64,000 nucleotides of DNA. It comes from Bacillota bacterium. Its GTDB lineage: Bacteria > Bacillota > Clostridia > Oscillospirales > Acutalibacteraceae. Both the position numbers and the translations under genes were made by a program. The stretch is taken from positions 1 to 64,000 of the forward strand of contig JAETSA010000005.1 of NCBI GenBank assembly GCA_021769885.1, given 5' to 3'. The notes beneath the pieces are model-generated. The model was not told the DNA's origin. It saw only the letters and a program-made list of their open reading frames with translations, and did not search any database. Below, piece by piece: positions 1 through 64,000 of the stretch (position 1 is its first letter; each line of letters opens with the position of its first letter).

Positions 1-106
1 ATGATCACCACCATAGCCGCCACAAGCGACAGCTTGAACATCACATGGAAAATCTGACTGGCGGCACCCCTCCCGTCAGATACCTACCCTGTGTAGTCCC
101 TTGTAA

Positions 107-205
107 ACTGTACTTTTCTTTGATATAGACCTTTCTGTACCTAAAGATATTGTAGAGCAAAAGCAAATCGGGGCGTTTATTCGTCAGCTCGACAATGCCG
201 TCTCT
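107..205 (+). pseudogene. Remnant of type I restriction specificity subunit (HsdS) C-terminus
   Basis: + strand frame reads [35 protein letters not shown], the typical HsdS tail (P-x-x-EQ-x-x-IG-x-F-x-x-LD). In-frame stop at 104-106; the frame then runs antisense into parA. Confidence 0.55.
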
Positions 206-537
206 CTGCTCATTGCATTGACAAGGTTAAATTCCATTGTAGAAAGCTCAAGGTTTGCAGGAACAAGGTCAACACCTTCGTCGTGGTGCAGAATACCGAC
301 CGTAGGGTCATTCATCGTTTCGTTTATGACATCTGTGAGTTTCGTTGCAAGCGTGATACCCAAGTTATCCGTATCCTTCCAACCGAGACAGGTGGTTAAG
401 TCGCCCTGTGGGTCTGCGTCTATGAGCAACACTTTCTTTCCCTGCATTGCAAGACCGACGCCGAGGTTTACCGTGGTGGTCGTCTTTCCAACTCCGCCTT
501 TTTGATTGCATATAGCAATCGTTTTGCAGTTCGACAC
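184..537 (-). pseudogene. ParA/Soj-family ATPase, 3'-truncated
   Basis: Walker [15 protein letters not shown] and [15 protein letters not shown]; ends abruptly after NAMSRETAL, about 40 percent of a normal ParA. Confidence 0.8.
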
Positions 538-1041
538 TTTGTGCGTCCTCCTTTCGTAAAATTCATAGCCATCGCAGTATGGCTATGTACTTGACCGGCT
601 CATTTCCTAACCGGTCGGGCAATATTTGTTCTCAACACCCCTTGCCGAGCAAAAAGCTCACGGGAAGTCACTAAGGAACAGACTGCTAATCTGTATCATA
701 GGAATTTCACCTCTGCCGGGTACTCCGCCAGCTCCGTAGAGAAGTATCATTATCCTTCTGACTGTCATCGCCGTAACAGGGGCAACCTATTACTTATACC
801 GGGAGTTCTCGCTGTTCTGCAATGCAGAAGTCACGGCGTACCCGATAAGGTGGCTAAAATCATCAGAATTAAAGTCTTAGTGAATGATTTATTCAGTTGT
901 CAAAATACAAGTGAATGGGCTGACCTTTTCGTGGTTCGGAATTAACCCCTTCACTCATTTGGACAAAGGGGGTCAAAATGCACACCCAAAATCACCCCTT
1001 TTTCAAAAAATTCTTGAAAATATTTTTTTAGAAACAAAAAA

Positions 1042-1079
1042 GCCGCCTATTTCCCTCGTAATTGAGGTCAATAGACGGC
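1042..1079. terminator. Hairpin terminator-like structure
   Basis: gccgcctatttccctcgtaattgaggtcaatagacggc folds into a long stem with one C/A mismatch. Confidence 0.5.
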
Positions 1080-1409
1080 GGGTAGAAATATTCATAATTT
1101 TGGTGTATAATAGGAAATTAAGAGAAAGACAAATTCTTTAGGTTAGAATCGATGATGGGGTAAACGAAAAAGCAGTTTTGACATTTCAGTGAACTGCCCC
1201 TTCGTTTACTCTATTTTCGATTTGACCTAATTGAACAAAGTGAGCGTCCGAGTAGATATTACCTATGGACTTTTAATCTTTTGTTCTTATCCGTGATTAT
1301 ACAGGATTTCCTATGCAGACGCTACAGAAATCAAGGATTTTCAGATAAATAGGTACAACAATAAAACCTCAGGATTTTGAGGCTTAAAAACATATAAAAG
1401 ATTTGGATT

Positions 1410-1866
1410 TTAACACCTTTGCGGTATTCTCAGTTGTGGTTTTCCAAGATGTCCACCGCAGGATTTACATACACAGATGTTTATCCCGTATAGCTGTTTC
1501 AGTATTTCCGGCATTTCCTTAGCCCTGAGCTTTGAAAGATATTTTTTGCATCCGAGAAGATTCCGGCATAAAGTGAGTTTTTTGTGTTTGCTGCGGGAAC
1601 ATAGAAGTCCATAATGCCGGATCCTGACAAAACGTCTGGGTGGCACATGCATCAGAAAACGCCGTATGAATTCAATGCCGGAAATGGTCAGTTCCTTCCA
1701 TTGTCCTTCTTTCCGGTAATCCTTAACGGAAAAAGTAACATTTTCATCATCCATATGGATGATGCGGTGATTGCTGATAGCGATCCTATGGGTATACTTT
1801 CCAAGGTAATCAATCACAGATTGTGCACCGTTAAAAGTTTTCTTACAGTAAGGAACCCATTCTGCG
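1410..1866 (-). pseudogene. IS91-like (Y2_Tnp) transposase, C-terminal half only
   Basis: WVPYCKKTFNGAQSVIDYLGKYTHRIAISNHRI...; frame continues upstream of the listed Met to about 1866 and is fused into the recombinase 3' end. Y-x-x-x-Y motif kept, no HUH motif. Confidence 0.75.
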
Positions 1867-2695
1867 TCATAACAGGAATGAGGGATTTGTTGCTGACATG
1901 AAGATAAACTTCCGTAGATTTCGGATCACGGTGTCCAAGCAGAGCTTGAATGTTCTGCCGTTCTATGCCCTGTTCCATCAGATGGGTTGCAAAGCTATGG
2001 CGGAGACAGTGAGGGGTTGCTGCCTTTGGAAGTTCTGCATCAGCTACTGCCCGTCGCATTACCTGTTCCAGAGTACTGACTGTTAGATAATTACCGGTAA
2101 ATTTATTCGGAAACAGGATGCCACGGGGACGACCTTTCTCAAACCAATATTGTGTAAGGATATCCAGACAACGTTTGGAGAGAATGGTATAACGGTCCAT
2201 TCTATTCTTGGTATTCCGGACATGGATCTGCATATTTGAACGGGAGATATCGTCATAATGAAGATGGATCACTTCAGAAACTCTCATACCTGAGGAATAC
2301 ATGACTGCGAACATAGCCTTATATTTGATATCATCAACAGCATCTAACAGGCGGTCAATCTCAGAGGCAGTCAGTACAGTAGGAAGCTTATGTTCTAGGA
2401 TCATACGTGGAACTGTGATGTCATCCCAAAGGATATGCAGGACATTTCGATAGAAAAAACGGATGGCAGAATTGTAAAGATTCAGAGTTGTGGCTTTCAG
2501 TCCTTCCTCTTTTTTCGCAAGCAAAAAAGCCCTGACATCCTGACAGGTAAGTTCTTTGGGATTCTTATTCTGATATTTCAGAAAGTAAGAAACATAGTTT
2601 TTATAGCAACTGATGGAACGTTCTTTGAGGTTACGGATTTTCCCGGCTTCCTCAAGCTGTTCTAAATATTTTTCATACATAATAAAATCCTCCAT
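1814..2695 (-). CDS. Tyrosine recombinase/integrase (XerC/D-like, IS91-associated type); start may be Met at 2680
   Basis: SAM-like N-domain and catalytic residues: SSGMRVSEV, HCLRHSFATHL, LLGHRDPKSTEVYLHV. Confidence 0.85.
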   Translation of the reverse strand: MEDFIMYEKYLEQLEEAGKIRNLKERSISCYKNYVSYFLKYQNKNPKELTCQDVRAFLLAKKEEGLKATTLNLYNSAIRFFYRNVLHILWDDITVPRMILEHKLPTVLTASEIDRLLDAVDDIKYKAMFAVMYSSGMRVSEVIHLHYDDISRSNMQIHVRNTKNRMDRYTILSKRCLDILTQYWFEKGRPRGILFPNKFTGNYLTVSTLEQVMRRAVADAELPKAATPHCLRHSFATHLMEQGIERQNIQALLGHRDPKSTEVYLHVSNKSLIPVMTQNGFLTVRKLLTVHNL

Positions 2696-2892
2696 ATAAA
2701 ATCAGTAGTTATCAGAAACACTGCTTTATACGGAGGGGCATTGGGGTCATAAAACCGCTTGCCAACCAAGTGGAATGGTGGTATTCTTTTCATAGGCAGT
2801 GGAGAGGTCGATCCTGTTTGATTGTTATTTTGTGGTGATTTAACAATACTACTTTTAGGACTTGCTTTCCACTGTTTTGTTATATAAAACAG

Positions 2893-2938
2893 AAAATCGC
2901 TATGCCACAGCCTTGGCAGGCCATCGCATAGCGATTTT
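2893..2938. repeat. Perfect 12-bp inverted repeat (AAAATCGCTATG ... CATAGCGATTTT)
   Basis: Direct reading; 22-nt loop containing ccttgg. Confidence 0.8.
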
Positions 2939-2978
2939 GTTCAATTCCAATTTGTCGAACTTACTCTAAATTAGCAAA

Positions 2979-3007
2979 GACCGCTTACATCGTGTAGGCG
3001 GTCTCTT
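2979..3007. terminator. Rho-independent terminator-like hairpin
   Basis: gaccgcttaca tcg tgtaggcggtc followed by tctttt. Confidence 0.6.
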
Positions 3008-3014
3008 TTCGTGT

Positions 3015-3419
3015 TCAGATATATTTGATTTTGAACTTTCTTCTCTTGGCTGAAAGCACCTTATAAAGAATATCATCTACTGCATCGGTGCATCTGCCTT
3101 GTGCTGTCAGGCTGTTCTTCAAACGAATAAGTGATTGTATTGGCTTAATCGTGTTTTTCTCAGACCACTCTAATGACAATTTCGGCTTTACCGTAGCCAA
3201 ATCGTTAATACCCTCAACAACCCTTGCTCCTGAACAAATGGGGCAGCCTTCGCCTTTGGAACGAGCCTTCACGCTCGCCTGCCATTCGTGACCGCAACTG
3301 CCTTTCCACCAAACTCTCTTGTTTGAGCCGTAAGTAATATTATCGGGAGTAAGCGGAAAGTTCCTTTCCGACCATTCCGAAACAAGCTCCGGATGTACTT
3401 TCGCCAAACTATTACTCAT
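3015..3419 (-). CDS. Truncated zinc-ribbon (DUF4379-like) protein
   Basis: HPELVSEWSERNFPLTPDNITYGSNKRVWWKGSCGHEWQASVKARSKGEGCPICSG; start at 3419 is preceded by aaggag; C-terminal tail is unlike the ribbon repeats. Confidence 0.6.
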   Translation of the reverse strand: MSNSLAKVHPELVSEWSERNFPLTPDNITYGSNKRVWWKGSCGHEWQASVKARSKGEGCPICSGARVVEGINDLATVKPKLSLEWSEKNTIKPIQSLIRLKNSLTAQGRCTDAVDDILYKVLSAKRRKFKIKYI

Positions 3420-3511
3420 AGCAAAACCGCTCCTTCCTCTCTGTTTGCACTCATTATATTGAGGAAAGAAAAATCGGGGTAGTTTGCGAACATGGGGAGA
3501 AATAAAAAAAG

Positions 3512-3544
3512 CCCCTTGAAAAAGGTTCATCCTCTTTCAAGGGG
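3512..3544 (-). terminator. Terminator of lnu gene
   Basis: ccccttgaaa...tttcaagggg perfect 10-bp stem with a T-run on the - strand. Confidence 0.75.
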
Positions 3545-3569
3545 TTATTCGACAAACGGGAAGCTATGA

Positions 3570-4064
3570 TTATCTATACTCTTCAGGAAGTTCCATATGA
3601 AATACTTCGCACAACAACTTTACATCATGCATATCATTTTCATCATAATCGTATCCCAAATGGAACAGCAGTTGACTATACGGTTCAATACAAGAAACTT
3701 CTATTTCCTCAATTTTTCCTATTCCCGAAAAAATCTCTGATGGAAAACAATCCCCTTCGTAAAGAATTTCACCATTTTTTGTATATTCAAAACAATGTAA
3801 ATCAATAATTCTTTTCTTCAAATCCTCCCATACTGTATGGTTCGTTGTTGTATACTCCATTTTTATCTCATAGAAACCATTGTTTTTAATTATCTGTATA
3901 AATTTATGATAATCTTTCTTTTCTACAAATATATCAATATCGTTATGTCTTCTTGTTTCATATCCAATAAGCGCATCTACACCCCAACCGCCGTCAAGAA
4001 GTACTTTAATCTCCGCATCCGTTGCAAGTCTGATAATCTGTTTTGCATCTGTTATACTGACCAT
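3570..4064 (-). CDS. lnu(C): Lincosamide nucleotidyltransferase, Lnu(C)-like
   Basis: 164 aa; DGGWGVDALIGYETRRHNDIDIFV and DLHCFEYTKNGEILYEGDCFPSEIFSG typical of the Lnu(A/C) family. Allele-level assignment not checked. Confidence 0.8.
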   Translation of the reverse strand: MVSITDAKQIIRLATDAEIKVLLDGGWGVDALIGYETRRHNDIDIFVEKKDYHKFIQIIKNNGFYEIKMEYTTTNHTVWEDLKKRIIDLHCFEYTKNGEILYEGDCFPSEIFSGIGKIEEIEVSCIEPYSQLLFHLGYDYDENDMHDVKLLCEVFHMELPEEYR

Positions 4065-4109
4065 ATTTTCCTCCCCTAAATCCCGATTTGTTTATCTGTC
4101 TTTTCAAAT

Positions 4110-4140
4110 AATGGGCGACCTCGAAAGAAAGTCGCCCATT
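4110..4140. terminator. Hairpin terminator
   Basis: aatgggcgac/gtcgcccatt perfect 10-bp stem. Confidence 0.6.
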
Positions 4141-4279
4141 CACACTTTGAAATTATGCGATTTTTTTGCCTCTGCACGTTTTCCTACATCGATTGGTGTA
4201 AGTTTGGTGTAAGGCGTAAGGTTTTTCGTTTCCCCTGTGTCCGAAAACCCTTGATATTACGGGCTTTTTCGCGTTTCGG

Positions 4280-5776
4280 TCAATCTAAGGGTTTCATTGT
4301 CGGGAAGAATAAGACATCGCGGATGGCGGGAGAATCGGTTAAAAGCATAACCATTCTGTCAATGCCGAAGCCGATGCCGCCTGTGGGGGGCATACCGAGC
4401 TCCAAGGCATAGAGGAAGTCTTCATCGGTATGATTTGCTTCCTCGTCGCCCTGTGCAAACTGCTCTTCCTGTGCTTGGAAACGGGCACGCTGATCGACGG
4501 GGTCGTTGAGCTCCGAATACGCATTTGCCATTTCCCAACCGTTCATAAAGAACTCGAAGCGCTCAACGTAATCGGGATTTTCGGGTTTCTTTTTGGTCAG
4601 CGGGGAAATTTCAATCGGATGATCCATCACAAAGGTCGGCTGAATCAGGTGCTCCTCCACATAGGTTTCAAAGAACAGATTCAGAATATCGCCCTTCTTG
4701 TGACGCTCCTCGTATTCGATATGATGCTCTTTAGCGACCGCTCGCGCTTCTTCCAGCGTATGAATTTCATTGAAATCTACGCCCGAATACTGCTTGACGG
4801 CATCTAACATAGTAATGCGCGCAAACGGCTTGCCGAGATCCATTTCAACGCCGTTATAGGTAATGGTCGTTGTGCCGAGCACCTCTTGCGCGACATAGCG
4901 GTATAAGTTCTCCGTCAAATCCATCATACCGTGATAATCGGTATACGCCTGATACAATTCCATCAGCGTAAACTCGGGATTGTGACGTGTATCCAAGCCC
5001 TCGTTGCGGAATACGCGCCCGATTTCATAGACACGCTCCATACCGCCGACAATCAAACGCTTGAGATACAGCTCCAAAGAGATGCGCAGTTTCACATCTT
5101 CATCGAGCGCATTAAAGTGCGTGGAGAACGGGCGTGCCGCCGCACCGCCTGCGTTGGAAACGAGCATCGGCGTTTCGACTTCCATAAAGCCTTGTCCGTC
5201 CAAATAACGGCGGATGGTGCTGATGATTTTTGAACGCTTGATAAAAGTATCGCGCACTTCGGCATTCATCACCAAATCCACATACCGCTGACGGTAGCGC
5301 ATATCGGTATTGGTAAGGCCGTGGAATTTTTCAGGCAATACCTGCAAGCTCTTGGAAAGCAACGTAATCTCGGAAGCGTGAATTGAAATCTCACCTGTTT
5401 TGGTCTTGAAAACTTCACCCTTGATGCCAATGATATCGCCAATATCCAGCTTCTTGAAAGCTTTGTACTCCTCTTCGCCGATGCTGTCACGCGCGACATA
5501 GGATTGAATGTTTCCTTTTAAATCCTGCACATTGCAGAAAGATGCCTTACCCATCACGCGTTTGGACATCATACGCCCCGCTACGGTAACTGTCTGCCCT
5601 TCTAAGGCTTCGAAGCCCTCTTTTACGGCAGTGCTGTGATGTGTGACTTCGTATTTTGTCAACTGAAACGGATCGTGCCCCGCCTCCTGCAATGCTGTCA
5701 GTTTTTCCAAGCGGATTCTGTGCTGTTCGTTTAAATCCTGCTGTGGTGCTGTATTTTGCACGGTTTCCTGCGCCAT
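4280..5776 (-). CDS. lysS: Lysyl-tRNA synthetase, class II
   Basis: 498 aa; [54 protein letters not shown]. Confidence 0.97.
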
Positions 5777-5846
5777 AATTTCACATCCTGTTTAGAATAA
5801 AATAGGGGCGGACTGCGCCGCCCGAAGCGTATTGCCGCCGCAACAC

Positions 5847-6317
5847 TTATCTGTCAATCGAAAGAATCGTAAAATGCAACGTGCCGATAGGTGCTTCTAC
5901 CACGACATCTTCGCCGACCTTATGCCCGAGCAGCGCTTTGCCGACAGGCGATTCATCGGAAATCTTGCCCTCATCGGGATTTGCCTGTGCAAAGCCGACG
6001 ATTTTATATTCGAATTTTTGTTTGCTGCTGTTTTCAATCGTTACCTTGGAGCCGATGTGTACCACTTCTGTGCCGAGGGTGCTTTCATCAAACACCTTGG
6101 CATTTTTGATCATCGTTTCAATCTCATTGATGCGCGCTTCCAGCTTTGCCTGATCGCTCATTGCCTCGTCATACTCAGCATTTTCGGAAAGGTCGCCGAA
6201 GCTTCTTGCGACTTTAATTTTTTCAGCCGCTTCTTTTCTGCCTACGGTTTTTAAGTTTTCAAGCTCCTGTTCAAGCTCTTTTAAACCTTCTGCGGTCAGC
6301 AAGGTTTCCTGTATCAT
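5847..6317 (-). CDS. greA: Transcription elongation factor GreA
   Basis: 156 aa; LTAEGLKELEQELENL, LSENAEYDEA, ISDESPVGKALLGHKVGE. Confidence 0.96.
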   Translation of the reverse strand: MIQETLLTAEGLKELEQELENLKTVGRKEAAEKIKVARSFGDLSENAEYDEAMSDQAKLEARINEIETMIKNAKVFDESTLGTEVVHIGSKVTIENSSKQKFEYKIVGFAQANPDEGKISDESPVGKALLGHKVGEDVVVEAPIGTLHFTILSIDR

Positions 6318-6386
6318 ATTGTATATGCTCCTTTCGGTATTTTACACTTATACAAATGGATATTATAAAATAAAGCACCGATTCTG

Positions 6387-7154
6387 TCAAGAGATAGTAA
6401 CACTTTTAATTGGTTTTAAGCGCACATACCGTAGATTATCGAGCTCTTTTTGATTACAGAGTTCATACAGTGCCGCCGCAAACACATCCGACGCTACACC
6501 TTGCGGGCGGCGTGCTTCAAATTCGGCAGGCAAAACGCATTCGTCGCCTGCATAACAGACCTTCGGCATACCGTATTGCAGTACGCCGCCTATCCCGTTC
6601 TCTGTTTTTAGAAACGGTATGAGCAGGACGGTGCAGTCCCGAAGCACATCTGCACAGGAGGAAACGATGACAGACAATCCCCAATCCGCCAATATCTCTT
6701 TTGCCAGCTCGTCATATCGCTTTGGAAAATCTGTACATATTTTAACGGTCTTCGCCTGACGCACAAACGGCACAATTGCTTTTTGTAAACGCGCCTCGGG
6801 GTCAACAAAACCTAAGGTGCGTGCGCTCGGCGCATCCGGCAATTTTTCTAAAAAGTCAACGGCGGTATTCAGAAACAGTATTTGCGGATACAGCACAGGT
6901 TCAAAAATTTGAAGCGGTGGCAGAATCGGGATTTTTACATCCTGTAAAAGGATTCTTTGCGCACAGCCGCCGACCAAATCAGGCAGAGAGGATAAATCCA
7001 CATTGCCGCGCTTGTCTGCAAAGCATTCAACCGTATAAAAAAATGCGCCGCCGCGCAGGGGCACACGCGTGAGGATTGGCTCGGGTGGACGGTAAAACAG
7101 TCTTTTTAAAATCGGCGGTTTTTGAAAAGGATTTACTTTTAAAACAGTGAACAT
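6387..7154 (-). CDS. Conserved protein of unknown function
   Basis: Long ORF in a gene-dense strand; no recognised motif. Confidence 0.55.
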   Translation of the reverse strand: MFTVLKVNPFQKPPILKRLFYRPPEPILTRVPLRGGAFFYTVECFADKRGNVDLSSLPDLVGGCAQRILLQDVKIPILPPLQIFEPVLYPQILFLNTAVDFLEKLPDAPSARTLGFVDPEARLQKAIVPFVRQAKTVKICTDFPKRYDELAKEILADWGLSVIVSSCADVLRDCTVLLIPFLKTENGIGGVLQYGMPKVCYAGDECVLPAEFEARRPQGVASDVFAAALYELCNQKELDNLRYVRLKPIKSVTIS

Positions 7155-7206
7155 AAAAACACCCCACATACGCTCATTGTATGTGGGGGAATTTTATTTC
7201 AGTACA

Positions 7207-8421
7207 TTATTCGCCTGTTTCCTCGCCTGTCAGAAGCGTATATGCCTTTTGATACTGCGCGTCGTCAGACTGGTCTAAAATCGGTAAAATGACTCGCTTA
7301 TCAGACGGCAGAGAAACGGCCATATCGGGCGTTAAACCGACTGTATTGTAGGATTCGCTTGTGTACGGACGAATCACCGCAGTGGTCAGCAAAATCGCGC
7401 CGCCGTCGCTCAGGGCGAAAGCTTCCTGCATAGTGCCGTTTCCGGCAGTCTTTTCACCAATCAGCTGTGCTTTGCCGTAATCACGCAAATCGCAGGCGAA
7501 CAATTCGGCAGGACCCGCAGTTTCACCGTTTACAAGCACTGCCATCGGCATAGAAACACTGTCTGCTTCTGCGGTAAAGGTCTTTTTGACCGTTCCGTCT
7601 TTGGCAACAGCGGTTGCCAACGCACCGCTCCCCTCACTTGCCACGGGCACGAGCACATCCACGGCGGTTGCCGCGTGGGCAATCATACCGTTTGCCGTAC
7701 CGCGCAAATCAATCATCAAGGATGTTGCACCTTGCTTCATCAGTGCGTCTGTCGCGGATTTGAGCTGTGCGGCTGTGGTCGCATAAAAATCCGTAATTTT
7801 TACATAACCGACTGTACCGTTTAACGTATAGTATACGGTTTGGGCAGAATAGCCTTTGACAATACTGACTGTCTTGCTTTCTTCACCGCGCACATAGGTT
7901 ACGGTCACGGAAGAAAGGCGGTCGCCCGACAGCTTCTTTAACAAATCCTCGTAATTATATGCCGTTACTGCTTCTTCGTCGATATGCGTAATCTTGTCGT
8001 GTTTTTGCAATCCGCTGATTGCGGCGGGAGAATTTTCAGACACCTCGGCAACGTAAATCGCGGTATCGTTCGGATTGAAGAACGCAATAATGCCGACGCC
8101 GATTTTTCTGCCGTCCATTTCATCCTTGTAGACAGCATATTCCGACGCAGTCATATAATAGCTGTATTTATCGCCCAAGCCCTCGGCATAGCCGCCGGAT
8201 AAATCCGAGTTTAGCAGGCTGTCGTTGATTTCGCCGTAATAATTATTGCGGACAACATCATCCAGCTCCGCAACGGCGGAATAGAGCTTGGAACGGCTCG
8301 GCAAATCTTTGATGATGGAATTGTACGTACGCATTGTCACGGACATTGTGATGGCAACCGTGGCGGCAATCGAGGTAAAAATCAACGCCAGTGCCAATCC
8401 TAAAGAGATTTTTTTATTCAT
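7207..8421 (-). CDS. S41-family C-terminal processing peptidase
   Basis: N-terminal TM, PDZ (DKITHIDEEAVTAY...), peptidase region VNGETAGPAELFACDLRDY...LIGEKTAGNG. Confidence 0.85.
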   Translation of the reverse strand: MNKKISLGLALALIFTSIAATVAITMSVTMRTYNSIIKDLPSRSKLYSAVAELDDVVRNNYYGEINDSLLNSDLSGGYAEGLGDKYSYYMTASEYAVYKDEMDGRKIGVGIIAFFNPNDTAIYVAEVSENSPAAISGLQKHDKITHIDEEAVTAYNYEDLLKKLSGDRLSSVTVTYVRGEESKTVSIVKGYSAQTVYYTLNGTVGYVKITDFYATTAAQLKSATDALMKQGATSLMIDLRGTANGMIAHAATAVDVLVPVASEGSGALATAVAKDGTVKKTFTAEADSVSMPMAVLVNGETAGPAELFACDLRDYGKAQLIGEKTAGNGTMQEAFALSDGGAILLTTAVIRPYTSESYNTVGLTPDMAVSLPSDKRVILPILDQSDDAQYQKAYTLLTGEETGE

Positions 8422-8451
8422 TCTATCGTTCCTTTAAGTATCTGACGTGAT

Positions 8452-9720
8452 TTACGGAAGCCACGGTGCAGGATTGACGCGCTTCCCGTTGACCCAAACC
8501 TCAAAGTGCAGGTGTGCACCCGCGTGCGGATTGGAAGCGGTCGGTCTCGGGTACACATTGCCCGTATTGCCGACATAAGCAATGACTTGTCCCTGCTTCA
8601 CGGTTTGCCCCTTGCCGACCAAAAGCTTGGAACAGTGTGCGTAGCGCGTATAGACACCGTTGCCGTGATTGATATACACATTATTGCCCCAGCTGTAATG
8701 ATATTCGGAGGAATACACAACACCGTCTGCCACCGCGCGAATCTCTTTACCGTAGGTATTGCCGGTTGCACCCGCAGTTGTAAAATCTATGCCCTGATGA
8801 TTTGCATATCCGTACCAGCCTGCCGAAATCACCACATTCGGATATTGCAGCGGGTGAATCATCCCTTTTGAGGATACAGGATAATTGGAAGAACCGCCGT
8901 TGACAATCGAACCGCCGCCGTTTTCCATACCTGCCGCTTGCTGACGGTCATACTCTTCCATTGCGGCATTTAAAGCAGCAATTTGTTTTTCGGAGTCCGC
9001 CTGAATTTTGTTTTCACGCGACAGCTTTTGCTCAATCGCAGTTTGCTTGCTCTCCTGCACATTTCTTGCCTGCTGTTCTTCTGCACGGCTCGCGGCAATC
9101 GCATCCCGTTCGCTTTTCACTGCAGCGCGTTTTTCTTCTACTGCAGCTTTATCGCGGTTTAGCTTTTCCGTGGTCGCCTTCAGTTCATCGATATCCGCCT
9201 GCAGATCCGAAACAAGGGCAGTGTCGTTTTCTGCAATACGGCGTACCAATTCCAGTCTTGTCAGAAACGTTTCGAAGTCCCCGGCGCCCAGCAAAAGCTC
9301 CAATGTAGAGGTTTCGCCCGCAACATATGTAGCATACAGACGTTCACTTAATAAATCGTATGTCGCACTGATTTCCGTATCCAATTCTTTCTGACGCGCG
9401 TCAGCAGCATCAATTTCCGCCTGCAAGGCATTTTCTTCTGCCTGATACTGTGCAATCAACGTGTTCTTCTCGGCAATTTGGACATTCAAATCGCTGATTT
9501 TCTGATTCACAATATCAATATCCGCCTGCATCGCTTCGATTTCTTTTTGAAATTCCGACTCATTCTGCTCGCTTTGTGCCTTACGGGATTCCTGCTCATC
9601 GATTTTATCCTGAATCTCATCTTTACTGCTCCACGCCGCCGCAGGCAGAATGTAAGATGTCATACACAACACCGTGCACAGCAGGACGCTGCAAATACGC
9701 AAAATCATAGGTTTATTCAT
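8452..9720 (-). CDS. Coiled-coil M23 peptidase (EnvC-like murein hydrolase activator)
   Basis: Signal peptide, long coiled coil, C-terminal M23 motifs NHQGIDFTT and HAGAHLHFEVWVNG. Confidence 0.9.
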   Translation of the reverse strand: MNKPMILRICSVLLCTVLCMTSYILPAAAWSSKDEIQDKIDEQESRKAQSEQNESEFQKEIEAMQADIDIVNQKISDLNVQIAEKNTLIAQYQAEENALQAEIDAADARQKELDTEISATYDLLSERLYATYVAGETSTLELLLGAGDFETFLTRLELVRRIAENDTALVSDLQADIDELKATTEKLNRDKAAVEEKRAAVKSERDAIAASRAEEQQARNVQESKQTAIEQKLSRENKIQADSEKQIAALNAAMEEYDRQQAAGMENGGGSIVNGGSSNYPVSSKGMIHPLQYPNVVISAGWYGYANHQGIDFTTAGATGNTYGKEIRAVADGVVYSSEYHYSWGNNVYINHGNGVYTRYAHCSKLLVGKGQTVKQGQVIAYVGNTGNVYPRPTASNPHAGAHLHFEVWVNGKRVNPAPWLP

Positions 9721-10627
9721 CGCTGACCACACTCCCTTGCTCTCTCAAGTATTTGTTCATAGAAATCATACTGCCAACGCCGCCCGTGAAGACACCAATC
9801 AGCAAAAATACGCCGAGAATCGGCAGTGCGTACGGTAAGAACGGAACAAATCCAAAGCCGAGCCCCGATAAAACATCCGAGAAAGACTTTAACATCACTT
9901 CGTACAGTCCCCACAGCACGCCGAGCGACACAACCGAGGAAATAATCCCGATTAAAATGCCTTCTACAAAGAACGGCCAACGGATAAAGCCGTTTGTGGC
10001 ACCGACCGCCTTCATAATATTGATTTCCAGCTTGCGGCTGAACATCGTGATTCGAATCGTGTTGGAAATAATGAACAACGCCACCAAGAACAGCATTGCG
10101 ACAAGCCCGATGCTTACGATTGTAACGGCTTTTCGGACAGATAGCAGTTTACTTGCTAAGTCACTGTTTTCGCGAACGCTCTCCACATTCGGCACGGCCT
10201 TAATTGCCGCAACAGATGTATCAAACTGTGCCAAGTCCTTTAAAGTGACCCGATACGTATCGGGCAGCGGGTTGTCAGAAAGCCCCTCAAAAATTGCGCT
10301 GTCCACGCCCATTTCTTCAATCTGCTTTTTGATGGCTTCTTCTTTGGGAATAAAATCGCAGGTGTCAATGTTGTCAATCTGCGCGAGCTGTTCGCCGACA
10401 GCAACAACCGTTTCGGAATCCGCTTTACGGTCCACAAACACCATAACAACATTTTGTTCTTCCACTTTATCGAGCAACGCGTCAATATTGAAATACGCCA
10501 TTGCGCCCACACCGATAATGACAAGACAAGCAAGCAAAACCGTCACAGATGCCAAAGACATTAAGCGGTTGACCCAAATGTTTCGGAAGCCCTCACGGGT
10601 TAAGTATTTTAAGCTTGCACCTTTCAT
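9713..10627 (-). CDS. ftsX: Cell division protein FtsX
   Basis: FtsX/permease topology; overlaps ftsE by 4 nt. Confidence 0.92.
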   Translation of the reverse strand: MKGASLKYLTREGFRNIWVNRLMSLASVTVLLACLVIIGVGAMAYFNIDALLDKVEEQNVVMVFVDRKADSETVVAVGEQLAQIDNIDTCDFIPKEEAIKKQIEEMGVDSAIFEGLSDNPLPDTYRVTLKDLAQFDTSVAAIKAVPNVESVRENSDLASKLLSVRKAVTIVSIGLVAMLFLVALFIISNTIRITMFSRKLEINIMKAVGATNGFIRWPFFVEGILIGIISSVVSLGVLWGLYEVMLKSFSDVLSGLGFGFVPFLPYALPILGVFLLIGVFTGGVGSMISMNKYLREQGSVVSDE

Positions 10628-11568
10628 TTGCGGTCACCCCCGTTCTCAACCTCGGAAAGGTAAGCGGAATAATCAATATCGTCTTCCGCGAGATCCGCAT
10701 CCTCCAGCCCGTAATTCTGCATAAAATTCTCTAAATCCTTATCGACATTCGGTTGGATATAAAATGCAGTCGTTTTGGCTTCTTCCACTGTGGTATCGGA
10801 AAGCACTTCCGTCTTTGCAGGCGAAATATCGTCTGCGGCGGGTTTTGCAGTATCCGTCGGATAATTTTCCTCAATCGTCGCATAATCTGCAGGAAGCTTG
10901 TCCGTATCGTTGGTGTCGGAAACCACTGTGCCGTCCTCAATCGTCACAACGCGGTGATGGAAGTGACGCACCAAATTGTGCTCGTGCGTAACCATAACCA
11001 CGGTTGTGCCGTTCGCGTTAATATGATTTAACAGGTCTACGATTTCGTAAGACATTTCCGGGTCAATATTCCCTGTCGGCTCATCGGCAATCAAAATGCC
11101 CGCATTGTTCACGAGCGCACGTGCCAAAGCCACACGCTGCTGTTCGCCGCCCGAAAGCTGTGTCGGGAACTGACGTGCTTTCGAAGTCAACCCCACAAGG
11201 CTCAAAATGTACGGCACACGTTTGCGAATTTCCTTCTCCTTCGCACCGATCACGCGCATAGCGAATGCGACATTGTCGAATACACTCATTGTGGGAATCA
11301 AACGGAAATCCTGAAATACAATACCCATCGTACGACGCAGCATCGGGATTTCTTTTTTCTTCATTGTATTCAAATTAAAGCCGTTAATCAGCACCGTACC
11401 GCTGCTGACCACCTGTTCACGCATTATTGTTTTTAAAAACGTACTTTTGCCCGCGCCCGAAGAACCGACGATAAACACAAATTCGCCGTCTTCAATTTTC
11501 AAATTGACATTTTTCAGCGCTTGGGTACCGTTATCATACGTTTTTGAAACATTTTTAAATTCAATCAC
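10624..11568 (-). CDS. ftsE: Cell division ATP-binding protein FtsE with long acidic C-terminal extension
   Basis: Walker A GSSGAGKST, signature LSGGEQQRVALARAL; about 85 residues beyond the usual FtsE end. Confidence 0.93.
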   Translation of the reverse strand: MIEFKNVSKTYDNGTQALKNVNLKIEDGEFVFIVGSSGAGKSTFLKTIMREQVVSSGTVLINGFNLNTMKKKEIPMLRRTMGIVFQDFRLIPTMSVFDNVAFAMRVIGAKEKEIRKRVPYILSLVGLTSKARQFPTQLSGGEQQRVALARALVNNAGILIADEPTGNIDPEMSYEIVDLLNHINANGTTVVMVTHEHNLVRHFHHRVVTIEDGTVVSDTNDTDKLPADYATIEENYPTDTAKPAADDISPAKTEVLSDTTVEEAKTTAFYIQPNVDKDLENFMQNYGLEDADLAEDDIDYSAYLSEVENGGDRK

Positions 11569-11640
11569 GTTTAAGACCTCTTTACCCTTTCACCGTATGC
11601 ATATACACAAACACAAAAATTCTTATTATTCAAAAGAATC

Positions 11641-11679
11641 GGCGGTACAGATTTTGCGCAAAGGCAAAACTGTACCGCC
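11641..11679. terminator. Hairpin between PucR/CdaR-type gene and ftsE
   Basis: ggcggtacag...ctgtaccgcc with additional ttttgc/gcaaaa pairing. Confidence 0.55.
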
Positions 11680-11820
11680 TAACATTATAACACACTTTTA
11701 TCGGTTTTGTAACCGTTTTGTAACCAAATTCCGAGATTCTGTATTATTCACAAAATCCGCGCGAGCAACTGTGCAACTCGCACAGAAAAAATCCCATATT
11801 TTGTGAACAAATTCTAAAGA

Positions 11821-12906
11821 TTAGTATTTCACGGGATTGGAATCGAGATATTTCTTAACCATCAAAGCCACTTTGAAGACGATTGCATCATCAAATTCGC
11901 GCAAATCAAGACCTGTAAGCTTTTTGATTTTCTCCAAGCGGTAAACCAATGTGTTTCGATGCACAAACAGCTTACGGGAGGTTTCGGAAACATTCAGGTT
12001 GTTTTCAAAAAACTTCTGAATCGTAAACAGTGTTTCCTGGTCAAGCGTATCAATCGAGCCGCGCTTAAAGACCTCTTTTAAGAACATTTCGCAAAGTGTC
12101 GTCGGCAGCTGATAAATCAAACGTGCAATCCCGAGATTGTCATAACTGACAATGGTCTTTTCCGTATCAAATACCTTACCGACTTCCAATGCGACCTGCG
12201 CTTCGCGGAACGAGCGCGCCAAGTCCTTAATCCCTTCCACTGTCGTACCGATACCGACAAGCACGTGCGAATAGAACTCCGCGCCAAGGCTGTCTGAAAT
12301 AGAACGCGCCAATTTTTCGAGATCGCGCGGGTCAACATTCGGTTTAACCTCTTTAATCAGCGCAATATCCGTTTCGTTCAAATTGATAACAAAATCCTTA
12401 TTTTTATCCGGGAACAGGTTTTGCACAACATCAAACACAGAGACGTCCACGTGCTCTGTTATGCGAATCAAAACCACTACGCGGGTCACATCGTTGTTAA
12501 AGCGCAATTCGCGCGCCTTCAAATAAATATCGCCCGGCAAAATGTTGTCTAAGATGACATTTTTAATAAAGTTGCCGCGGTCGTATTTTTCATCGTAATA
12601 CTGCTTAATACCCGAAAGCGAAACAGCCAAAAGTGCTGCGTACTTCACAGCAAGCTCATCGTCGCCTTCTACAAACACGGCATATTCAGGGTGCATCAAC
12701 GCGCCGAAAGACTTATAGGCGTAACCGTCCGTCACCAAGGTTTCGGTATTTTGAAATACGGCATTCACCTCCGGGGAAAGCACCTCACCGATTCTGCCAA
12801 GCTCACTGCAGGAAATGACGGTTCCCGATTCGTCGATTACACCAATCGTTCTGTCTACAGCATCCGTCATTTGATGAATGATTGTCTGAAAAAGTCTGTT
12901 TGACAT
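11821..12906 (-). CDS. PucR/CdaR-family transcriptional regulator
   Basis: C-terminal HTH: FFENNLNVSETSRKLFVHRNTLVYRLEKIKKLTGLDLREFDDAI; start at 12906 preceded by ggaggga. Confidence 0.85.
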   Translation of the reverse strand: MSNRLFQTIIHQMTDAVDRTIGVIDESGTVISCSELGRIGEVLSPEVNAVFQNTETLVTDGYAYKSFGALMHPEYAVFVEGDDELAVKYAALLAVSLSGIKQYYDEKYDRGNFIKNVILDNILPGDIYLKARELRFNNDVTRVVVLIRITEHVDVSVFDVVQNLFPDKNKDFVINLNETDIALIKEVKPNVDPRDLEKLARSISDSLGAEFYSHVLVGIGTTVEGIKDLARSFREAQVALEVGKVFDTEKTIVSYDNLGIARLIYQLPTTLCEMFLKEVFKRGSIDTLDQETLFTIQKFFENNLNVSETSRKLFVHRNTLVYRLEKIKKLTGLDLREFDDAIVFKVALMVKKYLDSNPVKY

Positions 12907-13145
12907 GAAGTCATCCCTCCATCGTAGGATTCTACAAAGTTTCAATTCATTTACTATGTATTTTACACAATGTTTTTCCTTTTTGCAAGGGATTTTTTTA
13001 ATATTCTTGTTTTTTTGTTTGCATTTTGCCCAAAAAACACGTCCGTTTTTGGTAATTCAGTAGATTCCATCTGTTTTTTTCGCCGATTTTCTCACAATTG
13101 CCGCAATTGTTTTGCCGCAGACATTTTGAAAAGCCAGCCGTCCGT

Positions 13146-13607
13146 CTATCCCTCTGCATTACAGACCGAGCAAACGGAATAACCCTGTGAAAGCAGTTCT
13201 TCTAACGATACATTCTCGACAGTATCCTTATTTTCGCTGTTCATAGATATCGCATAGCGGCAGGTCGGTGAATGGATTTTCTTAGAGCTTGTATTCAGCA
13301 CATATGTCTTTCCGTTTTGCACGGTAGATACACTTTGTACTGCGGCAGGCGCATCCGTTGCATTTTCAGTCGGAATTGTCAGCGTGTCCGTTTCCTCTTC
13401 ATACCAACGCACTGCGGGGACGGTCGCGGTTAACGATTCTAATGTTTCGCGGGCGGTCCCGTTTAAATGGATTTGATACAAAAGCAATGTAAGACTGCAC
13501 AGTAAACACAAAAAAGCAACCGTCGGCAAGCCTTGCTCTAAATTCTTTGTAAAAGTATTCCCTGTTTTATTCTCTTTTCGCGCCGTCTTTTTCTCGGATT
13601 TGCTCAT
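13146..13607 (-). CDS. Membrane-anchored protein with C-terminal IHSPxC...CxxC putative metal-binding motif
   Basis: One TM helix; YVLNTSSKKIHSPTCRYAISMNSENK...GYSVCSVC; paralogous to the adjacent gene. Confidence 0.7.
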   Translation of the reverse strand: MSKSEKKTARKENKTGNTFTKNLEQGLPTVAFLCLLCSLTLLLYQIHLNGTARETLESLTATVPAVRWYEEETDTLTIPTENATDAPAAVQSVSTVQNGKTYVLNTSSKKIHSPTCRYAISMNSENKDTVENVSLEELLSQGYSVCSVCNAEG

Positions 13608-14113
13608 TTTGCACACCCCTCGCAATGTCCGCACAGCGTATATCCGTTCTCAAGAAACTCCTGCAAATCGCCTGCCGTAATCTCTGCGCGGTTTTCAGGC
13701 TTGATATTTTTGGCAAAGGAACAATCCGGACTGTGAATTTTCTTTGTATTTGTATTGACAATCAACTGTTCGCTGAGTTGTTTCGGTTTTTCAGCCTCGG
13801 CGGTCTTATCGTTCTTTACAGGCGAGGCAGTGGTTTTAGCCGCTGCGGAGGTCGGTGGTTTCTCTGACACGATTGCACGCACAGACTCTGAAGGAAATGC
13901 CGATTCTGTTTCAGGTGCGGTTGTCGGCGCAGTTGCAGGGGAACTCGACACTTGGGGCGTCTGCGCTTGCGTCACCTGCACCGCCGCGATTTGCGCCAAA
14001 GTGCTTTTCATACGCATCTGCAAGGAAAAGGTCGTAAGCAGACAAAGTACCGTAAAAGAAAATATGACGGTGAGTAACAACGTCCGTTTTTTAGACTCGT
14101 TCATCACCGTCAC
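13604..14113 (-). CDS. Membrane-anchored protein with C-terminal IHSPxC...CxxC putative metal-binding motif
   Basis: LIVNTNTKKIHSPDCSFAKNIKPENR...GYTLCGHC; one TM helix; 4-nt overlap with the next gene. Confidence 0.7.
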   Translation of the reverse strand: MTVMNESKKRTLLLTVIFSFTVLCLLTTFSLQMRMKSTLAQIAAVQVTQAQTPQVSSSPATAPTTAPETESAFPSESVRAIVSEKPPTSAAAKTTASPVKNDKTAEAEKPKQLSEQLIVNTNTKKIHSPDCSFAKNIKPENRAEITAGDLQEFLENGYTLCGHCEGCAK

Positions 14114-14184
14114 ATCCTTTTACAACAGAATATGACATCATCATACACAAAAAATTTGCATTTGTCACAAGATGTGCCGAATAC

Positions 14185-14763
14185 TCACGCGTTTCTTGCG
14201 ATTTGCTGAAAATCCAATACCTCTGCATCGCATTCCTGCGCCTCACACGGGTCGTGCGTTACAAATAAAATCGGTCGAAGCTTTGCCTGCTGCCGCAGAA
14301 GCTGAATCATTTTGGAACGCAATTCCACATCCAGCCCTTTAAACGGCTCATCCAAAAGTAAAACATCGCTTTGATGTGCAAGTGCCCGTGCAAACGCGAC
14401 GCGGCGCTGCATCCCGCCGGAAAGTGCCGACGGCAGACTGTTCGCCTCCTGCGACAAGCCGACGGCGGCAAGCCACTGTCGAGCAGTTGGCACGTTACAT
14501 ACTGCCGACACATTTTCTAGAGCGGTCGCCCACGGCAACAGACGGTTTTCCTGAAACATAAACGTATACTTCTGCGGCATACCGACTATTTTGCCGCTTT
14601 TCGGCGTTTCCAAACCGCACAGCAAGCGCAAAAGCGTGGTTTTTCCACAGCCCGACTCCCCCATCAGCGCTGTAATCCCTGTTAAGCAAAACGTATAGGT
14701 TAAATTCGAGAAAACGGTTTTACCGTCGTAAGCCATTTCCACATTCTGCAATGCAATTTTCAC
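14185..14763 (-). CDS. ABC transporter ATP-binding protein (nitrate/sulfonate/taurine type)
   Basis: GESGCGKTTLLRLLCGLE, LSGGMQRRVAFARAL. Confidence 0.88.
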   Translation of the reverse strand: MKIALQNVEMAYDGKTVFSNLTYTFCLTGITALMGESGCGKTTLLRLLCGLETPKSGKIVGMPQKYTFMFQENRLLPWATALENVSAVCNVPTARQWLAAVGLSQEANSLPSALSGGMQRRVAFARALAHQSDVLLLDEPFKGLDVELRSKMIQLLRQQAKLRPILFVTHDPCEAQECDAEVLDFQQIARNA

Positions 14764-15557
14764 GATTGACCCTCCCGTTTTGCCGTCTTTGCAATTTTGC
14801 CGACCGCAAAGACAATCCCTTTTTCAACAAGCATACTCAGTAAGATGACGACCACCGTCCAGGCAAACAGGTCAGTCGTTTCCAAATAAACCTTCGCGTT
14901 ATATAACTGCGTGCCGATAGAGTTTCGCGGTGTGCTGATGACTTCCGCCGCAATTCCTGATTTCCAGGCGAAGCCAACCGCCGTAGTTAATGCGGTAAGC
15001 AATGTGGGAAGCACACTCGGGATATAAATGCGGCGCAGAATTTGCATAGGTGTAAAACCATATGCCTTTGCCATTTCTAAAAGACGGGCATCCGTTTCGC
15101 GGATTGCCGTGGTTAAGTTCGCCCAAACAATCGGTAACACCATTAAAAAAGATATAAAAACAGGTACTTGCGACTTTTGCATCCACACAAGTGCCAAAAT
15201 AATAAAAGACACCACAGGCGTAGTCTTTACGACGGTCAGCATCGGCTTAAAAAAGCTGTACAGCACTTTTGATGCGCTTGTGAGCACGGCAAGCAGGACG
15301 CCGAAAAACGCACCCAGCAAATACCCTTCCATAATACCGAGCAGGGAGAAAAACGTTTTCAGCCAAAAGTCCTTAGTGACAATCAGCTCCGCGATTCGCT
15401 TGAGAACATCCAAGGGCGAAGCGAATAAAACGTCTTTTCCAATCAAAAAATATAAAAATTGCCAAAGGCAAAGCCATACGGATACCGAAATCAGTATCCG
15501 CACGGCTTTTTGCAGTTTCTGTTTTTTTTGAAGCTTACACACCATACCAGAAATCAT
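14760..15557 (-). CDS. ABC transporter permease (SsuC/TauC type)
   Basis: EAA-like loop; TM profile; overlaps the ATPase gene. Confidence 0.88.
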   Translation of the reverse strand: MISGMVCKLQKKQKLQKAVRILISVSVWLCLWQFLYFLIGKDVLFASPLDVLKRIAELIVTKDFWLKTFFSLLGIMEGYLLGAFFGVLLAVLTSASKVLYSFFKPMLTVVKTTPVVSFIILALVWMQKSQVPVFISFLMVLPIVWANLTTAIRETDARLLEMAKAYGFTPMQILRRIYIPSVLPTLLTALTTAVGFAWKSGIAAEVISTPRNSIGTQLYNAKVYLETTDLFAWTVVVILLSMLVEKGIVFAVGKIAKTAKREGQS

Positions 15558-16515
15558 TGCCCGGCATCTTACCGCCGACAGCTTTCATATCCGCATTCAA
15601 AAGCACATTCAAATTTTCGGTTGCAATCTTCTGCATATCCGCACCGGTTACGCAAGTGATACTGCAACGCGGAATTGCCTGCTTCGCCACTGCGGCTTTC
15701 GGAATAATCCCGTACTGCTCACATAAAGCGGCCGCACCGTCCACATCGGCAGCAGTGAAGTCCACAGAAGTCTTGTATTCCGCCAAGAACGCATCGATGG
15801 CGGCTTTGTTTTGCTCTGCAAAATCTTTTTTTGCAACAATACAGCCCATTGCAAGTGAAACCCCCGAGGCACTTTCAAAAGCGGCGGACACATCAAGCAC
15901 ATTTTTCAGTGCTTTGTTTTGCAGCATTGCGGCGGTCACATTCGGCTCAGGAAGCAAAAACACGCGTGTATCGTTGGCATCCGCCGCCGCGGCAAGTGTT
16001 GCGACCTCGGCGTGCTCTGACTTAAACTCGACCGTTACTGCATCCTTCAAGCCGTTTTTCTCCAGCAAATAATTCAGAACATATTCAGGTGTTGCACCTT
16101 GACCCGCTAACACGACGGTTTTGCCGCGCAGTGCGCCGATGTCCGCCACGTCGTTTGTGGAAAGCATATACAGCGTACCAAGCGTGTTGATTGCGAGAAT
16201 CTGTAAATTTCCGCTCAGTTTATTATACATCACAGACGCCATATTCAGAGGGCACGCCGCGAGGTCAAAATTGCCTGCCGCCATACCGCTCATAACTTCG
16301 GTTGGGTCTGCGCACAAGGTAACCGTGTAATTGTTTGCGGCGTTCCCCGCATCATTTTCCTGCATCAGCTTCGCTGTGCCGATACCGGTCGGGCCTTTCA
16401 GGGTTGCCAAACGGATATTCGTTTTTTCTGCGGGGACATCCGCATCCTTTGCGCCGCAGGCCGCAAGTGAGAATACAAGCAAGACTGCCAGCAGAAGAGA
16501 AATTACTTTTTTCAT
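15535..16515 (-). CDS. ABC substrate-binding lipoprotein (SsuA/ThiY-like), ligand unknown
   Basis: Lipobox SLAACG; overlaps both neighbours. Confidence 0.85.
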   Translation of the reverse strand: MKKVISLLLAVLLVFSLAACGAKDADVPAEKTNIRLATLKGPTGIGTAKLMQENDAGNAANNYTVTLCADPTEVMSGMAAGNFDLAACPLNMASVMYNKLSGNLQILAINTLGTLYMLSTNDVADIGALRGKTVVLAGQGATPEYVLNYLLEKNGLKDAVTVEFKSEHAEVATLAAAADANDTRVFLLPEPNVTAAMLQNKALKNVLDVSAAFESASGVSLAMGCIVAKKDFAEQNKAAIDAFLAEYKTSVDFTAADVDGAAALCEQYGIIPKAAVAKQAIPRCSITCVTGADMQKIATENLNVLLNADMKAVGGKMPGNDFWYGV

Positions 16516-17210
16516 TTTGGCTCATCCTTTATGAATAATTTTATATTTTTGCCGCTGTGCTGTAATTTCCCGCGTGCACAAAGGCTGTCCAAAGCGCGGT
16601 AGATTCCGGCACGGCTGACATTGATTTGCCTGGAAAGCTCTGTCATAGAAATGCCGTTGACAGAGCCGTCTGCATCACAAATACTCAACAAATACTGTAA
16701 CAATTTTTCCTCGCCGTTCGGCGCAGTATACGCCTCAATTTTCGTATTCAGAAAATAAATGCGGTTGGAAAGATAACGGACATAGGAGAGTGCAAACTGC
16801 GGTTCGGACTGCATCAAGCGGTCAATTCCCGTCTTTTTGAGCAAAAGCACTTTACACTCTGTTTTTGCCGTGATTGTATTGACAAAACGTTCGGCGTCGT
16901 TATACAAAACGACCGCCCCGAACTGCATTCCGCGTTTCAGCACACTCACGGTGACGTGGTCTTTTGTGACACGCGCCTCTCCTTTTAAAAGCACGCCGAT
17001 ATACTTTTCCGTGCTTTCGGGAGAATACAGAACTGCACCCTTTTGAAAGCTGTGAATCACGGCATCATCGGATAACAGCCGCTCTAAACGCTCGGTAGAA
17101 ACAGCAGAAAAAAGAGCAGACTGCCGCAAAACGGAAATACATTGTTGTAGTTCTTCTTTCATATCCGCCTCGTTTTTGTCTCGTTTGATACAGTAATTGA
17201 AGTGTAGCAT
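16512..17210 (-). CDS. Crp/Fnr-family transcriptional regulator
   Basis: Cyclic-nucleotide-like domain and HTH MTELSRQINVSRAGIYRALDSL; 4-nt overlap with the SBP gene. Confidence 0.85.
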   Translation of the reverse strand: MLHFNYCIKRDKNEADMKEELQQCISVLRQSALFSAVSTERLERLLSDDAVIHSFQKGAVLYSPESTEKYIGVLLKGEARVTKDHVTVSVLKRGMQFGAVVLYNDAERFVNTITAKTECKVLLLKKTGIDRLMQSEPQFALSYVRYLSNRIYFLNTKIEAYTAPNGEEKLLQYLLSICDADGSVNGISMTELSRQINVSRAGIYRALDSLCARGKLQHSGKNIKLFIKDEPK

Positions 17211-17279
17211 AAAAATTGAAATTCGTCAATGCTTTTTTCGATACATACACAAAAGATTTCTTACCGCGTTACCAATTAA

Positions 17280-17328
17280 AAATCCCCTTTCGGTGAGCGG
17301 AAACCTCCGTTTTGCCGAAAGGGGATTT
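17280..17328 (-). terminator. Strong terminator
   Basis: aaatcccctttcgg ... ccgaaaggggattt perfect 14-bp stem. Confidence 0.7.
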
Positions 17329-17357
17329 ATTTTATTGCATTTTTGCTTTTTCAAAAA

Positions 17358-18152
17358 TCAAAGCACCTTGGAAAGGAACTCCTGTAAGCGCGGATTTTGC
17401 GGATGATTGAAAAGCGCGTCGGGTGTACCCTGCTCTAAAATTTTACCGTCGTCCATAAAGAGCACACGGTCACCGACTTCGCGCGCAAAGCCCATTTCGT
17501 GTGTGACCACAACCATTGTCATACCGCTTTTCGCAAGGTCTTTCATCACGTCCAAAACCTCGCCGACCATTTCGGGGTCTAATGCAGAGGTCGGCTCGTC
17601 AAACAGCATCACATCGGGATTCATTGCAAGCGAACGCACAATCGCCACACGCTGTTTTTGACCGCCCGAAAGCTGTGAAGGGTATGCATCCGCCTTATCG
17701 GAAAGTCCGATACGCTCCAACAGCTTTAAAGCGTTTTCTTTTGCATCCGCTTTAATTTGCGCTGTGGATTTTAACGGTGCTTCCGATGCGCCCGATTTTT
17801 TTGCACTGCGTTTTTGCTTGCGCATTTGCTTTTTCTGCGTAAGAATCGGGGCTAAGGTAATATTATCGAGCACCGTCATATTGTTAAACAGATTGAAATG
17901 CTGGAACACCATTCCGATATTTTGACGCTGTTCGTTGATATCGACCTTCAAATCCGTCAAGTCTACACCGTGATACAGGACCTGCCCTGAGGTTGGATCC
18001 TCCATACAGTTCAAGCAGCGCAAAAGCGTACTTTTGCCCGAGCCGGACGGTCCGATAATAACGACCTTCTCACCCTGCTCAATCGTCAAATCAATACCTT
18101 TTAATACCTGTAAATCACCAAAGCTTTTGGTCAGGTTAACGACCTCTATCAC
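17358..18152 (-). CDS. Polar amino acid ABC transporter ATP-binding protein (GlnQ-like) with Lys-rich insertion
   Basis: [42 protein letters not shown]. Confidence 0.93.
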
Positions 18153-18861
18153 TCTTCCTCAGGCTCCTTTCCATCAGCTTTACAAACAGACTGATTATCA
18201 GTACAAGCACAATATAAATAACTGCCATTACAAGATACGGAATCATAAATTCATAGGTTGCCGTACCGATTTTTCGGAACGCAACATACAAATCCGTCGC
18301 GCCGATAAAGCTGACAATCGACGTTTCCTTCACCAATGTGATAAACTCGTTACCAAGCGTCGGCAAAATATTTTTGATTGCCTGCGGAATGACGATTTTC
18401 ATCATTGTCGTGCCGAAGCTCAAGCCCATAGCACGACCGCCCTCCATTTGCCCGGGGTCAACCGAAAGAATGCCGCTGCGCATAATTTCGGAAATATAAG
18501 CGCCCGAGTTCATACCGAATACGATGCAAGCCACCGTAACCGACGGAATGTTGATGCCCATAAGCGGCAGTGCAACGAAATAGAACAGCAAAAGCTGAAC
18601 CACCATCGGCGTGCCGCGGAAGAAGCCGACATATACACTGCAAATGCCGTTTAGAATTTTCGGCAATTTCTTATATTTCGGCAAAACGCGAACCGTGGCA
18701 ATCAGCGTACCGATGACAATACCGATTAAAAGACCTACAACGGCGATTTTGGCGGTATTTTGCAGACCCGTCAAAATTTCAGATATGTACGCATCCGCAC
18801 TGCTGCCTTGAAACAGCTCGATAAATTTTTGAAATTTACGACCAAAGCTACCCATATTCAA
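18136..18861 (-). CDS. Polar amino acid ABC transporter permease
   Basis: His/Glu/Gln/Arg permease family motifs ([50 protein letters not shown]). Confidence 0.93.
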
Positions 18862-18884
18862 ACCCTTTTATCTGTCAAAGATAC

Positions 18885-18919
18885 GACAATAGCCTCACCG
18901 AAAAGGTGAGGTTATTGTC
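18885..18919 (-). promoter_or_regulatory. 15-bp intra-operon hairpin between SBP and permease genes
   Basis: gacaatagcctcacc-gaaaa-ggtgaggttattgtc; one wobble/mismatch. Confidence 0.65.
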
Positions 18920-18940
18920 TAAAACTTATTTACAATACTG

Positions 18941-19792
18941 TTACGCAGCTTCGTTAATGGATTTCACAATGGAATCCGCAGGAGCGGCGTCAATGATGAC
19001 ATACTGCAGGTTGCCGTTGACAACATCCTGCACTGCCATAGCACCGTTGGAATAGCCTTTTGCAGATACTTTGAATCCGTTTGCTTCATAATCGCCGGTG
19101 CTCTCTGTAAACAGCTGACCGGTTGTGCCGTTCTGGAAGCCGATGTTTGTGGTGCTGTCCATTGTCTTGAGAATGGCAATCACATCGTCTGCGGTTTTGC
19201 ATTCGTCAAACTTCGTGTCATCACCCTTGACAATCAGCTTCTGAGAAGCCTGATAATAAGATTCGGAGAATGTAACAGACTCTTTACGCTCTTCGTTAAT
19301 GGTAAGCCCCGCCATTGCAATGTCGCATTTGTGACTGCCGACAGCCAAGCATACTGCTTCAAAGTCCATATGCTGAATGACAAGCTCTTTGCCGAGCTTT
19401 TCTGCAAGCAGTGCGGCAATTTCCATATCAACGCCGAGGAAGTTGTCCCCTTCCGTATACTCAAAAGGCGGGAACTCTGCATTGGTGGCAACAACCAGCT
19501 GGTCTTTGCTCTCGTCGAGTGCGGCGGATTTGATTGCTTTGGGCGTACCGTCGCCGAAGTAGTTGTTGAAAACTTCGTCCAATTTACCGTTTGCTTTGAT
19601 TTCAGCGATGAAATCGTTGACCTGCTTTAACAGCTCAGGCTGATCTTTATCCACACCGAATGCATACTCTTCATCGGTCAGGTTGATGTTGATCACCTTA
19701 ACTGCGGGAGTCTTTGCGCCGCAAGCCGCGAACATACCGACAACCAGCGTCAAAGTCAAAAGAAGTGCAAGAACTTTTGTTGCTTTTTTCAT
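18941..19792 (-). CDS. Amino acid ABC transporter substrate-binding lipoprotein, apparently circularly permuted
   Basis: Lipobox MFAACG; SBP type-3 core begins at KDQLVVATNAEFPPFEY; segment EEYAFGVDKDQPELLKQVNDFIAEIKANGKLDEVFNNYFG (normally C-terminal) lies at the N-terminus. Confidence 0.9.
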   Translation of the reverse strand: MKKATKVLALLLTLTLVVGMFAACGAKTPAVKVININLTDEEYAFGVDKDQPELLKQVNDFIAEIKANGKLDEVFNNYFGDGTPKAIKSAALDESKDQLVVATNAEFPPFEYTEGDNFLGVDMEIAALLAEKLGKELVIQHMDFEAVCLAVGSHKCDIAMAGLTINEERKESVTFSESYYQASQKLIVKGDDTKFDECKTADDVIAILKTMDSTTNIGFQNGTTGQLFTESTGDYEANGFKVSAKGYSNGAMAVQDVVNGNLQYVIIDAAPADSIVKSINEAA

Positions 19793-19866
19793 TTTTACTG
19801 CCCCTTTTCATAAATTATGATATTACTATACACCAAGTTGAATAAATTTGCAAGCAAAATGTATTT

Positions 19867-20325
19867 TTATTCGTTTTTTATATTTTTCTTACGGAAAACA
19901 ACCCATTTTCCGAATATATAATTGGCAATAATCACAATCACCTGTGCAATTGTCTTTGCCGCAACTTCCCCGACGGGCAAGGAAGCATATATATAGTTAT
20001 TCATATGCAAAATATCTAACAACAATTTCAGTGTTACCCATTCCATACCGAGTGACAGGAGCCTCGCCGCAATAAATTTTGCGAACTCCAAAACAACGGC
20101 CTGCACACCGATTGCACCGCTTTCAAACACCCACTTTCGATTGGTCACATAAGCAAAAAGCACCGCGCCGATCCACGCAAGCACAGTCGCCGCAGACCAG
20201 CCGAGGTGGAAACCTTCTGTACAGGAAAAATATATGATGTAATTTACAAGCGTCGTAAGTCCGCCGAAGAAAACATACAGAATCGGTTCTTTATATTTCA
20301 AAAAAAGCGATTTTAATTTTTTCAA
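19867..20325 (-). CDS. GtrA-family membrane protein
   Basis: Four-TM GtrA-like; FFGGLTTLVNYIIYF. Confidence 0.85.
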   Translation of the reverse strand: MKKLKSLFLKYKEPILYVFFGGLTTLVNYIIYFSCTEGFHLGWSAATVLAWIGAVLFAYVTNRKWVFESGAIGVQAVVLEFAKFIAARLLSLGMEWVTLKLLLDILHMNNYIYASLPVGEVAAKTIAQVIVIIANYIFGKWVVFRKKNIKNE

Positions 20326-20353
20326 ATTTCTACTTCCTTTTGCGCAAAAGCAT

Positions 20354-20851
20354 TCAAATGAATTTTACACAGGGGACATCTTCAATCAGACACACGGCGT
20401 GTGCGGCAATGCCCTCTTTGGCACCTGTAAAGCCGAGCCCCTCTTCTGTTGTGGCTTTCACGCTGACACACGACACAGGCAAACGGCACGCACGCGCAAT
20501 GTTTTCGCGCATTCCGTCTATAAAGGGTGCCAATTTCGGAGCCTGCGCCAAAACGGTTGCATCAATATTATTTACAGAATAGTGTTCTTTTTTTAACAGC
20601 GATACAACTTCTTCTAACAGTTTCAAGCTGTCTGCGCCTTTATAGCGTTCATCTGTATCGGGAAAATGCTTGCCGATGTCGCCGAGCGCCGCCGCACCCA
20701 AAAGTGCATCGCTGACCGCGTGCAGCAGGACGTCCGCATCGGAATGTCCTAAAAGCCCAAACCCGTTATTTTCAATTTCCACACCGCCTAAAATCAGTTT
20801 ACGCCCTTCGGTTAAGCGGTGTACATCATAGCCGTGTCCTATTCGAAGCAT
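20354..20851 (-). CDS. ispF: 2-C-methyl-D-erythritol 2,4-cyclodiphosphate synthase
   Basis: [47 protein letters not shown]. Confidence 0.97.
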
Positions 20852-21591
20852 TTTTCTTTCCTCCCTGCAAGTATCCCCTCCGCCAGTGCGATGTCCTCCG
20901 GCGTGGTGATTTTGATATTTTCGTAGCTGCCCTCCACCATAAACACGGGGATTCCTGCCGATTCCATCAATTTACAGTCATCCGTAAACGCGGTGCTGTT
21001 CGGCACTGCAGCGGCGGCTTGCAAATACAGTGGACGCGAAAACACCTGCGGCGTATGCACTGCCCAAAGGGCGGTGCGGTCGGGCGTTTCCAAAATTCTG
21101 CCGTCTCTCGCTACCACCTTAATGGTATCCTTGACACGCACGCCTGTGGCGGCGGCGTTTTCCGCGAATGCCTTTTGCACAGTCAATTCAATAATCTCCT
21201 GTGTAACTAACGGGCGTGCGCCGTCGTGAATCGCAAAAAATTCCGATTGCAGCGAAGCCCTGTGAATGGCGGCAAACACGCTTTCCTGCCGTGTTGCCCC
21301 GCCTTTTACGATGTCCGTCACCTTTCGGATTTCGTAAGCTTTGACAGCCGCAAACAAATCGGAAATATCCTGTTCTCTCGTGGCGACCACAATTTCGTCA
21401 ATCCACGGGCTTTCCGAAAAAGTCCGAAGTGTCCGAATAAGCACAGGGACGCCGTCAATCCGCAGTTTCTGCTTATTGACGCCGCCCATTCGTGTAGAAT
21501 TGCCCGCCGCTACAATTACCGCTGTGACAAACGGATGTGCAGGCTCTGCGGACAACCCTGTATTCTTTTTTTCAGAGCAAAATAAACGCAT
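20839..21591 (-). CDS. ispD: 2-C-methyl-D-erythritol 4-phosphate cytidylyltransferase
   Basis: [30 protein letters not shown], overlaps ispF. Confidence 0.95.
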
Positions 21592-21633
21592 AAGCTACCC
21601 TCAGTACAACTTTATGCCTTTATTTTACAACAA

Positions 21634-22899
21634 TTAAAGCAGTTTTTCAAGTGTTGCAAGCTTCACACACAGGCAAAGCACTTCCACTGCCTTTTTGAGG
21701 TCTTCGGTAGACGGATATGTCGGCGCGATGCGGATATTTCTGTCGGCATCGTCTTTACCGTAAGGATAAGTTGCGCCGACCGCTGTCAGCACTACGCCGA
21801 GTTCACGGCACAGCTCACCGACGCGTTTCGCACTGCATTCCGTGGTATTCAGGCTGATAAAATAGCCGCCCTTCGGTTCTGTCCAGCGGGCAAGGTCATT
21901 TTCACGCAGTTCGCGGTTCAGCGCATCCAGTACAATGCGGAATTTCGGTGCAATAATTGCCGCATGCTTTTTCATATGCGCCGCAATGCCGTCCGCATCT
22001 TTAAAATATTTTACGTGACGCAGTTGATTCATTTTATCGTAGCTGATGGTCTGCATCGCAAGACGCGCCTTGATGGCTTTGATATTATTGTCGGAAGCGG
22101 CAATTGCAGAAACGCCTGCACCCGGGAAGCTGATTTTGGAAGTGGAAGTAAATTCCACAAACATATCCTCCGAGCCGTACGCCTTGCAGGCTTCGAAGAT
22201 ATTCAAAAGGTGATCGGGCCGGTCGTCCAAATCATGCACGATGTAGGCGTTATCCCAAATCACGCGGAAATCCTTTGCCGCAGGCTTCAGGGATGCCAAC
22301 GCGCGCACGGTATCATCCGAATACGTAATGCCGTCGGGATTGGAGTATTTCGGCACACAGAACATACCCTTTACGCTCGGGTCTTTCACAAGCTCTGCAA
22401 TCTTCTCTACATCAGGACCGTTTTCGGTCATTTCCACATTCAGCATCTCGATGCCGAAATGCTCACAAATCGTAAAATGACGGTCATAGCCCGGCACATT
22501 GCAGATGAATTTAATTTTTCCCTGCTGTATCCAAGGCTCTGCGCCTGCGCCGTGCGTCATACACTGTGAAATATAGTCGAACATCAAACTCAGGCTGGAA
22601 GCTCCGCCGATAATCACATTGGCGGGGTCAACCTCCAAAATCTCCGCAAACAGCCTTCTGCACTCGGGAAGTCCTTCAAGTACGCCGTAGTTGCGGCAGT
22701 CAAAACCGTTTTCCGCTTTGCAGTCGCACACCCCGATAACGGTTTTGAGAATATCCATAGAAAGGTCAAGCTGATCCGCACCCGGCTTACCTCGGGACAT
22801 ATCCAGCTTCAAATTCATTTTTTTGAGCGTTTCGAATTCTGCGTCTAATTCCTTTTTCAGTTTACGCAGTTCTTCTTTGGGCATTTGGGAATACTGCAT
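21634..22899 (-). CDS. Aminotransferase class I/II (type Ic aspartate aminotransferase-like)
   Basis: DMSRGKPGADQLDLS, YGVLEGLPECRRLFAEIL, STSKISFPGAGVSAIAAS. Confidence 0.88.
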   Translation of the reverse strand: MQYSQMPKEELRKLKKELDAEFETLKKMNLKLDMSRGKPGADQLDLSMDILKTVIGVCDCKAENGFDCRNYGVLEGLPECRRLFAEILEVDPANVIIGGASSLSLMFDYISQCMTHGAGAEPWIQQGKIKFICNVPGYDRHFTICEHFGIEMLNVEMTENGPDVEKIAELVKDPSVKGMFCVPKYSNPDGITYSDDTVRALASLKPAAKDFRVIWDNAYIVHDLDDRPDHLLNIFEACKAYGSEDMFVEFTSTSKISFPGAGVSAIAASDNNIKAIKARLAMQTISYDKMNQLRHVKYFKDADGIAAHMKKHAAIIAPKFRIVLDALNRELRENDLARWTEPKGGYFISLNTTECSAKRVGELCRELGVVLTAVGATYPYGKDDADRNIRIAPTYPSTEDLKKAVEVLCLCVKLATLEKLL

Positions 22900-23064
22900 A
22901 TCCTAATCCTCCGAGTTTCATACATTTTTTGTTTGCCGATAAATTTTATTACATTTTATGCTTTTTTGCAATATATGTTTTTGTTTCTTGCAAAAATTCC
23001 ATAAAAGAACCAAGCAGAAGAACTTCCCGCAGGGCTTTTCGTGCATATCCGCCAAAGAAAAGCA

Positions 23065-24384
23065 TTATTTTTTACGGACAATCGGCGCAGGCAAAATAAC
23101 GGGTGCTTCCTCGCCTGCTTTTTGCATTTCGCGTTTTAACAATTTTTGCATTGCACCGCGCGCTTCTTTGTAAGCTTTACTTCGAACCAAATTCACTTTC
23201 TCGCACGGGTCTTTTTCCAAATCATACAAATAATCTTCAAAATAAATTTTGGCTTTATGCTTTGTAAACCCTGAACCGACCGCACGAACAGAATACTTGT
23301 ATTTTTTTGTGCGCACCGCACGCCCGCACTGACTTTCGCTGATTTGGATAAATACGCAATCACGTTCCGATTTGCCTGAAAGCATCGGCAGAATCGATTC
23401 GCCCGAAAAGCTTTCGGGAATCGGAATACCCGCAAGCTCCAACAGTGTCGGCGGCAAATCGATTAAGCTGACAAGACTTTCCACCCGCTTCCCGCCTTGG
23501 AACAGCCCGCCCGCAATAATCAGCGGTGTATGCGTTGCACTGTCATGGCAGGAGCGTTTATACTCCATATTCCGTGTTTTGAAATGTGAGCCGTGATCGC
23601 TTGTATAAATAATAACGGTATTCTCATAAATACCTTTTTCTTTCAGTTTTTCAATCAAGCGTCCGACATTCTCATCCAAACGGTTGATGGCGGCGATGTA
23701 ATCGGGATACATTTCTTTGTAATCCCCGGGCAAAAACGAAAGGTCTTCGGGTATGGGATAGTCCTTGAATTTCGGTACGGTTTCCGTCGGTCCTTCGTAT
23801 CGCTTATGATCATTTTGATGATGCGGCTCAATGTGGGAAACGAACAGGAAAAACGGTTTATCCGAGGTCTTTTGGTCAAGGTATTCTAAGGCAAAATCGT
23901 TGATACAGTCTGCGCGGTAGCCTTCAAAATCAATGCGGTTGCCGTCGCCGTCAAAAATGTAGCCGTCATAGCCGTGCGAAGTGAACTCCAAAACATCGGC
24001 GGCGCGCCACCAATCCTTATATTCGCCCTGCACATCTTTTGGAATCGCTGTTTTTTCGCAATGCATCCCGACATTCGGGAAACGGTCGGACGCCAAATGC
24101 CATTTCCCGACATAGGCGGTTTCATATCCCGCTTCGTTAAAATACGCCGCAAGCGGTTTAATCGTTTTGGGCAGAGGCACACCGTTCCAATAGCATCCGC
24201 ACTCCGTCGCATACTGTCCCGTTTGCAGGCAAGCGCGCGCAGGGCCGCAGACCGGCTGACAGGTAAAGGAGTTTTCGAACAGAACGCCCTCACTTGCCAG
24301 CTCCGTTAAATTCGGCGTAACGGTTTCGTTTACCGTATCCCACCGCTGTTGGTCGCTGAAATAAAAAATAATATTCGGCTGCAT
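23065..24384 (-). CDS. Type I sulfatase, Cys-type
   Basis: PNIIFYFSDQQRWD; CGPAR matches the C-x-P-x-R FGly motif; VIIYTSDHGSHF. Confidence 0.92.
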   Translation of the reverse strand: MQPNIIFYFSDQQRWDTVNETVTPNLTELASEGVLFENSFTCQPVCGPARACLQTGQYATECGCYWNGVPLPKTIKPLAAYFNEAGYETAYVGKWHLASDRFPNVGMHCEKTAIPKDVQGEYKDWWRAADVLEFTSHGYDGYIFDGDGNRIDFEGYRADCINDFALEYLDQKTSDKPFFLFVSHIEPHHQNDHKRYEGPTETVPKFKDYPIPEDLSFLPGDYKEMYPDYIAAINRLDENVGRLIEKLKEKGIYENTVIIYTSDHGSHFKTRNMEYKRSCHDSATHTPLIIAGGLFQGGKRVESLVSLIDLPPTLLELAGIPIPESFSGESILPMLSGKSERDCVFIQISESQCGRAVRTKKYKYSVRAVGSGFTKHKAKIYFEDYLYDLEKDPCEKVNLVRSKAYKEARGAMQKLLKREMQKAGEEAPVILPAPIVRKK

Positions 24385-24399
24385 AGCTCTACGCCTTTC

Positions 24400-25179
24400 T
24401 CAGCAAAATGCTGTAACTGCATTATACAACGTTAAAATAATCATAGAAAAAATAGCCAACGAAAAAGTAATGCGTGCCGCCTTCTCACTGCATCGGCGAT
24501 TTAAAAGCGCGCCGAGTAATCCGCCGACTACCGCACAGGGAATCACTGCCCAAAGCATTTTCAAGTCATAGCCCTGCACACCGCCGCGCAGCAGCTGCAC
24601 GCTCAAATTGGAAAGCTGTGAAAAAAAGATGACCGCAACCGAGTATACTGCCGCATCCCTTACGGAGAAGGAAAACAGCAAGGTCAGCGCGGCAACATTG
24701 ATTGGACCGCCGCCGATACCTAAAAACGCCGCCAAAGCACCGAGCAGCAAACCCGCACACAAAATCCCGATGGGATTTTGAAGCTTCGCCGTTTTGGTAT
24801 GAACATTTACAAAAATAAGCACGCACAAAAGCAGTGCGCTTAAAGCTACGGACTGCGCACCCTTCACGGTATCCGCTGACTGTGCCGCCTGCAAAGCGGC
24901 TGAGAACGCACTGTTCCCCAAAAATCCGCCGAGCACCGCGCCTGCCGCGAGCGGAAACAAAATCCGTTTCTCAAAAGTCACGCCTTTTTTCAAATACTTT
25001 GCGGTAGAAGTCACAGACATTGCGAACACTGCGCAGGAAGAAAAAAAGGCGATTTCCGGAAGCGTATGCATATGCAGTACATCCAGCATCGGCTTTATGA
25101 TAACGCCGCCGCCCAATCCGACAAAAGCACCGAGTAAGGTAGAAAGAAAAATAACAATCGAATAAATAAAATATTGCAT
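24400..25179 (-). CDS. TauE/SafE-family (sulfite/organosulfonate) permease
   Basis: GAFVGLGGGVIIKPML and ALAAFLGIGGGPINVAAL. Confidence 0.88.
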   Translation of the reverse strand: MQYFIYSIVIFLSTLLGAFVGLGGGVIIKPMLDVLHMHTLPEIAFFSSCAVFAMSVTSTAKYLKKGVTFEKRILFPLAAGAVLGGFLGNSAFSAALQAAQSADTVKGAQSVALSALLLCVLIFVNVHTKTAKLQNPIGILCAGLLLGALAAFLGIGGGPINVAALTLLFSFSVRDAAVYSVAVIFFSQLSNLSVQLLRGGVQGYDLKMLWAVIPCAVVGGLLGALLNRRCSEKAARITFSLAIFSMIILTLYNAVTAFC

Positions 25180-25293
25180 ACAGTTACCTCAAAAAAGAGT
25201 ATAACAGTTTTTGTCTTTATTTACAAGATATCTATTGATTTAGAACAGCGATTTTGATAAGATAAAGAAGCGTTTCCACTTATAAAGTAAAGG

Positions 25294-26262
25294 ATGTTAT
25301 ATATGCTGTTAAAATTATCACCTGCGTTTAAGGACTATCTTTGGGGCGGCACACGTCTCAAAACCGATTTCGGATTCCAAACCGATTTGGATATTGTTGC
25401 CGAAGGGTGGATGCTCTCCTGCCATAAGGACGGCGAAAATCACGTGGAAAACGGTACATATCAGGGCAAGACGCTTTCTGAGATCATTGAACTGCTCGGC
25501 AAACCGTGCCTTGGCACAAACGCCGAAAAATTTGACCGTTTTCCGATTCTCATAAAGCTGATTGACGCTAAAAAGGATTTGTCTGTACAGGTGCATCCCG
25601 ACAACGACTACGCCCTGCGCGTAGAGGGCGAATACGGCAAAACCGAATGCTGGTATATTTTAGACTGTGACGAGGGCGCGGAATTAATTTACGGCTTTAA
25701 AGAGCCGATTTCCAGCGAAGAATTTCGCGAGCGGATTGCGAACAACACTTTTTTGGATGTTGTGAACAAAGTGAAAGTGAAAAAGGGCGACTTGTTCTTT
25801 ATTGAGGCAGGCACACTGCACGCCATCGGCAGCGGGATTCTGCTTGCGGAAATTCAGCAAAATTCCAACACAACCTACCGTGTATACGATTACGGCCGTG
25901 TCGGCGCAGACGGCAAGCCGCGCGAACTGCACACGGAAAAAGCGATAGACGTTACCCACTGCGCACCGCCCGCACGGGATGCCGCACCCGAGGGTGCAAA
26001 AATCCAAAAAGACGGATACACAGAGCAGTTGTTGACGACCTGCGAACTGTTTACGGTAAAATCCGTAAATGTTACAGAAAAATACGAAAGCCAAGCGGAC
26101 AAGACCTCGTTTGTATCCTTGCTGATTACCGACGGTAACGGCGTAATTTCCTGCGGGGCGGAATCGCTTTCCGTAAAAAAAGGTGACAGCCTGTTTTTGA
26201 CGGCGGACAGCGGTGCATTTTCCGTCAACGGTATGTTAGAGCTTGTGGAAACGAGGATATAA
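25294..26262 (+). CDS. manA: Class I mannose-6-phosphate isomerase
   Basis: LSVQVHPDNDYAL, GTLHAIGSGILLAEIQQNSNTTYRVYDYGR. Confidence 0.93.
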   Translation: MLYMLLKLSPAFKDYLWGGTRLKTDFGFQTDLDIVAEGWMLSCHKDGENHVENGTYQGKTLSEIIELLGKPCLGTNAEKFDRFPILIKLIDAKKDLSVQVHPDNDYALRVEGEYGKTECWYILDCDEGAELIYGFKEPISSEEFRERIANNTFLDVVNKVKVKKGDLFFIEAGTLHAIGSGILLAEIQQNSNTTYRVYDYGRVGADGKPRELHTEKAIDVTHCAPPARDAAPEGAKIQKDGYTEQLLTTCELFTVKSVNVTEKYESQADKTSFVSLLITDGNGVISCGAESLSVKKGDSLFLTADSGAFSVNGMLELVETRI

Positions 26263-26263
26263 A

Positions 26264-26962
26264 ATGAAAGCAAAGCATAAGAAGCTGAAAATTATCCTCA
26301 TTGTATTTTTCGTGTTGGTACTTTGCGGTGCGTTGGTATTCGGCACGGTAAACGGCATTGTCGTCGGCAAATCCAAGCCGTATATTCTGTCCGAAACAGA
26401 CTGCGCCGCGCTCGAGGATGCAGACTGTATTTTGGTTTTAGGCTGTGCGGTTTGGAACAGTGAAACCTTAAGTCCGATGCTACGTGACCGTGTGACGACA
26501 GGGCTTTCTTTATACCAAAGCGGTGTTTCCGAGAAGCTTTTGATGAGTGGTGACCACGGGCGGGAAAATTATGACGAAGTCAACCATATGAAGCAGTTTT
26601 TTGTAGATGCAGGTGTTGACCCCGAGGTTGTTTTTTTAGACCACGCAGGCTTTTCCACCTATGAATCGATGTACCGCGCCCGCGACATTTTCGGTGTCAA
26701 GAAAGTTGTCATTGTCACACAAGGCTATCATTTATACCGCGCGGTTTACATTGCCCGTGCGTTGGGTTTAGACGCGTACGGCGTGGCGTCGGATTTGCAG
26801 GATTATGCGCTGTACACCGATGTGCGCAATGCAATTCGGGAATCGCTTGCACGCATAAAGGACTTTGGCGTTTGCATTGTGAAGCCTGAGCCCACCTATC
26901 TCGGCGATTCGATTCCCATCAGCGGCTCGGCATCGCTTTCTGATGACAAGGAGTATGTATAA
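26264..26962 (+). CDS. SanA/YdcF-like DUF218 protein
   Basis: DCILVLGCAVWNSETLSPMLRDRVTTGLSLY; VIVTQGYHLYRAVYIAR. Confidence 0.88.
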   Translation: MKAKHKKLKIILIVFFVLVLCGALVFGTVNGIVVGKSKPYILSETDCAALEDADCILVLGCAVWNSETLSPMLRDRVTTGLSLYQSGVSEKLLMSGDHGRENYDEVNHMKQFFVDAGVDPEVVFLDHAGFSTYESMYRARDIFGVKKVVIVTQGYHLYRAVYIARALGLDAYGVASDLQDYALYTDVRNAIRESLARIKDFGVCIVKPEPTYLGDSIPISGSASLSDDKEYV

Positions 26963-26964
26963 GT

Positions 26965-28188
26965 ATGCCACGAACCTACAAGGGTACAACCGTAGCCTGC
27001 TATATCGGCTATTTTGTGCAGGCGATTATCAACAATCTCTCCCCCATTCTGTTTATCGTTTACCGACAACAGCTCGGCATTTCCTTAAATGCTATCGGCA
27101 GTTTAATTCTGATTAACTTTTTATCGCAAACCGTTGTCGATATTCTTTCCGTTAAGGTTGTCGACCGCATCGGCTACAAAAAAATCATTTTGGCGTCACA
27201 CGCATTTGCTTTTGTGGGATTGGTGTGTTTAGCCATACTGCCGCGCAGCGGTATGCCGCCGTTCGGCGCACTGGTATTCGCAACCGTCATCTCCGCGCTC
27301 GGCAGTGGGATGATTGAGGTCACCATCAGTCCGATTGTAGACGCGATTCCGAGCGACCGCAAAGAGGCGGATATGAGTCTGTTGCACTCTTTTTATTGTT
27401 GGGGGCAAATGGCTGTTGTTGCGCTTTCAACGCTGTTCATCAAGCTCGTCGGCGAGCAGTATTGGTATATTCTGCCCCTCCTTTGGGCTTTGATTCCGCT
27501 TGGCAATCTGTTAAACTTCTCCACACTCCCCTTTCCGAAAACCTTGCAGGAGGATGAAAAAATACCGATTCGCAAGCTGCTGACCTCGAAAAACTTCGTG
27601 ATTGCGATGGTATTGATGCTGTGTGCAGGTGCTTCGGAGCTTGCTATGTCGCAATGGTCGTCTTTTTTTGCGGAAACAGGATTGCAGGTATCGAAATTTA
27701 TGGGTGATTTATTAGGTCCGTGCCTGTTTGCGGTCTTTATGGGGTGCGGCAGACTGCTGTTCGGCATTTACGGACACAAAATCAACTTAAAAAAAGCGAT
27801 GCTCGCCTGTGCGGTTCTGTGCATCGGCTGTTATTTGACCACTGCGATTGCAAATGCCCCAATGCTGTCACTGCTTGGCTGTGCCGTTACGGGCTTTTCC
27901 ATCAGCCTGTTTTGGCCGGGCACGTTCAGTTTGGTTTCGGAATCCTACCCGAACGGCGGGGCGGCGATGTTCGGCATTTTGGCAATTTTAGGCGACATCG
28001 GCTGTTCACTCGGGCCGTCTATTATCAGTTATATTTCTACAGCTGCCGCAACAGTAAATCCAACGCTTTCCGAAGGGGAATCCTTGAAATTCGGTCTTGG
28101 GTTCGGTGCGATTTTCCCGATTATCGCCATTATCGGGTTGCTCTTGATGAAAAAGCCGAAAAAGCAGTTGACAACCGAAAAGAATTAG
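26965..28188 (+). CDS. MFS transporter
   Basis: 12-TM profile, MFS signature-like loops. Confidence 0.85.
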   Translation: MPRTYKGTTVACYIGYFVQAIINNLSPILFIVYRQQLGISLNAIGSLILINFLSQTVVDILSVKVVDRIGYKKIILASHAFAFVGLVCLAILPRSGMPPFGALVFATVISALGSGMIEVTISPIVDAIPSDRKEADMSLLHSFYCWGQMAVVALSTLFIKLVGEQYWYILPLLWALIPLGNLLNFSTLPFPKTLQEDEKIPIRKLLTSKNFVIAMVLMLCAGASELAMSQWSSFFAETGLQVSKFMGDLLGPCLFAVFMGCGRLLFGIYGHKINLKKAMLACAVLCIGCYLTTAIANAPMLSLLGCAVTGFSISLFWPGTFSLVSESYPNGGAAMFGILAILGDIGCSLGPSIISYISTAAATVNPTLSEGESLKFGLGFGAIFPIIAIIGLLLMKKPKKQLTTEKN

Positions 28189-28206
28189 CATATACTATTT
28201 TTACAA

Positions 28207-28322
28207 ATGAATCGCTGTCTTCAAGGCGGGGTGCAAGTCCCCACCGGTGGTTAAAGTCCACAAGCTCACGCTGATTGGGTGTAATTCCCAAACCGACGGT
28301 ACAGTCCGGATGAAAGAAGATG
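28207..28322 (+). promoter_or_regulatory. FMN riboswitch (RFN element)
   Basis: cttcaaggcggggtgcaagtccccaccggtggttaaagtccacaagc...gattgggtgtaattcccaaaccgacggtacagtccggatgaaagaagatg. Confidence 0.95.
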
Positions 28323-28342
28323 TATTTGTCAGTACACCTGCG

Positions 28343-28373
28343 CCTCGTAAGAATGCTCTTACGAGGTTTTTTG
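28343..28373 (+). terminator. Riboswitch expression-platform terminator
   Basis: cctcgtaaga-atgc-tcttacgagg then tttttt; perfect 10-bp stem. Confidence 0.88.
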
Positions 28374-28423
28374 TTTGACAGCCGCATTTGCAAAATCTAT
28401 TTTTTGAAAGGCTCTGAACAAAA

Positions 28424-29044
28424 ATGAACAAACCCGAAACCCAATCCGCAAAGAAACCGTTCCCCCGCGAAAAAATCCGCAAGCTGACCGTAACCGCCAT
28501 TCTCGGCGCAGTTGCCGCCGTCCTGATGTTTTTACAGTTCAGCGTACCTGTCATGCCGGGCTTCATTAAAATGGATGTTGCGCATTTCCCTGCGCTGATT
28601 GCCTCGTTCGCCCTCGGTCCTGTGAGCGGCGTCGGCGTGTGCCTGATTAAGAATCTACTGAACCTGTTTACAACCTCTACGGGCGGTGTTGGTGAGCTTT
28701 CAGACTTCATTCTCGGCTGTATCCTGGTGATTCCCGCAGGACTTATCTATAAACGCAAAAAGACAAGAGGCGGCGCGCTGATTGGGTCTTTGGTCGGGGC
28801 GGTTTGTATGGCGGGCTTCAGTCTGCTGACCAATTACTATATCACCTACCCGTTCTATACGAATTTTATGCCGATGGAGCAAATCATTTCGGCGTATCAA
28901 ATGATTCTGCCGAGTGTAGACTCCCTTTGGAAAGCTCTTTTGATTTTCAATGTACCGTTCACATTGGTCAAAGGCTTACTGTGCGCGATTATCGCCTTTG
29001 TCGTCTATAAGCCGCTTTCGCCGATTATTAAAGGAAAACGGTAA
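28424..29044 (+). CDS. ribU: Riboflavin ECF transporter S component
   Basis: FLQFSVPVMPGFIKMDVAHFPALIASFALGPVSGVGVCLIKNLL; directly behind the FMN riboswitch. Confidence 0.93.
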   Translation: MNKPETQSAKKPFPREKIRKLTVTAILGAVAAVLMFLQFSVPVMPGFIKMDVAHFPALIASFALGPVSGVGVCLIKNLLNLFTTSTGGVGELSDFILGCILVIPAGLIYKRKKTRGGALIGSLVGAVCMAGFSLLTNYYITYPFYTNFMPMEQIISAYQMILPSVDSLWKALLIFNVPFTLVKGLLCAIIAFVVYKPLSPIIKGKR

Positions 29045-29131
29045 AAAGATTTCGTATTTTTTAAAAATCTTCGGTTCTCGCATTGACAACCGAAGATTTT
29101 TTTCTTATAATATATCGCGGATATTAGAAAT

Positions 29132-29218
29132 GCCGCTGTGGCGAAATCGGCAGACGCAAGGGACTTAAAATCCCTCGGTGGCAACACCGTACCGGTTCAA
29201 GTCCGGTCAGCGGCACCA
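29132..29218 (+). tRNA. tRNA-Leu(TAA)
   Basis: gccgctgtggcgaaatcggcagacgc...acttaaaatccctcggtggcaacaccgtaccggttcaagtccggtcagcggcacca; long variable arm, encoded CCA. Confidence 0.96.
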
Positions 29219-29222
29219 AAAA

Positions 29223-29255
29223 GAAAAAGTCACGAAAGTGGCTTTTTCTTTTTGG
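29223..29255 (+). terminator. Terminator after tRNA-Leu
   Basis: gaaaaagtcac-gaaa-gtggctttttctttt. Confidence 0.7.
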
Positions 29256-29281
29256 TATTTTTCACTTTTCACTATTCATTC

Positions 29282-29341
29282 TTCACTCTTCACTTTTTTG
29301 GCTGCGACTTTTTCAGTGAAAAGAGAAAAGTGAAGAGTGAA
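29282..29341. repeat. 16-bp perfect inverted repeat of (T)TCACTCT-type heptamers
   Basis: TTCACTCTTCACTTTT ... AAAAGTGAAGAGTGAA. Confidence 0.75.
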
Positions 29342-29382
29342 GAGTAGAAAATATCTCACCCAACATAACGGAGTGACGAAAG

Positions 29383-30069
29383 ATGTCTGACGAATTTTCA
29401 GTACGTACGATTGCGCACATACACAGTGATTTCCCCGAAAAATTCGGGATACCGCGGCAAAGCGGCATTGTGGAAGAATTAAAATCGACTGTAATATTTG
29501 CGCCTGATTACCGAAATATCGACGCGGTGCGGGGGCTGGAGCAGTATTCGCACATTTGGCTGTTGTGGCGGTTTTCGGAATGTGCCGACAAGCCTTTTTC
29601 CCCGACAGTGCGTCCGCCGCGCTTGGGCGGCAATACGCGTATGGGCGTATTTGCGACGCGCTCCCCGTTCCGTCCAAATTCGATTGGGCTTTCTTGTGTT
29701 CGTTTGGAAGCGATTGATTTAGATGCACCGCAAGCCCCTGTTTTGCACGTTGCAGGCGCGGATTTGATGGACGGCACACCGATTTTGGATATAAAACCGT
29801 ATCTCCCCTATGCGGACAGCGTACCGACCGCTTCGAGCGGCTTTGCGTTGCAGTCTAAAGCGGATATTTTGCAAGTGGATTTTCCGCACGAACTGCTTGA
29901 AAAAATTCCTGAAGAAAAACGGCAGGCGTTACTTCGGGTTCTGGCGCAAGACCCGCGCCCTGCATATCAGGCAGACACAGAACGGGTGTATGGCTTCTCA
30001 TTTGCGGGGATTACAATAAAATTTACGGTATGTGAAAATGTATTATCCGTCACTGCGGTACAGGAATAA
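29383..30069 (+). CDS. trmO: tRNA (N6-threonylcarbamoyladenosine(37)-N6)-methyltransferase TrmO
   Basis: IAHIHSDFPEKFGIPRQSGI, RMGVFATRSPFRPNSIGLSCVRL. Confidence 0.92.
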   Translation: MSDEFSVRTIAHIHSDFPEKFGIPRQSGIVEELKSTVIFAPDYRNIDAVRGLEQYSHIWLLWRFSECADKPFSPTVRPPRLGGNTRMGVFATRSPFRPNSIGLSCVRLEAIDLDAPQAPVLHVAGADLMDGTPILDIKPYLPYADSVPTASSGFALQSKADILQVDFPHELLEKIPEEKRQALLRVLAQDPRPAYQADTERVYGFSFAGITIKFTVCENVLSVTAVQE

Positions 30070-30078
30070 TAAAATTGT

Positions 30079-30113
30079 AAAACCCAGGCAGAGGATTCAC
30101 TGCCCGGGTTTTA
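30079..30113. terminator. Bidirectional terminator between trmO and XRE gene
   Basis: aaaacccaggcag...ctgcccgggtttt. Confidence 0.65.
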
Positions 30114-30125
30114 TTCTTTGTTATA

Positions 30126-30938
30126 TCAGCGGATAAAATACAGAAAAATCTCCTTTGCCCAAGAAAGGTAGTTCGGCACATTTGCATCGAGCCAGACTTT
30201 CATATACGCAAGCTCTGTTTGCGTGAGTTTACCGAGGTGCACATATACACTGCCGTAAGCTTCGGTATTTCCGACAGCATACAGTGCCCGTGCATAGTCG
30301 CCGACGGCGGCATAATGCCCGACCGCCAAAGCGCCGACAGATAAGCACCCGACCGAAAGTGCCCCGCAGGAAACGATTCCGATACAAATTGCACCGATTG
30401 CGAATAAGCCGACTGCAATCGCGCCGACCGATAATAAGCCAAGCGCAAAAGACGCTGCAAACGCCGCTAATCCGACGGACAGCAAGCCGAACGACAACAG
30501 CCCAAAAGACAGCAAGCCAACAGAAACTGCACCCCGTGAGAAAAGCCCAACGGAAATGACGCCTTTTGCATTTATGCCAATTGCAATAAAACCTTTGGCA
30601 TTCCACCCAATATGATACAGCGGCATACCGAAAACGGTTTTTTCACTCTTTCGTTCTTTACACCGTTTTTTTACATTGGAATACAAACTTGAAAAAGCAG
30701 ATGCCGATGCAGTCGATTTCTGTGCCGTTTCTGTATCTGTGACAGTTTCTTTCAGTAAATAGTCCATAGAGCACGAAAACAACTGCCCCATTTTCACAAG
30801 TTTATCTGTTTCGGGATAGGTGATATCCGATTCCCACTTACTGATAGACTGGCGGGATACACCGAGCAAATTGGCGAGCTGTTCCTGTGTAAGATTTTGA
30901 TTTTTACGCTGTCGTGCAATCTTTTCACCGAGTGTCAT
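30126..30938 (-). CDS. XRE-family HTH protein with hydrophobic pentad-repeat domain
   Basis: HTH NLTQEQLANLLGVSRQSISKWESD; then repeated GhhSV pentads. Confidence 0.88.
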   Translation of the reverse strand: MTLGEKIARQRKNQNLTQEQLANLLGVSRQSISKWESDITYPETDKLVKMGQLFSCSMDYLLKETVTDTETAQKSTASASAFSSLYSNVKKRCKERKSEKTVFGMPLYHIGWNAKGFIAIGINAKGVISVGLFSRGAVSVGLLSFGLLSFGLLSVGLAAFAASFALGLLSVGAIAVGLFAIGAICIGIVSCGALSVGCLSVGALAVGHYAAVGDYARALYAVGNTEAYGSVYVHLGKLTQTELAYMKVWLDANVPNYLSWAKEIFLYFIR

Positions 30939-31122
30939 AAAAATGCTCCTTTTCGCTTTCGATATATCGTGCTTTTATCATATAACACTCTATCAGAAAT
31001 GCCAGTATTTTTGACGTTCTTTCTGTAAACTTCAGGTTGCGAATGCCGTTTTACCCTTGATATTTCTGTAAAAACGCCTGCGGTGTCAATATGTTTTCCT
31101 CATTTCAAAGCTTCAGCGAAAC

Positions 31123-31146
31123 GGCGGGAGCAAGCTCCCGCCCTAC
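31123..31146. repeat. Palindromic repeat unit GGCGGGAGCaaGCTCCCGCC + ctac
   Basis: Same flanks as the clusters at 39, 52-53, 59 and 62 kb. Confidence 0.7.
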
Positions 31147-31160
31147 AGGTTTGCGTGAAT

Positions 31161-33611
31161 TTATTTCTTTTGAAAACGCTTCATTGCAGAGGAGCGCATA
31201 CAGAAGCGCAGGACGTTTTGTGCGGTGCGCTGTAATTCACCCAAGGTGATGCCGTCGGGTTTGCCGTAGGTCGCAAGCAGGGTGCCGTCGGGCTTTTTCT
31301 TGCCTGTACGCTTGCCGCCGGGCATCAGCACATCGACTTGTGCGCGGACACGGTAAGCGTTATCCTTCAAGTTCGGAAATTCCGGACTTTTTTGCGAGCG
31401 CATCCACCAATCGGTAATCACCAAGCCGTCGTATTTCCATTCGCCGCGCAAAACCGTGGTACACAAATCATACTGATAATGCCCGTGCACGCTGTTGATT
31501 TTGTTGTATGAGGTCATAATGGTATGGGGATTGCTTTCTTTTATACAGATTTCAAAGCCCTTCAAATAGATTTCACGCAGAGCACGTTCAGACAGGCGTG
31601 AATCGTTTTGATTACGATTGAACTCCTGATTGTTGCAGGCAAAATGCTTCGGGCAGGCAGAAACGCCGTTTTTCTGTATTCCGCGCACAGCGGCGGCGGC
31701 AATTTTGCCTGTCAGAAGCGGGTCTTCGGAATAATATTCAAAATTGCGCCCGCACAAGGGATTGCGGTGAATATTGATACCGGGGGCTAACAAAACATCC
31801 GTACCCTTTTCTAACATTTCCGCACCGATTGCCGCAAAGACTTCCTCTACCAAAGCTTCATCAAAGGTGCAGGCAAGCAAGGTACCGATGGGCATCAGAG
31901 AGCAACAGCTCCACAGACGAATGCCTGACGGACCGTCGGTCGTGATGACGGGCGGCACGCCTTTTTGACGCAAGGATTCCAATACGCCGCCGAACGCGCC
32001 TGCATTGCCCGCCACGCCCAATTTGCTGTTCATCGTATAATCGCCGCGCGAAATGGCTTCTAATTCCGTTAAATTCAACTGCGCGGTAAAATCTTCTATA
32101 GATACCGTACCGTTTTGCACATCGGACAGCTTATACCCCTTGTCGCCCGTCATCGGCGTGCCTTGCGGCAAATTCTCCGTGATTCTCTTTTGCAAATTGG
32201 TTTGTGCAAGGCTGACTTCCTGTTTTTTGGGCACACGAACGCCGCCGTTTTCTTCCGCTTTGATAACGGAGAACGGCACCAGCGGTGCCGCCACTTCGGA
32301 AAGCTGTTCTGTTAAAACGGTTTCGGGACAGGTATAAGCATAAATCTCCTCTGCCCCCCGCACATCCGTACCGAGATAAAAGCGATAAGTCCCCACTTCG
32401 GTGACGTAGGCGGAACGGAAGCCTGTTACGCCGCTGTCGTCATAGGAAGCAAGTGCCGTTTTCGGCACAGTGATTTGCAATTCTTCCGAGGCATTCGGTG
32501 CAAGGATTTTCGTTTTTGCAAATCCCGCCAAAACTCGCGCAGGATTGCCGAGCCTGCCGCACGGCTTTTGGAGATAGATTTGCACGGTTTCTTTGCCGCT
32601 GTACTGTGTGCCGATGTTTTTCACGGCACAGGTAAACTGAAATGCCGATTCCGATTCCTCGGCAGTAAGGAACGTGACCGAAAAGTCTGTATAAGAAAGT
32701 CCGAAACCGAACGGATAAATCACGTCCGCTTTTGCAAAGGTTTCGAACCAGCGGTAACCGACATAAATATCTTCCGTATAGAAATTATAGTCTTTTTTAC
32801 CGAAATCCACCGCCGAGGGGTAGGATTCGTAGGTTTTCGCGGCGGTATCGGTTAATTTGCCGCAAGGCGTCACTGCACCCGAAAGCAAATCTGCAACTGC
32901 ATTGCCGCTTTCCATACCGCCCTGCCAAACGAGCAATACCGCACCGATTTTGCCGTCATAGTCATCTACCCACGACAAATCCATCATACTGCCGATATTT
33001 AAAAGAACAACTGTCTTTTGAAAATGCTCTGTAATCAGCGTGAGCATTTCGCGTTCCGCATCGGTCAAATAATAGCTTCCCTTTTCAAGGGCGTTTTCCC
33101 TGTCTTCCCCCGAAGAACGTCCAATCGTAACGACGGCACAATCTGACGCAGTCGCTGCAGTGCGTACAAGAGTGCTGTTCAGCGGCATATCCAGGTAATA
33201 GCGCGGCCAGTGCCCCCAAAAGCCGTGGTCAATCGGATTTTTCTCTCCCCAAGCGGTATATATGGATGCAAGGGATTCGTTGACAGACAGAGTCGGACAA
33301 TTCCGCAGTCCCTCCAAAAGAGAAACTGCATACGGCTTGTTGACGTCACCGCCCGAGCCGTAGCCGGTATAGAACCACTCGGTCTGCCCTCTGCCGAACA
33401 GAGAAACAGTTGTGCCGTTTGCGAGCGGAAGCGTTGCATTTTCATTTTTCAAAAGGACTGCGCCTTCCGCCGCCGCACGGCGCAGAAGCTCGGGCATACC
33501 GGGGGTAACGGTTTTCTCCGCGGCATTTCGCGCAGACTCCTCCTGAGACAGCCCCGTAAATTTGGAAACAAGCTTGGTTGCACCTTGTACAATTTTATTG
33601 AGAACAGACAT
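31161..33611 (-). CDS. Glycoside hydrolase family 3 with inverted domain order
   Basis: C-terminal-type GH3 domain and Fn3-like region first; TIM barrel last (TTDGPSGIR, GRNFEYYSEDPLLTG, CPKHFACNNQE, DGLVITDWW). Confidence 0.93.
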   Translation of the reverse strand: MSVLNKIVQGATKLVSKFTGLSQEESARNAAEKTVTPGMPELLRRAAAEGAVLLKNENATLPLANGTTVSLFGRGQTEWFYTGYGSGGDVNKPYAVSLLEGLRNCPTLSVNESLASIYTAWGEKNPIDHGFWGHWPRYYLDMPLNSTLVRTAATASDCAVVTIGRSSGEDRENALEKGSYYLTDAEREMLTLITEHFQKTVVLLNIGSMMDLSWVDDYDGKIGAVLLVWQGGMESGNAVADLLSGAVTPCGKLTDTAAKTYESYPSAVDFGKKDYNFYTEDIYVGYRWFETFAKADVIYPFGFGLSYTDFSVTFLTAEESESAFQFTCAVKNIGTQYSGKETVQIYLQKPCGRLGNPARVLAGFAKTKILAPNASEELQITVPKTALASYDDSGVTGFRSAYVTEVGTYRFYLGTDVRGAEEIYAYTCPETVLTEQLSEVAAPLVPFSVIKAEENGGVRVPKKQEVSLAQTNLQKRITENLPQGTPMTGDKGYKLSDVQNGTVSIEDFTAQLNLTELEAISRGDYTMNSKLGVAGNAGAFGGVLESLRQKGVPPVITTDGPSGIRLWSCCSLMPIGTLLACTFDEALVEEVFAAIGAEMLEKGTDVLLAPGINIHRNPLCGRNFEYYSEDPLLTGKIAAAAVRGIQKNGVSACPKHFACNNQEFNRNQNDSRLSERALREIYLKGFEICIKESNPHTIMTSYNKINSVHGHYQYDLCTTVLRGEWKYDGLVITDWWMRSQKSPEFPNLKDNAYRVRAQVDVLMPGGKRTGKKKPDGTLLATYGKPDGITLGELQRTAQNVLRFCMRSSAMKRFQKK

Positions 33612-33630
33612 TGTTTTCCCCCGTTTCTTT

Positions 33631-34266
33631 TTAATAGCCTAAGCTTTCGCCGACCAAAATTACCTTAATACGATTCGGAATATGCGAACGGCGCGTAATC
33701 ACCGTTTGACTGCAAATGCAATCGGGCGCATAACAGTCGCCGCACATACCGTTTACGGCGCAGGGCGTTTTGCGGGAAAGGCGCGTAGCATTGGGCGGGC
33801 AGGCAACCGTTTTGACACGGTCATAGCCGCTGCTGACATCTTTTACAAGCTTATTCATCCCCGCCACCACAATGACATTCTGCGGTCCGAAAATCAAAAA
33901 TGCAAGGCGGCTGCCGTTGCCGTCGATGTTCACAAGCTCGCCGTCCAAGGTTATGGCATTGGTGCTGGTTAAGAAAAAGTCCGCACCGCAGATTTCACTG
34001 TATACGGCACGCTGTTCTTCGGGCGTTTTTGCCTTTGCGCGGTCAATCAGGCGGTAATCGGCGTTTTCCAGGGCATCCATAATGCCCGCTTCGCTCAAGG
34101 TCATAGACCCGCCCCACGCGACGCTCGCACCATTCGGCATCAGTTCGAATACCTTTTTGAGAGCCGCCGCTTTATCGGCGCAGTAGTACCCTTCCATTTG
34201 CCGTTTTTTCAAGTTTTGTATCACGGTTTGTGCCGCGTTTTCATAGTATTTCTGCATCGGTGTCAT
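33631..34266 (-). CDS. LUD-domain (lactate utilization-like) protein
   Basis: VAWGGSMTLSEAGIMDAL, FLTSTNAITLDGELVNIDGNGSR. Confidence 0.88.
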   Translation of the reverse strand: MTPMQKYYENAAQTVIQNLKKRQMEGYYCADKAAALKKVFELMPNGASVAWGGSMTLSEAGIMDALENADYRLIDRAKAKTPEEQRAVYSEICGADFFLTSTNAITLDGELVNIDGNGSRLAFLIFGPQNVIVVAGMNKLVKDVSSGYDRVKTVACPPNATRLSRKTPCAVNGMCGDCYAPDCICSQTVITRRSHIPNRIKVILVGESLGY

Positions 34267-34279
34267 ATGTATTCTCCTC

Positions 34280-35293
34280 TTATTTTCCGAAAGCCTTTAC
34301 AAGTTCGTCATATTGCGCATCCGTAATGGAAATCACAGAGCCGTGTCGCGGACTGAAATCCATGGCATAATCCTTGCGTTTCAGCTTTAAGAAATGCTCC
34401 ATATCGGTCGTTTGCTGTGCAAAATAGCGATGCTTTCCGTATTGATCCATCAGCATCACCCACGTATCCGTTCCCGTGATATTATACATCGAGCTCCCCT
34501 CCACGCCCGAGGAAGCCAGCGACACGACGGTAGGGTCATCCGTATACGGACCGTTCATTTTGTCCGCCGTGACATAGGCGATGGTTTGATCCTCATCGTG
34601 CTTAAAGTACATATAATACTTGCCGTTTTGCGCGTTATAAATAATATCCGCATCAATCGTTTGCACACCTTCGCGAATGAGCAACGGACGGGGCTCGGTA
34701 AGTGTTTTAAAATCCGAAGTATAAGCATAGTACATCGCGGCTATATCGTTTTCCTCGGTGGAATGTGCCCAATAGACCATATACTGCCCTTTTTCGCTGT
34801 CCCAAAGCGCTTGCGGTGCCCACGCACGGTTTGTCTTGGCAAATGCGCCGCCGAACTCGCGGATGTCAATCACGGTTTCATCCGTCCAATGAATCAAATC
34901 GGCAGATTTCCAAGTAATCAGCGCGTGATTGGAAGTCCAGCCTTCGGACGCCGCCATATCCGTACCGATAATGTAGTAAAATCCGTCCTCCCCTTTTAAT
35001 ATATACGGGTCACGCACGGACTTTTTCCCGAGCGTTTGGATGATGATCTCTTTATTTCCGTTCAGCGGCTCGAAGTTGTAGCCGTCACGGCTGACCGCAA
35101 AATGGATGCGTTCTTCGTCGGGTCCATTCCCCACGAAATAGCAAAACAGATAACTGCCGTCTTTACTCTGAGCAGGTTTGGCATAGTGCAACACGCCTGT
35201 CGCATACAGCACACAAACCGTAATGCCTGCGGCAAGCACAAGTGCGCAGGACGCCCCCGCAACAATTTTTTTGCATTTGGAAGTTGATTTCAT
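34280..35293 (-). CDS. Membrane-anchored glycoside hydrolase family 43-like protein
   Basis: RDPYILKGEDGFYYIIGTD, RAWAPQALWDSEKGQYMVYWA, EGSSMYNI. Confidence 0.85.
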   Translation of the reverse strand: MKSTSKCKKIVAGASCALVLAAGITVCVLYATGVLHYAKPAQSKDGSYLFCYFVGNGPDEERIHFAVSRDGYNFEPLNGNKEIIIQTLGKKSVRDPYILKGEDGFYYIIGTDMAASEGWTSNHALITWKSADLIHWTDETVIDIREFGGAFAKTNRAWAPQALWDSEKGQYMVYWAHSTEENDIAAMYYAYTSDFKTLTEPRPLLIREGVQTIDADIIYNAQNGKYYMYFKHDEDQTIAYVTADKMNGPYTDDPTVVSLASSGVEGSSMYNITGTDTWVMLMDQYGKHRYFAQQTTDMEHFLKLKRKDYAMDFSPRHGSVISITDAQYDELVKAFGK

Positions 35294-35337
35294 TCTACAG
35301 CACGCTCCAAAACATCATAATATTGTAAGGCTTATTC

Positions 35338-35763
35338 TCAAAGCACGCAGCCTTTTTTCAGAATAATGTTGGCATATTGCTTTTCTTCCCCTGTCGCGAT
35401 AACGGCATAGGCTTTTTTGGCTCTTTCGTAAAATGCAAAGCGTTCTTCAAAAGACACCTGTGCCGCAGGCTCGTATTTCTGCACGGTTGCCTTATACTGC
35501 TCCCAAATGGAGACATCTGCCGTATCGCCTGCACACTTTTGCATCAGCACAAAATTGTTCGAATCGTACTGGTCTAACGGAAACAGCTGTAAAACGGCAT
35601 CGAGCATCTCCACAGCGCCGATACCGTCCGCCCGCACAAGTCTTTGCGCATAGGCGGCGGCAGGGAAATTGCCGTCACCGATGACAATTTCGTCGCCGTG
35701 CCCCATTTCACAAAGCACCTTTAACAATTCGGGGGAAATCACCTTGGGAATATTCTTTAACAT
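35338..35763 (-). CDS. RbsD/FucU-family mutarotase-like protein
   Basis: LLKVLCEMGHGDEIVIGDGNFPA; start at 35763. Confidence 0.85.
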   Translation of the reverse strand: MLKNIPKVISPELLKVLCEMGHGDEIVIGDGNFPAAAYAQRLVRADGIGAVEMLDAVLQLFPLDQYDSNNFVLMQKCAGDTADVSIWEQYKATVQKYEPAAQVSFEERFAFYERAKKAYAVIATGEEKQYANIILKKGCVL

Positions 35764-35866
35764 AAGACAGCCTCTTTTCTGATTGTATAAAATTCTGCAA
35801 CTATATTCTAACGAAATATGCTTCAAAAATCAATGATTATAGTTTAGAAATTCCATTTCTTTTCAG

Positions 35867-35902
35867 AAAAAAAGCACCCGACTTTTGCGGATGCTTTTTT
35901 AT
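35867..35902 (-). terminator. Terminator after SDR gene
   Basis: aaaagcacccg...cggatgctttt. Confidence 0.6.
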
Positions 35903-35922
35903 GTATTTGCTTTTTACAGCCC

Positions 35923-36759
35923 TCAGTCTTCTTTGAAAACGCCGTCAAACAGCGGAAGCTTGGACATTTTCATTACGGCGCTGAATAGTCTGCCGCCCTG
36001 TACGGGAAGAAGTCTGCCGAAGTAGTTCATAAACGCAGCGTCCATACCGAATACCATCAAGCTGTGTTTCTTCGAAATGCCGTTCATAATCATATTGACC
36101 ATTCTGTCGCAAGAGGTGCTGACCATATTGAGCATCTTCTGTGCCTTTTCGTCGGAAGAACCTTGGTTGCGGAAGATATCCGTCTTGGTAAAGCCCGGGC
36201 AGACAATGCCGACATAGCATTTGCCGCGCAGCTCTTCACGCATAGATTCCGTCAAGGATTTCAGTGCCGCTTTGCTTGCGGAGTAAACGGATGTTCCTGC
36301 CAAAGACATCAAAGCAGCGGAAGAATCCACATTGATGATTGCGGGGGAAGATGATTTCAGAATCAGCGGCAAAAGTGCGTGCATAGAGTAAACCGCCGCA
36401 TAGAAGTTGATGTTCATTGCCTTTTCGATTTCCTCAATCGAATAGTGCTGGAATTTATCAAACTTCGGCAGGATGCCTGCGTTGTTGATCAGCACGTCGG
36501 GCTGAATGTTATTTTCTTCCAAGTATGCAAGATAATTGTCCCAATTTGCGCGGTCGGAAACGTCGAAAAGCTGATAAGAAAATTTATCTGCATATTCGCC
36601 GAGCTCTGCGACCAACGCTTCCATTTTCTGCTGACTTCTCGCAACGCCGAGCACCGTGCAGCCGTGCTCTTTAATGAGTTTTTCCGTAATGCCCTTGCCC
36701 ATACCGCTGGAAGCGCCTGTGACAATGACAGTTTTATTGTTCAGCCAATTTTGATCCAT
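35923..36759 (-). CDS. Short-chain dehydrogenase/reductase
   Basis: VTGASSGMGKGI, INNAGILP, YSASKAALK. Confidence 0.92.
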   Translation of the reverse strand: MDQNWLNNKTVIVTGASSGMGKGITEKLIKEHGCTVLGVARSQQKMEALVAELGEYADKFSYQLFDVSDRANWDNYLAYLEENNIQPDVLINNAGILPKFDKFQHYSIEEIEKAMNINFYAAVYSMHALLPLILKSSSPAIINVDSSAALMSLAGTSVYSASKAALKSLTESMREELRGKCYVGIVCPGFTKTDIFRNQGSSDEKAQKMLNMVSTSCDRMVNMIMNGISKKHSLMVFGMDAAFMNYFGRLLPVQGGRLFSAVMKMSKLPLFDGVFKED

Positions 36760-36950
36760 AACCGAAACTCTCCTTTATACATTGAACTTATGTTGAATAT
36801 TTTAGCCTATTCCCCTGTTTTTTTCAAGTACTTTTTCAAATTTTTAACAAGCAAACATTCCAAAGCGGGACTTCTTTGAAATTATCCGATAAAACAATTG
36901 AAAAATGCAAAGATTCCTGCTAAACTGAAAGGCAGATAGGGTGAATATAC

Positions 36951-37466
36951 ATGGAATATACGCTGATTTATGAAAAACGCAAAACGGTATCTTTAAAGGT
37001 TGCATCAGATTTATCGGTTGTGGTCAAAGCACCGAAGGGACTGCCGCGCGCGGAAATTGACAGCTTCGTAAGTGCGCACAAATTGTGGATTGAAAAGGCA
37101 AAAGCACGTCAGGAAAAACGCACGGAGACAGAAAACGCGCTTACAAACGAGCGCGTTGCCGAATTGCGCGCCCGTGCCGCAGAAACGATTCCGAAGCGCG
37201 TAGCGTTTTACGCTAAAATTATGGGCGTACAGCCGTCAGGCATCAAAATCACCTCCGCAAAAACGCGGTTTGGCTCGTGCAGCGGTAAAAACAGTCTTTG
37301 CTTTTCCTGGCGGCTGATGCTCTATCCGCCTGAGGCGGTGGATTATGTTGTCGTGCACGAATTGGCGCACATTCGAGAGAAAAATCACTCCCCTGCCTTT
37401 TATGCCGTGGTTGCCGCCGTTTTGCCCGATTACAAAGCGCGTGAACAGCTTTTGAAACTCAAGTGA
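36951..37466 (+). CDS. YgjP-like M48-type metal-dependent hydrolase (DUF45)
   Basis: VVHELAHIREKNHSPAFYAVV. Confidence 0.9.
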   Translation: MEYTLIYEKRKTVSLKVASDLSVVVKAPKGLPRAEIDSFVSAHKLWIEKAKARQEKRTETENALTNERVAELRARAAETIPKRVAFYAKIMGVQPSGIKITSAKTRFGSCSGKNSLCFSWRLMLYPPEAVDYVVVHELAHIREKNHSPAFYAVVAAVLPDYKAREQLLKLK

Positions 37467-37480
37467 AAGAAGGAAAATAT

Positions 37481-39028
37481 ATGAAAAAGGTCCGCTTTCT
37501 CTCCCGCGCAGTACCAAAATCGGTACTGTTTATCGGCGCTGTGCTCGCCGCCTGCACATCTTTTTTGATTTATGTGCTTCGAATCAACGCGGTGTTTATT
37601 GACGCCACCGTTTTCAACGGATTCTCGGCAATCCTGTTCGGCGGAAACATCCTTTGTGCCGTGCTTTTGTTTGCACTGTTCTTACTGCAAGCACATCACA
37701 TCGAAAAGGGCGGCGCAGAGGTACATACGAAAAAAGCCTTTCAGCTTTTTGCCAAAATCGGGCTTGTGTTTGCGGGCGTATTCCTGTTATATACGGCATG
37801 CACTATGATTTTCTCCGATTTCGAGATGCGCGCAAGACTGCGCACTTCCATCGGTGCTTCGATTTTACCGTTTGCGGCGACGCTCAGTATTCTGTTGCTC
37901 GTATGGGGACTGCCGCTGATTCAAAAATCGGCTTGCAAACGCGGGATTGCAATTGTGCTCACTTGTGTACTGGCTTTGAGTGCTGTACTGACGCTCTTCC
38001 CCTGCTACACCTACAAGTTTTTGTCCGACCCGATGGTGATTGACAACGGTGAGAGCTATTCCGTGGTCTTTGCGACCAATGACACTGGCACGGGATTTGC
38101 GGAATACACCTATCAGGGCAAAGCGTACAAGGTTTATGACGAAGCCGCCGGCAGGCTCAAGAACAGCACGATACATACAGTCAAAATTCCGAAAGCACAT
38201 TTGAACGGCAACAGCTACCGTGTCGGCTCTACACGCGTGATTGAGGAACGCAGTTACGGCGGCAGAAGCGGAAAGTCCCTGCTTTCGAAAGATTATGCAT
38301 TCACGGTGCCGAGCGGCGAACAGCAAACCTATCTCACGGTTTCCGACTGGCATATGCACACAAAAGAAGCTTACAAAGCGATTGCAAACGTCGGTGAATA
38401 TGACGGCGTGATTTTGCTCGGGGACGCAGTGCCGGGCTTGGAATGCGAAAAGGACATTGCAGACTATATCGTCACCTTCGGCGGAGAAGTGTCGCACGGC
38501 GTGATGCCGATTTTGTATGTGCGCGGCAACCACGAAACGCGCGGTCCGTTCGCGGCGGCTCTGCCCGAGTATCTCGGAATGGACAGCTTTTTCTACACAA
38601 CGGATTACGACGATTATCATTTCCTGCTCTTAGACAGCGGCGAGGATAAGCAGGACAGCCACCCCGAATACGGCGGTATGGTACATTATGATGCATACCG
38701 TGCCAATATGGTGGAATGGCTGGAGACGCAGGAAAAATCTGACAAAAAGACAATTACCTTGGTGCACGACAGCGACCTTTGCGTCGAGGACGATTTGCGT
38801 GCACGCGCCAAGGTAAAATTGGGGATACTCGGTGCAACCGAAATCATCAGCGGGCACTACCACGTTTGCAAATTCGAACAGGAAAACGGATTTAACATTT
38901 ACACCGACGGCGGCTTTCACAAGGATGAATATATCGCGAGTAAGCTGACGCTGACAAAGGACAATTACCGTTTATCTGCTTGGAATGACAAAGGCGAACA
39001 GGTTTTTGGCAAAGAAATTGCGTGGTAA
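37481..39028 (+). CDS. Membrane-anchored metallophosphoesterase
   Basis: N-terminal TM segments; SDWHMH, LGDAVPG, VRGNHETRG, SGHYHVCKF. Confidence 0.87.
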   Translation: MKKVRFLSRAVPKSVLFIGAVLAACTSFLIYVLRINAVFIDATVFNGFSAILFGGNILCAVLLFALFLLQAHHIEKGGAEVHTKKAFQLFAKIGLVFAGVFLLYTACTMIFSDFEMRARLRTSIGASILPFAATLSILLLVWGLPLIQKSACKRGIAIVLTCVLALSAVLTLFPCYTYKFLSDPMVIDNGESYSVVFATNDTGTGFAEYTYQGKAYKVYDEAAGRLKNSTIHTVKIPKAHLNGNSYRVGSTRVIEERSYGGRSGKSLLSKDYAFTVPSGEQQTYLTVSDWHMHTKEAYKAIANVGEYDGVILLGDAVPGLECEKDIADYIVTFGGEVSHGVMPILYVRGNHETRGPFAAALPEYLGMDSFFYTTDYDDYHFLLLDSGEDKQDSHPEYGGMVHYDAYRANMVEWLETQEKSDKKTITLVHDSDLCVEDDLRARAKVKLGILGATEIISGHYHVCKFEQENGFNIYTDGGFHKDEYIASKLTLTKDNYRLSAWNDKGEQVFGKEIAW

Positions 39029-39046
39029 AATGCGCATATAAAATGA

Positions 39047-39085
39047 ACACCGTGCGAACCGATATTGTAACGGTTCGCACGGTGT
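39047..39085 (+). terminator. Terminator
   Basis: acaccgtgcgaaccg-atattgtaa-cggttcgcacggtgt + tttct; perfect 15-bp stem. Confidence 0.8.
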
Positions 39086-39144
39086 TTTCTATTTTTAATT
39101 GCAGATTGTATGGTCGCTGCGTGCAGAGCGGGCAGTACAGACTT

Positions 39145-39426
39145 GTAGGGAACAACCTCTGTGTTGTTCCGTGAATTTCATCAGATTTTGCGGGCGATTC
39201 GTGAATCGCCCCTACGGGTAGTGCGTCATTTTACACATACCGTAGGGACAGCCCTTGCGGCTGTCCGTTTCGGGCACAGAATCCCTCCGTCACGGCTGCG
39301 CCGTGCCACCTCCCTTTCACAAGGGAGGCATTACGATCCGCCCCTACGGGGTTCGCGATTCGCCGTTGGGTTTTTTCGAAATCTAAACGTGCTCGGGCGG
39401 GCGTGGAAACCCGCCCCTACGGGTTT
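39145..39426. repeat. Cluster A of intergenic palindromic repeat units (5 units)
   Basis: Hairpins at 39149-39170, 39192-39211, 39246-39266, 39271-39344 (composite), 39395-39416, each bordered by gtaggg or ccctac. Confidence 0.8.
39281..39330. repeat. Two-hairpin element Q
   Basis: cacggc-tgc-gccgtg (39291-39305) and cctccctt-tcac-aagggagg (39309-39328). Confidence 0.7.
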
Positions 39427-39460
39427 GCTGTGATTTTGGTGGAAACCGGAAATAAAAAAA

Positions 39461-39498
39461 CAGGACGCAGATAGGGATTTCTCGCTTTCTGCGTCCTG
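39461..39498 (-). terminator. Terminator after hppA
   Basis: caggacgcaga...tctgcgtcctg. Confidence 0.65.
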
Positions 39499-39523
39499 CT
39501 TTATCCTACTTTATTTTATGCAC

Positions 39524-41608
39524 TTAGAAAATGCTGTAATTGACAACCAAAGTTGCAAATACGATGGATACCATCGAAAGGAGCTTAATCAGGATATTGA
39601 TAGCAGGACCCGAGGTATCCTTGAACGGGTCGCCGACGGTATCACCGACCACTGCGGCTTTATGCTGTTCGCTCCCCTTGCCGCCGTGCTCGCCGCTTTC
39701 GATATACTTCTTCGCGTTGTCCCAAGCGCCGCCGGAATTGGACATAAACACCGCCATCAAAAAGCCTGTAACCGTTGCACCTGCAAGCATACCCACAACG
39801 CCTTTGTAGCCGAGAATCAAGCCGACGGCAATCGGGGTAACGACCGCAACGATAGTCGGCAGAATCATTTCGCGCAGGCTGGATTTCGTGCAAAGGTCGA
39901 CACAGGTTGCATAGTCGGGGTCTGCCTTGCCTTCCATAATGCCTTTGATTTCTTTAAACTGACGGCGAACCTCCACCACAATGCTCTGTGCCGCACGGCC
40001 GACGGATTCCATTGTCAGCGCCGCAAACAGGAAAGGCAGACAACCGCCGATGAACAAGCCAATCAAAACAACGGGATTCATCAGGCTGAAATCCTCAAAG
40101 GTGACTGCCGCGTCAACCGTTTTGACCTTTTCAATATAGGAAGCAATCAGCGCAAGTGCCGTCAGTGCCGCCGAACCGATGGCAAAGCCCTTGCCTGTTG
40201 CCGCCGTGGTGTTGCCGAGAGAATCCAATGCATCGGTGCGCTCTCTGACCTCGGGCGGTAGTCCTGTCATTTCCGCAATGCCGCCTGCATTGTCGGCAAC
40301 CGGACCGTAAGCGTCCGTTGCGAGGGTGATGCCGAGTGTGGAAAGCATCCCGACAGCCGCAAGCGCGATACCGTAGAGTCCCATAGAAGTAGAGCCTGTA
40401 CCGCCCGACACAAAGAAGGCACACAAAACGCTGACCGAAACGATGGCAATGGGCAGTATGGTCGATTTCATACCGAGACCTAAGCCCCCGATGATAATCG
40501 TCGCAGAGCCTGTTTCCGAAGTAGAGGCAAGCTTTCTTGTAGGTTTATACGTATCCGAGGTGAAATACTCGGTAGAAAGTCCAATCAAAATACCCGCGAG
40601 CAGACCGGCGAGAATCGCAAAATACAGCCCGAGGTTCTCTCTGCCGAGCACAAACCATACGACAGGCAGTGCGATTACGGCAATTGCCACCGCGCTGAGG
40701 TTCGTACCGCGGCGAAGGGCTTTCAGGAGCACCTTTTGGTCAATGCTTTCGCCCGTGCGCACAAAGAATGTACCGATAATGGACATCACAATACCCAATG
40801 CCGCCAAGAGCATCGGCACAGCCATTGCCTTTATACTGCCGCTGAAAGCGGAAACACCGAGTGCAGAGGCAGAAATCACGGAGCTGACATAGGATTCATA
40901 CAAATCCGCGCCCATCCCCGCAACATCACCGACGTTGTCGCCGACATTATCGGCAATCGCGGCGGGATTGCGCGGATCGTCCTCGGGAATGCCCGCTTCC
41001 ACCTTACCGACCAAATCCGCACCGACATCGGCGGCTTTGGTGAAGATACCGCCGCCCACGCGCGCAAACAACGCCATAGACGAAGCACCCATACCGAAGG
41101 TGAGCATCGTAGTCGAAATCATAGCGGGATCGAGTTTGAAAATAAACTTTAAAATGAAGAACCAAACGGAAATATCCAAAAGACCTAAGCCGACAACGGT
41201 AAAGCCCATGACAGAACCTGCAGAGAACGCCACGCGCAGACCGTTGTTCAGCCCCTCACGGCACGCATTTGCTGTTCTGCTGTTGGCAAGGGTGGCGATT
41301 TTCATACCGATAAAGCCCGAAAGACCCGAGAAAAATCCGCCTGTAACAAAGGCAAACGGCACAAACCAGGTCAAAAGCTTACAAGCCGCCATCACACACA
41401 GCAGTACAAACATACCGCCGAAGAAGATGGCAACCACGGAATACTGCCGTTTTAAATAGGCATTTGCGCCCGCGCGGATGGATTTTGCGATTTTTTGCAT
41501 TTGCTCGGTGCCCTCAGAAAAATTCAGCACTTTTTTCGCGGTCACTGCCGCAAAAGCAAGTGCTATCACTGCGCCTAAGAACGTGAGCAAAACCAAATAT
41601 TTTTCCAC
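39524..41608 (-). CDS. hppA: Membrane-bound ion-translocating pyrophosphatase
   Basis: 694 aa; DVGADLVGKVEAGIPEDDPRNPAAIADNVGDNVGDVAGMGADLYESY; GNTTAATGKG. Confidence 0.96.
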   Translation of the reverse strand: MEKYLVLLTFLGAVIALAFAAVTAKKVLNFSEGTEQMQKIAKSIRAGANAYLKRQYSVVAIFFGGMFVLLCVMAACKLLTWFVPFAFVTGGFFSGLSGFIGMKIATLANSRTANACREGLNNGLRVAFSAGSVMGFTVVGLGLLDISVWFFILKFIFKLDPAMISTTMLTFGMGASSMALFARVGGGIFTKAADVGADLVGKVEAGIPEDDPRNPAAIADNVGDNVGDVAGMGADLYESYVSSVISASALGVSAFSGSIKAMAVPMLLAALGIVMSIIGTFFVRTGESIDQKVLLKALRRGTNLSAVAIAVIALPVVWFVLGRENLGLYFAILAGLLAGILIGLSTEYFTSDTYKPTRKLASTSETGSATIIIGGLGLGMKSTILPIAIVSVSVLCAFFVSGGTGSTSMGLYGIALAAVGMLSTLGITLATDAYGPVADNAGGIAEMTGLPPEVRERTDALDSLGNTTAATGKGFAIGSAALTALALIASYIEKVKTVDAAVTFEDFSLMNPVVLIGLFIGGCLPFLFAALTMESVGRAAQSIVVEVRRQFKEIKGIMEGKADPDYATCVDLCTKSSLREMILPTIVAVVTPIAVGLILGYKGVVGMLAGATVTGFLMAVFMSNSGGAWDNAKKYIESGEHGGKGSEQHKAAVVGDTVGDPFKDTSGPAINILIKLLSMVSIVFATLVVNYSIF

Positions 41609-41892
41609 AACATCGTCCCCTTGTGAAGTTTATAGAATATTGTTTATTATATACCCCAAAAACGATATTGTCAATCATTTAACAATCGTTTTTGCTTTTT
41701 ATTATAAAATTTCCTGCAAAATTCAAAAGGCTATATCGGCATTCGCTGTGTATTATGCATTCAAGAATAAATCCCCTTGCATTTTTCGCGGAATAAAGAC
41801 AATATTTTCGCTTTATTGCATTCAAATTTTCTCATAAAAATAAGCGCCCCCAAAAGACTGACAACTTTAGAAAGCGCATATTTTCAAAAGAA

Positions 41893-42498
41893 TCACGACG
41901 CGGAATCCGTCCCTGTCTTTCCCGTGCCGCTGAACAAATTTACAGAAAAACCGTTGTAACCCTGTATCGCCGTGATAAGTATATCGTTTGGAGTTCTGCA
42001 ATAAGCATTTATAACCTCATTAAAATGCAAACGGTAGTTTGAGTTCTTTTCATTTATCTCCATATAAGAAGAGAAATCTTCTAAGGACTTCAATTTGCGG
42101 TTCGTAAGGAAGACAAATGCGTTACGGTCTTCTTTTTGTAAAATAGGTAATACTTTTTCAAGCTCTGTTCCTGTGATATCCGCAATGCCGAACAATAGGT
42201 AAAACCGATTCAGCATCACTGTCTTTTCAAAACAGTTTACAATATTTATTCCGTATGTATTTCCTATATTTTTCCATAAGCCCAATTTCTTATCTTGAAA
42301 ACACATCGGATAGAAACTCATCTGACCCGTAAAAAAATACAAAAATTGATTTTCGGATTTTAAGTGCAGTTCTTTTAAAATATTTTGAAAATCGATTTCT
42401 TCCTCTTCGTCTCCCAAAAAGCTGTAGGCGCAAACAGAATCGTGAATAGCGCCATAGTGAAAGGTAAGTGAACAATTATCAATGTATTCTTTTTGCAT
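41893..42498 (-). CDS. Hypothetical protein, no recognised family
   Basis: 201 aa ORF in locally AT-rich DNA. Confidence 0.6.
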   Translation of the reverse strand: MQKEYIDNCSLTFHYGAIHDSVCAYSFLGDEEEEIDFQNILKELHLKSENQFLYFFTGQMSFYPMCFQDKKLGLWKNIGNTYGINIVNCFEKTVMLNRFYLLFGIADITGTELEKVLPILQKEDRNAFVFLTNRKLKSLEDFSSYMEINEKNSNYRLHFNEVINAYCRTPNDILITAIQGYNGFSVNLFSGTGKTGTDSAS

Positions 42499-42516
42499 TC
42501 CAACTCCTCTTCTTTG

Positions 42517-42903
42517 TTAGAGCAGAAAAATTATAAGAAAGAAAATCAACGGGAGAATAATTAAAGGAAGTGCGATAAAAAGGAGACTGTTATCTTTATT
42601 AGAAATAAAACCTTTTTTGTAGGTATAAATGCTAACGGCGATTAGTCCAATAAAAAATAAGAATCCATAGGCAATAGATATCCCGGAAACGATTTGTTTA
42701 TACGGATATAATAAAGAAAAGTCGTGTGCACATCTGTTTAACAGTAATAACGGTATACCCAATACAGTGATATATAACATCCAACGCCAGGGCTTTTTCT
42801 CCGGGGTATTTAATTTCGTTATTTCCCAAATACACACACCCAGTGCAACCAGCAATACGGGAATAAGAACGAAAAAAGGTAAATCGTATAATAAGTTAAT
42901 CAT
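42517..42903 (-). CDS. Hypothetical small membrane protein (4 predicted TM)
   Basis: MINLLYDLPFFVLIPVLLVALGVCIWEI...; just upstream of the previous ORF on the same strand. Confidence 0.6.
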   Translation of the reverse strand: MINLLYDLPFFVLIPVLLVALGVCIWEITKLNTPEKKPWRWMLYITVLGIPLLLLNRCAHDFSLLYPYKQIVSGISIAYGFLFFIGLIAVSIYTYKKGFISNKDNSLLFIALPLIILPLIFFLIIFLL

Positions 42904-43028
42904 ACTATGTCGCGCCCCCAATTTGTGTTATCAACACAAGTCTATCACAGCGAAAACCGTTCGTCAAGCCATAGGAGAAAACCTGTCTTTCGAAAACGAA
43001 GCACCTATAAAGCTTGATTTGCAAAGAA

Positions 43029-43065
43029 AAAACAGGTATTCCGATTCTGTCAGAATACCTGTTTT
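43029..43065 (-). terminator. Terminator after PFOR gene
   Basis: aaaacaggtattc...gaatacctgtttt perfect 13-bp stem. Confidence 0.75.
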
Positions 43066-43097
43066 GTGTTTTGGGAATTTTAACCCTGCTTTATACT

Positions 43098-46000
43098 TTA
43101 TTCAGCATCGGGTGCATAGAGATCCTGCAATTTGACAAGGTGATTATATCTTGCCTTTGCGGTATCCTCCGCCTTCTGGAACAGCTCTTCTGCTCTTTCG
43201 GGGAATGCACGGGTCAGCGAGGAGTAACGTGCTTCGTTCATAATGAACGCACGGTAGCTCTCAGAGCCTTCCTTCGAGTCGATGGTGAAGGGGTTCTTGC
43301 CCTGTGCCTTGAGTGCGGGGTTGTAACGGAACATATTCCAGTAACCGCAGTCCACAGCCTTCTTCATCTCTGCCTGGCAGTTGGTCATACCGCCCTTGAT
43401 GGAGTGCATTTCGCAAGGTGCGTAAGCAATGATGATGGACGGACCCGGATAAGCCTCTGCCTCGGTGATTGCTTTGATGGTCTGATTCTGGTCAGCGCCC
43501 ATGGCAATCTGTGCAACATAGACATAACCGTAGCTCATAGCGATTTCTGCAAGGCTCTTCTTCGCAATCGACTTACCTGCCGCCGCAAACTGTGCGACCT
43601 GACCGATGTTGGAAGCCTTGGAAGCCTGACCGCCGGTGTTGGAGTACACTTCGGTATCGAATACCATAATGTTGACATCCTCACCTGTTGCAAGCACGTG
43701 GTCTACGCCGCCGAAGCCGATATCGTATGCCCAGCCGTCGCCGCCGAAGATCCAAACGGATTTCTTGGAGAGGTATTCTTTGTTGTCGAGAATATCCTTG
43801 CGTGTCGGGCAATCGCAATCGAGAGCCTCAAGTGCTTCTACCAAAGCCTTGGTTGCCGCAGTATTCTTTGCACCGTCGGAAACGGTATCCAAATACTCTT
43901 GGCAAGCCGCTTTCACGTTTTCGGGTGCTTCGTCAGCCGCCGCAATCTGCTTCACTTCGTCAATCAAACGGTTGCGGATTGCATTCTGACCGAGGTACAT
44001 ACCGAAGCCGTGTTCTGCGTTGTCCTCAAACAAAGAGTTTGCCCATGCGGGACCGTGACCGTCTTTATTAACAGTATAGGGAGAGGTTGCCGCAGGACCG
44101 CCCCAAATGGACGAACAGCCTGTTGCATTGGAGATATACATTCTGTCACCGAACAGCTGGGTGATAAGACGTGCATAAGAGGTTTCCGCACAGCCTGCGC
44201 AGGAGCCCGAGAACTCTAAGAGCGGCGTCTTGAACTGACTGCCGATTACGGTGTTGTTTGCAAGGTCTTCCTTGACGGTGACGTTGGCAACCATATAATC
44301 GAATGCCGCCTGTTTTGCATCCTGCGACTCGCGGGACACCATTTTCAGAGAGGATGTCGGGCAGACACCGATACATACGCCGCAGCCCATACAATCCATC
44401 GGGGAAACAGCCATAGTGTATTTGTAAACATCCTTGCCCTTACCCTTTTTGTCTACGATTGTAGCCACTTCGGGAGCCGCCGCCGCTTCTTCTGCGGTCA
44501 GCGCATACGGACGGATGGTTGCGTGCGGGCAGACATACGCGCACTTGTTGCACTGTACGCAGGTTTCGCCGTTCCACTCGGGAACCATAACCGCAACGCC
44601 GCGTTTTTCATAAGCCGCCGCGCCCTGCTCGAAGGTACCGTCTGCGTGATCCACAAATGCGGAAACAGGCAGGCTGTCACCGTCCATTTTGCCGACAGGC
44701 TTCATAATGCTGTCTACCATCTTGACCAGCTTTGCAGGACCGTTCTCGGTCACAGCGGCTGTGTCGTCGGTTGCATTTGCCCAATCTGCGGGAACGTCAA
44801 TCTTCACGTACGCGGTTGCGCCTGCGTCGATTGCCTTTTCGTTCATTTCGACGATTTCTTTGCCCTTCTTCATAAACTTCTGGGCTTTTTCTTTCATATA
44901 GCCGATGGCTTCCGCTTCGGGAAGAACCTTGGAAAGCGAGAAGAAAGCGGACTGCAGAACCGTGTTGGTACGTTTGCCCAAGCCGATTTGTGCGGCGAGG
45001 TCAATTGCGTTCACGGTGTAAAGCTGAACATTGTTTTCTGCAATGTAGCGCTTGGTTTCTGCGTTGAGCTTTTCTGTAAGCTCTGCCGCATCCCACTGGC
45101 AGTTGATGAGGAATACGCCGCCGGGCTTTACATCCTGCACCATCTTGAAGCCCTTTTCAATATAAGACGGGTTGTGGCATGCCACGAAGTCCGCTTTATT
45201 GATGTAATAGGGGCTCTTGATCGGTTTGTCGCCGAAACGCAGGTGGGAAATGGTTACGCCGCCTGTTTTCTTAGAGTCATACTGGAAATAGGCCTGCACA
45301 TATTTGTCGGTATGGTCACCGATGATTTTGATGGAGTCTTTGTTTGCACCGACAGTACCGTCGCCGCCCAAGCCCCAGAATTTGCACTCGATTGTGCCTT
45401 CCGCGGCGGTATTCGGCGAGGGTTTCTCGTCCAAAGAAAGGTGTGTAACGTCATCCTTAATGCCGATGGTGAACTGACGCTCGGGATTTTCTTTGTCGAG
45501 ATGCTCATACACTGCAAATACGCTTGCAGGCGGTGTATCCTTAGAACCGAGACCGTATCTGCCGCCGCAGACCTTTGCGGTTCTGCCCATTTCGTTGAGT
45601 GCGGCAACCACGTCGAGGAACAAGGGCTCACCGATAGAGCCGGGTTCTTTGGTTCTGTCAAGCACTGCGATTTTCTTCGCGGTTGCAGGAATAGCTTCGC
45701 ACAGCTTCGCAGCAGAGAACGGTCTGTACAAACGAACCTTGACAAGACCGACTTTTTCGCCCTTTGCGGTCAGGTAGTCAATCACTTCTTCTGCGACGTC
45801 GCAGATAGAGCCCATTGCCACGATAACCTTTTCGGCATCGGGTGCACCGTAATAGTTGAAGAGCTTATAGTCTGTGCCGAGTTTCGCATTGACCTTGTCC
45901 ATATACTTCTCAACAATTGCGGGAACAGCTTCATAGTAGCTGTTGCAGGCTTCTCTGTGCTGGAAGAAGATATCGCCGTTTTCGTGCGAGCCGCGCATTA

Positions 46001-46664
46001 CGGGATGCTCGGGATTCAAAGCACGTTTGCGGAACGCATCGACTGCGTCCATATTGCACATTTCTTTGAGATCTTCATAATCCCAAATCTTGATTTTCTG
46101 AATTTCGTGAGAGGTACGGAAGCCGTCAAAAAAGTTGATGAACGGTACACGGCTCTCAATTGCCGCCAAGTGCGCAACCGCCGCCAAATCCATAACCTCC
46201 TGCGGGTTGGTCTCAGCAAGCATTGCAAAGCCTGTCTGACGGCAGGCATACACGTCGGAATGGTCGCCGAAGATGTTCAGTGCGTGAGAGGCAACACAGC
46301 GTGCCGATACGTGGAACACCGACGGGAGCAATTCGCCCGCGATTTTGTACATATTCGGAATCATCAGAAGAAGACCCTGAGAAGCGGTGTAAGTCGTGGT
46401 CAGCGCACCTGCCGCCAAAGAGCCGTGCACAGTACCTGCCGCACCTGCTTCGGACTGCATTTCCGCAACCTTCACGGTTGTGCCGAAAATGTTCTTTACG
46501 CCCTGTGCCGACCACTGGTCAACATAGTCCGCCATCGGGCTGGACGGCGTAATCGGGTAAATGCCTGCCACTTCCGTAAACGCATAAGATACGTATGCGG
46601 CGGCATTGTTACCGTCCATCGTTTTCGACTTGCGCGAAACGACGGGTTTCTGAGTTTCTGCCAT
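43098..46664 (-). CDS. nifJ: Pyruvate:ferredoxin (flavodoxin) oxidoreductase, single chain
   Basis: 1188 aa; GNNAAAYVSYAFTEVAGIYPITPSSPMADYVDQWS; two CxxCxxxC ferredoxin motifs; GGDGWAYDIGFGGVDHVLA. Confidence 0.97.
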   Translation of the reverse strand: MAETQKPVVSRKSKTMDGNNAAAYVSYAFTEVAGIYPITPSSPMADYVDQWSAQGVKNIFGTTVKVAEMQSEAGAAGTVHGSLAAGALTTTYTASQGLLLMIPNMYKIAGELLPSVFHVSARCVASHALNIFGDHSDVYACRQTGFAMLAETNPQEVMDLAAVAHLAAIESRVPFINFFDGFRTSHEIQKIKIWDYEDLKEMCNMDAVDAFRKRALNPEHPVMRGSHENGDIFFQHREACNSYYEAVPAIVEKYMDKVNAKLGTDYKLFNYYGAPDAEKVIVAMGSICDVAEEVIDYLTAKGEKVGLVKVRLYRPFSAAKLCEAIPATAKKIAVLDRTKEPGSIGEPLFLDVVAALNEMGRTAKVCGGRYGLGSKDTPPASVFAVYEHLDKENPERQFTIGIKDDVTHLSLDEKPSPNTAAEGTIECKFWGLGGDGTVGANKDSIKIIGDHTDKYVQAYFQYDSKKTGGVTISHLRFGDKPIKSPYYINKADFVACHNPSYIEKGFKMVQDVKPGGVFLINCQWDAAELTEKLNAETKRYIAENNVQLYTVNAIDLAAQIGLGKRTNTVLQSAFFSLSKVLPEAEAIGYMKEKAQKFMKKGKEIVEMNEKAIDAGATAYVKIDVPADWANATDDTAAVTENGPAKLVKMVDSIMKPVGKMDGDSLPVSAFVDHADGTFEQGAAAYEKRGVAVMVPEWNGETCVQCNKCAYVCPHATIRPYALTAEEAAAAPEVATIVDKKGKGKDVYKYTMAVSPMDCMGCGVCIGVCPTSSLKMVSRESQDAKQAAFDYMVANVTVKEDLANNTVIGSQFKTPLLEFSGSCAGCAETSYARLITQLFGDRMYISNATGCSSIWGGPAATSPYTVNKDGHGPAWANSLFEDNAEHGFGMYLGQNAIRNRLIDEVKQIAAADEAPENVKAACQEYLDTVSDGAKNTAATKALVEALEALDCDCPTRKDILDNKEYLSKKSVWIFGGDGWAYDIGFGGVDHVLATGEDVNIMVFDTEVYSNTGGQASKASNIGQVAQFAAAGKSIAKKSLAEIAMSYGYVYVAQIAMGADQNQTIKAITEAEAYPGPSIIIAYAPCEMHSIKGGMTNCQAEMKKAVDCGYWNMFRYNPALKAQGKNPFTIDSKEGSESYRAFIMNEARYSSLTRAFPERAEELFQKAEDTAKARYNHLVKLQDLYAPDAE

Positions 46665-47017
46665 AGATATTTCCTCCTTGAAAGGTATGTTAGCTTGTAA
46701 GGGAACGATTACAGTCGTTCTTTCACATACTGCTTTATTTTAACACGATATTTTTCGCGTGTAAACCTCTAATTCTCTGAAATTACAGGATTTTTTTCGA
46801 TTTTTTCGATTTTTTACATTTTTGATGTCTGAAAGCGTGTATTCGGAATCCTCTTTTTATTCTTATGTTCTGTTTTTATCGCAAATCGTGTAGGCTTGCA
46901 AGCGAAAGCCGACAATATTTGTACACTTTGTGAACATATTCGGCATTCTGTTGACTTATTCTGAAAAATCGTATATACTATAAAGCAAATTATTTTGAAA
47001 GGAGTCCACAAATCATT

Positions 47018-48400
47018 ATGGACGCAGACCCCGGGAGTATTATTTTAAAGGTTGTACTTCTCTTTATCCTCACGCTTTTGAACGCTTTCTTCGCGATGTC
47101 GGAAATCGCAATCATCTCTTTGAATGATACGAAAATCGACAAGTTGGCGGAAGAGGGGCACAAAAAAGCAAAGCAAGTCAAGAAACTGACGGAAAACTCA
47201 AGCAATTTCCTGTCCACCATTCAAATCGGCGTAACATTGGCAGGATTCTTAACCTCTGCTACAGCGGCGCAAAGCTTCGCCACGATGCTCTCAGACGCGC
47301 TCGCCAAAACAGCGGTTGCAAATGTGATTCCGTTGGGGCTCATCAGCGGTGTTTCCACGGTTTTGATTACACTTATCACCTCTTATTTTTCTTTGGTTCT
47401 CGGCGAATTGGCGCCCAAAAAGATTGCCATGCAAAAGCCTGAAAAGGTATCGTTCGCAGTTGTGCCTGTTCTGCTGTTTGTAAGCCGCGTTACAAAGCCG
47501 TTCGTGAAAATTCTTTCGGTTTCCACAAATGCTGTAGTTCGGCTGTTCGGTTTAGACCCGAATGCAGACGAAGAAGAGGTCACCGAGGAAGAAATCCGTA
47601 TGATGGTCGATGTCGGGCAGGAAAAAGGCGTTATTGAAGATGTGCAAAAGGAAATGATTAACAACATCTTCGAGTTTGACGACATTGACGTGGCAGACAT
47701 TATGACGCACCGCACGGATATGGCTTGCGTAGATGTGGAGGATTCCCTTGCGGATATCATCCAGCTTTCAATGGAAGAGGGATATTCGCGTATTCCTGTT
47801 TATGAGGAAGACCCCGACAACGTGGTCGGCATTGTCTATATTAAGGATTTATTGAAATACATCGGCTCTTCTTTGCCTGAGGCACTGCACTTAAAGGATG
47901 TTATGCGCAAGGCTTACTACGTCCCCGAAAGCAAACGCTGCGGCGCGCTGTTCGCGGAAATGACCGAAAAGCACATCCAAATGGCGATTGTTGTGGATGA
48001 ATACGGCGGCACGGCAGGTCTGGTCACACTGGAGGACATTGTGGAAGCCATTGTCGGCAACATTCAGGATGAATATGACAATGAGGACGTCGAAATATCC
48101 AAAATAAATGAAACGACATTTACAATTGACGGCGTAACCGATTTGGAAGAGGTTGAGGAACAGCTCGGCATTCAATTCCCTGAGGATGATTACGACACCT
48201 TGGGCGGCTTTATCATCAGCCAATTGGGCTTTTTGCCGCAGGACGGCGATATGAATGCGGTGGAATTCGAAAACATTCGGTTCACTGTGCTCAACGTGGA
48301 AGAACGCCGCATCGGCAAGGTCAAGGTCGAGATTCTGCCGAAGCCCGAAACGGAAACGGAAGTTCCCGAGAAAAAATCGATTTTTGACCGCAACGCATAA
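47018..48400 (+). CDS. Hemolysin/CorC (CNNM/CBS) family transporter
   Basis: DUF21 domain, CBS pair (EEGYSRIPVYEEDPDNVVGIVYIKDLL), CorC domain. Confidence 0.93.
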   Translation: MDADPGSIILKVVLLFILTLLNAFFAMSEIAIISLNDTKIDKLAEEGHKKAKQVKKLTENSSNFLSTIQIGVTLAGFLTSATAAQSFATMLSDALAKTAVANVIPLGLISGVSTVLITLITSYFSLVLGELAPKKIAMQKPEKVSFAVVPVLLFVSRVTKPFVKILSVSTNAVVRLFGLDPNADEEEVTEEEIRMMVDVGQEKGVIEDVQKEMINNIFEFDDIDVADIMTHRTDMACVDVEDSLADIIQLSMEEGYSRIPVYEEDPDNVVGIVYIKDLLKYIGSSLPEALHLKDVMRKAYYVPESKRCGALFAEMTEKHIQMAIVVDEYGGTAGLVTLEDIVEAIVGNIQDEYDNEDVEISKINETTFTIDGVTDLEEVEEQLGIQFPEDDYDTLGGFIISQLGFLPQDGDMNAVEFENIRFTVLNVEERRIGKVKVEILPKPETETEVPEKKSIFDRNA

Positions 48401-48427
48401 AACCGTTTAAACCGCATATTGCATTTT

Positions 48428-48460
48428 CAGCCGAAGGACTCAGGTTCTTCGGCTGAATTT
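48428..48460 (+). terminator. Terminator
   Basis: cagccgaag...cttcggctg + aatttt. Confidence 0.65.
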
Positions 48461-48475
48461 TAGGATGGAGAAAAC

Positions 48476-49834
48476 ATGGAAGACTTAAAGAAGCAAGCAC
48501 TGTTTGAGAGTATGCCTGTGCCGAAGGCGGTGGCACAGCTTGCCGTACCAACCATTTTAAGCTCACTTGTCATGGTGCTTTACAACCTTGCCGACACATA
48601 CTTTGTCGGTATGCTGAACGACCCTATTGAGAATGCCGCCGTGACCCTCGCCGCCCCGCTGCTGCTTGCTTTTAACGCAGTCAACAATCTGTTCGGCGTG
48701 GGTAGCTCCAGTATGATGAGCCGTGCGCTCGGCCGAAAAGATTACGATACGGTCTACCGCAGTTCCGCCTTCGGATTTTACTGTTCCCTTTTGAGCGGGG
48801 TACTGTTTTCTGTCGCCTACACCCTGCTCCGCAATCCGTTTCTGCATCTGCTCGGTGCAAATGCGGAAACCGCAGATGCCACAAACGGCTACTTATTCTG
48901 GACGGTCACCTGCGGAGCGGCGCCTGCGATTCTCAACGTGGTGATGGCGTATCTTGTACGTGCGGAAGGTGCTTCCTTGCACGCGAGCATCGGCACGATG
49001 AGCGGCTGTCTTTTAAATATCGTCCTTGACCCGCTGTTTATTTTGCCGCAGGGCTTCAATATGGGCGCGGCGGGCGCAGGCTGTGCGACATTTCTTTCCA
49101 ACTGTGCGGCGTGCCTGTACTTCTTTATCTTTTTGATTGTCAAGCGCAAAACGACCTATGTTTGTATTCGTCCGAAAATGGTTGTCCTTAAGAAAGCAAT
49201 TCTATTGGGCATTTTCGGCGTAGGTATCCCCGCCGCCATTCAAAACCTGTTGAATGTAACAGGAATGACGATTTTAAACAATTTCACCTCCGGGTTTGGC
49301 TCAGACGCTGTTGCCGCGATGGGAATTTCGCAAAAAATCAATATGATTCCCATGCAGGTGGCACTTGGTCTTTCGCAAGGTATTATGCCGCTCATCAGTT
49401 ACAATTACGCCGCCAAAAACACACCGCGTATGAAAAAAGCACTAACCTTTTCCTCGGCAATCTCGCTGTCTTTCTTAGTGATCATTGCCATCGGCTATTT
49501 TGTCGGCGCAGAAGGGTTAATCACACTGTTTATGAAAAACGAACAAATCGTTGCCTACGGCGCAAGCTTTTTGCGCGGGTTCTGCTTAGGACTGCCTTTC
49601 TTATGTATGGATTTTCTTGCGGTCGGCGTATTCCAGGCGTGCGGTATGGGCAAAAAAGCGTTGATTTTTGCCATCTTGCGAAAAATTGTTTTGGAGATTC
49701 CCGCACTGTATATACTCAATCACTTCTTCCCGCTGTACGGTCTTGCCTACGCACAGTTCGCGGCAGAATTTGTATTGGCGATTGTCGCCGTCTTTGCGCT
49801 CGCGTCGATATTTCGAAAGGCAGAAAATCAATAA
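48476..49834 (+). CDS. MATE-family efflux transporter
   Basis: 452 aa; P-x-x-x-x-LAVPTILSSLVMVLYNLADTYFVG. Confidence 0.94.
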   Translation: MEDLKKQALFESMPVPKAVAQLAVPTILSSLVMVLYNLADTYFVGMLNDPIENAAVTLAAPLLLAFNAVNNLFGVGSSSMMSRALGRKDYDTVYRSSAFGFYCSLLSGVLFSVAYTLLRNPFLHLLGANAETADATNGYLFWTVTCGAAPAILNVVMAYLVRAEGASLHASIGTMSGCLLNIVLDPLFILPQGFNMGAAGAGCATFLSNCAACLYFFIFLIVKRKTTYVCIRPKMVVLKKAILLGIFGVGIPAAIQNLLNVTGMTILNNFTSGFGSDAVAAMGISQKINMIPMQVALGLSQGIMPLISYNYAAKNTPRMKKALTFSSAISLSFLVIIAIGYFVGAEGLITLFMKNEQIVAYGASFLRGFCLGLPFLCMDFLAVGVFQACGMGKKALIFAILRKIVLEIPALYILNHFFPLYGLAYAQFAAEFVLAIVAVFALASIFRKAENQ

Positions 49835-49850
49835 GCAGTTATAAACCGAT

Positions 49851-49889
49851 AACACCCCCCGACCGAATCAATCACGGTCGGGGGGTGTT
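49851..49889. terminator. Bidirectional terminator between convergent genes
   Basis: aacaccccccgaccg-aatcaatca-cggtcggggggtgtt perfect 15-bp stem. Confidence 0.8.
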
Positions 49890-49895
49890 ACGCTT

Positions 49896-50348
49896 TTAAT
49901 CCTCTGTTTTTTTCAGCTTTTGGTAGGCGGGGCGTAAATCCTCGGGAATATCTTCCGCCGTCAGCAGATCGTGCACGGCACAGGTGCCCGCCTGCGCGGC
50001 GGTTTCATAATACCAGTGCTTATAATTTAAAGTGTCTAAGGTTTCCTGTAACTGCTTCTGCTGTTCCAGCACGGTTTTACGCTGTTTGTCAATCAGGGCG
50101 AGGCGTTCATCTATAGTTGAGTCCCCCAATTGGCACAGCTCCATAAACACTTTTATATCTTTAATCGGCATTCCTGTTTTTTTCAAACACTCTATCACCC
50201 GTAAGCCTTCCATATCTGAATCCTTAAACAACCGAATGCCGCTGTCGGAGCGTTCTACAAACGGCAGCAGTCCCTCTTTATCATAATACCGTAACGTAGA
50301 CGGCGCAACATGCAGTTTTTTTGCGATTTCACCGACTGTATAGAGCAT
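49896..50348 (-). CDS. MerR-family transcriptional regulator
   Basis: YTVGEIAKKLHVAPSTLRYYDKEGLLPFVERSDSGIRLFKDSD. Confidence 0.93.
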   Translation of the reverse strand: MLYTVGEIAKKLHVAPSTLRYYDKEGLLPFVERSDSGIRLFKDSDMEGLRVIECLKKTGMPIKDIKVFMELCQLGDSTIDERLALIDKQRKTVLEQQKQLQETLDTLNYKHWYYETAAQAGTCAVHDLLTAEDIPEDLRPAYQKLKKTED

Positions 50349-50385
50349 AAAAAAACACCTCAAAAAAAATTTTTTTAAAAAGCGC

Positions 50386-50416
50386 TTGACTTAAAGTTGA
50401 CTTTAAGTTTTATAAT
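50386..50416 (+). promoter_or_regulatory. MerR-type promoter and operator
   Basis: -35 TTGACT (50386-50391), 19-nt spacer, -10 TATAAT (50411-50416); dyad ACTTAAAGT-TG-ACTTTAAGT (50389-50408). Confidence 0.85.
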
Positions 50417-50506
50417 CTAAATGAACTTGCACTTATATTATAGCAAGCTGAACGCGGGCTGTCAAGTGCACACAAAACTTGATAAACCCATAAAGGAGAA
50501 AATTTT

Positions 50507-52261
50507 ATGTATTTGGAAAACATTCAAAGTCCCGTAGATGTAAAAAAACTGCCTGTAGAGGCACTCGCAGTATTGGCGGAGGAAATGCGCGCGGCACTTC
50601 TAAAAAAGCTCAGCGCACACGGCGGTCACTTCGGTCCGAACCTCGGGTTGGCAGAAGCAACGGTCGCACTGCACTATGTCTTTAACTCCCCCACCGACAA
50701 AATCGTTTACGATGTGTCGCACCAAACCTACTGCCACAAAATGCTGACGGGGCGCAAGGATGCATTTTTAGACCCCGAAAAATACGATGATGTTTCCGGC
50801 TACAGCAATCCGCAGGAAAGTGCGCACGACTTTTTCACAATCGGACACACCTCGACATCTGTAAGTCTTGCCTGCGGGCTTGCCAAAGCGCGCGATTTAA
50901 AAGGCGGCACGGAAAACATCATTGCCGTCATCGGCGACGGCTCTTTGAGCGGCGGCGAAGCACTGGAAGGCTTGGATTTTGCATCGGAGCTCCACAGCAA
51001 TCTGATTATTGTGGTCAATGACAATCAAATGTCGATTGCGGAAAATCACGGCGGGCTGTATGAAAATCTGAAGCTCCTGCGCGACACCGACGGCAAAGCG
51101 GAATGTAATCTGTTTAAATCCTTTGGGCTTGACTATGTATTCGTAAAAGACGGAAACAATGTTGCGGAACTGATTCACGCATTCGCTTCGGTAAAAAACA
51201 GCAACCACCCCACGGTCGTGCATATCTGCACGCAAAAGGGCAAAGGCTTTTTGCCTGCGGAAACCGACAAAGAGAGCTGGCACTGGTGTATGCCGTTCGA
51301 CCCCGAAACAGGCGCGCCGAAGTTCACACCCGTCGGTGAAGATTATTCGGAAATCACCGCGCAATATCTGCTTAAAAAGATGAAAGAAGATAAAACTGTG
51401 GTCGCGATTGCTTCGGGCGTGCCTGCCGTTTTAGGCTTCAACGAAGCGCGCCGCAAGCAGGCAGGCGGTCAATTCGTAGATGTCGGCATTGCGGAAGAAA
51501 CCGCAGTCGCACTCGCATCGGGCATCGCGGCAAACGGCGGCAAGCCCGTGTACGGCACATACAGCACATTCTTACAAAGAACCTTTGACCAGCTCTCACA
51601 GGATTTATGCGTCAACAACAATCCCGCAACGATTCTTGTATTCTCCGCATCGATTTACGGTATGAATGACGTAACGCACCTCGGCATTTACGACATCCCG
51701 ATGATTTCCAACATCCCGAATTTGGTGTATCTTGCGCCGACCACGAAGGAAGAGTATCTCGCGATGCTCGACTGGAGCGTGGAACAGCAGGAGCATCCTG
51801 TAGTCATCCGCGTCCCCGGTGCGGAGGTCATCTCCGACGGCAAAGCGGCAAAGACGGATTACAGCGATTTGAACCGCTTTACCGTCACACAAAGCGGCAG
51901 TAAAACCGCGATTCTCGCACTTGGCACATTTTATCCGCTCGGCAAGCGCACAGCAGAAAAAATCCAGGCGGAAACAGGCGTACAGCCGACGCTTATCAAC
52001 CCGCAATTCGTCAGCGGATTGGATGAAGAACTGCTCCGTGCGCTCGCAAAGACGCACGACACGGTCATCACCTTAGAAGACGGCATCTTAAACGGCGGCT
52101 TCGGCGAAAAGGTTGCCCGATTCTACGGAAGCACCCCCGTCCGCGTGCTGAATTACGGATATAAAAAGGAATTTTTAGACCGATACAATGTGGAAGACGT
52201 ATTGCGCGAAAACCGCCTGACGCCCGAACAAATCGCAGAGGATGTAAAAAATCTGAAATGA
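50507..52261 (+). CDS. 1-deoxy-D-xylulose-5-phosphate synthase-like / transketolase-family enzyme
   Basis: 584 aa; GHFGPNLGLAEATVALHYVF, IGDGSLSGGEALEGLDFA, VVNDNQMSIAEN, FVDVGIAEETAVALASGIA. Confidence 0.88.
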   Translation: MYLENIQSPVDVKKLPVEALAVLAEEMRAALLKKLSAHGGHFGPNLGLAEATVALHYVFNSPTDKIVYDVSHQTYCHKMLTGRKDAFLDPEKYDDVSGYSNPQESAHDFFTIGHTSTSVSLACGLAKARDLKGGTENIIAVIGDGSLSGGEALEGLDFASELHSNLIIVVNDNQMSIAENHGGLYENLKLLRDTDGKAECNLFKSFGLDYVFVKDGNNVAELIHAFASVKNSNHPTVVHICTQKGKGFLPAETDKESWHWCMPFDPETGAPKFTPVGEDYSEITAQYLLKKMKEDKTVVAIASGVPAVLGFNEARRKQAGGQFVDVGIAEETAVALASGIAANGGKPVYGTYSTFLQRTFDQLSQDLCVNNNPATILVFSASIYGMNDVTHLGIYDIPMISNIPNLVYLAPTTKEEYLAMLDWSVEQQEHPVVIRVPGAEVISDGKAAKTDYSDLNRFTVTQSGSKTAILALGTFYPLGKRTAEKIQAETGVQPTLINPQFVSGLDEELLRALAKTHDTVITLEDGILNGGFGEKVARFYGSTPVRVLNYGYKKEFLDRYNVEDVLRENRLTPEQIAEDVKNLK

Positions 52262-52274
52262 AAGCATACCCTTT

Positions 52275-52302
52275 CTGCCCCGCCTGTTTTCAGGCAGGGC
52301 AG
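52275..52302 (+). terminator. Terminator
   Basis: ctgccccgcctg...caggcagggcag + tttgttttt. Confidence 0.65.
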
Positions 52303-52411
52303 TTTGTTTTTATATAGGGTAGATTTTGGTGTGCACGCAGGGGATGACCATGACACGTTCCGCAAAATTTTGCACAATATAAATTGGATTCGCAAATTGT
52401 AGGGGTCGCTG

Positions 52412-52480
52412 TTCTCGCCTGCCGGCTCGGTCAGCGCTTCTAAGCTTCGCTTAGAGGTGTCCACTGGACACCCGCACCCT
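52412..52480 (+). repeat. Two-hairpin element P, copy 1 (nested in GGGTCGCTG/CAGCGACCC)
   Basis: ttctcgcctgccggctcggtcagcgcttctaagcttcgcttagaggtgtccactggacacccgcaccct. Confidence 0.8.
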
Positions 52481-52629
52481 CAGCGACCCGCGGGCATAGG
52501 AACCAACCTCTGTGTTGTTCCGTAGAGTTTCAGTAGACTTCGCGGGCGGATGAAGGCATCCGCCCCTACGAAGTTGCGATTTACCGTTGGGTTTGTACAA
52601 AATTTAACCTTGCTCGGGCGGGTGTGGAA

Positions 52630-52701
52630 GGTCTCGTCTGCCGGCTCGGTCGCGCTTCTGCATACTTCCGTATACAGAGGTCTCCACCGGAGACCCGCAC
52701 T
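52630..52701 (+). repeat. Two-hairpin element P, copy 2 (nested in GGGCGGG/CCCGCCC)
   Basis: ggtctcgtctgccggctcggtcgcgcttctgcatacttccgtatacagaggtctccaccggagacccgcact. Confidence 0.8.
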
Positions 52702-52791
52702 CCCGCCCCTACGGTTTGTGCATCTCCGTTATATTAGAGAAAATCGAACGCTGTTGCGGGCGCTTCGCGAAGCGCCCCTACGGGGGCTTTT

Positions 52792-52983
52792 CTACTTATG
52801 CAGTTTCATTTTTCGCGGGCAGGTATAATCTGTGCACACGGCACAGTCCGTTTTTGCATCTATACAGCACATCAGCCAATCACATTCATCACACAGACAA
52901 ATCTCTGTATTTGTTTCATCGTTATACGGACAATCCTTTCCCAAATTCCCCGGGAAAATGGACACATTGTTTTCATTTTTCAC
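52792..52983 (-). CDS. Small Cys-rich protein (63 aa, 9 Cys)
   Basis: DCPYNDETNTEICLCDECDWLMCCIDAKTDCAVCTDYTCPRK; divergent from the XRE gene. Confidence 0.5.
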   Translation of the reverse strand: MKNENNVSIFPGNLGKDCPYNDETNTEICLCDECDWLMCCIDAKTDCAVCTDYTCPRKMKLHK

Positions 52984-53110
52984 CTATATCCCCTCTGCAA
53001 AGCATAATAAATATTACTATATAATCACATATAATTATTTATACAGTAATAATTATTGTATTTATATCATATTATATTTTATATGTCAACAGCGTAAAAT
53101 AGTGTCGGTG

Positions 53111-53350
53111 ATGAAAATGCGTGCCAAATACAGAGAAAATTATATTAAAATCGGGCTGAAAATTTCTTATTACAGGAAGCTGAAATCGTTGACACAAGAG
53201 CAGTTAGCAGCAATTTTAGGCTGTGATGTATCCTTTATCGGGCAGATTGAAGCACCGAATATTTACAAGGCTGTTTCCTTAGACACCCTGTTCCGCATTG
53301 CCGATGCACTGCAAATTCCCGCATATAAATTACTGTATTTTGAAGATTAA
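53111..53350 (+). CDS. Small XRE-family HTH regulator (79 aa)
   Basis: LKISYYRKLKSLTQEQLAAILGCDVSFIGQIEAPNIYKAVSLDTLFRIADALQIPAYKLL. Confidence 0.85.
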   Translation: MKMRAKYRENYIKIGLKISYYRKLKSLTQEQLAAILGCDVSFIGQIEAPNIYKAVSLDTLFRIADALQIPAYKLLYFED

Positions 53351-53353
53351 AAA

Positions 53354-53390
53354 TCCCGCCTGTGTACTGTGCGCAGGCGGGAATTTTTTG
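53354..53390 (+). terminator. Terminator after XRE gene
   Basis: tcccgcctg...caggcggga + atttttt. Confidence 0.75.
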
Positions 53391-53499
53391 CAGCAGGGAA
53401 TGACCGATGACGTGTCTCGTAAATTTTTCACAATACAAATTGGATACAGGCTACGGGGTTGCATACCACCGTTGGGTCTGTGCGAAATCCAAATGTACT

Positions 53500-53810
53500 C
53501 GGGCGGATGAGGGTGCGGGTGTCCAGTGGACACCTCTAAGCGAAGCTTAGAAGCACCGACCGAGCCGGCAGGCGAGAACGCCGCCCCTACGATTGATGCG
53601 TCGTTTTAAACATACCGTAGGGACAGCCCGGGCTCGCTGTCCGTTTGCGGACGGGTAGTGCGTAGGGCGGTGGATCGCTCCCGCCGTTAGATTGTACGAA
53701 TTTCACGGGCGAACACAGTCGCCCCTACGGATTGCGGTTCACCGTTGGGTTTTTGTGAAATTCAACCTTGCTCGGGCGCTTCGTGAAGCGCCCCTACGGG
53801 GTTTGCGCAT
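53500..53810. repeat. Cluster D of palindromic repeat units, containing nested element P3
   Basis: gggcggatga[P3]cgccgcccctac; gtagggacagcc...gctgtcc; cgggcgcttcgtgaagcgcccctac. Confidence 0.75.
53511..53578 (-). repeat. Two-hairpin element P, copy 3 (inverted orientation)
   Basis: Reverse complement matches copy 1 except AGC/GGT at the GGTC(AGC/GGT)GCTTC position. Confidence 0.8.
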
Positions 53811-53867
53811 CACCATTGGGTTGTGCAGATTTTCAGCAGGAATTTCTTTTGATTACAATAAGAATCA

Positions 53868-53900
53868 AAAAAGCGCACCGCAGAAAACGGAGCGCTTTTT
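53868..53900 (-). terminator. Terminator after GPH transporter gene
   Basis: aaaaagcgcaccg...cggagcgcttttt. Confidence 0.65.
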
Positions 53901-53925
53901 ATTATAGTATTGCGTTTAATAAAAA

Positions 53926-55644
53926 TTATGCTTGCTTTTGTGCTATAGCGGCATCCAGCTCCGCCTGTAATCTGGCCTCTTTTTCTTCACGGAACGCACG
54001 GATTTTGTCTTCGTATTCCGCTTCGTTGAACTTGTATTTGAACATCGGCAATGCTTGCAGCACCAAGCCGATAGAACCGAGAACCGTCAGCATAAAGAAA
54101 ATTGCATTCAGAACGGGCATATGATTGTTTAAAAGCATATCTCTGGTTAAAGTACCTGCATCCTTGAGCGCATTCAGCTCGGTGGACATTGTCGAATAAC
54201 CGAATGCATTAACCACCGCCATAACAACCAGGTTGAACAGTGCAATACCGATTTTGTTTACCAGGCTTCTGAAGGAGAACACTGCACCCTCCAATCGCTT
54301 GCCCGATTCCATTTCGATAACATCGACGGTATCGGAGAAAATCGCGGTCAGCAAAACAACGCTCATACCGACAGGGAAGTTCGTAAAGAAGCGGCACAGG
54401 CAGTATACAACAAAGCCGATGCGCGCAGTGGTCAAATCAGCACTGGTATACGGGAATACGAACATACACAATCCCCAAACGACAATGTTGGCAATCGCGC
54501 AAATAAAGGACATACGAATCCAAAGTGTTTTCTTGTCCATCTTTTTAAGCAGCCACGGTACAATCGCCATAGAAAGCATATAGGAAATACCGCTCGAAAT
54601 GCTCAAAATCGGGAACAAAAGACCTTCTTCTGTCAAAGTAATACTCAAATGATGATCCGCAAGCCATACGTTGAGTGCCGGGAAATTGAAAATACCGTAG
54701 CAATTCCATTTTGCAAAGAACATTAAGAACATTGCACCGAGGTTGGTAATCGAAGCGAAGAATGCCGCCCAAATCAGTGCGCGCATATTCTTATTCTTGA
54801 AAATGATTTTCAGGGTTTCTCTGTATTTTATCGGCTCAGACTCTATGTAAACCTTTTCTTTAATGCCGAAGAACGAAATCGCAATCGGGATACCCGCAAG
54901 CACGGCGAACACGATAGACGCCACGAAGAAGCCTTTACGCGGGTCGTCGAACGCATACACAATCGGGAAAAATACGATTGACGGCAAAATTGTACCGATA
55001 GAACCGAAAATGTTGCTGATGGAAATTGCCTTCACGCGGGTGTGGCTTTCCGGGAATACCAGCGGATTCAAGCCCTGATACGGAATATCAATCGCGGTAT
55101 AGAATGTATAGAAAACCAAATACGCCGCAACCGCATACCAGAAGTTACCTGTGGAAACTTCCTCATTGGTACGGATGATGTGGAAATTGTCGCCGATGGT
55201 TGCAATGGTGGAGGCAATATCAACCTGTGAAATTGCGAAGGTACCGGAGTTTGTAAAGTCCACCGGCGCAAACAAAAGAATCGTACCGACCATCATCGGA
55301 ATTACCATCCAAATCAGATACGGACGGCATTTACCCCACTTGGTACGGGTCTTGTCCACAATCATACCCATCATCGGGTCGTTGATTGCATCCCAAACCT
55401 TTGTGACGGACAGCACCAAACCTGCACCGACCATACCGATGCCGAGATAGTCCGCCAAATACACGTTCAACGCATTACCAATTACGTTGACGATGGTCAA
55501 AAGACCGAACGGCAACAACGAAAACGACAAAATTTCGCGGGTTGTTGCGTTTTTCAAGTCAATGCGCTTTTTCGCGCCTGCTTTTTTTGCCAAAACTTTC
55601 ATCTCTCTTTCTCTTGATAGGCTGATATTAGGCAAACCGAACAT
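53926..55644 (-). CDS. GPH-family (glycoside/pentoside/hexuronide) cation symporter, MFS
   Basis: LGIGMVGAGLVLSVTKVWDAINDPMMGMIVDKTRTKWGKCRPYLIW. Confidence 0.92.
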   Translation of the reverse strand: MFGLPNISLSREREMKVLAKKAGAKKRIDLKNATTREILSFSLLPFGLLTIVNVIGNALNVYLADYLGIGMVGAGLVLSVTKVWDAINDPMMGMIVDKTRTKWGKCRPYLIWMVIPMMVGTILLFAPVDFTNSGTFAISQVDIASTIATIGDNFHIIRTNEEVSTGNFWYAVAAYLVFYTFYTAIDIPYQGLNPLVFPESHTRVKAISISNIFGSIGTILPSIVFFPIVYAFDDPRKGFFVASIVFAVLAGIPIAISFFGIKEKVYIESEPIKYRETLKIIFKNKNMRALIWAAFFASITNLGAMFLMFFAKWNCYGIFNFPALNVWLADHHLSITLTEEGLLFPILSISSGISYMLSMAIVPWLLKKMDKKTLWIRMSFICAIANIVVWGLCMFVFPYTSADLTTARIGFVVYCLCRFFTNFPVGMSVVLLTAIFSDTVDVIEMESGKRLEGAVFSFRSLVNKIGIALFNLVVMAVVNAFGYSTMSTELNALKDAGTLTRDMLLNNHMPVLNAIFFMLTVLGSIGLVLQALPMFKYKFNEAEYEDKIRAFREEKEARLQAELDAAIAQKQA

Positions 55645-55948
55645 CAGCGCAGATAATAGTAATTATACCACAAGAATGGATTTTTCATATTCTTTTTCTA
55701 TGGTAAAACAAAATTTCTATTTTATTCCTAAAAATTCCGCACTGCATTTGTGCAATTCGCTCATAGGCGGCAGATACTGTATGGGATTTCACATCTGCGC
55801 TGTCGCACAAAATCCAAGCAATCTGTCTATTGCACGAAGAATCCTTTATTTTCTATGCACTTTTCACCGAAAGTGCTTGTGTAATTCCGCCTTTTTATGT
55901 ATAATGATATATAATTATCAATCTATATTTGAAACGGGGGCTTCCTTT

Positions 55949-56299
55949 ATGAAAGTTCGTGAAATTCGGGATATTCTTTCCGCTGAGATTATTTGCGGTG
56001 AGGAATTTTTAGAGCGGGACGTGTTTTCCGCATGCGGCAGTGATATGATGAGCGACGTGCTCGCCTATGTCAAAGAGCAGGCGGTACTCCTCTCGGGGCT
56101 GATGAATCCGCAGGTCGTGCGCACCGCAGAAATGATGGATATGCAATGCATCGTATTCGTGCGCGGCAAACGTCCGGATGACAGCATCATTTCGCTTGCG
56201 AAGGACAGAGATATCGTTTTGCTTTCCACACGCTTGCCAATGTTCGCCTCCTGCGGGATGCTGTATGAAAACGGACTGCGGGGAGGCGCAATCCGATGA
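55949..56299 (+). CDS. DRTGG-domain protein
   Basis: 116 aa; starts at MKVREIRDILSAEIICGEE after cgggggcttccttt; 4-nt overlap with the next gene. Confidence 0.8.
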   Translation: MKVREIRDILSAEIICGEEFLERDVFSACGSDMMSDVLAYVKEQAVLLSGLMNPQVVRTAEMMDMQCIVFVRGKRPDDSIISLAKDRDIVLLSTRLPMFASCGMLYENGLRGGAIR

Positions 56300-56715
56300 G
56301 CTTGATTGAATTGCATTACGATGTCCCCGGCGACGATTTTACCCGCGCGGGCGAGGCTTCGGGCGACGTGAAACGCCAGCTCAAGCAATTGGGCTTTGAC
56401 CCTGCGAAAATTCGAAATGTCGTGATTGCTCTCTACGAGGGCGAAATCAATATGGTCATCCACGCAGGCGGCGGCGAGATTGATGTTTCGATTGACCCCG
56501 ACTGCATCCGTATGGTACTGCGCGACCAAGGTCCCGGCATTCCCGATGTGGCACTCGCTATGCAGGAGGGCTATTCCACCGCCCCCGACAACGTACGTGC
56601 GTTGGGCTTCGGTGCGGGTATGGGACTTCCGAATATCAAAAAATATACGAACGATATGCAGATTGAAACGGAGATCGGCGTTGGCACAACGATGTACCTG
56701 CGTGTGGATGTGTAA
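56296..56715 (+). CDS. RsbW/SpoIIAB-like HATPase (anti-sigma/serine kinase family)
   Basis: IALYEGEINMVIHAGGGEI, LRDQGPGIPD, GFGAGMGLPNIKKYTND. Confidence 0.88.
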   Translation: MSLIELHYDVPGDDFTRAGEASGDVKRQLKQLGFDPAKIRNVVIALYEGEINMVIHAGGGEIDVSIDPDCIRMVLRDQGPGIPDVALAMQEGYSTAPDNVRALGFGAGMGLPNIKKYTNDMQIETEIGVGTTMYLRVDV

Positions 56716-56739
56716 CATTCTGCAATGGAGTGAATACAT

Positions 56740-58065
56740 ATGGCTACTACTGATTTTTTTCATTCGGTTCGGCTTGACGAAGAGAAATGCAAAGGCTGCA
56801 TCAACTGCATTAAGCGCTGTCCGACGGGTGCCATCCGCGTGCGGCGCGGCAAAGCCTATATCATTTCGGAACGCTGTATCGACTGCGGTGAATGCATCCG
56901 CATTTGTCCGAACCACGCAAAATATGCTGAGAAATACTCCTTTAATGAAATTCTCGACTATAAATACCGTATTGCCCTGCCCGCACCGACGCTGTATGGG
57001 CAATTCAACAATTTAGACGATGTAGATTATGTGCTGACCGCGTTTTTGCGTCTCGGCTTTGACGACGTATTTGAAGTTTCGGTCGGCGCGGAGCTGATTT
57101 CCGAAGCAACAAGGCTGTATATGAAGAAAAAGGACACCGTGCGTCCTGTGATTTCCTCGGCGTGCCCCGCTGTGGTGCGCCTGATTCGAGTGCGGTTTCC
57201 GAACCTGATTCCGAATGTGTTGGATTTAAACGCGCCGATGGAAGAAGCCGCGCGCTTGGCACGCGAACGCGCCGTAGAGAAAACAGGTCTTCCCCCCGAG
57301 GACATCGGCGTATTCTTCATTACGCCCTGCACGGCGAAAATCACCGCTATCAAGCAACCGATTTGCAACGGAAAATCCCACGTGAGCGGCGTATTCGGCA
57401 TTAAAGATATTTACCCGGTACTGCTCGGGCAAATGGATAAGCTTACAGAAACCGTACCGCTGAAGAACTCAGGGTTAATGGGCGTGGGCTGGGCTTCCTC
57501 CGGCGGGGAATCCGCCGCGCTGTTAAAAGAGCGGTATCTTGCCGCGGACGGCATTGAAAACGTGATTCAGGTATTGGAAGAATTGGAAAACGAAAAACTC
57601 AACGATTTGGATTTTATTGAGCTGAACGCCTGCGCGGGCGGCTGTGTCGGCGGTCCGCTGACCGTGGAGAATCCTTACGTTGCAAAGGCAAGGCTGCAGC
57701 ATTTGCGCAAATACCTACCTGTTTCGTGCAATCATTTGGATGCAGAGGAAATTCCTGTGGCAATGCGCTGGGAAAAGCCACTCGAATCCGTGAACATTAT
57801 GAAGCTGGATGCGGATTTGCGCACAGCGATGCAAAAAATGCAGAAAATGAACGAAATCGAAAAGGTTCTGCCCGGGCTCGACTGCGGCACGTGCGGCGCG
57901 CCCTCCTGCCGTGATCTTGCGGAGGATATCGTGCGCGGCAAAGGGGCGATTGAGGACTGCGTATTTTTCACGCGGGACAAATCCGACGGCCGCAATTTCA
58001 TCCCGATTCCCGCGCCGTTCCGCAAATCCGACTCCGAATTTGATGGGAAAGAGGACGGCAAATGA
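56740..58065 (+). CDS. [FeFe]-hydrogenase-like iron-sulfur protein, sensory type
   Basis: Two 4Fe-4S motifs; SSACP, TPCTAK, NACAGGCVGG; C-terminal LDCGTCGAPSCRDLAEDIV. Confidence 0.9.
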   Translation: MATTDFFHSVRLDEEKCKGCINCIKRCPTGAIRVRRGKAYIISERCIDCGECIRICPNHAKYAEKYSFNEILDYKYRIALPAPTLYGQFNNLDDVDYVLTAFLRLGFDDVFEVSVGAELISEATRLYMKKKDTVRPVISSACPAVVRLIRVRFPNLIPNVLDLNAPMEEAARLARERAVEKTGLPPEDIGVFFITPCTAKITAIKQPICNGKSHVSGVFGIKDIYPVLLGQMDKLTETVPLKNSGLMGVGWASSGGESAALLKERYLAADGIENVIQVLEELENEKLNDLDFIELNACAGGCVGGPLTVENPYVAKARLQHLRKYLPVSCNHLDAEEIPVAMRWEKPLESVNIMKLDADLRTAMQKMQKMNEIEKVLPGLDCGTCGAPSCRDLAEDIVRGKGAIEDCVFFTRDKSDGRNFIPIPAPFRKSDSEFDGKEDGK

Positions 58066-58099
58066 TACGCATTTTACAGTATAATACAGAGGTGACTTT

Positions 58100-58426
58100 A
58101 TGACCGTTCAAGAATTTGCAGAAATGCAAAATCTAACTATTTTGACAGAGGCAGATTTGACGCGCGACATCGGCGGTGGGTACTGCGGCGACCTTTTGAG
58201 CTGGGTGATGTCCCGTGCGCAGAGCGATGACTGTTGGTTCACCGTGATGGGCAATGTAAACGCGATTGCCGTCAGCGTTTTGGCGGACTGCGCGTGCATT
58301 GTGCTTTGCGAAAATGCACCGCTCGACGAAGACGCGAAGAAAAAAGCGGAACAGCAAGGGGTCAATGTGCTCTCCTCTTCACAAAACGCATTTGCGCTCG
58401 CAAGTGCGCTCGGCGCGGTGCTGTGA
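58100..58426 (+). CDS. DRTGG-domain protein (second copy in operon)
   Basis: LTILTEADLTRDIGGGYCGDLLSWVMSRA; TGATG stop/start coupling with the next gene. Confidence 0.82.
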   Translation: MTVQEFAEMQNLTILTEADLTRDIGGGYCGDLLSWVMSRAQSDDCWFTVMGNVNAIAVSVLADCACIVLCENAPLDEDAKKKAEQQGVNVLSSSQNAFALASALGAVL

Positions 58427-59139
58427 TGGAAATATACGCCGATTTGCATATGCACTCTTGTCTGTCGCCCTGCGGAGACAACGATATGACCCCCTACAAC
58501 CTTGTGCAAATGGCAAAGCTGTTGGGGTATGATATGATTGCGCTGACCGACCACAACACCTGCCGCAACTGCAAAAGTGCGGAAAAAATCGGCAACGAAA
58601 TCGGGCTGACCGTGGTATCGGGTATGGAGCTTTGCACGGCTGAGGAAATTCACTGCGTTTGTTTACTGCCGAACAGCGATACCGCAGAGGCATTTTCGGC
58701 ATACGTCCGAACGACCCTGCCGCCGGTGGAGAATCAACCCGAAATTTTCGGAGAACAGCGTGTGATGGACTGCGGGGATACGATTTTGGACACCGAGCCG
58801 CTGCTCTTGACAACGGCTTCTTCGATTTCTGTGGATGCATTGGTACCGCTCGTAAAAAAATTCGGCGGTGCTTGCTTTCCGGCGCATTTAGACCGTGCAT
58901 CTTACAGTCTGTTATCGGTATTCGGATTTTTGTATCCCGAATTGCAGTTCACTGCCGCAGAATTTACGCCGCAGGCAGATTTGCCGCCTTATTTGGACGC
59001 ACATCCGCTTTTGCGCGAGATGCGAATTGTAAGGAACTCCGATGCGCATTATCTTGAAAATATGTTAGAACCGAACGAGCCCCTCCCCTTGCGTGACTGC
59101 TCCGCACAGGCGCTGATAGACTATATAAACGGGGTATAA
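58426..59139 (+). CDS. PHP-domain phosphoesterase
   Basis: YADLHMHSCLSPCGDNDMTPYNLVQMAKLLGYDMIALTDHNTCRN. Confidence 0.9.
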   Translation: MEIYADLHMHSCLSPCGDNDMTPYNLVQMAKLLGYDMIALTDHNTCRNCKSAEKIGNEIGLTVVSGMELCTAEEIHCVCLLPNSDTAEAFSAYVRTTLPPVENQPEIFGEQRVMDCGDTILDTEPLLLTTASSISVDALVPLVKKFGGACFPAHLDRASYSLLSVFGFLYPELQFTAAEFTPQADLPPYLDAHPLLREMRIVRNSDAHYLENMLEPNEPLPLRDCSAQALIDYINGV

Positions 59140-59147
59140 AAGAAAAT

Positions 59148-59181
59148 CCCCGCGATTGAAGATATCATTTCAATCGCGGGG
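59148..59181. terminator. Terminator (bidirectional)
   Basis: ccccgcgattgaa...ttcaatcgcgggg perfect 13-bp stem. Confidence 0.75.
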
Positions 59182-59188
59182 TTGCTTT

Positions 59189-59380
59189 TTATTTAAGTCC
59201 TGCGAACCGTTCGCCGAAGAAGGCGGAAATGTCGCGGTAATCGACGGTGCGGGGTTCTCTGCCCGTCCGCATTTTTTCGGAGTTTTCCTGTGCACGTACT
59301 ACGCCGAACGCGACAGCGAACAGCAATAAAAGGACTGTCAGGGACAGAATATATTTTGAAAAAACACTTTTGGGTTTCAT
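59189..59380 (-). CDS. Small single-TM protein
   Basis: 63 aa; FSKYILSLTVLLLLFAVAFGVVRA. Confidence 0.5.
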   Translation of the reverse strand: MKPKSVFSKYILSLTVLLLLFAVAFGVVRAQENSEKMRTGREPRTVDYRDISAFFGERFAGLK

Positions 59381-59458
59381 TTCTTTTTCACTTCCGTTTT
59401 GATTGAATTTTGGCTTGCGCAGATTTCGGCGGGGTCATAGCCAAACAGCACAACTTGT

Positions 59459-59980
59459 CATTCTGAGGCGTAGCCGAAGAATCTCCACAGCACAGCGTAA
59501 GTTATATAATCGGTAGGGCGGGAGCTTGCTCCCGCCGCAGGTTTTTTCGATATCCCAACCGTGCTCGGGCTACGCGCAATCGCCCCTACAACCGTAGGGA
59601 ACAACCTCTGTGTCGTTCCGTAAAATTATATCTGACTTTCACGGGACGCCGAGTCGTCGCCCCCTACGGGATTGTGCATCACCGCTTGGTTTGTGCAAAA
59701 AATCAACTGTGCTCGGGCGGGCGTGGAAACCCGCCCCTACGGGATTGCACTTTCCCATTGGGTTTGTTCGAAAATCCAACTGTGCTCGGGCGATTCGTGA
59801 ATCGCCCCTACAGGCGTAGGGAACGACCTTAGTGTCGTTCCGTGAAGCCTTAGCGCATTTCAGCGGGCGGGCGTGGAAACCCGCCCCTACAAGGCTTCGA
59901 GAAGCCTTTCAGCGTGTCGAAAAAGTGGATTTTGCTCCCCTTGTCAGGGGAGCTGTCGCGCGTAGCGCGACTGAGGGGTA
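59459..59980. repeat. Cluster E of palindromic repeat units, with two-hairpin element R at 59934-59980
   Basis: At least eight units (e.g. cgggcgggcgtggaaacccgcccctac, cgggcgattcgtgaatcgcccctac, gtagggaacgaccttagtgtcgttccgt); R: gctcccct-tgtc-aggggagc + gtcgcgc-gta-gcgcgac. Confidence 0.8.
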
Positions 59981-59990
59981 GTTAAAAAGC

Positions 59991-61136
59991 TTAGTTTATC
60001 AAGCTTTTCTCTCCCTCCGTCACGCTGCCGGAGTACTCGGCTTCTTCTAAGGTATTGGAATCGCTGCCCATTTCTAAAAGAACGGAGCAAGGCGTTACAT
60101 CCATATTGTATTTCCGTGCAGAAAACAGAAGCGGACGCATCAGCCCCGGATATTCCGTCTCGGCGATTTCCTGCAAGCGCAGTGCGAAGGTCAGGTTCTC
60201 CTCCCAAGACGGGAACGAGGTAACCTTGCCGTCCTCACAGCCTGCAATAATCATAATCTGCGCCGCTTTTTTGCCGTTGACGGTGGCTGTCGGCTTGACG
60301 CGTGTGCCGTCGCTTTGCTTGATAGCGTCGCGGTGCACATCAATCACCACTTGGATGCTCGGATTCTCCTGCATAATCTTTTCAATGCTCTCGCGGGAAC
60401 GGTCATAAGCACCTGTATATTTTGCATCGTGAATCTGCGTATCGTGTATCACGCCGATGCCCATCTTTTCGAGTTCCTCACAAAGTGCCGTGCCGACACG
60501 CACCATATTGCGTGCCGGGTCTTCGCTTCGGGTCACATAATCCGATGTATACCAGCCGAGATTCAGCATTTCGTAGCATTCCGTCGTGTGGGTGTGAAAA
60601 ATCAACACTGTCGGCTCGGCTTTGTTCTCAACAGACAGCGTAACGGGCTTTTCGAGTGCACTTTGAATGTCGATACCATGCGAAGGCGTCGTGTTGCGTA
60701 CAGTAATATTTTTAAATACCGCCGTGGCATTCGCAGAATCGTACTGTTTTTCAACGATTGTCCCGCCGCGCTCGGCATTCGCAGTCAAGGCTTCCGCCGC
60801 GCGCTGCATTTCGAGAATGTCCTGCGGCGTATCGGTAATCGAGCCGTTTGCCGTTGTCTTTGACTCTGCCTGCGGTGCAATCGGTGCGATAATTTCCGTG
60901 GTTTCGTCGGCGGCAGGCGTTTTGGAAGCCGCCTGCAAATCGTTTTTGAGTACTTGTACAGAGCCTTGCGGAAGCACTAAGGAAGCACTGACCAAGGCGA
61001 GCTTGGAAACAGACTCCGGGCAGTGCAGACTGCCGAAAAACAGCACCGCCAGCAAAAACGGCATCACAGCCGACAGCAATCGGCTGTTTTTCGGGTAGAT
61101 ATTCGATTTTTTTCGTCTTTGGCTTTGCGGTTTCAC
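59991..61136 (-). CDS. spoIIP: Stage II sporulation protein P
   Basis: VLIFHTHTTECYE, DVHRDAIKQSDGTRVKPTATVNGKKAAQIMIIAG, SVLLEMGSDSNTLEEA. Confidence 0.95.
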   Translation of the reverse strand: MKPQSQRRKKSNIYPKNSRLLSAVMPFLLAVLFFGSLHCPESVSKLALVSASLVLPQGSVQVLKNDLQAASKTPAADETTEIIAPIAPQAESKTTANGSITDTPQDILEMQRAAEALTANAERGGTIVEKQYDSANATAVFKNITVRNTTPSHGIDIQSALEKPVTLSVENKAEPTVLIFHTHTTECYEMLNLGWYTSDYVTRSEDPARNMVRVGTALCEELEKMGIGVIHDTQIHDAKYTGAYDRSRESIEKIMQENPSIQVVIDVHRDAIKQSDGTRVKPTATVNGKKAAQIMIIAGCEDGKVTSFPSWEENLTFALRLQEIAETEYPGLMRPLLFSARKYNMDVTPCSVLLEMGSDSNTLEEAEYSGSVTEGEKSLIN

Positions 61137-61207
61137 TTGTAATTCCGTCCTTTCAAAAGCATATATAGCATAGAATCTATACTATAAATATGCCGAGGAC
61201 GAAAGGA

Positions 61208-62077
61208 TTAGACGATGTTCAGCAAAACATCCGGCTCGATTTTCGGCTGTAAGGCGCAGTTGAGTGCCAACGACAAAAACCGTGCGGCGCGGTGAATCAG
61301 CGTATCGATTTCGCGCGGGGTCACCATCATATGCTGTGCATTTTCGGAAATATTGCCGCAATCGGCATTTTCAGTAAAATCCCGAATCATTGTGACAGCG
61401 TCAACCACTGTCGGCACACCGATGGCGATAACGGGTATACCGAGCGTTTCGCGGTCGATACGCGCACGGTGGTTGCCCACACCCGAACCCGGGGTAATGC
61501 CTGTGTCTGTCAGCTGAATGGTATTGCCGAGTCGGGAAAGACTGCGTGCCGCGAGGGCGTCCACGGTGATGACGGCACTCGGATACACGGTATTGACAAT
61601 GCCGCGAATGGATTCTGCGGTTTCCAATCCCGTTTGCCCGAGCACGCCGAATGTAACCGCTGACACCTCACGCAGTTCGGGAAAACCAAGCTCCTCGGCA
61701 AGCTTTTTATGGATATGCCGTGTGGCAAAAATGCCGCGCGCGGTTTTCGGTCCGAGTGCATCCGGCGTGATGTTTTCATTGCCGAGCCCCGCCACGAGCA
61801 CATTGCCGCAGGGTGTGGGCAACAGTTCCCGAATCAAGTCGGTCAGCACATCCAACCGCTCATCCAAAAGCTCGCTGTCGTGTGCAAATTCGGGAATTTC
61901 CGCCGTGATGTATTTCCCCTTCGGCTTCCCGAGTTCTTCTGCGCCCGCCTCGTTTTGAATTTCGATTCGGGTAATTTTCACACAGCCTTCCGAAGTATTT
62001 TCCACCGTAACATTTTCAGAATCCCGATTTTCGCAAATTTCGCGCCGCTCGACCGCAAGATCCGTCCGAAAATCCAT
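61208..62077 (-). CDS. gpr: Spore germination protease GPR
   Basis: FRTDLAVERREI, VLVAGLGNENITPDALGP, IVNTVYPSAVITVDALAARS; RBS ggaggcgatagaatg. Confidence 0.95.
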   Translation of the reverse strand: MDFRTDLAVERREICENRDSENVTVENTSEGCVKITRIEIQNEAGAEELGKPKGKYITAEIPEFAHDSELLDERLDVLTDLIRELLPTPCGNVLVAGLGNENITPDALGPKTARGIFATRHIHKKLAEELGFPELREVSAVTFGVLGQTGLETAESIRGIVNTVYPSAVITVDALAARSLSRLGNTIQLTDTGITPGSGVGNHRARIDRETLGIPVIAIGVPTVVDAVTMIRDFTENADCGNISENAQHMMVTPREIDTLIHRAARFLSLALNCALQPKIEPDVLLNIV

Positions 62078-62221
62078 TCTATCGCCTCCTGTTTCTTGAA
62101 CACGTATCTTTAGTATGGGCAAAACAGGAAAAAGTATTGCGGTTTTTTGCGGTTTTTTCAAAAAAAACTTGCTTTTTCTGAAAAAGAATGGTAATATGTG
62201 TATTGCTAATGTAAGGGAGGT

Positions 62222-62485
62222 GTGACCATGCCGAATATTAAGTCAGCGAAAAAGCGCGTTATTGTGAATAACAAGCGTGCCCAGCGCAATAAGTCTATGA
62301 ACTCTGCGCTCAAAACCGCTATCAAAAAAGCGAATGTTGCAATTGAAGCAGGTGCAGCCGATAAGGAAGTGCTTGTTACCGCAGCAGTGAAAAAGATCGA
62401 TCAGGCGACCGCAAAGGGGCTTCTCCACAAAAATAACGCTGCCCGTAAAAAGTCCGCCCTCGTTTCCAAATTGAACAAGGCGTAA
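62222..62485 (+). CDS. rpsT: 30S ribosomal protein S20
   Basis: [35 protein letters not shown]. Confidence 0.97.
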
Positions 62486-62574
62486 TGCTTCTCTTTTTGA
62501 AATGAGCAAAGATTTAATGCCGCAGGCTTTTCAGCCGTGCGGCGTTTCGCTTTTTATTGAGAAATGCATTTTCA

Positions 62575-63010
62575 GGCGGGCGGTTGTCGGCGTTGGGAGT
62601 GTGCGGATTTCGACGGGCGATTCGTGAATCGCCCCTACAATTGGTGCATCGCCATTTGGTTGTGCCAATTTTTGCGGGCGGATGAAGGCATCCGCCCCTA
62701 CGATGTAGGGAACGACCCCTGTGTCGTTCCGCAAAATTCTATCAGATTTCGACAGGTCATCGAGGTTAGTACAAAACCAACCGTACACGGCGGGAGCAAG
62801 TTACGGCTTCTTCATTACCCTTTTGTCGCTTCGCGACATTTTCCCTAACAGGGAAATCTTCCCCGCCCTACATTGTGCGCATTGCGGCTGTTCTGATTTC
62901 GCGGGCGAACACAGTTCGCCCCTATGGGGTTCGCATTTCACCGTTTGGTTTTGTGCGAAGTCTGACCGCGCTCGGGTCGTCGAGGACGCCGACCCCTACG
63001 GGATTGCGTT
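62575..63010. repeat. Cluster F of palindromic repeat units, containing nested two-hairpin element S
   Basis: cgggcgattcgtgaatcgcccctac, gcgggcggatgaaggcatccgcccctac, gtagggaacgacccctgtgtcgttccgc, gcgggcgaacacagttcgcccctat. Confidence 0.8.
62801..62860. repeat. Two-hairpin element S nested in GGCGGGAGCaag | cccCGCCCTAC
   Basis: tgtcgc-ttc-gcgaca (62824-62838) and tttccct-aac-agggaaa (62840-62856). Confidence 0.7.
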
Positions 63011-63135
63011 TTGCCGTTGGTTTTTGTGAAAATCCTAGACACAGAAAAAAGCAGGGCACGTGCCGTTGGCGGCGTGCTCTGCTTTTGGTTTTATTCAAAA
63101 TTCGGCTTTCATCGAATTTCGGTTTTGATTCAAAA

Positions 63136-64000
63136 TCAAGCTTTATAGCCCTTTTTGCGCAGAAGTGCGTCGATTCTGTCAGCGGGGTTTAAAAGATGGC
63201 TGACGGACATATCGTGATTCAAAGTATCGATAATATAGGAAACATATTTCGACATATCCACTTCACAGTACCAGTCACGCTGTAAAAGCTCCGGTGTTCT
63301 GTAAACAAGATTTGTCGTAAACACCTTGTCGAAAATGCCGTCGGCATACTGCTTGTCAAAGCTTTCCAAGCCCTCGCAGAACAAACCGAATGCGGAGAAA
63401 ATAAAGATGCGTGCCGCGCCCAATTCTTTCAGCTTTGCGGCAACCTCCAGCATAGATTCGCCCGAAGAAATCATATCATCGACAATCATAACATCCTTGC
63501 CTGCAACGTTTGAACCAAGAAATTCGTGCTGCAAAATCGGATTTCTGCCGTTGACGATACGGGAATAATCGCGGCGTTTGTAGAACATACCAAGTTCTAT
63601 ACCGAGCACGGTTGAATAGTAGATGCAGCGACCCATACCGCCCTCATCGGGGGAAATCACCATCATATGGTCGTTGTCAAATTTCAAATCCGGCACGTGG
63701 TTTACCAAAGCCTTAATCATCTGATAGACAGGCTGCACGTTTTCAAAGCCTTTGAGCGGAATGGCATTCTGCACGCGGGGGTCGTGTGCGTCAAAGGTAA
63801 TGATATTGTCTACGCCCATATTGTTGCAAAGCTCCTGCAAAGCAATTGCGCAGTCGAGCGATTCACGGCTGGAACGCTTGTGCTGACGGCCTTCGTACAG
63901 CATCGGCATAATGACAGTGATACGGTGCGCCTTACCGCCGATTGCGGAAATCGCACGCTTTAAGTTGGCGTAATGCTCGTCCGGGCTCATCGGTACGGTA
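63136..64000 (-). CDS. prs: Ribose-phosphate pyrophosphokinase (5' end beyond window)
   Basis: ITVIMPMLYEGRQHKRSSRESLDCAIAL, VIVDDMISSGESMLEVAAKL; the frame stays open to the window edge. Confidence 0.93.
   Translation of the reverse strand, partial: TVPMSPDEHYANLKRAISAIGGKAHRITVIMPMLYEGRQHKRSSRESLDCAIALQELCNNMGVDNIITFDAHDPRVQNAIPLKGFENVQPVYQMIKALVNHVPDLKFDNDHMMVISPDEGGMGRCIYYSTVLGIELGMFYKRRDYSRIVNGRNPILQHEFLGSNVAGKDVMIVDDMISSGESMLEVAAKLKELGAARIFIFSAFGLFCEGLESFDKQYADGIFDKVFTTNLVYRTPELLQRDWYCEVDMSKYVSYIIDTLNHDMSVSHLLNPADRIDALLRKKGYKA

Follow-up and report, generated by a model that had tools for sequence, protein, structure and literature searches.

Circularly permuted amino-acid-binding lipoproteins of ABC importers in Clostridia

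Family-3 amino-acid substrate-binding proteins (SBPs; PF00497) have a canonical order of three blocks: the N-terminal part of lobe 1 (block A), lobe 2 (block B) and the C-terminal part of lobe 1 (block C). In a 64,000-nucleotide stretch of contig JAETSA010000005.1 from a gut Bacillota bacterium (hereinafter, the window), one lipoprotein gene was initially annotated as a circular permutation of this family, with the C-terminal block moved to the front. The locus thus raises the question of whether the encoded protein is a genuine permuted SBP and, if it is, how its block order is distributed and arose among its relatives.

Block order and operon of the window protein

The gene (18941–19792, minus strand) encodes a lipoprotein of 283 amino acids, for which block-specific HMMs, Pfam matches and an alignment with AncQR establish the order C-A-B; the open reading frame, coordinates and peptides quoted in the initial annotation were all exact. 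The signal peptide (19721–19792, minus strand) ends in the lipobox FAAC, whose Cys24 is invariant in alignment A1 and nearly invariant in alignment A2. The C block, now N-terminal (residues 30–80, 19553–19705, minus strand), comprises the last strand of lobe 2, the hinge-2 crossing and the two C-terminal helices of lobe 1, and is followed by a new linker (residues 81–97, 19502–19552, minus strand) that connects the canonical C- and N-termini. The A block (residues 98–190, 19223–19501, minus strand) holds the N-terminal part of lobe 1 and the hinge-1 strand, and contains the amino-acid-site residues N104, F107, F144, T164 and R169. The B block (residues 191–283, 18944–19222, minus strand) corresponds to lobe 2, forms the new C-terminus and carries Q220-G222-T223-T224 and D268.

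HMMs built from canonical-order relatives alone matched the protein in the order C, A, B (E 8e-15, 1e-35 and 2e-11, respectively). The C-block match at residues 32–79 bears out the proposal that residues 31–80 (bases 19553–19702) are the canonical C-terminal block; among the 466 window frames no other passed with the C-block HMM (best other E 0.67), and none of the three block HMMs matched any other window frame below E 0.2. A Pfam search across the genome to which the window belongs returned the split PF00497 match in reversed order that had been named as a sign of permutation, with profile positions 97–131 at 19553–19774 (E 7e-7) lying upstream of positions 1–116 at 19160–19498 (E 1.3e-24, minus strand). 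A single canonical profile gave two separate matches of 38.5 and 169.4 bits, and the same profile doubled head-to-tail gave one match of 203 bits over residues 26–278. On the solved structure of AncQR (4zv1), residues 98–278 correspond to chain positions 11–177 and residues 30–81 to positions 182–233. A second C block encoded downstream in frame, which would have argued against a permutation, is absent, as the gene closes with TAA at 18941 and the permease gene comes next; nor does a second C block occur in any C-A-B protein of the census. By score, the protein belongs to PF00497 (113 bits against a curated cut-off of 26.4), although the canonical block order of that family is absent; because its order is C-A-B, we regard it as a permuted variant of the family rather than an ordinary member.

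The gene is preceded by a Shine-Dalgarno-like AAAGGGG and followed on the same strand by genes for an amino-acid-type ABC permease (18136–18861, minus strand; PF00528 profile) and an ABC ATPase (17358–18152, minus strand; PF00005 profile). For the permease, translation more likely begins with an ATG at 18855 than with the listed TTG. The SBP gene is separated from it by a strong stem-loop (18885–18919, minus strand; minimum free energy z-score -3.84), which probably causes unequal expression by allowing the SBP to be made in excess. Genes for a related permease and ATPase are found downstream on the same strand in all 59 loci with enough flanking sequence. Farther downstream, minus-strand genes at 14760–17210 were assigned by eye to a Crp/Fnr-like regulator, an NMT1/SsuA-like binding protein and an ABC permease, apparently a separate importer cluster. 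On the other side of the SBP gene, overlapping minus-strand genes at 20354–21591 look by eye like ispF and ispD.

Predicted structure, cut site and ligand site

The AlphaFold2 model, computed with 44 homologues, is confident (mean pLDDT 92.5, pTM 0.82). It places strand 31–34, the hinge region and helices 52–79 ahead of strand 98–103, which is the first strand of ordinary members, and ends in a terminal helix at 269–282. In a Foldseek search of the PDB, the A and B blocks superimposed on GlnBP and AncQR at 1.9–2.8 Å over about 185 columns, the matches including glutamine- and arginine-binding proteins; the TM-scores by target of 0.68–0.71 are as expected, since a sequential aligner must omit the C block. 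None of the 50 Foldseek matches listed was a full-length sequential match, and the matches listed from profile searches of PDB sequences likewise included no chain in C-A-B order.

The C-A-B cut (canonical 166/167) falls in the loop between the last helix of lobe 2 and the strand that enters hinge 2, and therefore both hinge crossings are kept. As a result, the proposed change of topology holds for the lipid anchor, which in the model would sit at an N-terminus on lobe 2 instead of lobe 1, but not for the hinge. Since the fold, the cleft and both crossings are kept, the protein should close on an amino acid and dock on its permease in the usual manner.

The ligand site is strongly conserved. 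Among 44 aligned proteins, R169, D268, T223 and T224 are identical in all, as are the other site positions with the exception of T164 (43/44, one Ser) and I267 (42/44, conservative changes). In GlnBP and LAO, these positions are established to hold the carboxylate (Arg) and the amino group (Asp) of the ligand, together with a Thr/Gly loop. Judged from the conserved site, the fold, the operon and knowledge of the family, the window protein would serve a type I ABC importer as an ordinary amino-acid receptor. It agrees with GlnH, ArgT/HisJ, ArtJ and AncQR of cluster F in sequence family, fold, residues of the cleft, anchoring as a lipoprotein and permease/ATPase operon, and differs from them in its C-A-B order and in having its N-terminus on lobe 2.

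Permuted relatives, their distribution and their tree

The C-A-B clade is old and widespread in Clostridia, with more than 100 loci across the class. The first 19 C-A-B relatives share 52–95% identity. A scan of 84,980 species genomes recovered at least 80 loci, nearly all with the full-length permuted order, in metagenome-assembled genomes of Oscillospiraceae, Ruminococcaceae and Lachnospiraceae and in isolate-named records, such as Eubacterium ruminantium FB3002 (L107) and Eubacterium sp. MSJ-21 (L104). In surveys at the order, class and phylum levels, strong full-length matches were found in several Clostridia families, and none was found beyond the class in 399 phylum genomes. A less biased, hand-counted sample of PF00497 proteins from 44 genomes of the order, with block HMMs applied to the unclear ones, contained about 80 family-3 proteins, approximately 20 permuted versus 60 canonical, the permuted ones being present in 17 of the 44 genomes; another 45 genomes of the phylum yielded three permuted PF00497 proteins.

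Relatives of the window protein show further block orders. A census of 255 loci, enriched for permuted forms because the query itself was permuted, comprised 133 C-A-B, 40 B-C-A and 38 A-B-C loci. Two related proteins, L185 (1477–2298, minus strand) and L237 (1535–2398, minus strand), are cut at a third site, halfway through lobe 2 (canonical 127/128). The cuts cluster near canonical positions 96, 100–108, 128 and 166 of 218, all in lobe 2 and with almost no residues lost. Two of these loops, near 96 and near 100–108, are used by B-C-A proteins, which fits separate events. Family-3 domains also occur in tandem. Canonical tandems (L219, L220 and L236) are fused to a permease or long enough for one, and permuted tandems in B-C-A phase were found in L031 (four A blocks), L032 and L235. 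The proteins L031 (617–4288, plus strand, 1224 aa) and L032 (1558–3801, plus strand, 748 aa) combine tandem family-3 domains with a permease domain, a fusion that was read directly in these two; three other B-C-A proteins (L172, L222 and L223) have sufficient length for a fused permease. At one locus, L150 (G298:C33), a C-A-B gene and a B-C-A gene directly follow each other (588–1454 and 1501–2370, minus strand), so that two different permutations of one fold are neighbours.

The relationships were examined in a tree of 93 units, re-rotated to the A-B-C order and aligned over 199 columns, in which some deep branches are weak. The main C-A-B clade has support of 100/98, and nested within it are six B-C-A proteins that form a clade of their own (100/99), which in the tree amounts to a switch from one permuted order to another. 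Outside the main clade, the C-A-B protein L034 falls into a 100/100 clade with the canonical L122 and the B-C-A proteins L035–L037, the C-A-B proteins L156, L157, L160 and L239 are placed among canonical proteins, and the B-C-A protein L026 is nested among canonical proteins of the window's own genus (clade support 100/99). The well-supported branches require a minimum of four changes for C-A-B and of seven for B-C-A. In AU tests, whose groups were defined with knowledge of an earlier quick tree, a single clade was rejected for all B-C-A proteins (p 2e-42) and for a core B-C-A set (p 6e-4), and one clade of all C-A-B proteins plus the nested B-C-A proteins was rejected with moderate strength (p 0.026). 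These tests reject a single origin of B-C-A and disfavour one of C-A-B.

The most serious alternative is that one ancient permutation was inherited by all C-A-B proteins and that the repeated origins reflect tree error. The weak deep branches, the 199 columns and a rejection of no more than moderate strength (p 0.026) speak for it, but the position of L034 beside a canonical and three B-C-A proteins, the scatter of the four other C-A-B proteins among canonical ones, and the B-C-A order occurring in several clades with two different cut loops make it improbable. Far less probable is a canonical SBP truncated at its C-terminus, with an unrelated domain acquired at the front, an idea to which the shortness of the C block (about 50 residues, 20–50 bits by itself) lends some colour. 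Chance similarity or an unrelated domain is ruled out by the C-block HMM match (E 8e-15) and the reversed PF00497 match at profile positions 97–131; the predicted order of strands and helices is also that of the canonical C-terminus. Moreover, on the 218-position canonical profile the window protein begins at 165 and ends at 166, and nearly all of 135 C-A-B proteins start at 163–171 and end at 163–170, with a closure (start minus end minus 1) mostly between -5 and +3 residues; therefore, almost nothing was lost or repeated at the cut. An assembly error, local rearrangement or pseudogene, conceivable given that the nearest relatives are mostly metagenome-assembled genomes, is least probable of all and as an artefact is ruled out by the same order with intact frames in 133 loci, isolate-named records among them, the complete operon in 59 of 59 loci and the invariant site residues.

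Origin of the permuted order and its significance

We thus interpret the window gene, with high confidence, as encoding a permuted Venus-flytrap amino-acid-binding lipoprotein of an ABC importer, whose old C-A-B clade represents one of several separate permutations. In the proposed scenario, mature domains would have been duplicated in tandem and the outer parts then lost, leaving a family-3 chain cut in the lobe-2 loop just ahead of the strand entering hinge 2, with a linker bridging the former C- and N-termini, which both lie on lobe 1. The lipid tether would thereby have shifted to lobe 2, and the SBP would work with the downstream permease and ATPase as one ABC importer. Across C-A-B proteins, 20–32 residues separate the profile matches of the C and A blocks, close to the combined length of the C-terminal tail (median 3) and the post-lipobox spacer (median 18) of canonical proteins, which fits a tandem duplication of mature domains whose outer parts were then lost. 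That such duplications occur is seen in the tandem proteins; this route is suggested by the tandem forms and the linker length, no intermediate having been caught. A more speculative and rather unlikely extension is that gut Clostridia re-permute the family-3 fold repeatedly under selection for a shift of the lipid tether away from lobe 1 and onto lobe 2, with the permease-fused permuted tandem arrays as steps on the route; it was considered because every reproducible cut cluster falls within lobe 2 and one clade passed from C-A-B to B-C-A.

Two known systems are closest in design. GlnPQ (6h30) likewise has tandem family-3 domains fused to a permease, but its domains are canonical A-B-C, whereas the arrays L031, L032 and L235 are in B-C-A phase, L031 and L032 being the permuted counterpart of GlnPQ. 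A single continuous match to the B-C-A profile spans B1-C1-A2 of 6h30, which shows how a permuted unit sits embedded in a tandem. The glucose-binding TpMglB-2 (Tp0684) is an ABC-importer binding lipoprotein with a naturally occurring circular permutation, for which the class "Type Ic / Cluster Bc" was proposed; it reportedly binds glucose with a change of shape, and has homologues in Gram-positive gut bacteria (PMC4990184). Its permutation added a fourth hinge crossing and moved N-lobe strands to the end of a Type I / cluster B sugar fold (PMC4990184). The window protein falls outside that sugar-binding class, its Pfam matches (PF00497 and PF10613) and Foldseek matches being amino-acid SBPs; it has the cluster F fold, keeps both hinge crossings and, in contrast to TpMglB-2, has relatives with several different cuts. 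In the open-licence literature, where absence is weak evidence, TpMglB-2 was the sole precedent found for natural SBP permutation, and no natural permutation of amino-acid (cluster F) SBPs was found.

The surprising part is the recurrence. As a rule, natural circular permutation is encountered as one ancient event. In this case, a single small fold exists in several orders among living relatives, some within one genus; its separate origins, recurrently used cut loops and tandem arrays allow a direct comparison of how permutations arise and of what they alter. Permuted proteins are under-annotated because linear profiles and sequential structure aligners score their halves; the window protein reaches 106 bits with the best NCBIfam model, against a cut-off of 303. 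The cut loops may serve as ready-made insertion sites for sensor design. For the family itself, these lipoproteins constitute a natural experiment in which a two-lobed binding protein has been rewired and still appears to work.

Follow-up and report, generated by a model that had tools for sequence, protein, structure and literature searches.

A short folded repeat nested in GTAG REP hairpins of a clostridial genome: a candidate family of palindrome-targeting mobile elements

The window analyzed here (the whole stretch of 64,000 nucleotides) contains a short two-hairpin sequence, P, at three places, each time inside the loop of another hairpin and not always in the same orientation. How does one folded sequence come to lie within other palindromes, and what could have moved it there? 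An earlier note, made from the sequence of the window, proposed movement through single-stranded DNA by a Y1/RAYT-type enzyme acting in trans. On balance, we favor a reading in which P is a non-autonomous DNA element of about 50-72 nt that enters the apices of palindromes, and in which the nested units (REP::P) were later amplified.

Three nested copies and their empty counterparts

P folds on one strand into a 5' mini-hairpin and a closing stem that encloses further hairpins. Two structural classes were recognized, with two inner hairpins in class I and one in class II (for example GGTCCTGAACGGTCCCCACTGGGGACCAGGACC). The three copies in the window were located as P1 (52412-52480), P2 (~52630-52701) and P3 (reverse, 53510-53578), and each splits the arms of its host as the earlier note had claimed. 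DNA folding z-scores at the three loci were -4.6, -2.7 and -3.9.

P1 belongs to subfamily A and occupies 52412-52476 on the plus strand (TTCTCG...CCCGCA), with the mini-hairpin GCC-TGCC-GGC and the inner hairpins hp1 (TCTAAGC/GCTTAGA) and hp2 (GGTGTCC/GGACACC). Its host, judged by sequence, is a plus-strand REP hairpin at 52399-52490 with a GTAG foot at 52399-52402 and the arms GGGTCGCTG (52403-52411) and CAGCGACCC (52481-52489). P2, of subfamily B (52631-52699, plus strand), has different stems from P1 and P3, namely TCTGCATAC/GTATACAGA in hp1, which contains one mismatch, and GGTCTCC/GGAGACC in hp2. It runs against the GTAG strand of its host, a minus-strand REP hairpin at 52616-52712 (GTAG at 52712-52709; arms GGGCGGG and CCCGCCC). 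P3 is again of subfamily A (53514-53578, minus strand), differs from P1 at two of 69 positions (97.1% identity), and splits a minus-strand REP hairpin at 53501-53590 (GTAG at 53590-53587) whose arms, GGGGCGGCG and CATCCGCCC, are chimeric and partly mismatched.

Uninterrupted forms of two hosts occur in the window, at the positions given previously. That of the P2 host, GGGCGGGcgtggaaaCCCGCCC, is present at 39395, 59715 and 59865, the first being a minus-strand match to GGGCGGGCGTGGAAACCCGCCC-CTAC at 39395-39420. That of the P3 host, GGGCGGATGAAGGCATCCGCCC, was matched together with CTAC on the minus strand at 52544-52569 and 62676-62701. No empty partner of the P1 host was found in the window; elsewhere in the same genome its counterpart is GTAGGGGTCGCTGACCTCAGCGACCCG, with 94% identity across 93 bp of flank.

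The source genome comprises 2.32 Mb in 38 contigs, with the window at the start of contig C11; 1.21 Mb of the genome was examined in full. P1-P3 belong to a set of about 125 near-identical copies, many more than the earlier note had seen. A 12-base P core with one mismatch allowed gave 129 matches in 2.32 Mb versus one for the reversed control, so that P is not a chance sequence, and BLAST of the genome returned 41 P places at 93-100% identity. The 1.21 Mb contained 77 copies (63.5 per Mb), divided into 41 of subfamily A, 31 of B and 5 of C, with 67 of the 77 lying outside open reading frames of at least 150 aa. Letter-identical copies numbered 18 in subfamily A, with the sequence of P3 as the commonest P in the genome, and 10 in subfamily B, indicating that the spread was recent.

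Filled and empty sites were paired for most copies, which identifies P as a discrete insert. For 78 of 87 copies, joining the two flanks gave a sequence that matched a site lacking P elsewhere in this genome, these pairs being paralogs within the genome and not orthologs between strains. One clean pair matched at 92% across 131 bp.

Host hairpins and the amplification of nested units

When GTAG followed by a perfect 7-bp stem was searched for in the 1.21 Mb, 512 loops were 0-9 nt long and 74 were 60-79 nt long, with other lengths sparse. Controls with six other tetranucleotide feet were flat and lacked this second mode. GTAG-footed REP hairpins contained 71 of the 77 mapped copies. Host families were used unequally (empty/filled): P was found in GGGCGG (84/29), GGGTCG (13/9), GGGACG (13/6), GGGGCG (1/6) and GGCGGG (19/7), and was nearly or wholly absent from GGGCGA (154/1), GGAACR (108/0), GGGCGC (38/0) and GGACGG (26/0). 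In the filled families the P strand carries (A)CC inside the loop or at the 3' border of the loop. This position explains the orientation of P, which would be set by whichever strand of the host loop carries (A)CC. The two orientations described earlier are therefore real but not free, as each subfamily is tied to particular host families: relative to the GTAG strand, subfamily A runs with it in 38 copies and against it in one, and subfamily B with it in one and against it in 27.

The preference for loops is likewise real yet not universal. Among copies in this genome, 69% had a perfectly paired stem of 6 bp or longer around the junction; the share was 30% in relatives and 17-19% in the wide set, compared to about 5-7% for junctions displaced by at least 12 nt and 3% for shuffled letters. 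Thus the enrichment proposed in the note is strong in this genome (69% versus ~5%) but weaker elsewhere (17-19% versus ~7%). This stem-run test with displaced junctions was used in place of flank complementarity by duplex energy across 40 nt, which proved too unspecific in repeat-rich flanks. A second short element of about 22-24 nt, (TG)TCAAGAGTATGATAGTAT(ACTG), is likewise nested in REP loops, at 87688 (minus strand) of contig C3 and ~122186 (plus strand) of contig C5 in the source genome (G000).

Hosts of P elsewhere include non-GTAG palindromes, other P copies and tRNA-derived arms. Within a tRNA array, a class II copy breaks one gene at its anticodon arm (L186:1976-2100, JAUNJS010000075.1). 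The interrupted gene reads as tRNA-Glu, and no intact copy of it was found in the same MAG. P also lies in a tRNA-Pro fragment with its empty partner alongside (L268) and, with the tRNA read by eye, in tRNA T-loops (L332:14624 and L370). Where P lies inside P (L259:4302-4420, L251 and L237), the inner copy is in the loop of hp1 or hp2 or after the mini-hairpin.

A large share of the copies may have arisen through amplification of REP::P or through recombination, and not through repeated jumps of P. The chimeric-arm unit of the P3 host, with its mismatched arms (GGGCGGCG-P-CATCCGCCC), was present at five loci with unrelated outer flanks, and at L084 the left arm from one host family and the right arm from another surround a single P. 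From these sequences we infer that chimeric units reflect composite amplification together with recombination at P, either of which alone could contribute; RAYT-driven spread of the composites is plausible. The almost exclusive pairing of subfamilies with host families further suggests that few independent insertions may underlie most copies.

Carried to its end, this evidence would make P a passenger of certain REP lineages, immobile now, with a few old founding insertions followed by amplification of REP::P by RAYT and gene conversion. We regard this as a minority possibility. It accounts for the bond of subfamily and orientation to host family, the chimeric arms that recur across loci and the swapped arms at L084, but it is at odds with the presence of P in at least six unrelated hosts in the source genome, in tRNA-derived arms, in non-GTAG palindromes of other families, within P (L259, L251) and in head-to-tail arrays. 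It is also at odds with a copy lodged in an internal, fixed REP of the RAYT gene L043, where a TAA in hp1 ends the reading frame; the paralog L044 has the same REP empty.

If an enzyme moves P in trans, the Y1 genes would be candidates. The source genome has six, all of RAYT type, with 4er8 as the nearest solved structure. The co-occurrence of Y1/RAYT genes with P that the earlier note had suggested looking for was observed within the genus, where all eight P-rich genomes had Y1 genes versus 15 of 29 others (p = 0.013), an association that could reflect the supply of REP targets and not mobilization. It did not extend to eight P-bearing genomes outside the genus, in which no Y1 was detected (G039, G042, G051, G262, G441, G145, G111 and G205). 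Two of these carried 17 (G051) and 11 (G262) copies, although multicopy transposons are often missing from MAGs. Among the loci examined, no autonomous element had P ends. Lagging-strand transposition of single-stranded DNA predicts a strand bias; P showed none relative to local GC skew (44 versus 33), which is itself weak.

The RAYT genes have a peculiarity of their own. Those at L041 and L043-L046 (contigs C21 and C26 of the source genome) hold one or two inverted GTAG REP hairpins within the coding sequence, as do L182, L184 and L185 of the same genus. The internal REPs follow about CVKNRKPILS and NHIHLLI, and each resembles one of the intergenic REP families in this genus. L042 differs in having REPs at both ends and one mid-gene. 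REPtrons have been described as RAYT genes with flanking REPs (PMC3733652); internal pairs that encode VGxxxxxP and GRxxAPT may be new.

Fold, ends and target of the unit

The covariation pointed out in the earlier note was borne out overwhelmingly. Among 32 diverse copies, 98.1% of cells were paired and 14 of 21 pairs had changed on both sides. The covariation score was 0.388, compared to 0.112 in shuffles (none of 500 matched it) and at most 0.070 when the alignment was slid. In copies picked irrespective of those positions, the mini-hairpin pairs were GC/GC (182), AC/GT (25), GG/CC (3), GT/AC (3), AG/CT (2) and CC/GG (2).

Such a fold raises the question of whether P is a structured RNA, either regulatory or reverse-transcribed in the manner of a SINE, that spreads via an RNA copy. 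Conservation of a multi-branched fold on one strand, together with that of its apical CCACYGG loop, would suit it, as would the variable left-end nucleotides (T, G or NG). G.T mispairs slightly outnumber A.C mispairs (41 versus 25, p = 0.06; in hp2 17 versus 5, p = 0.017), a difference that does not separate RNA from DNA folding. We nevertheless consider an RNA route unlikely: G.U pairs are rare (~2% of cells), unlike in typical RNA families, Rfam 15 covariance models gave no match to P at the gathering score or at E values up to 5, and P takes both orientations relative to neighboring genes (21 same and 16 opposite in tandem contexts). The Rfam matches in the window, which are unrelated to P, are an FMN riboswitch (28213-28325) and a pemK RNA (696-753).

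Still less probable is that P and the REP hairpins are transposase-free replication errors from template switching at palindromes: hairpin-in-hairpin growth is common here (P in P, other hairpins in P loops, the second short element in REPs) and near-perfect arms suit quasi-palindrome correction, but such errors cannot put one ~65-nt sequence with constant boundaries at more than 100 sites and across families of Clostridia.

The ends of the unit were read from two head-to-tail arrays (contig C33 of G007, period 63, L138; contig C9 of G145, L374). Both fuse ...GCA straight onto T/G-TCTCG with no CC at the junction, so the CC that follows inserted copies belongs to the target. The mobile unit is thus probably K-TCTCG...CCGCA, 63-70 nt, with ends uncertain by 1-2 nt; filled/empty comparisons place the ends as the arrays do, and in some lineages P ends in GCAA. 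P sits 5' of (A)CC at the hairpin apex, and the GG at the foot of its stem lies opposite the target CC in 149 of 209 parsed copies. On the left flank only position -1 is restricted, to G or T, and earlier positions are variable without a fixed tetranucleotide. Comparison of the first 15 nt with the last 15 nt in reverse complement gave agreement at one position, hence no terminal inverted repeats, and no target site duplication was seen in filled/empty alignments.

A single-stranded DNA route fits these features. Under the mechanism that we favor, P would fold on one strand as a 5' mini-hairpin and a closed stem with one (class II) or two (class I) hairpins. It would then insert, through an HUH/Y1 enzyme acting in trans, directly 5' of an (A)CC carried by the same strand as P, with neither terminal inverted repeats nor target duplication. 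The targets would be apices of pre-existing palindromes, chiefly GTAG REPs but including tRNA-derived arms and further palindromes of Clostridia. At the foot of the closing stem, GG would pair with the target CC, a guide-and-site layout resembling that of IS200/IS605 ends. Nested REP::P would subsequently have been amplified in this genome, probably through recombination between copies of P as well as by the RAYT transposases that move the host REPs.

IS608-type ends comprise a guide, a hairpin and a cleavage site, and non-autonomous IS200/IS605 elements exist. P shares with them subterminal hairpins, a 5' stretch predicted to pair with the 3' boundary, and the lack of inverted repeats and target duplication. 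Unlike them, it has no fixed tetra- or pentanucleotide on the left flank, and no known member's end sequence or partner transposase is linked to P. We judge P to be a new family of non-autonomous, palindrome-targeting mobile elements that appears to work like an IS200/IS605 derivative, for which such derivation is a candidate origin. More tentatively, P could be a minimal single-stranded DNA transposon (50-72 nt) of a new, guide-bearing class that recognizes apices by structure and a C-rich site by pairing, is moved in trans and hyper-parasitizes REPs. If so, it can come to occupy roughly one in eight REPs, and even the RAYT gene that mobilizes them can be disrupted by it.

Known systems and occurrence in Clostridia

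In the open-access literature, we found no paper that matched the P core sequence and no description of P. Two other identities were rejected: the terminal agreement at 1 of 15 positions and the lack of target duplication do not suit a DDE-type MITE, and the consensus lacks the R'' (GTTRRRY) and R' (RYYYAAC) boxes of an integron attC site. P also lacks the foot of a GTAG REP, as GTAG is absent from its consensus and only the hosts carry it.

Similarities to GTAG REPs and their RAYT systems (REPtrons, REPINs) are considerable. P is short, palindromic, non-autonomous, intergenic, non-coding and present in high copy, one strand is recognized by its fold, its hosts are GTAG REPs, and RAYT genes are present in the genome. 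It differs in having no GTAG or CGTC foot, in being longer and multi-branched, in targeting REPs and in occurring also in genomes without detected Y1. REPs within palindromes have been reported in T. roseum, where GTAG-23 lies in CCGSSCC(n3,4)GGSSCGG and hundreds of empty targets exist, and other nested REPs include GTAG-15 dimers in A. variabilis and CGTC-1 in H. neapolitanus (PMC3733652). There too one palindromic repeat lies inside another, but the insert is a REP, whereas here the REP is the target and the insert an unrelated folded element that uses several host families and is common to many Clostridia. Insertion sequences that target REPs are also known (PMC1525189; ISPpu9, PMC8450116); like P they enter REP palindromes, but they carry genes and are 1-2 kb long.

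P shows that repeat families can parasitize one another, as it lies in REPs and has once broken a REP transposase gene. With many copies, filled and empty sites, and many species, P offers abundant natural material for asking how palindromic repeats without genes locate hairpins or single strands as targets, a question for which studies have usually been confined to REP/RAYT and IS608.

With a covariance model and strict filters, P was detected in 17 of 388 species sampled evenly across Clostridia. A pattern scan of GTDB genomes returned more than 116 stretches, nearly all from gut or rumen Clostridia, and P-bearing taxa include Acutalibacter, Neglectibacter and Eubacterium coprostanoligenes. 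Plasmids gave no P match. Three phages each carried a weak relative of P, for which no empty-site relatives were found.

The covariance model allows such elements to be recognized in gut Clostridia, where P probably confuses gene calls and assemblies. In RUG11231, many MAG contigs (L209, L210, L256, L266, L274 and others) end inside P within ATAACAAGCGTCGATGTCCCCCGAG-P-CCCTCTAAGGCGG, indicating that P breaks assemblies. The host repeat in these contigs, ATAACAAGCGTCGATGTCCCCCGAG/CCCTCTAAGGCGG, may be a transposon end.
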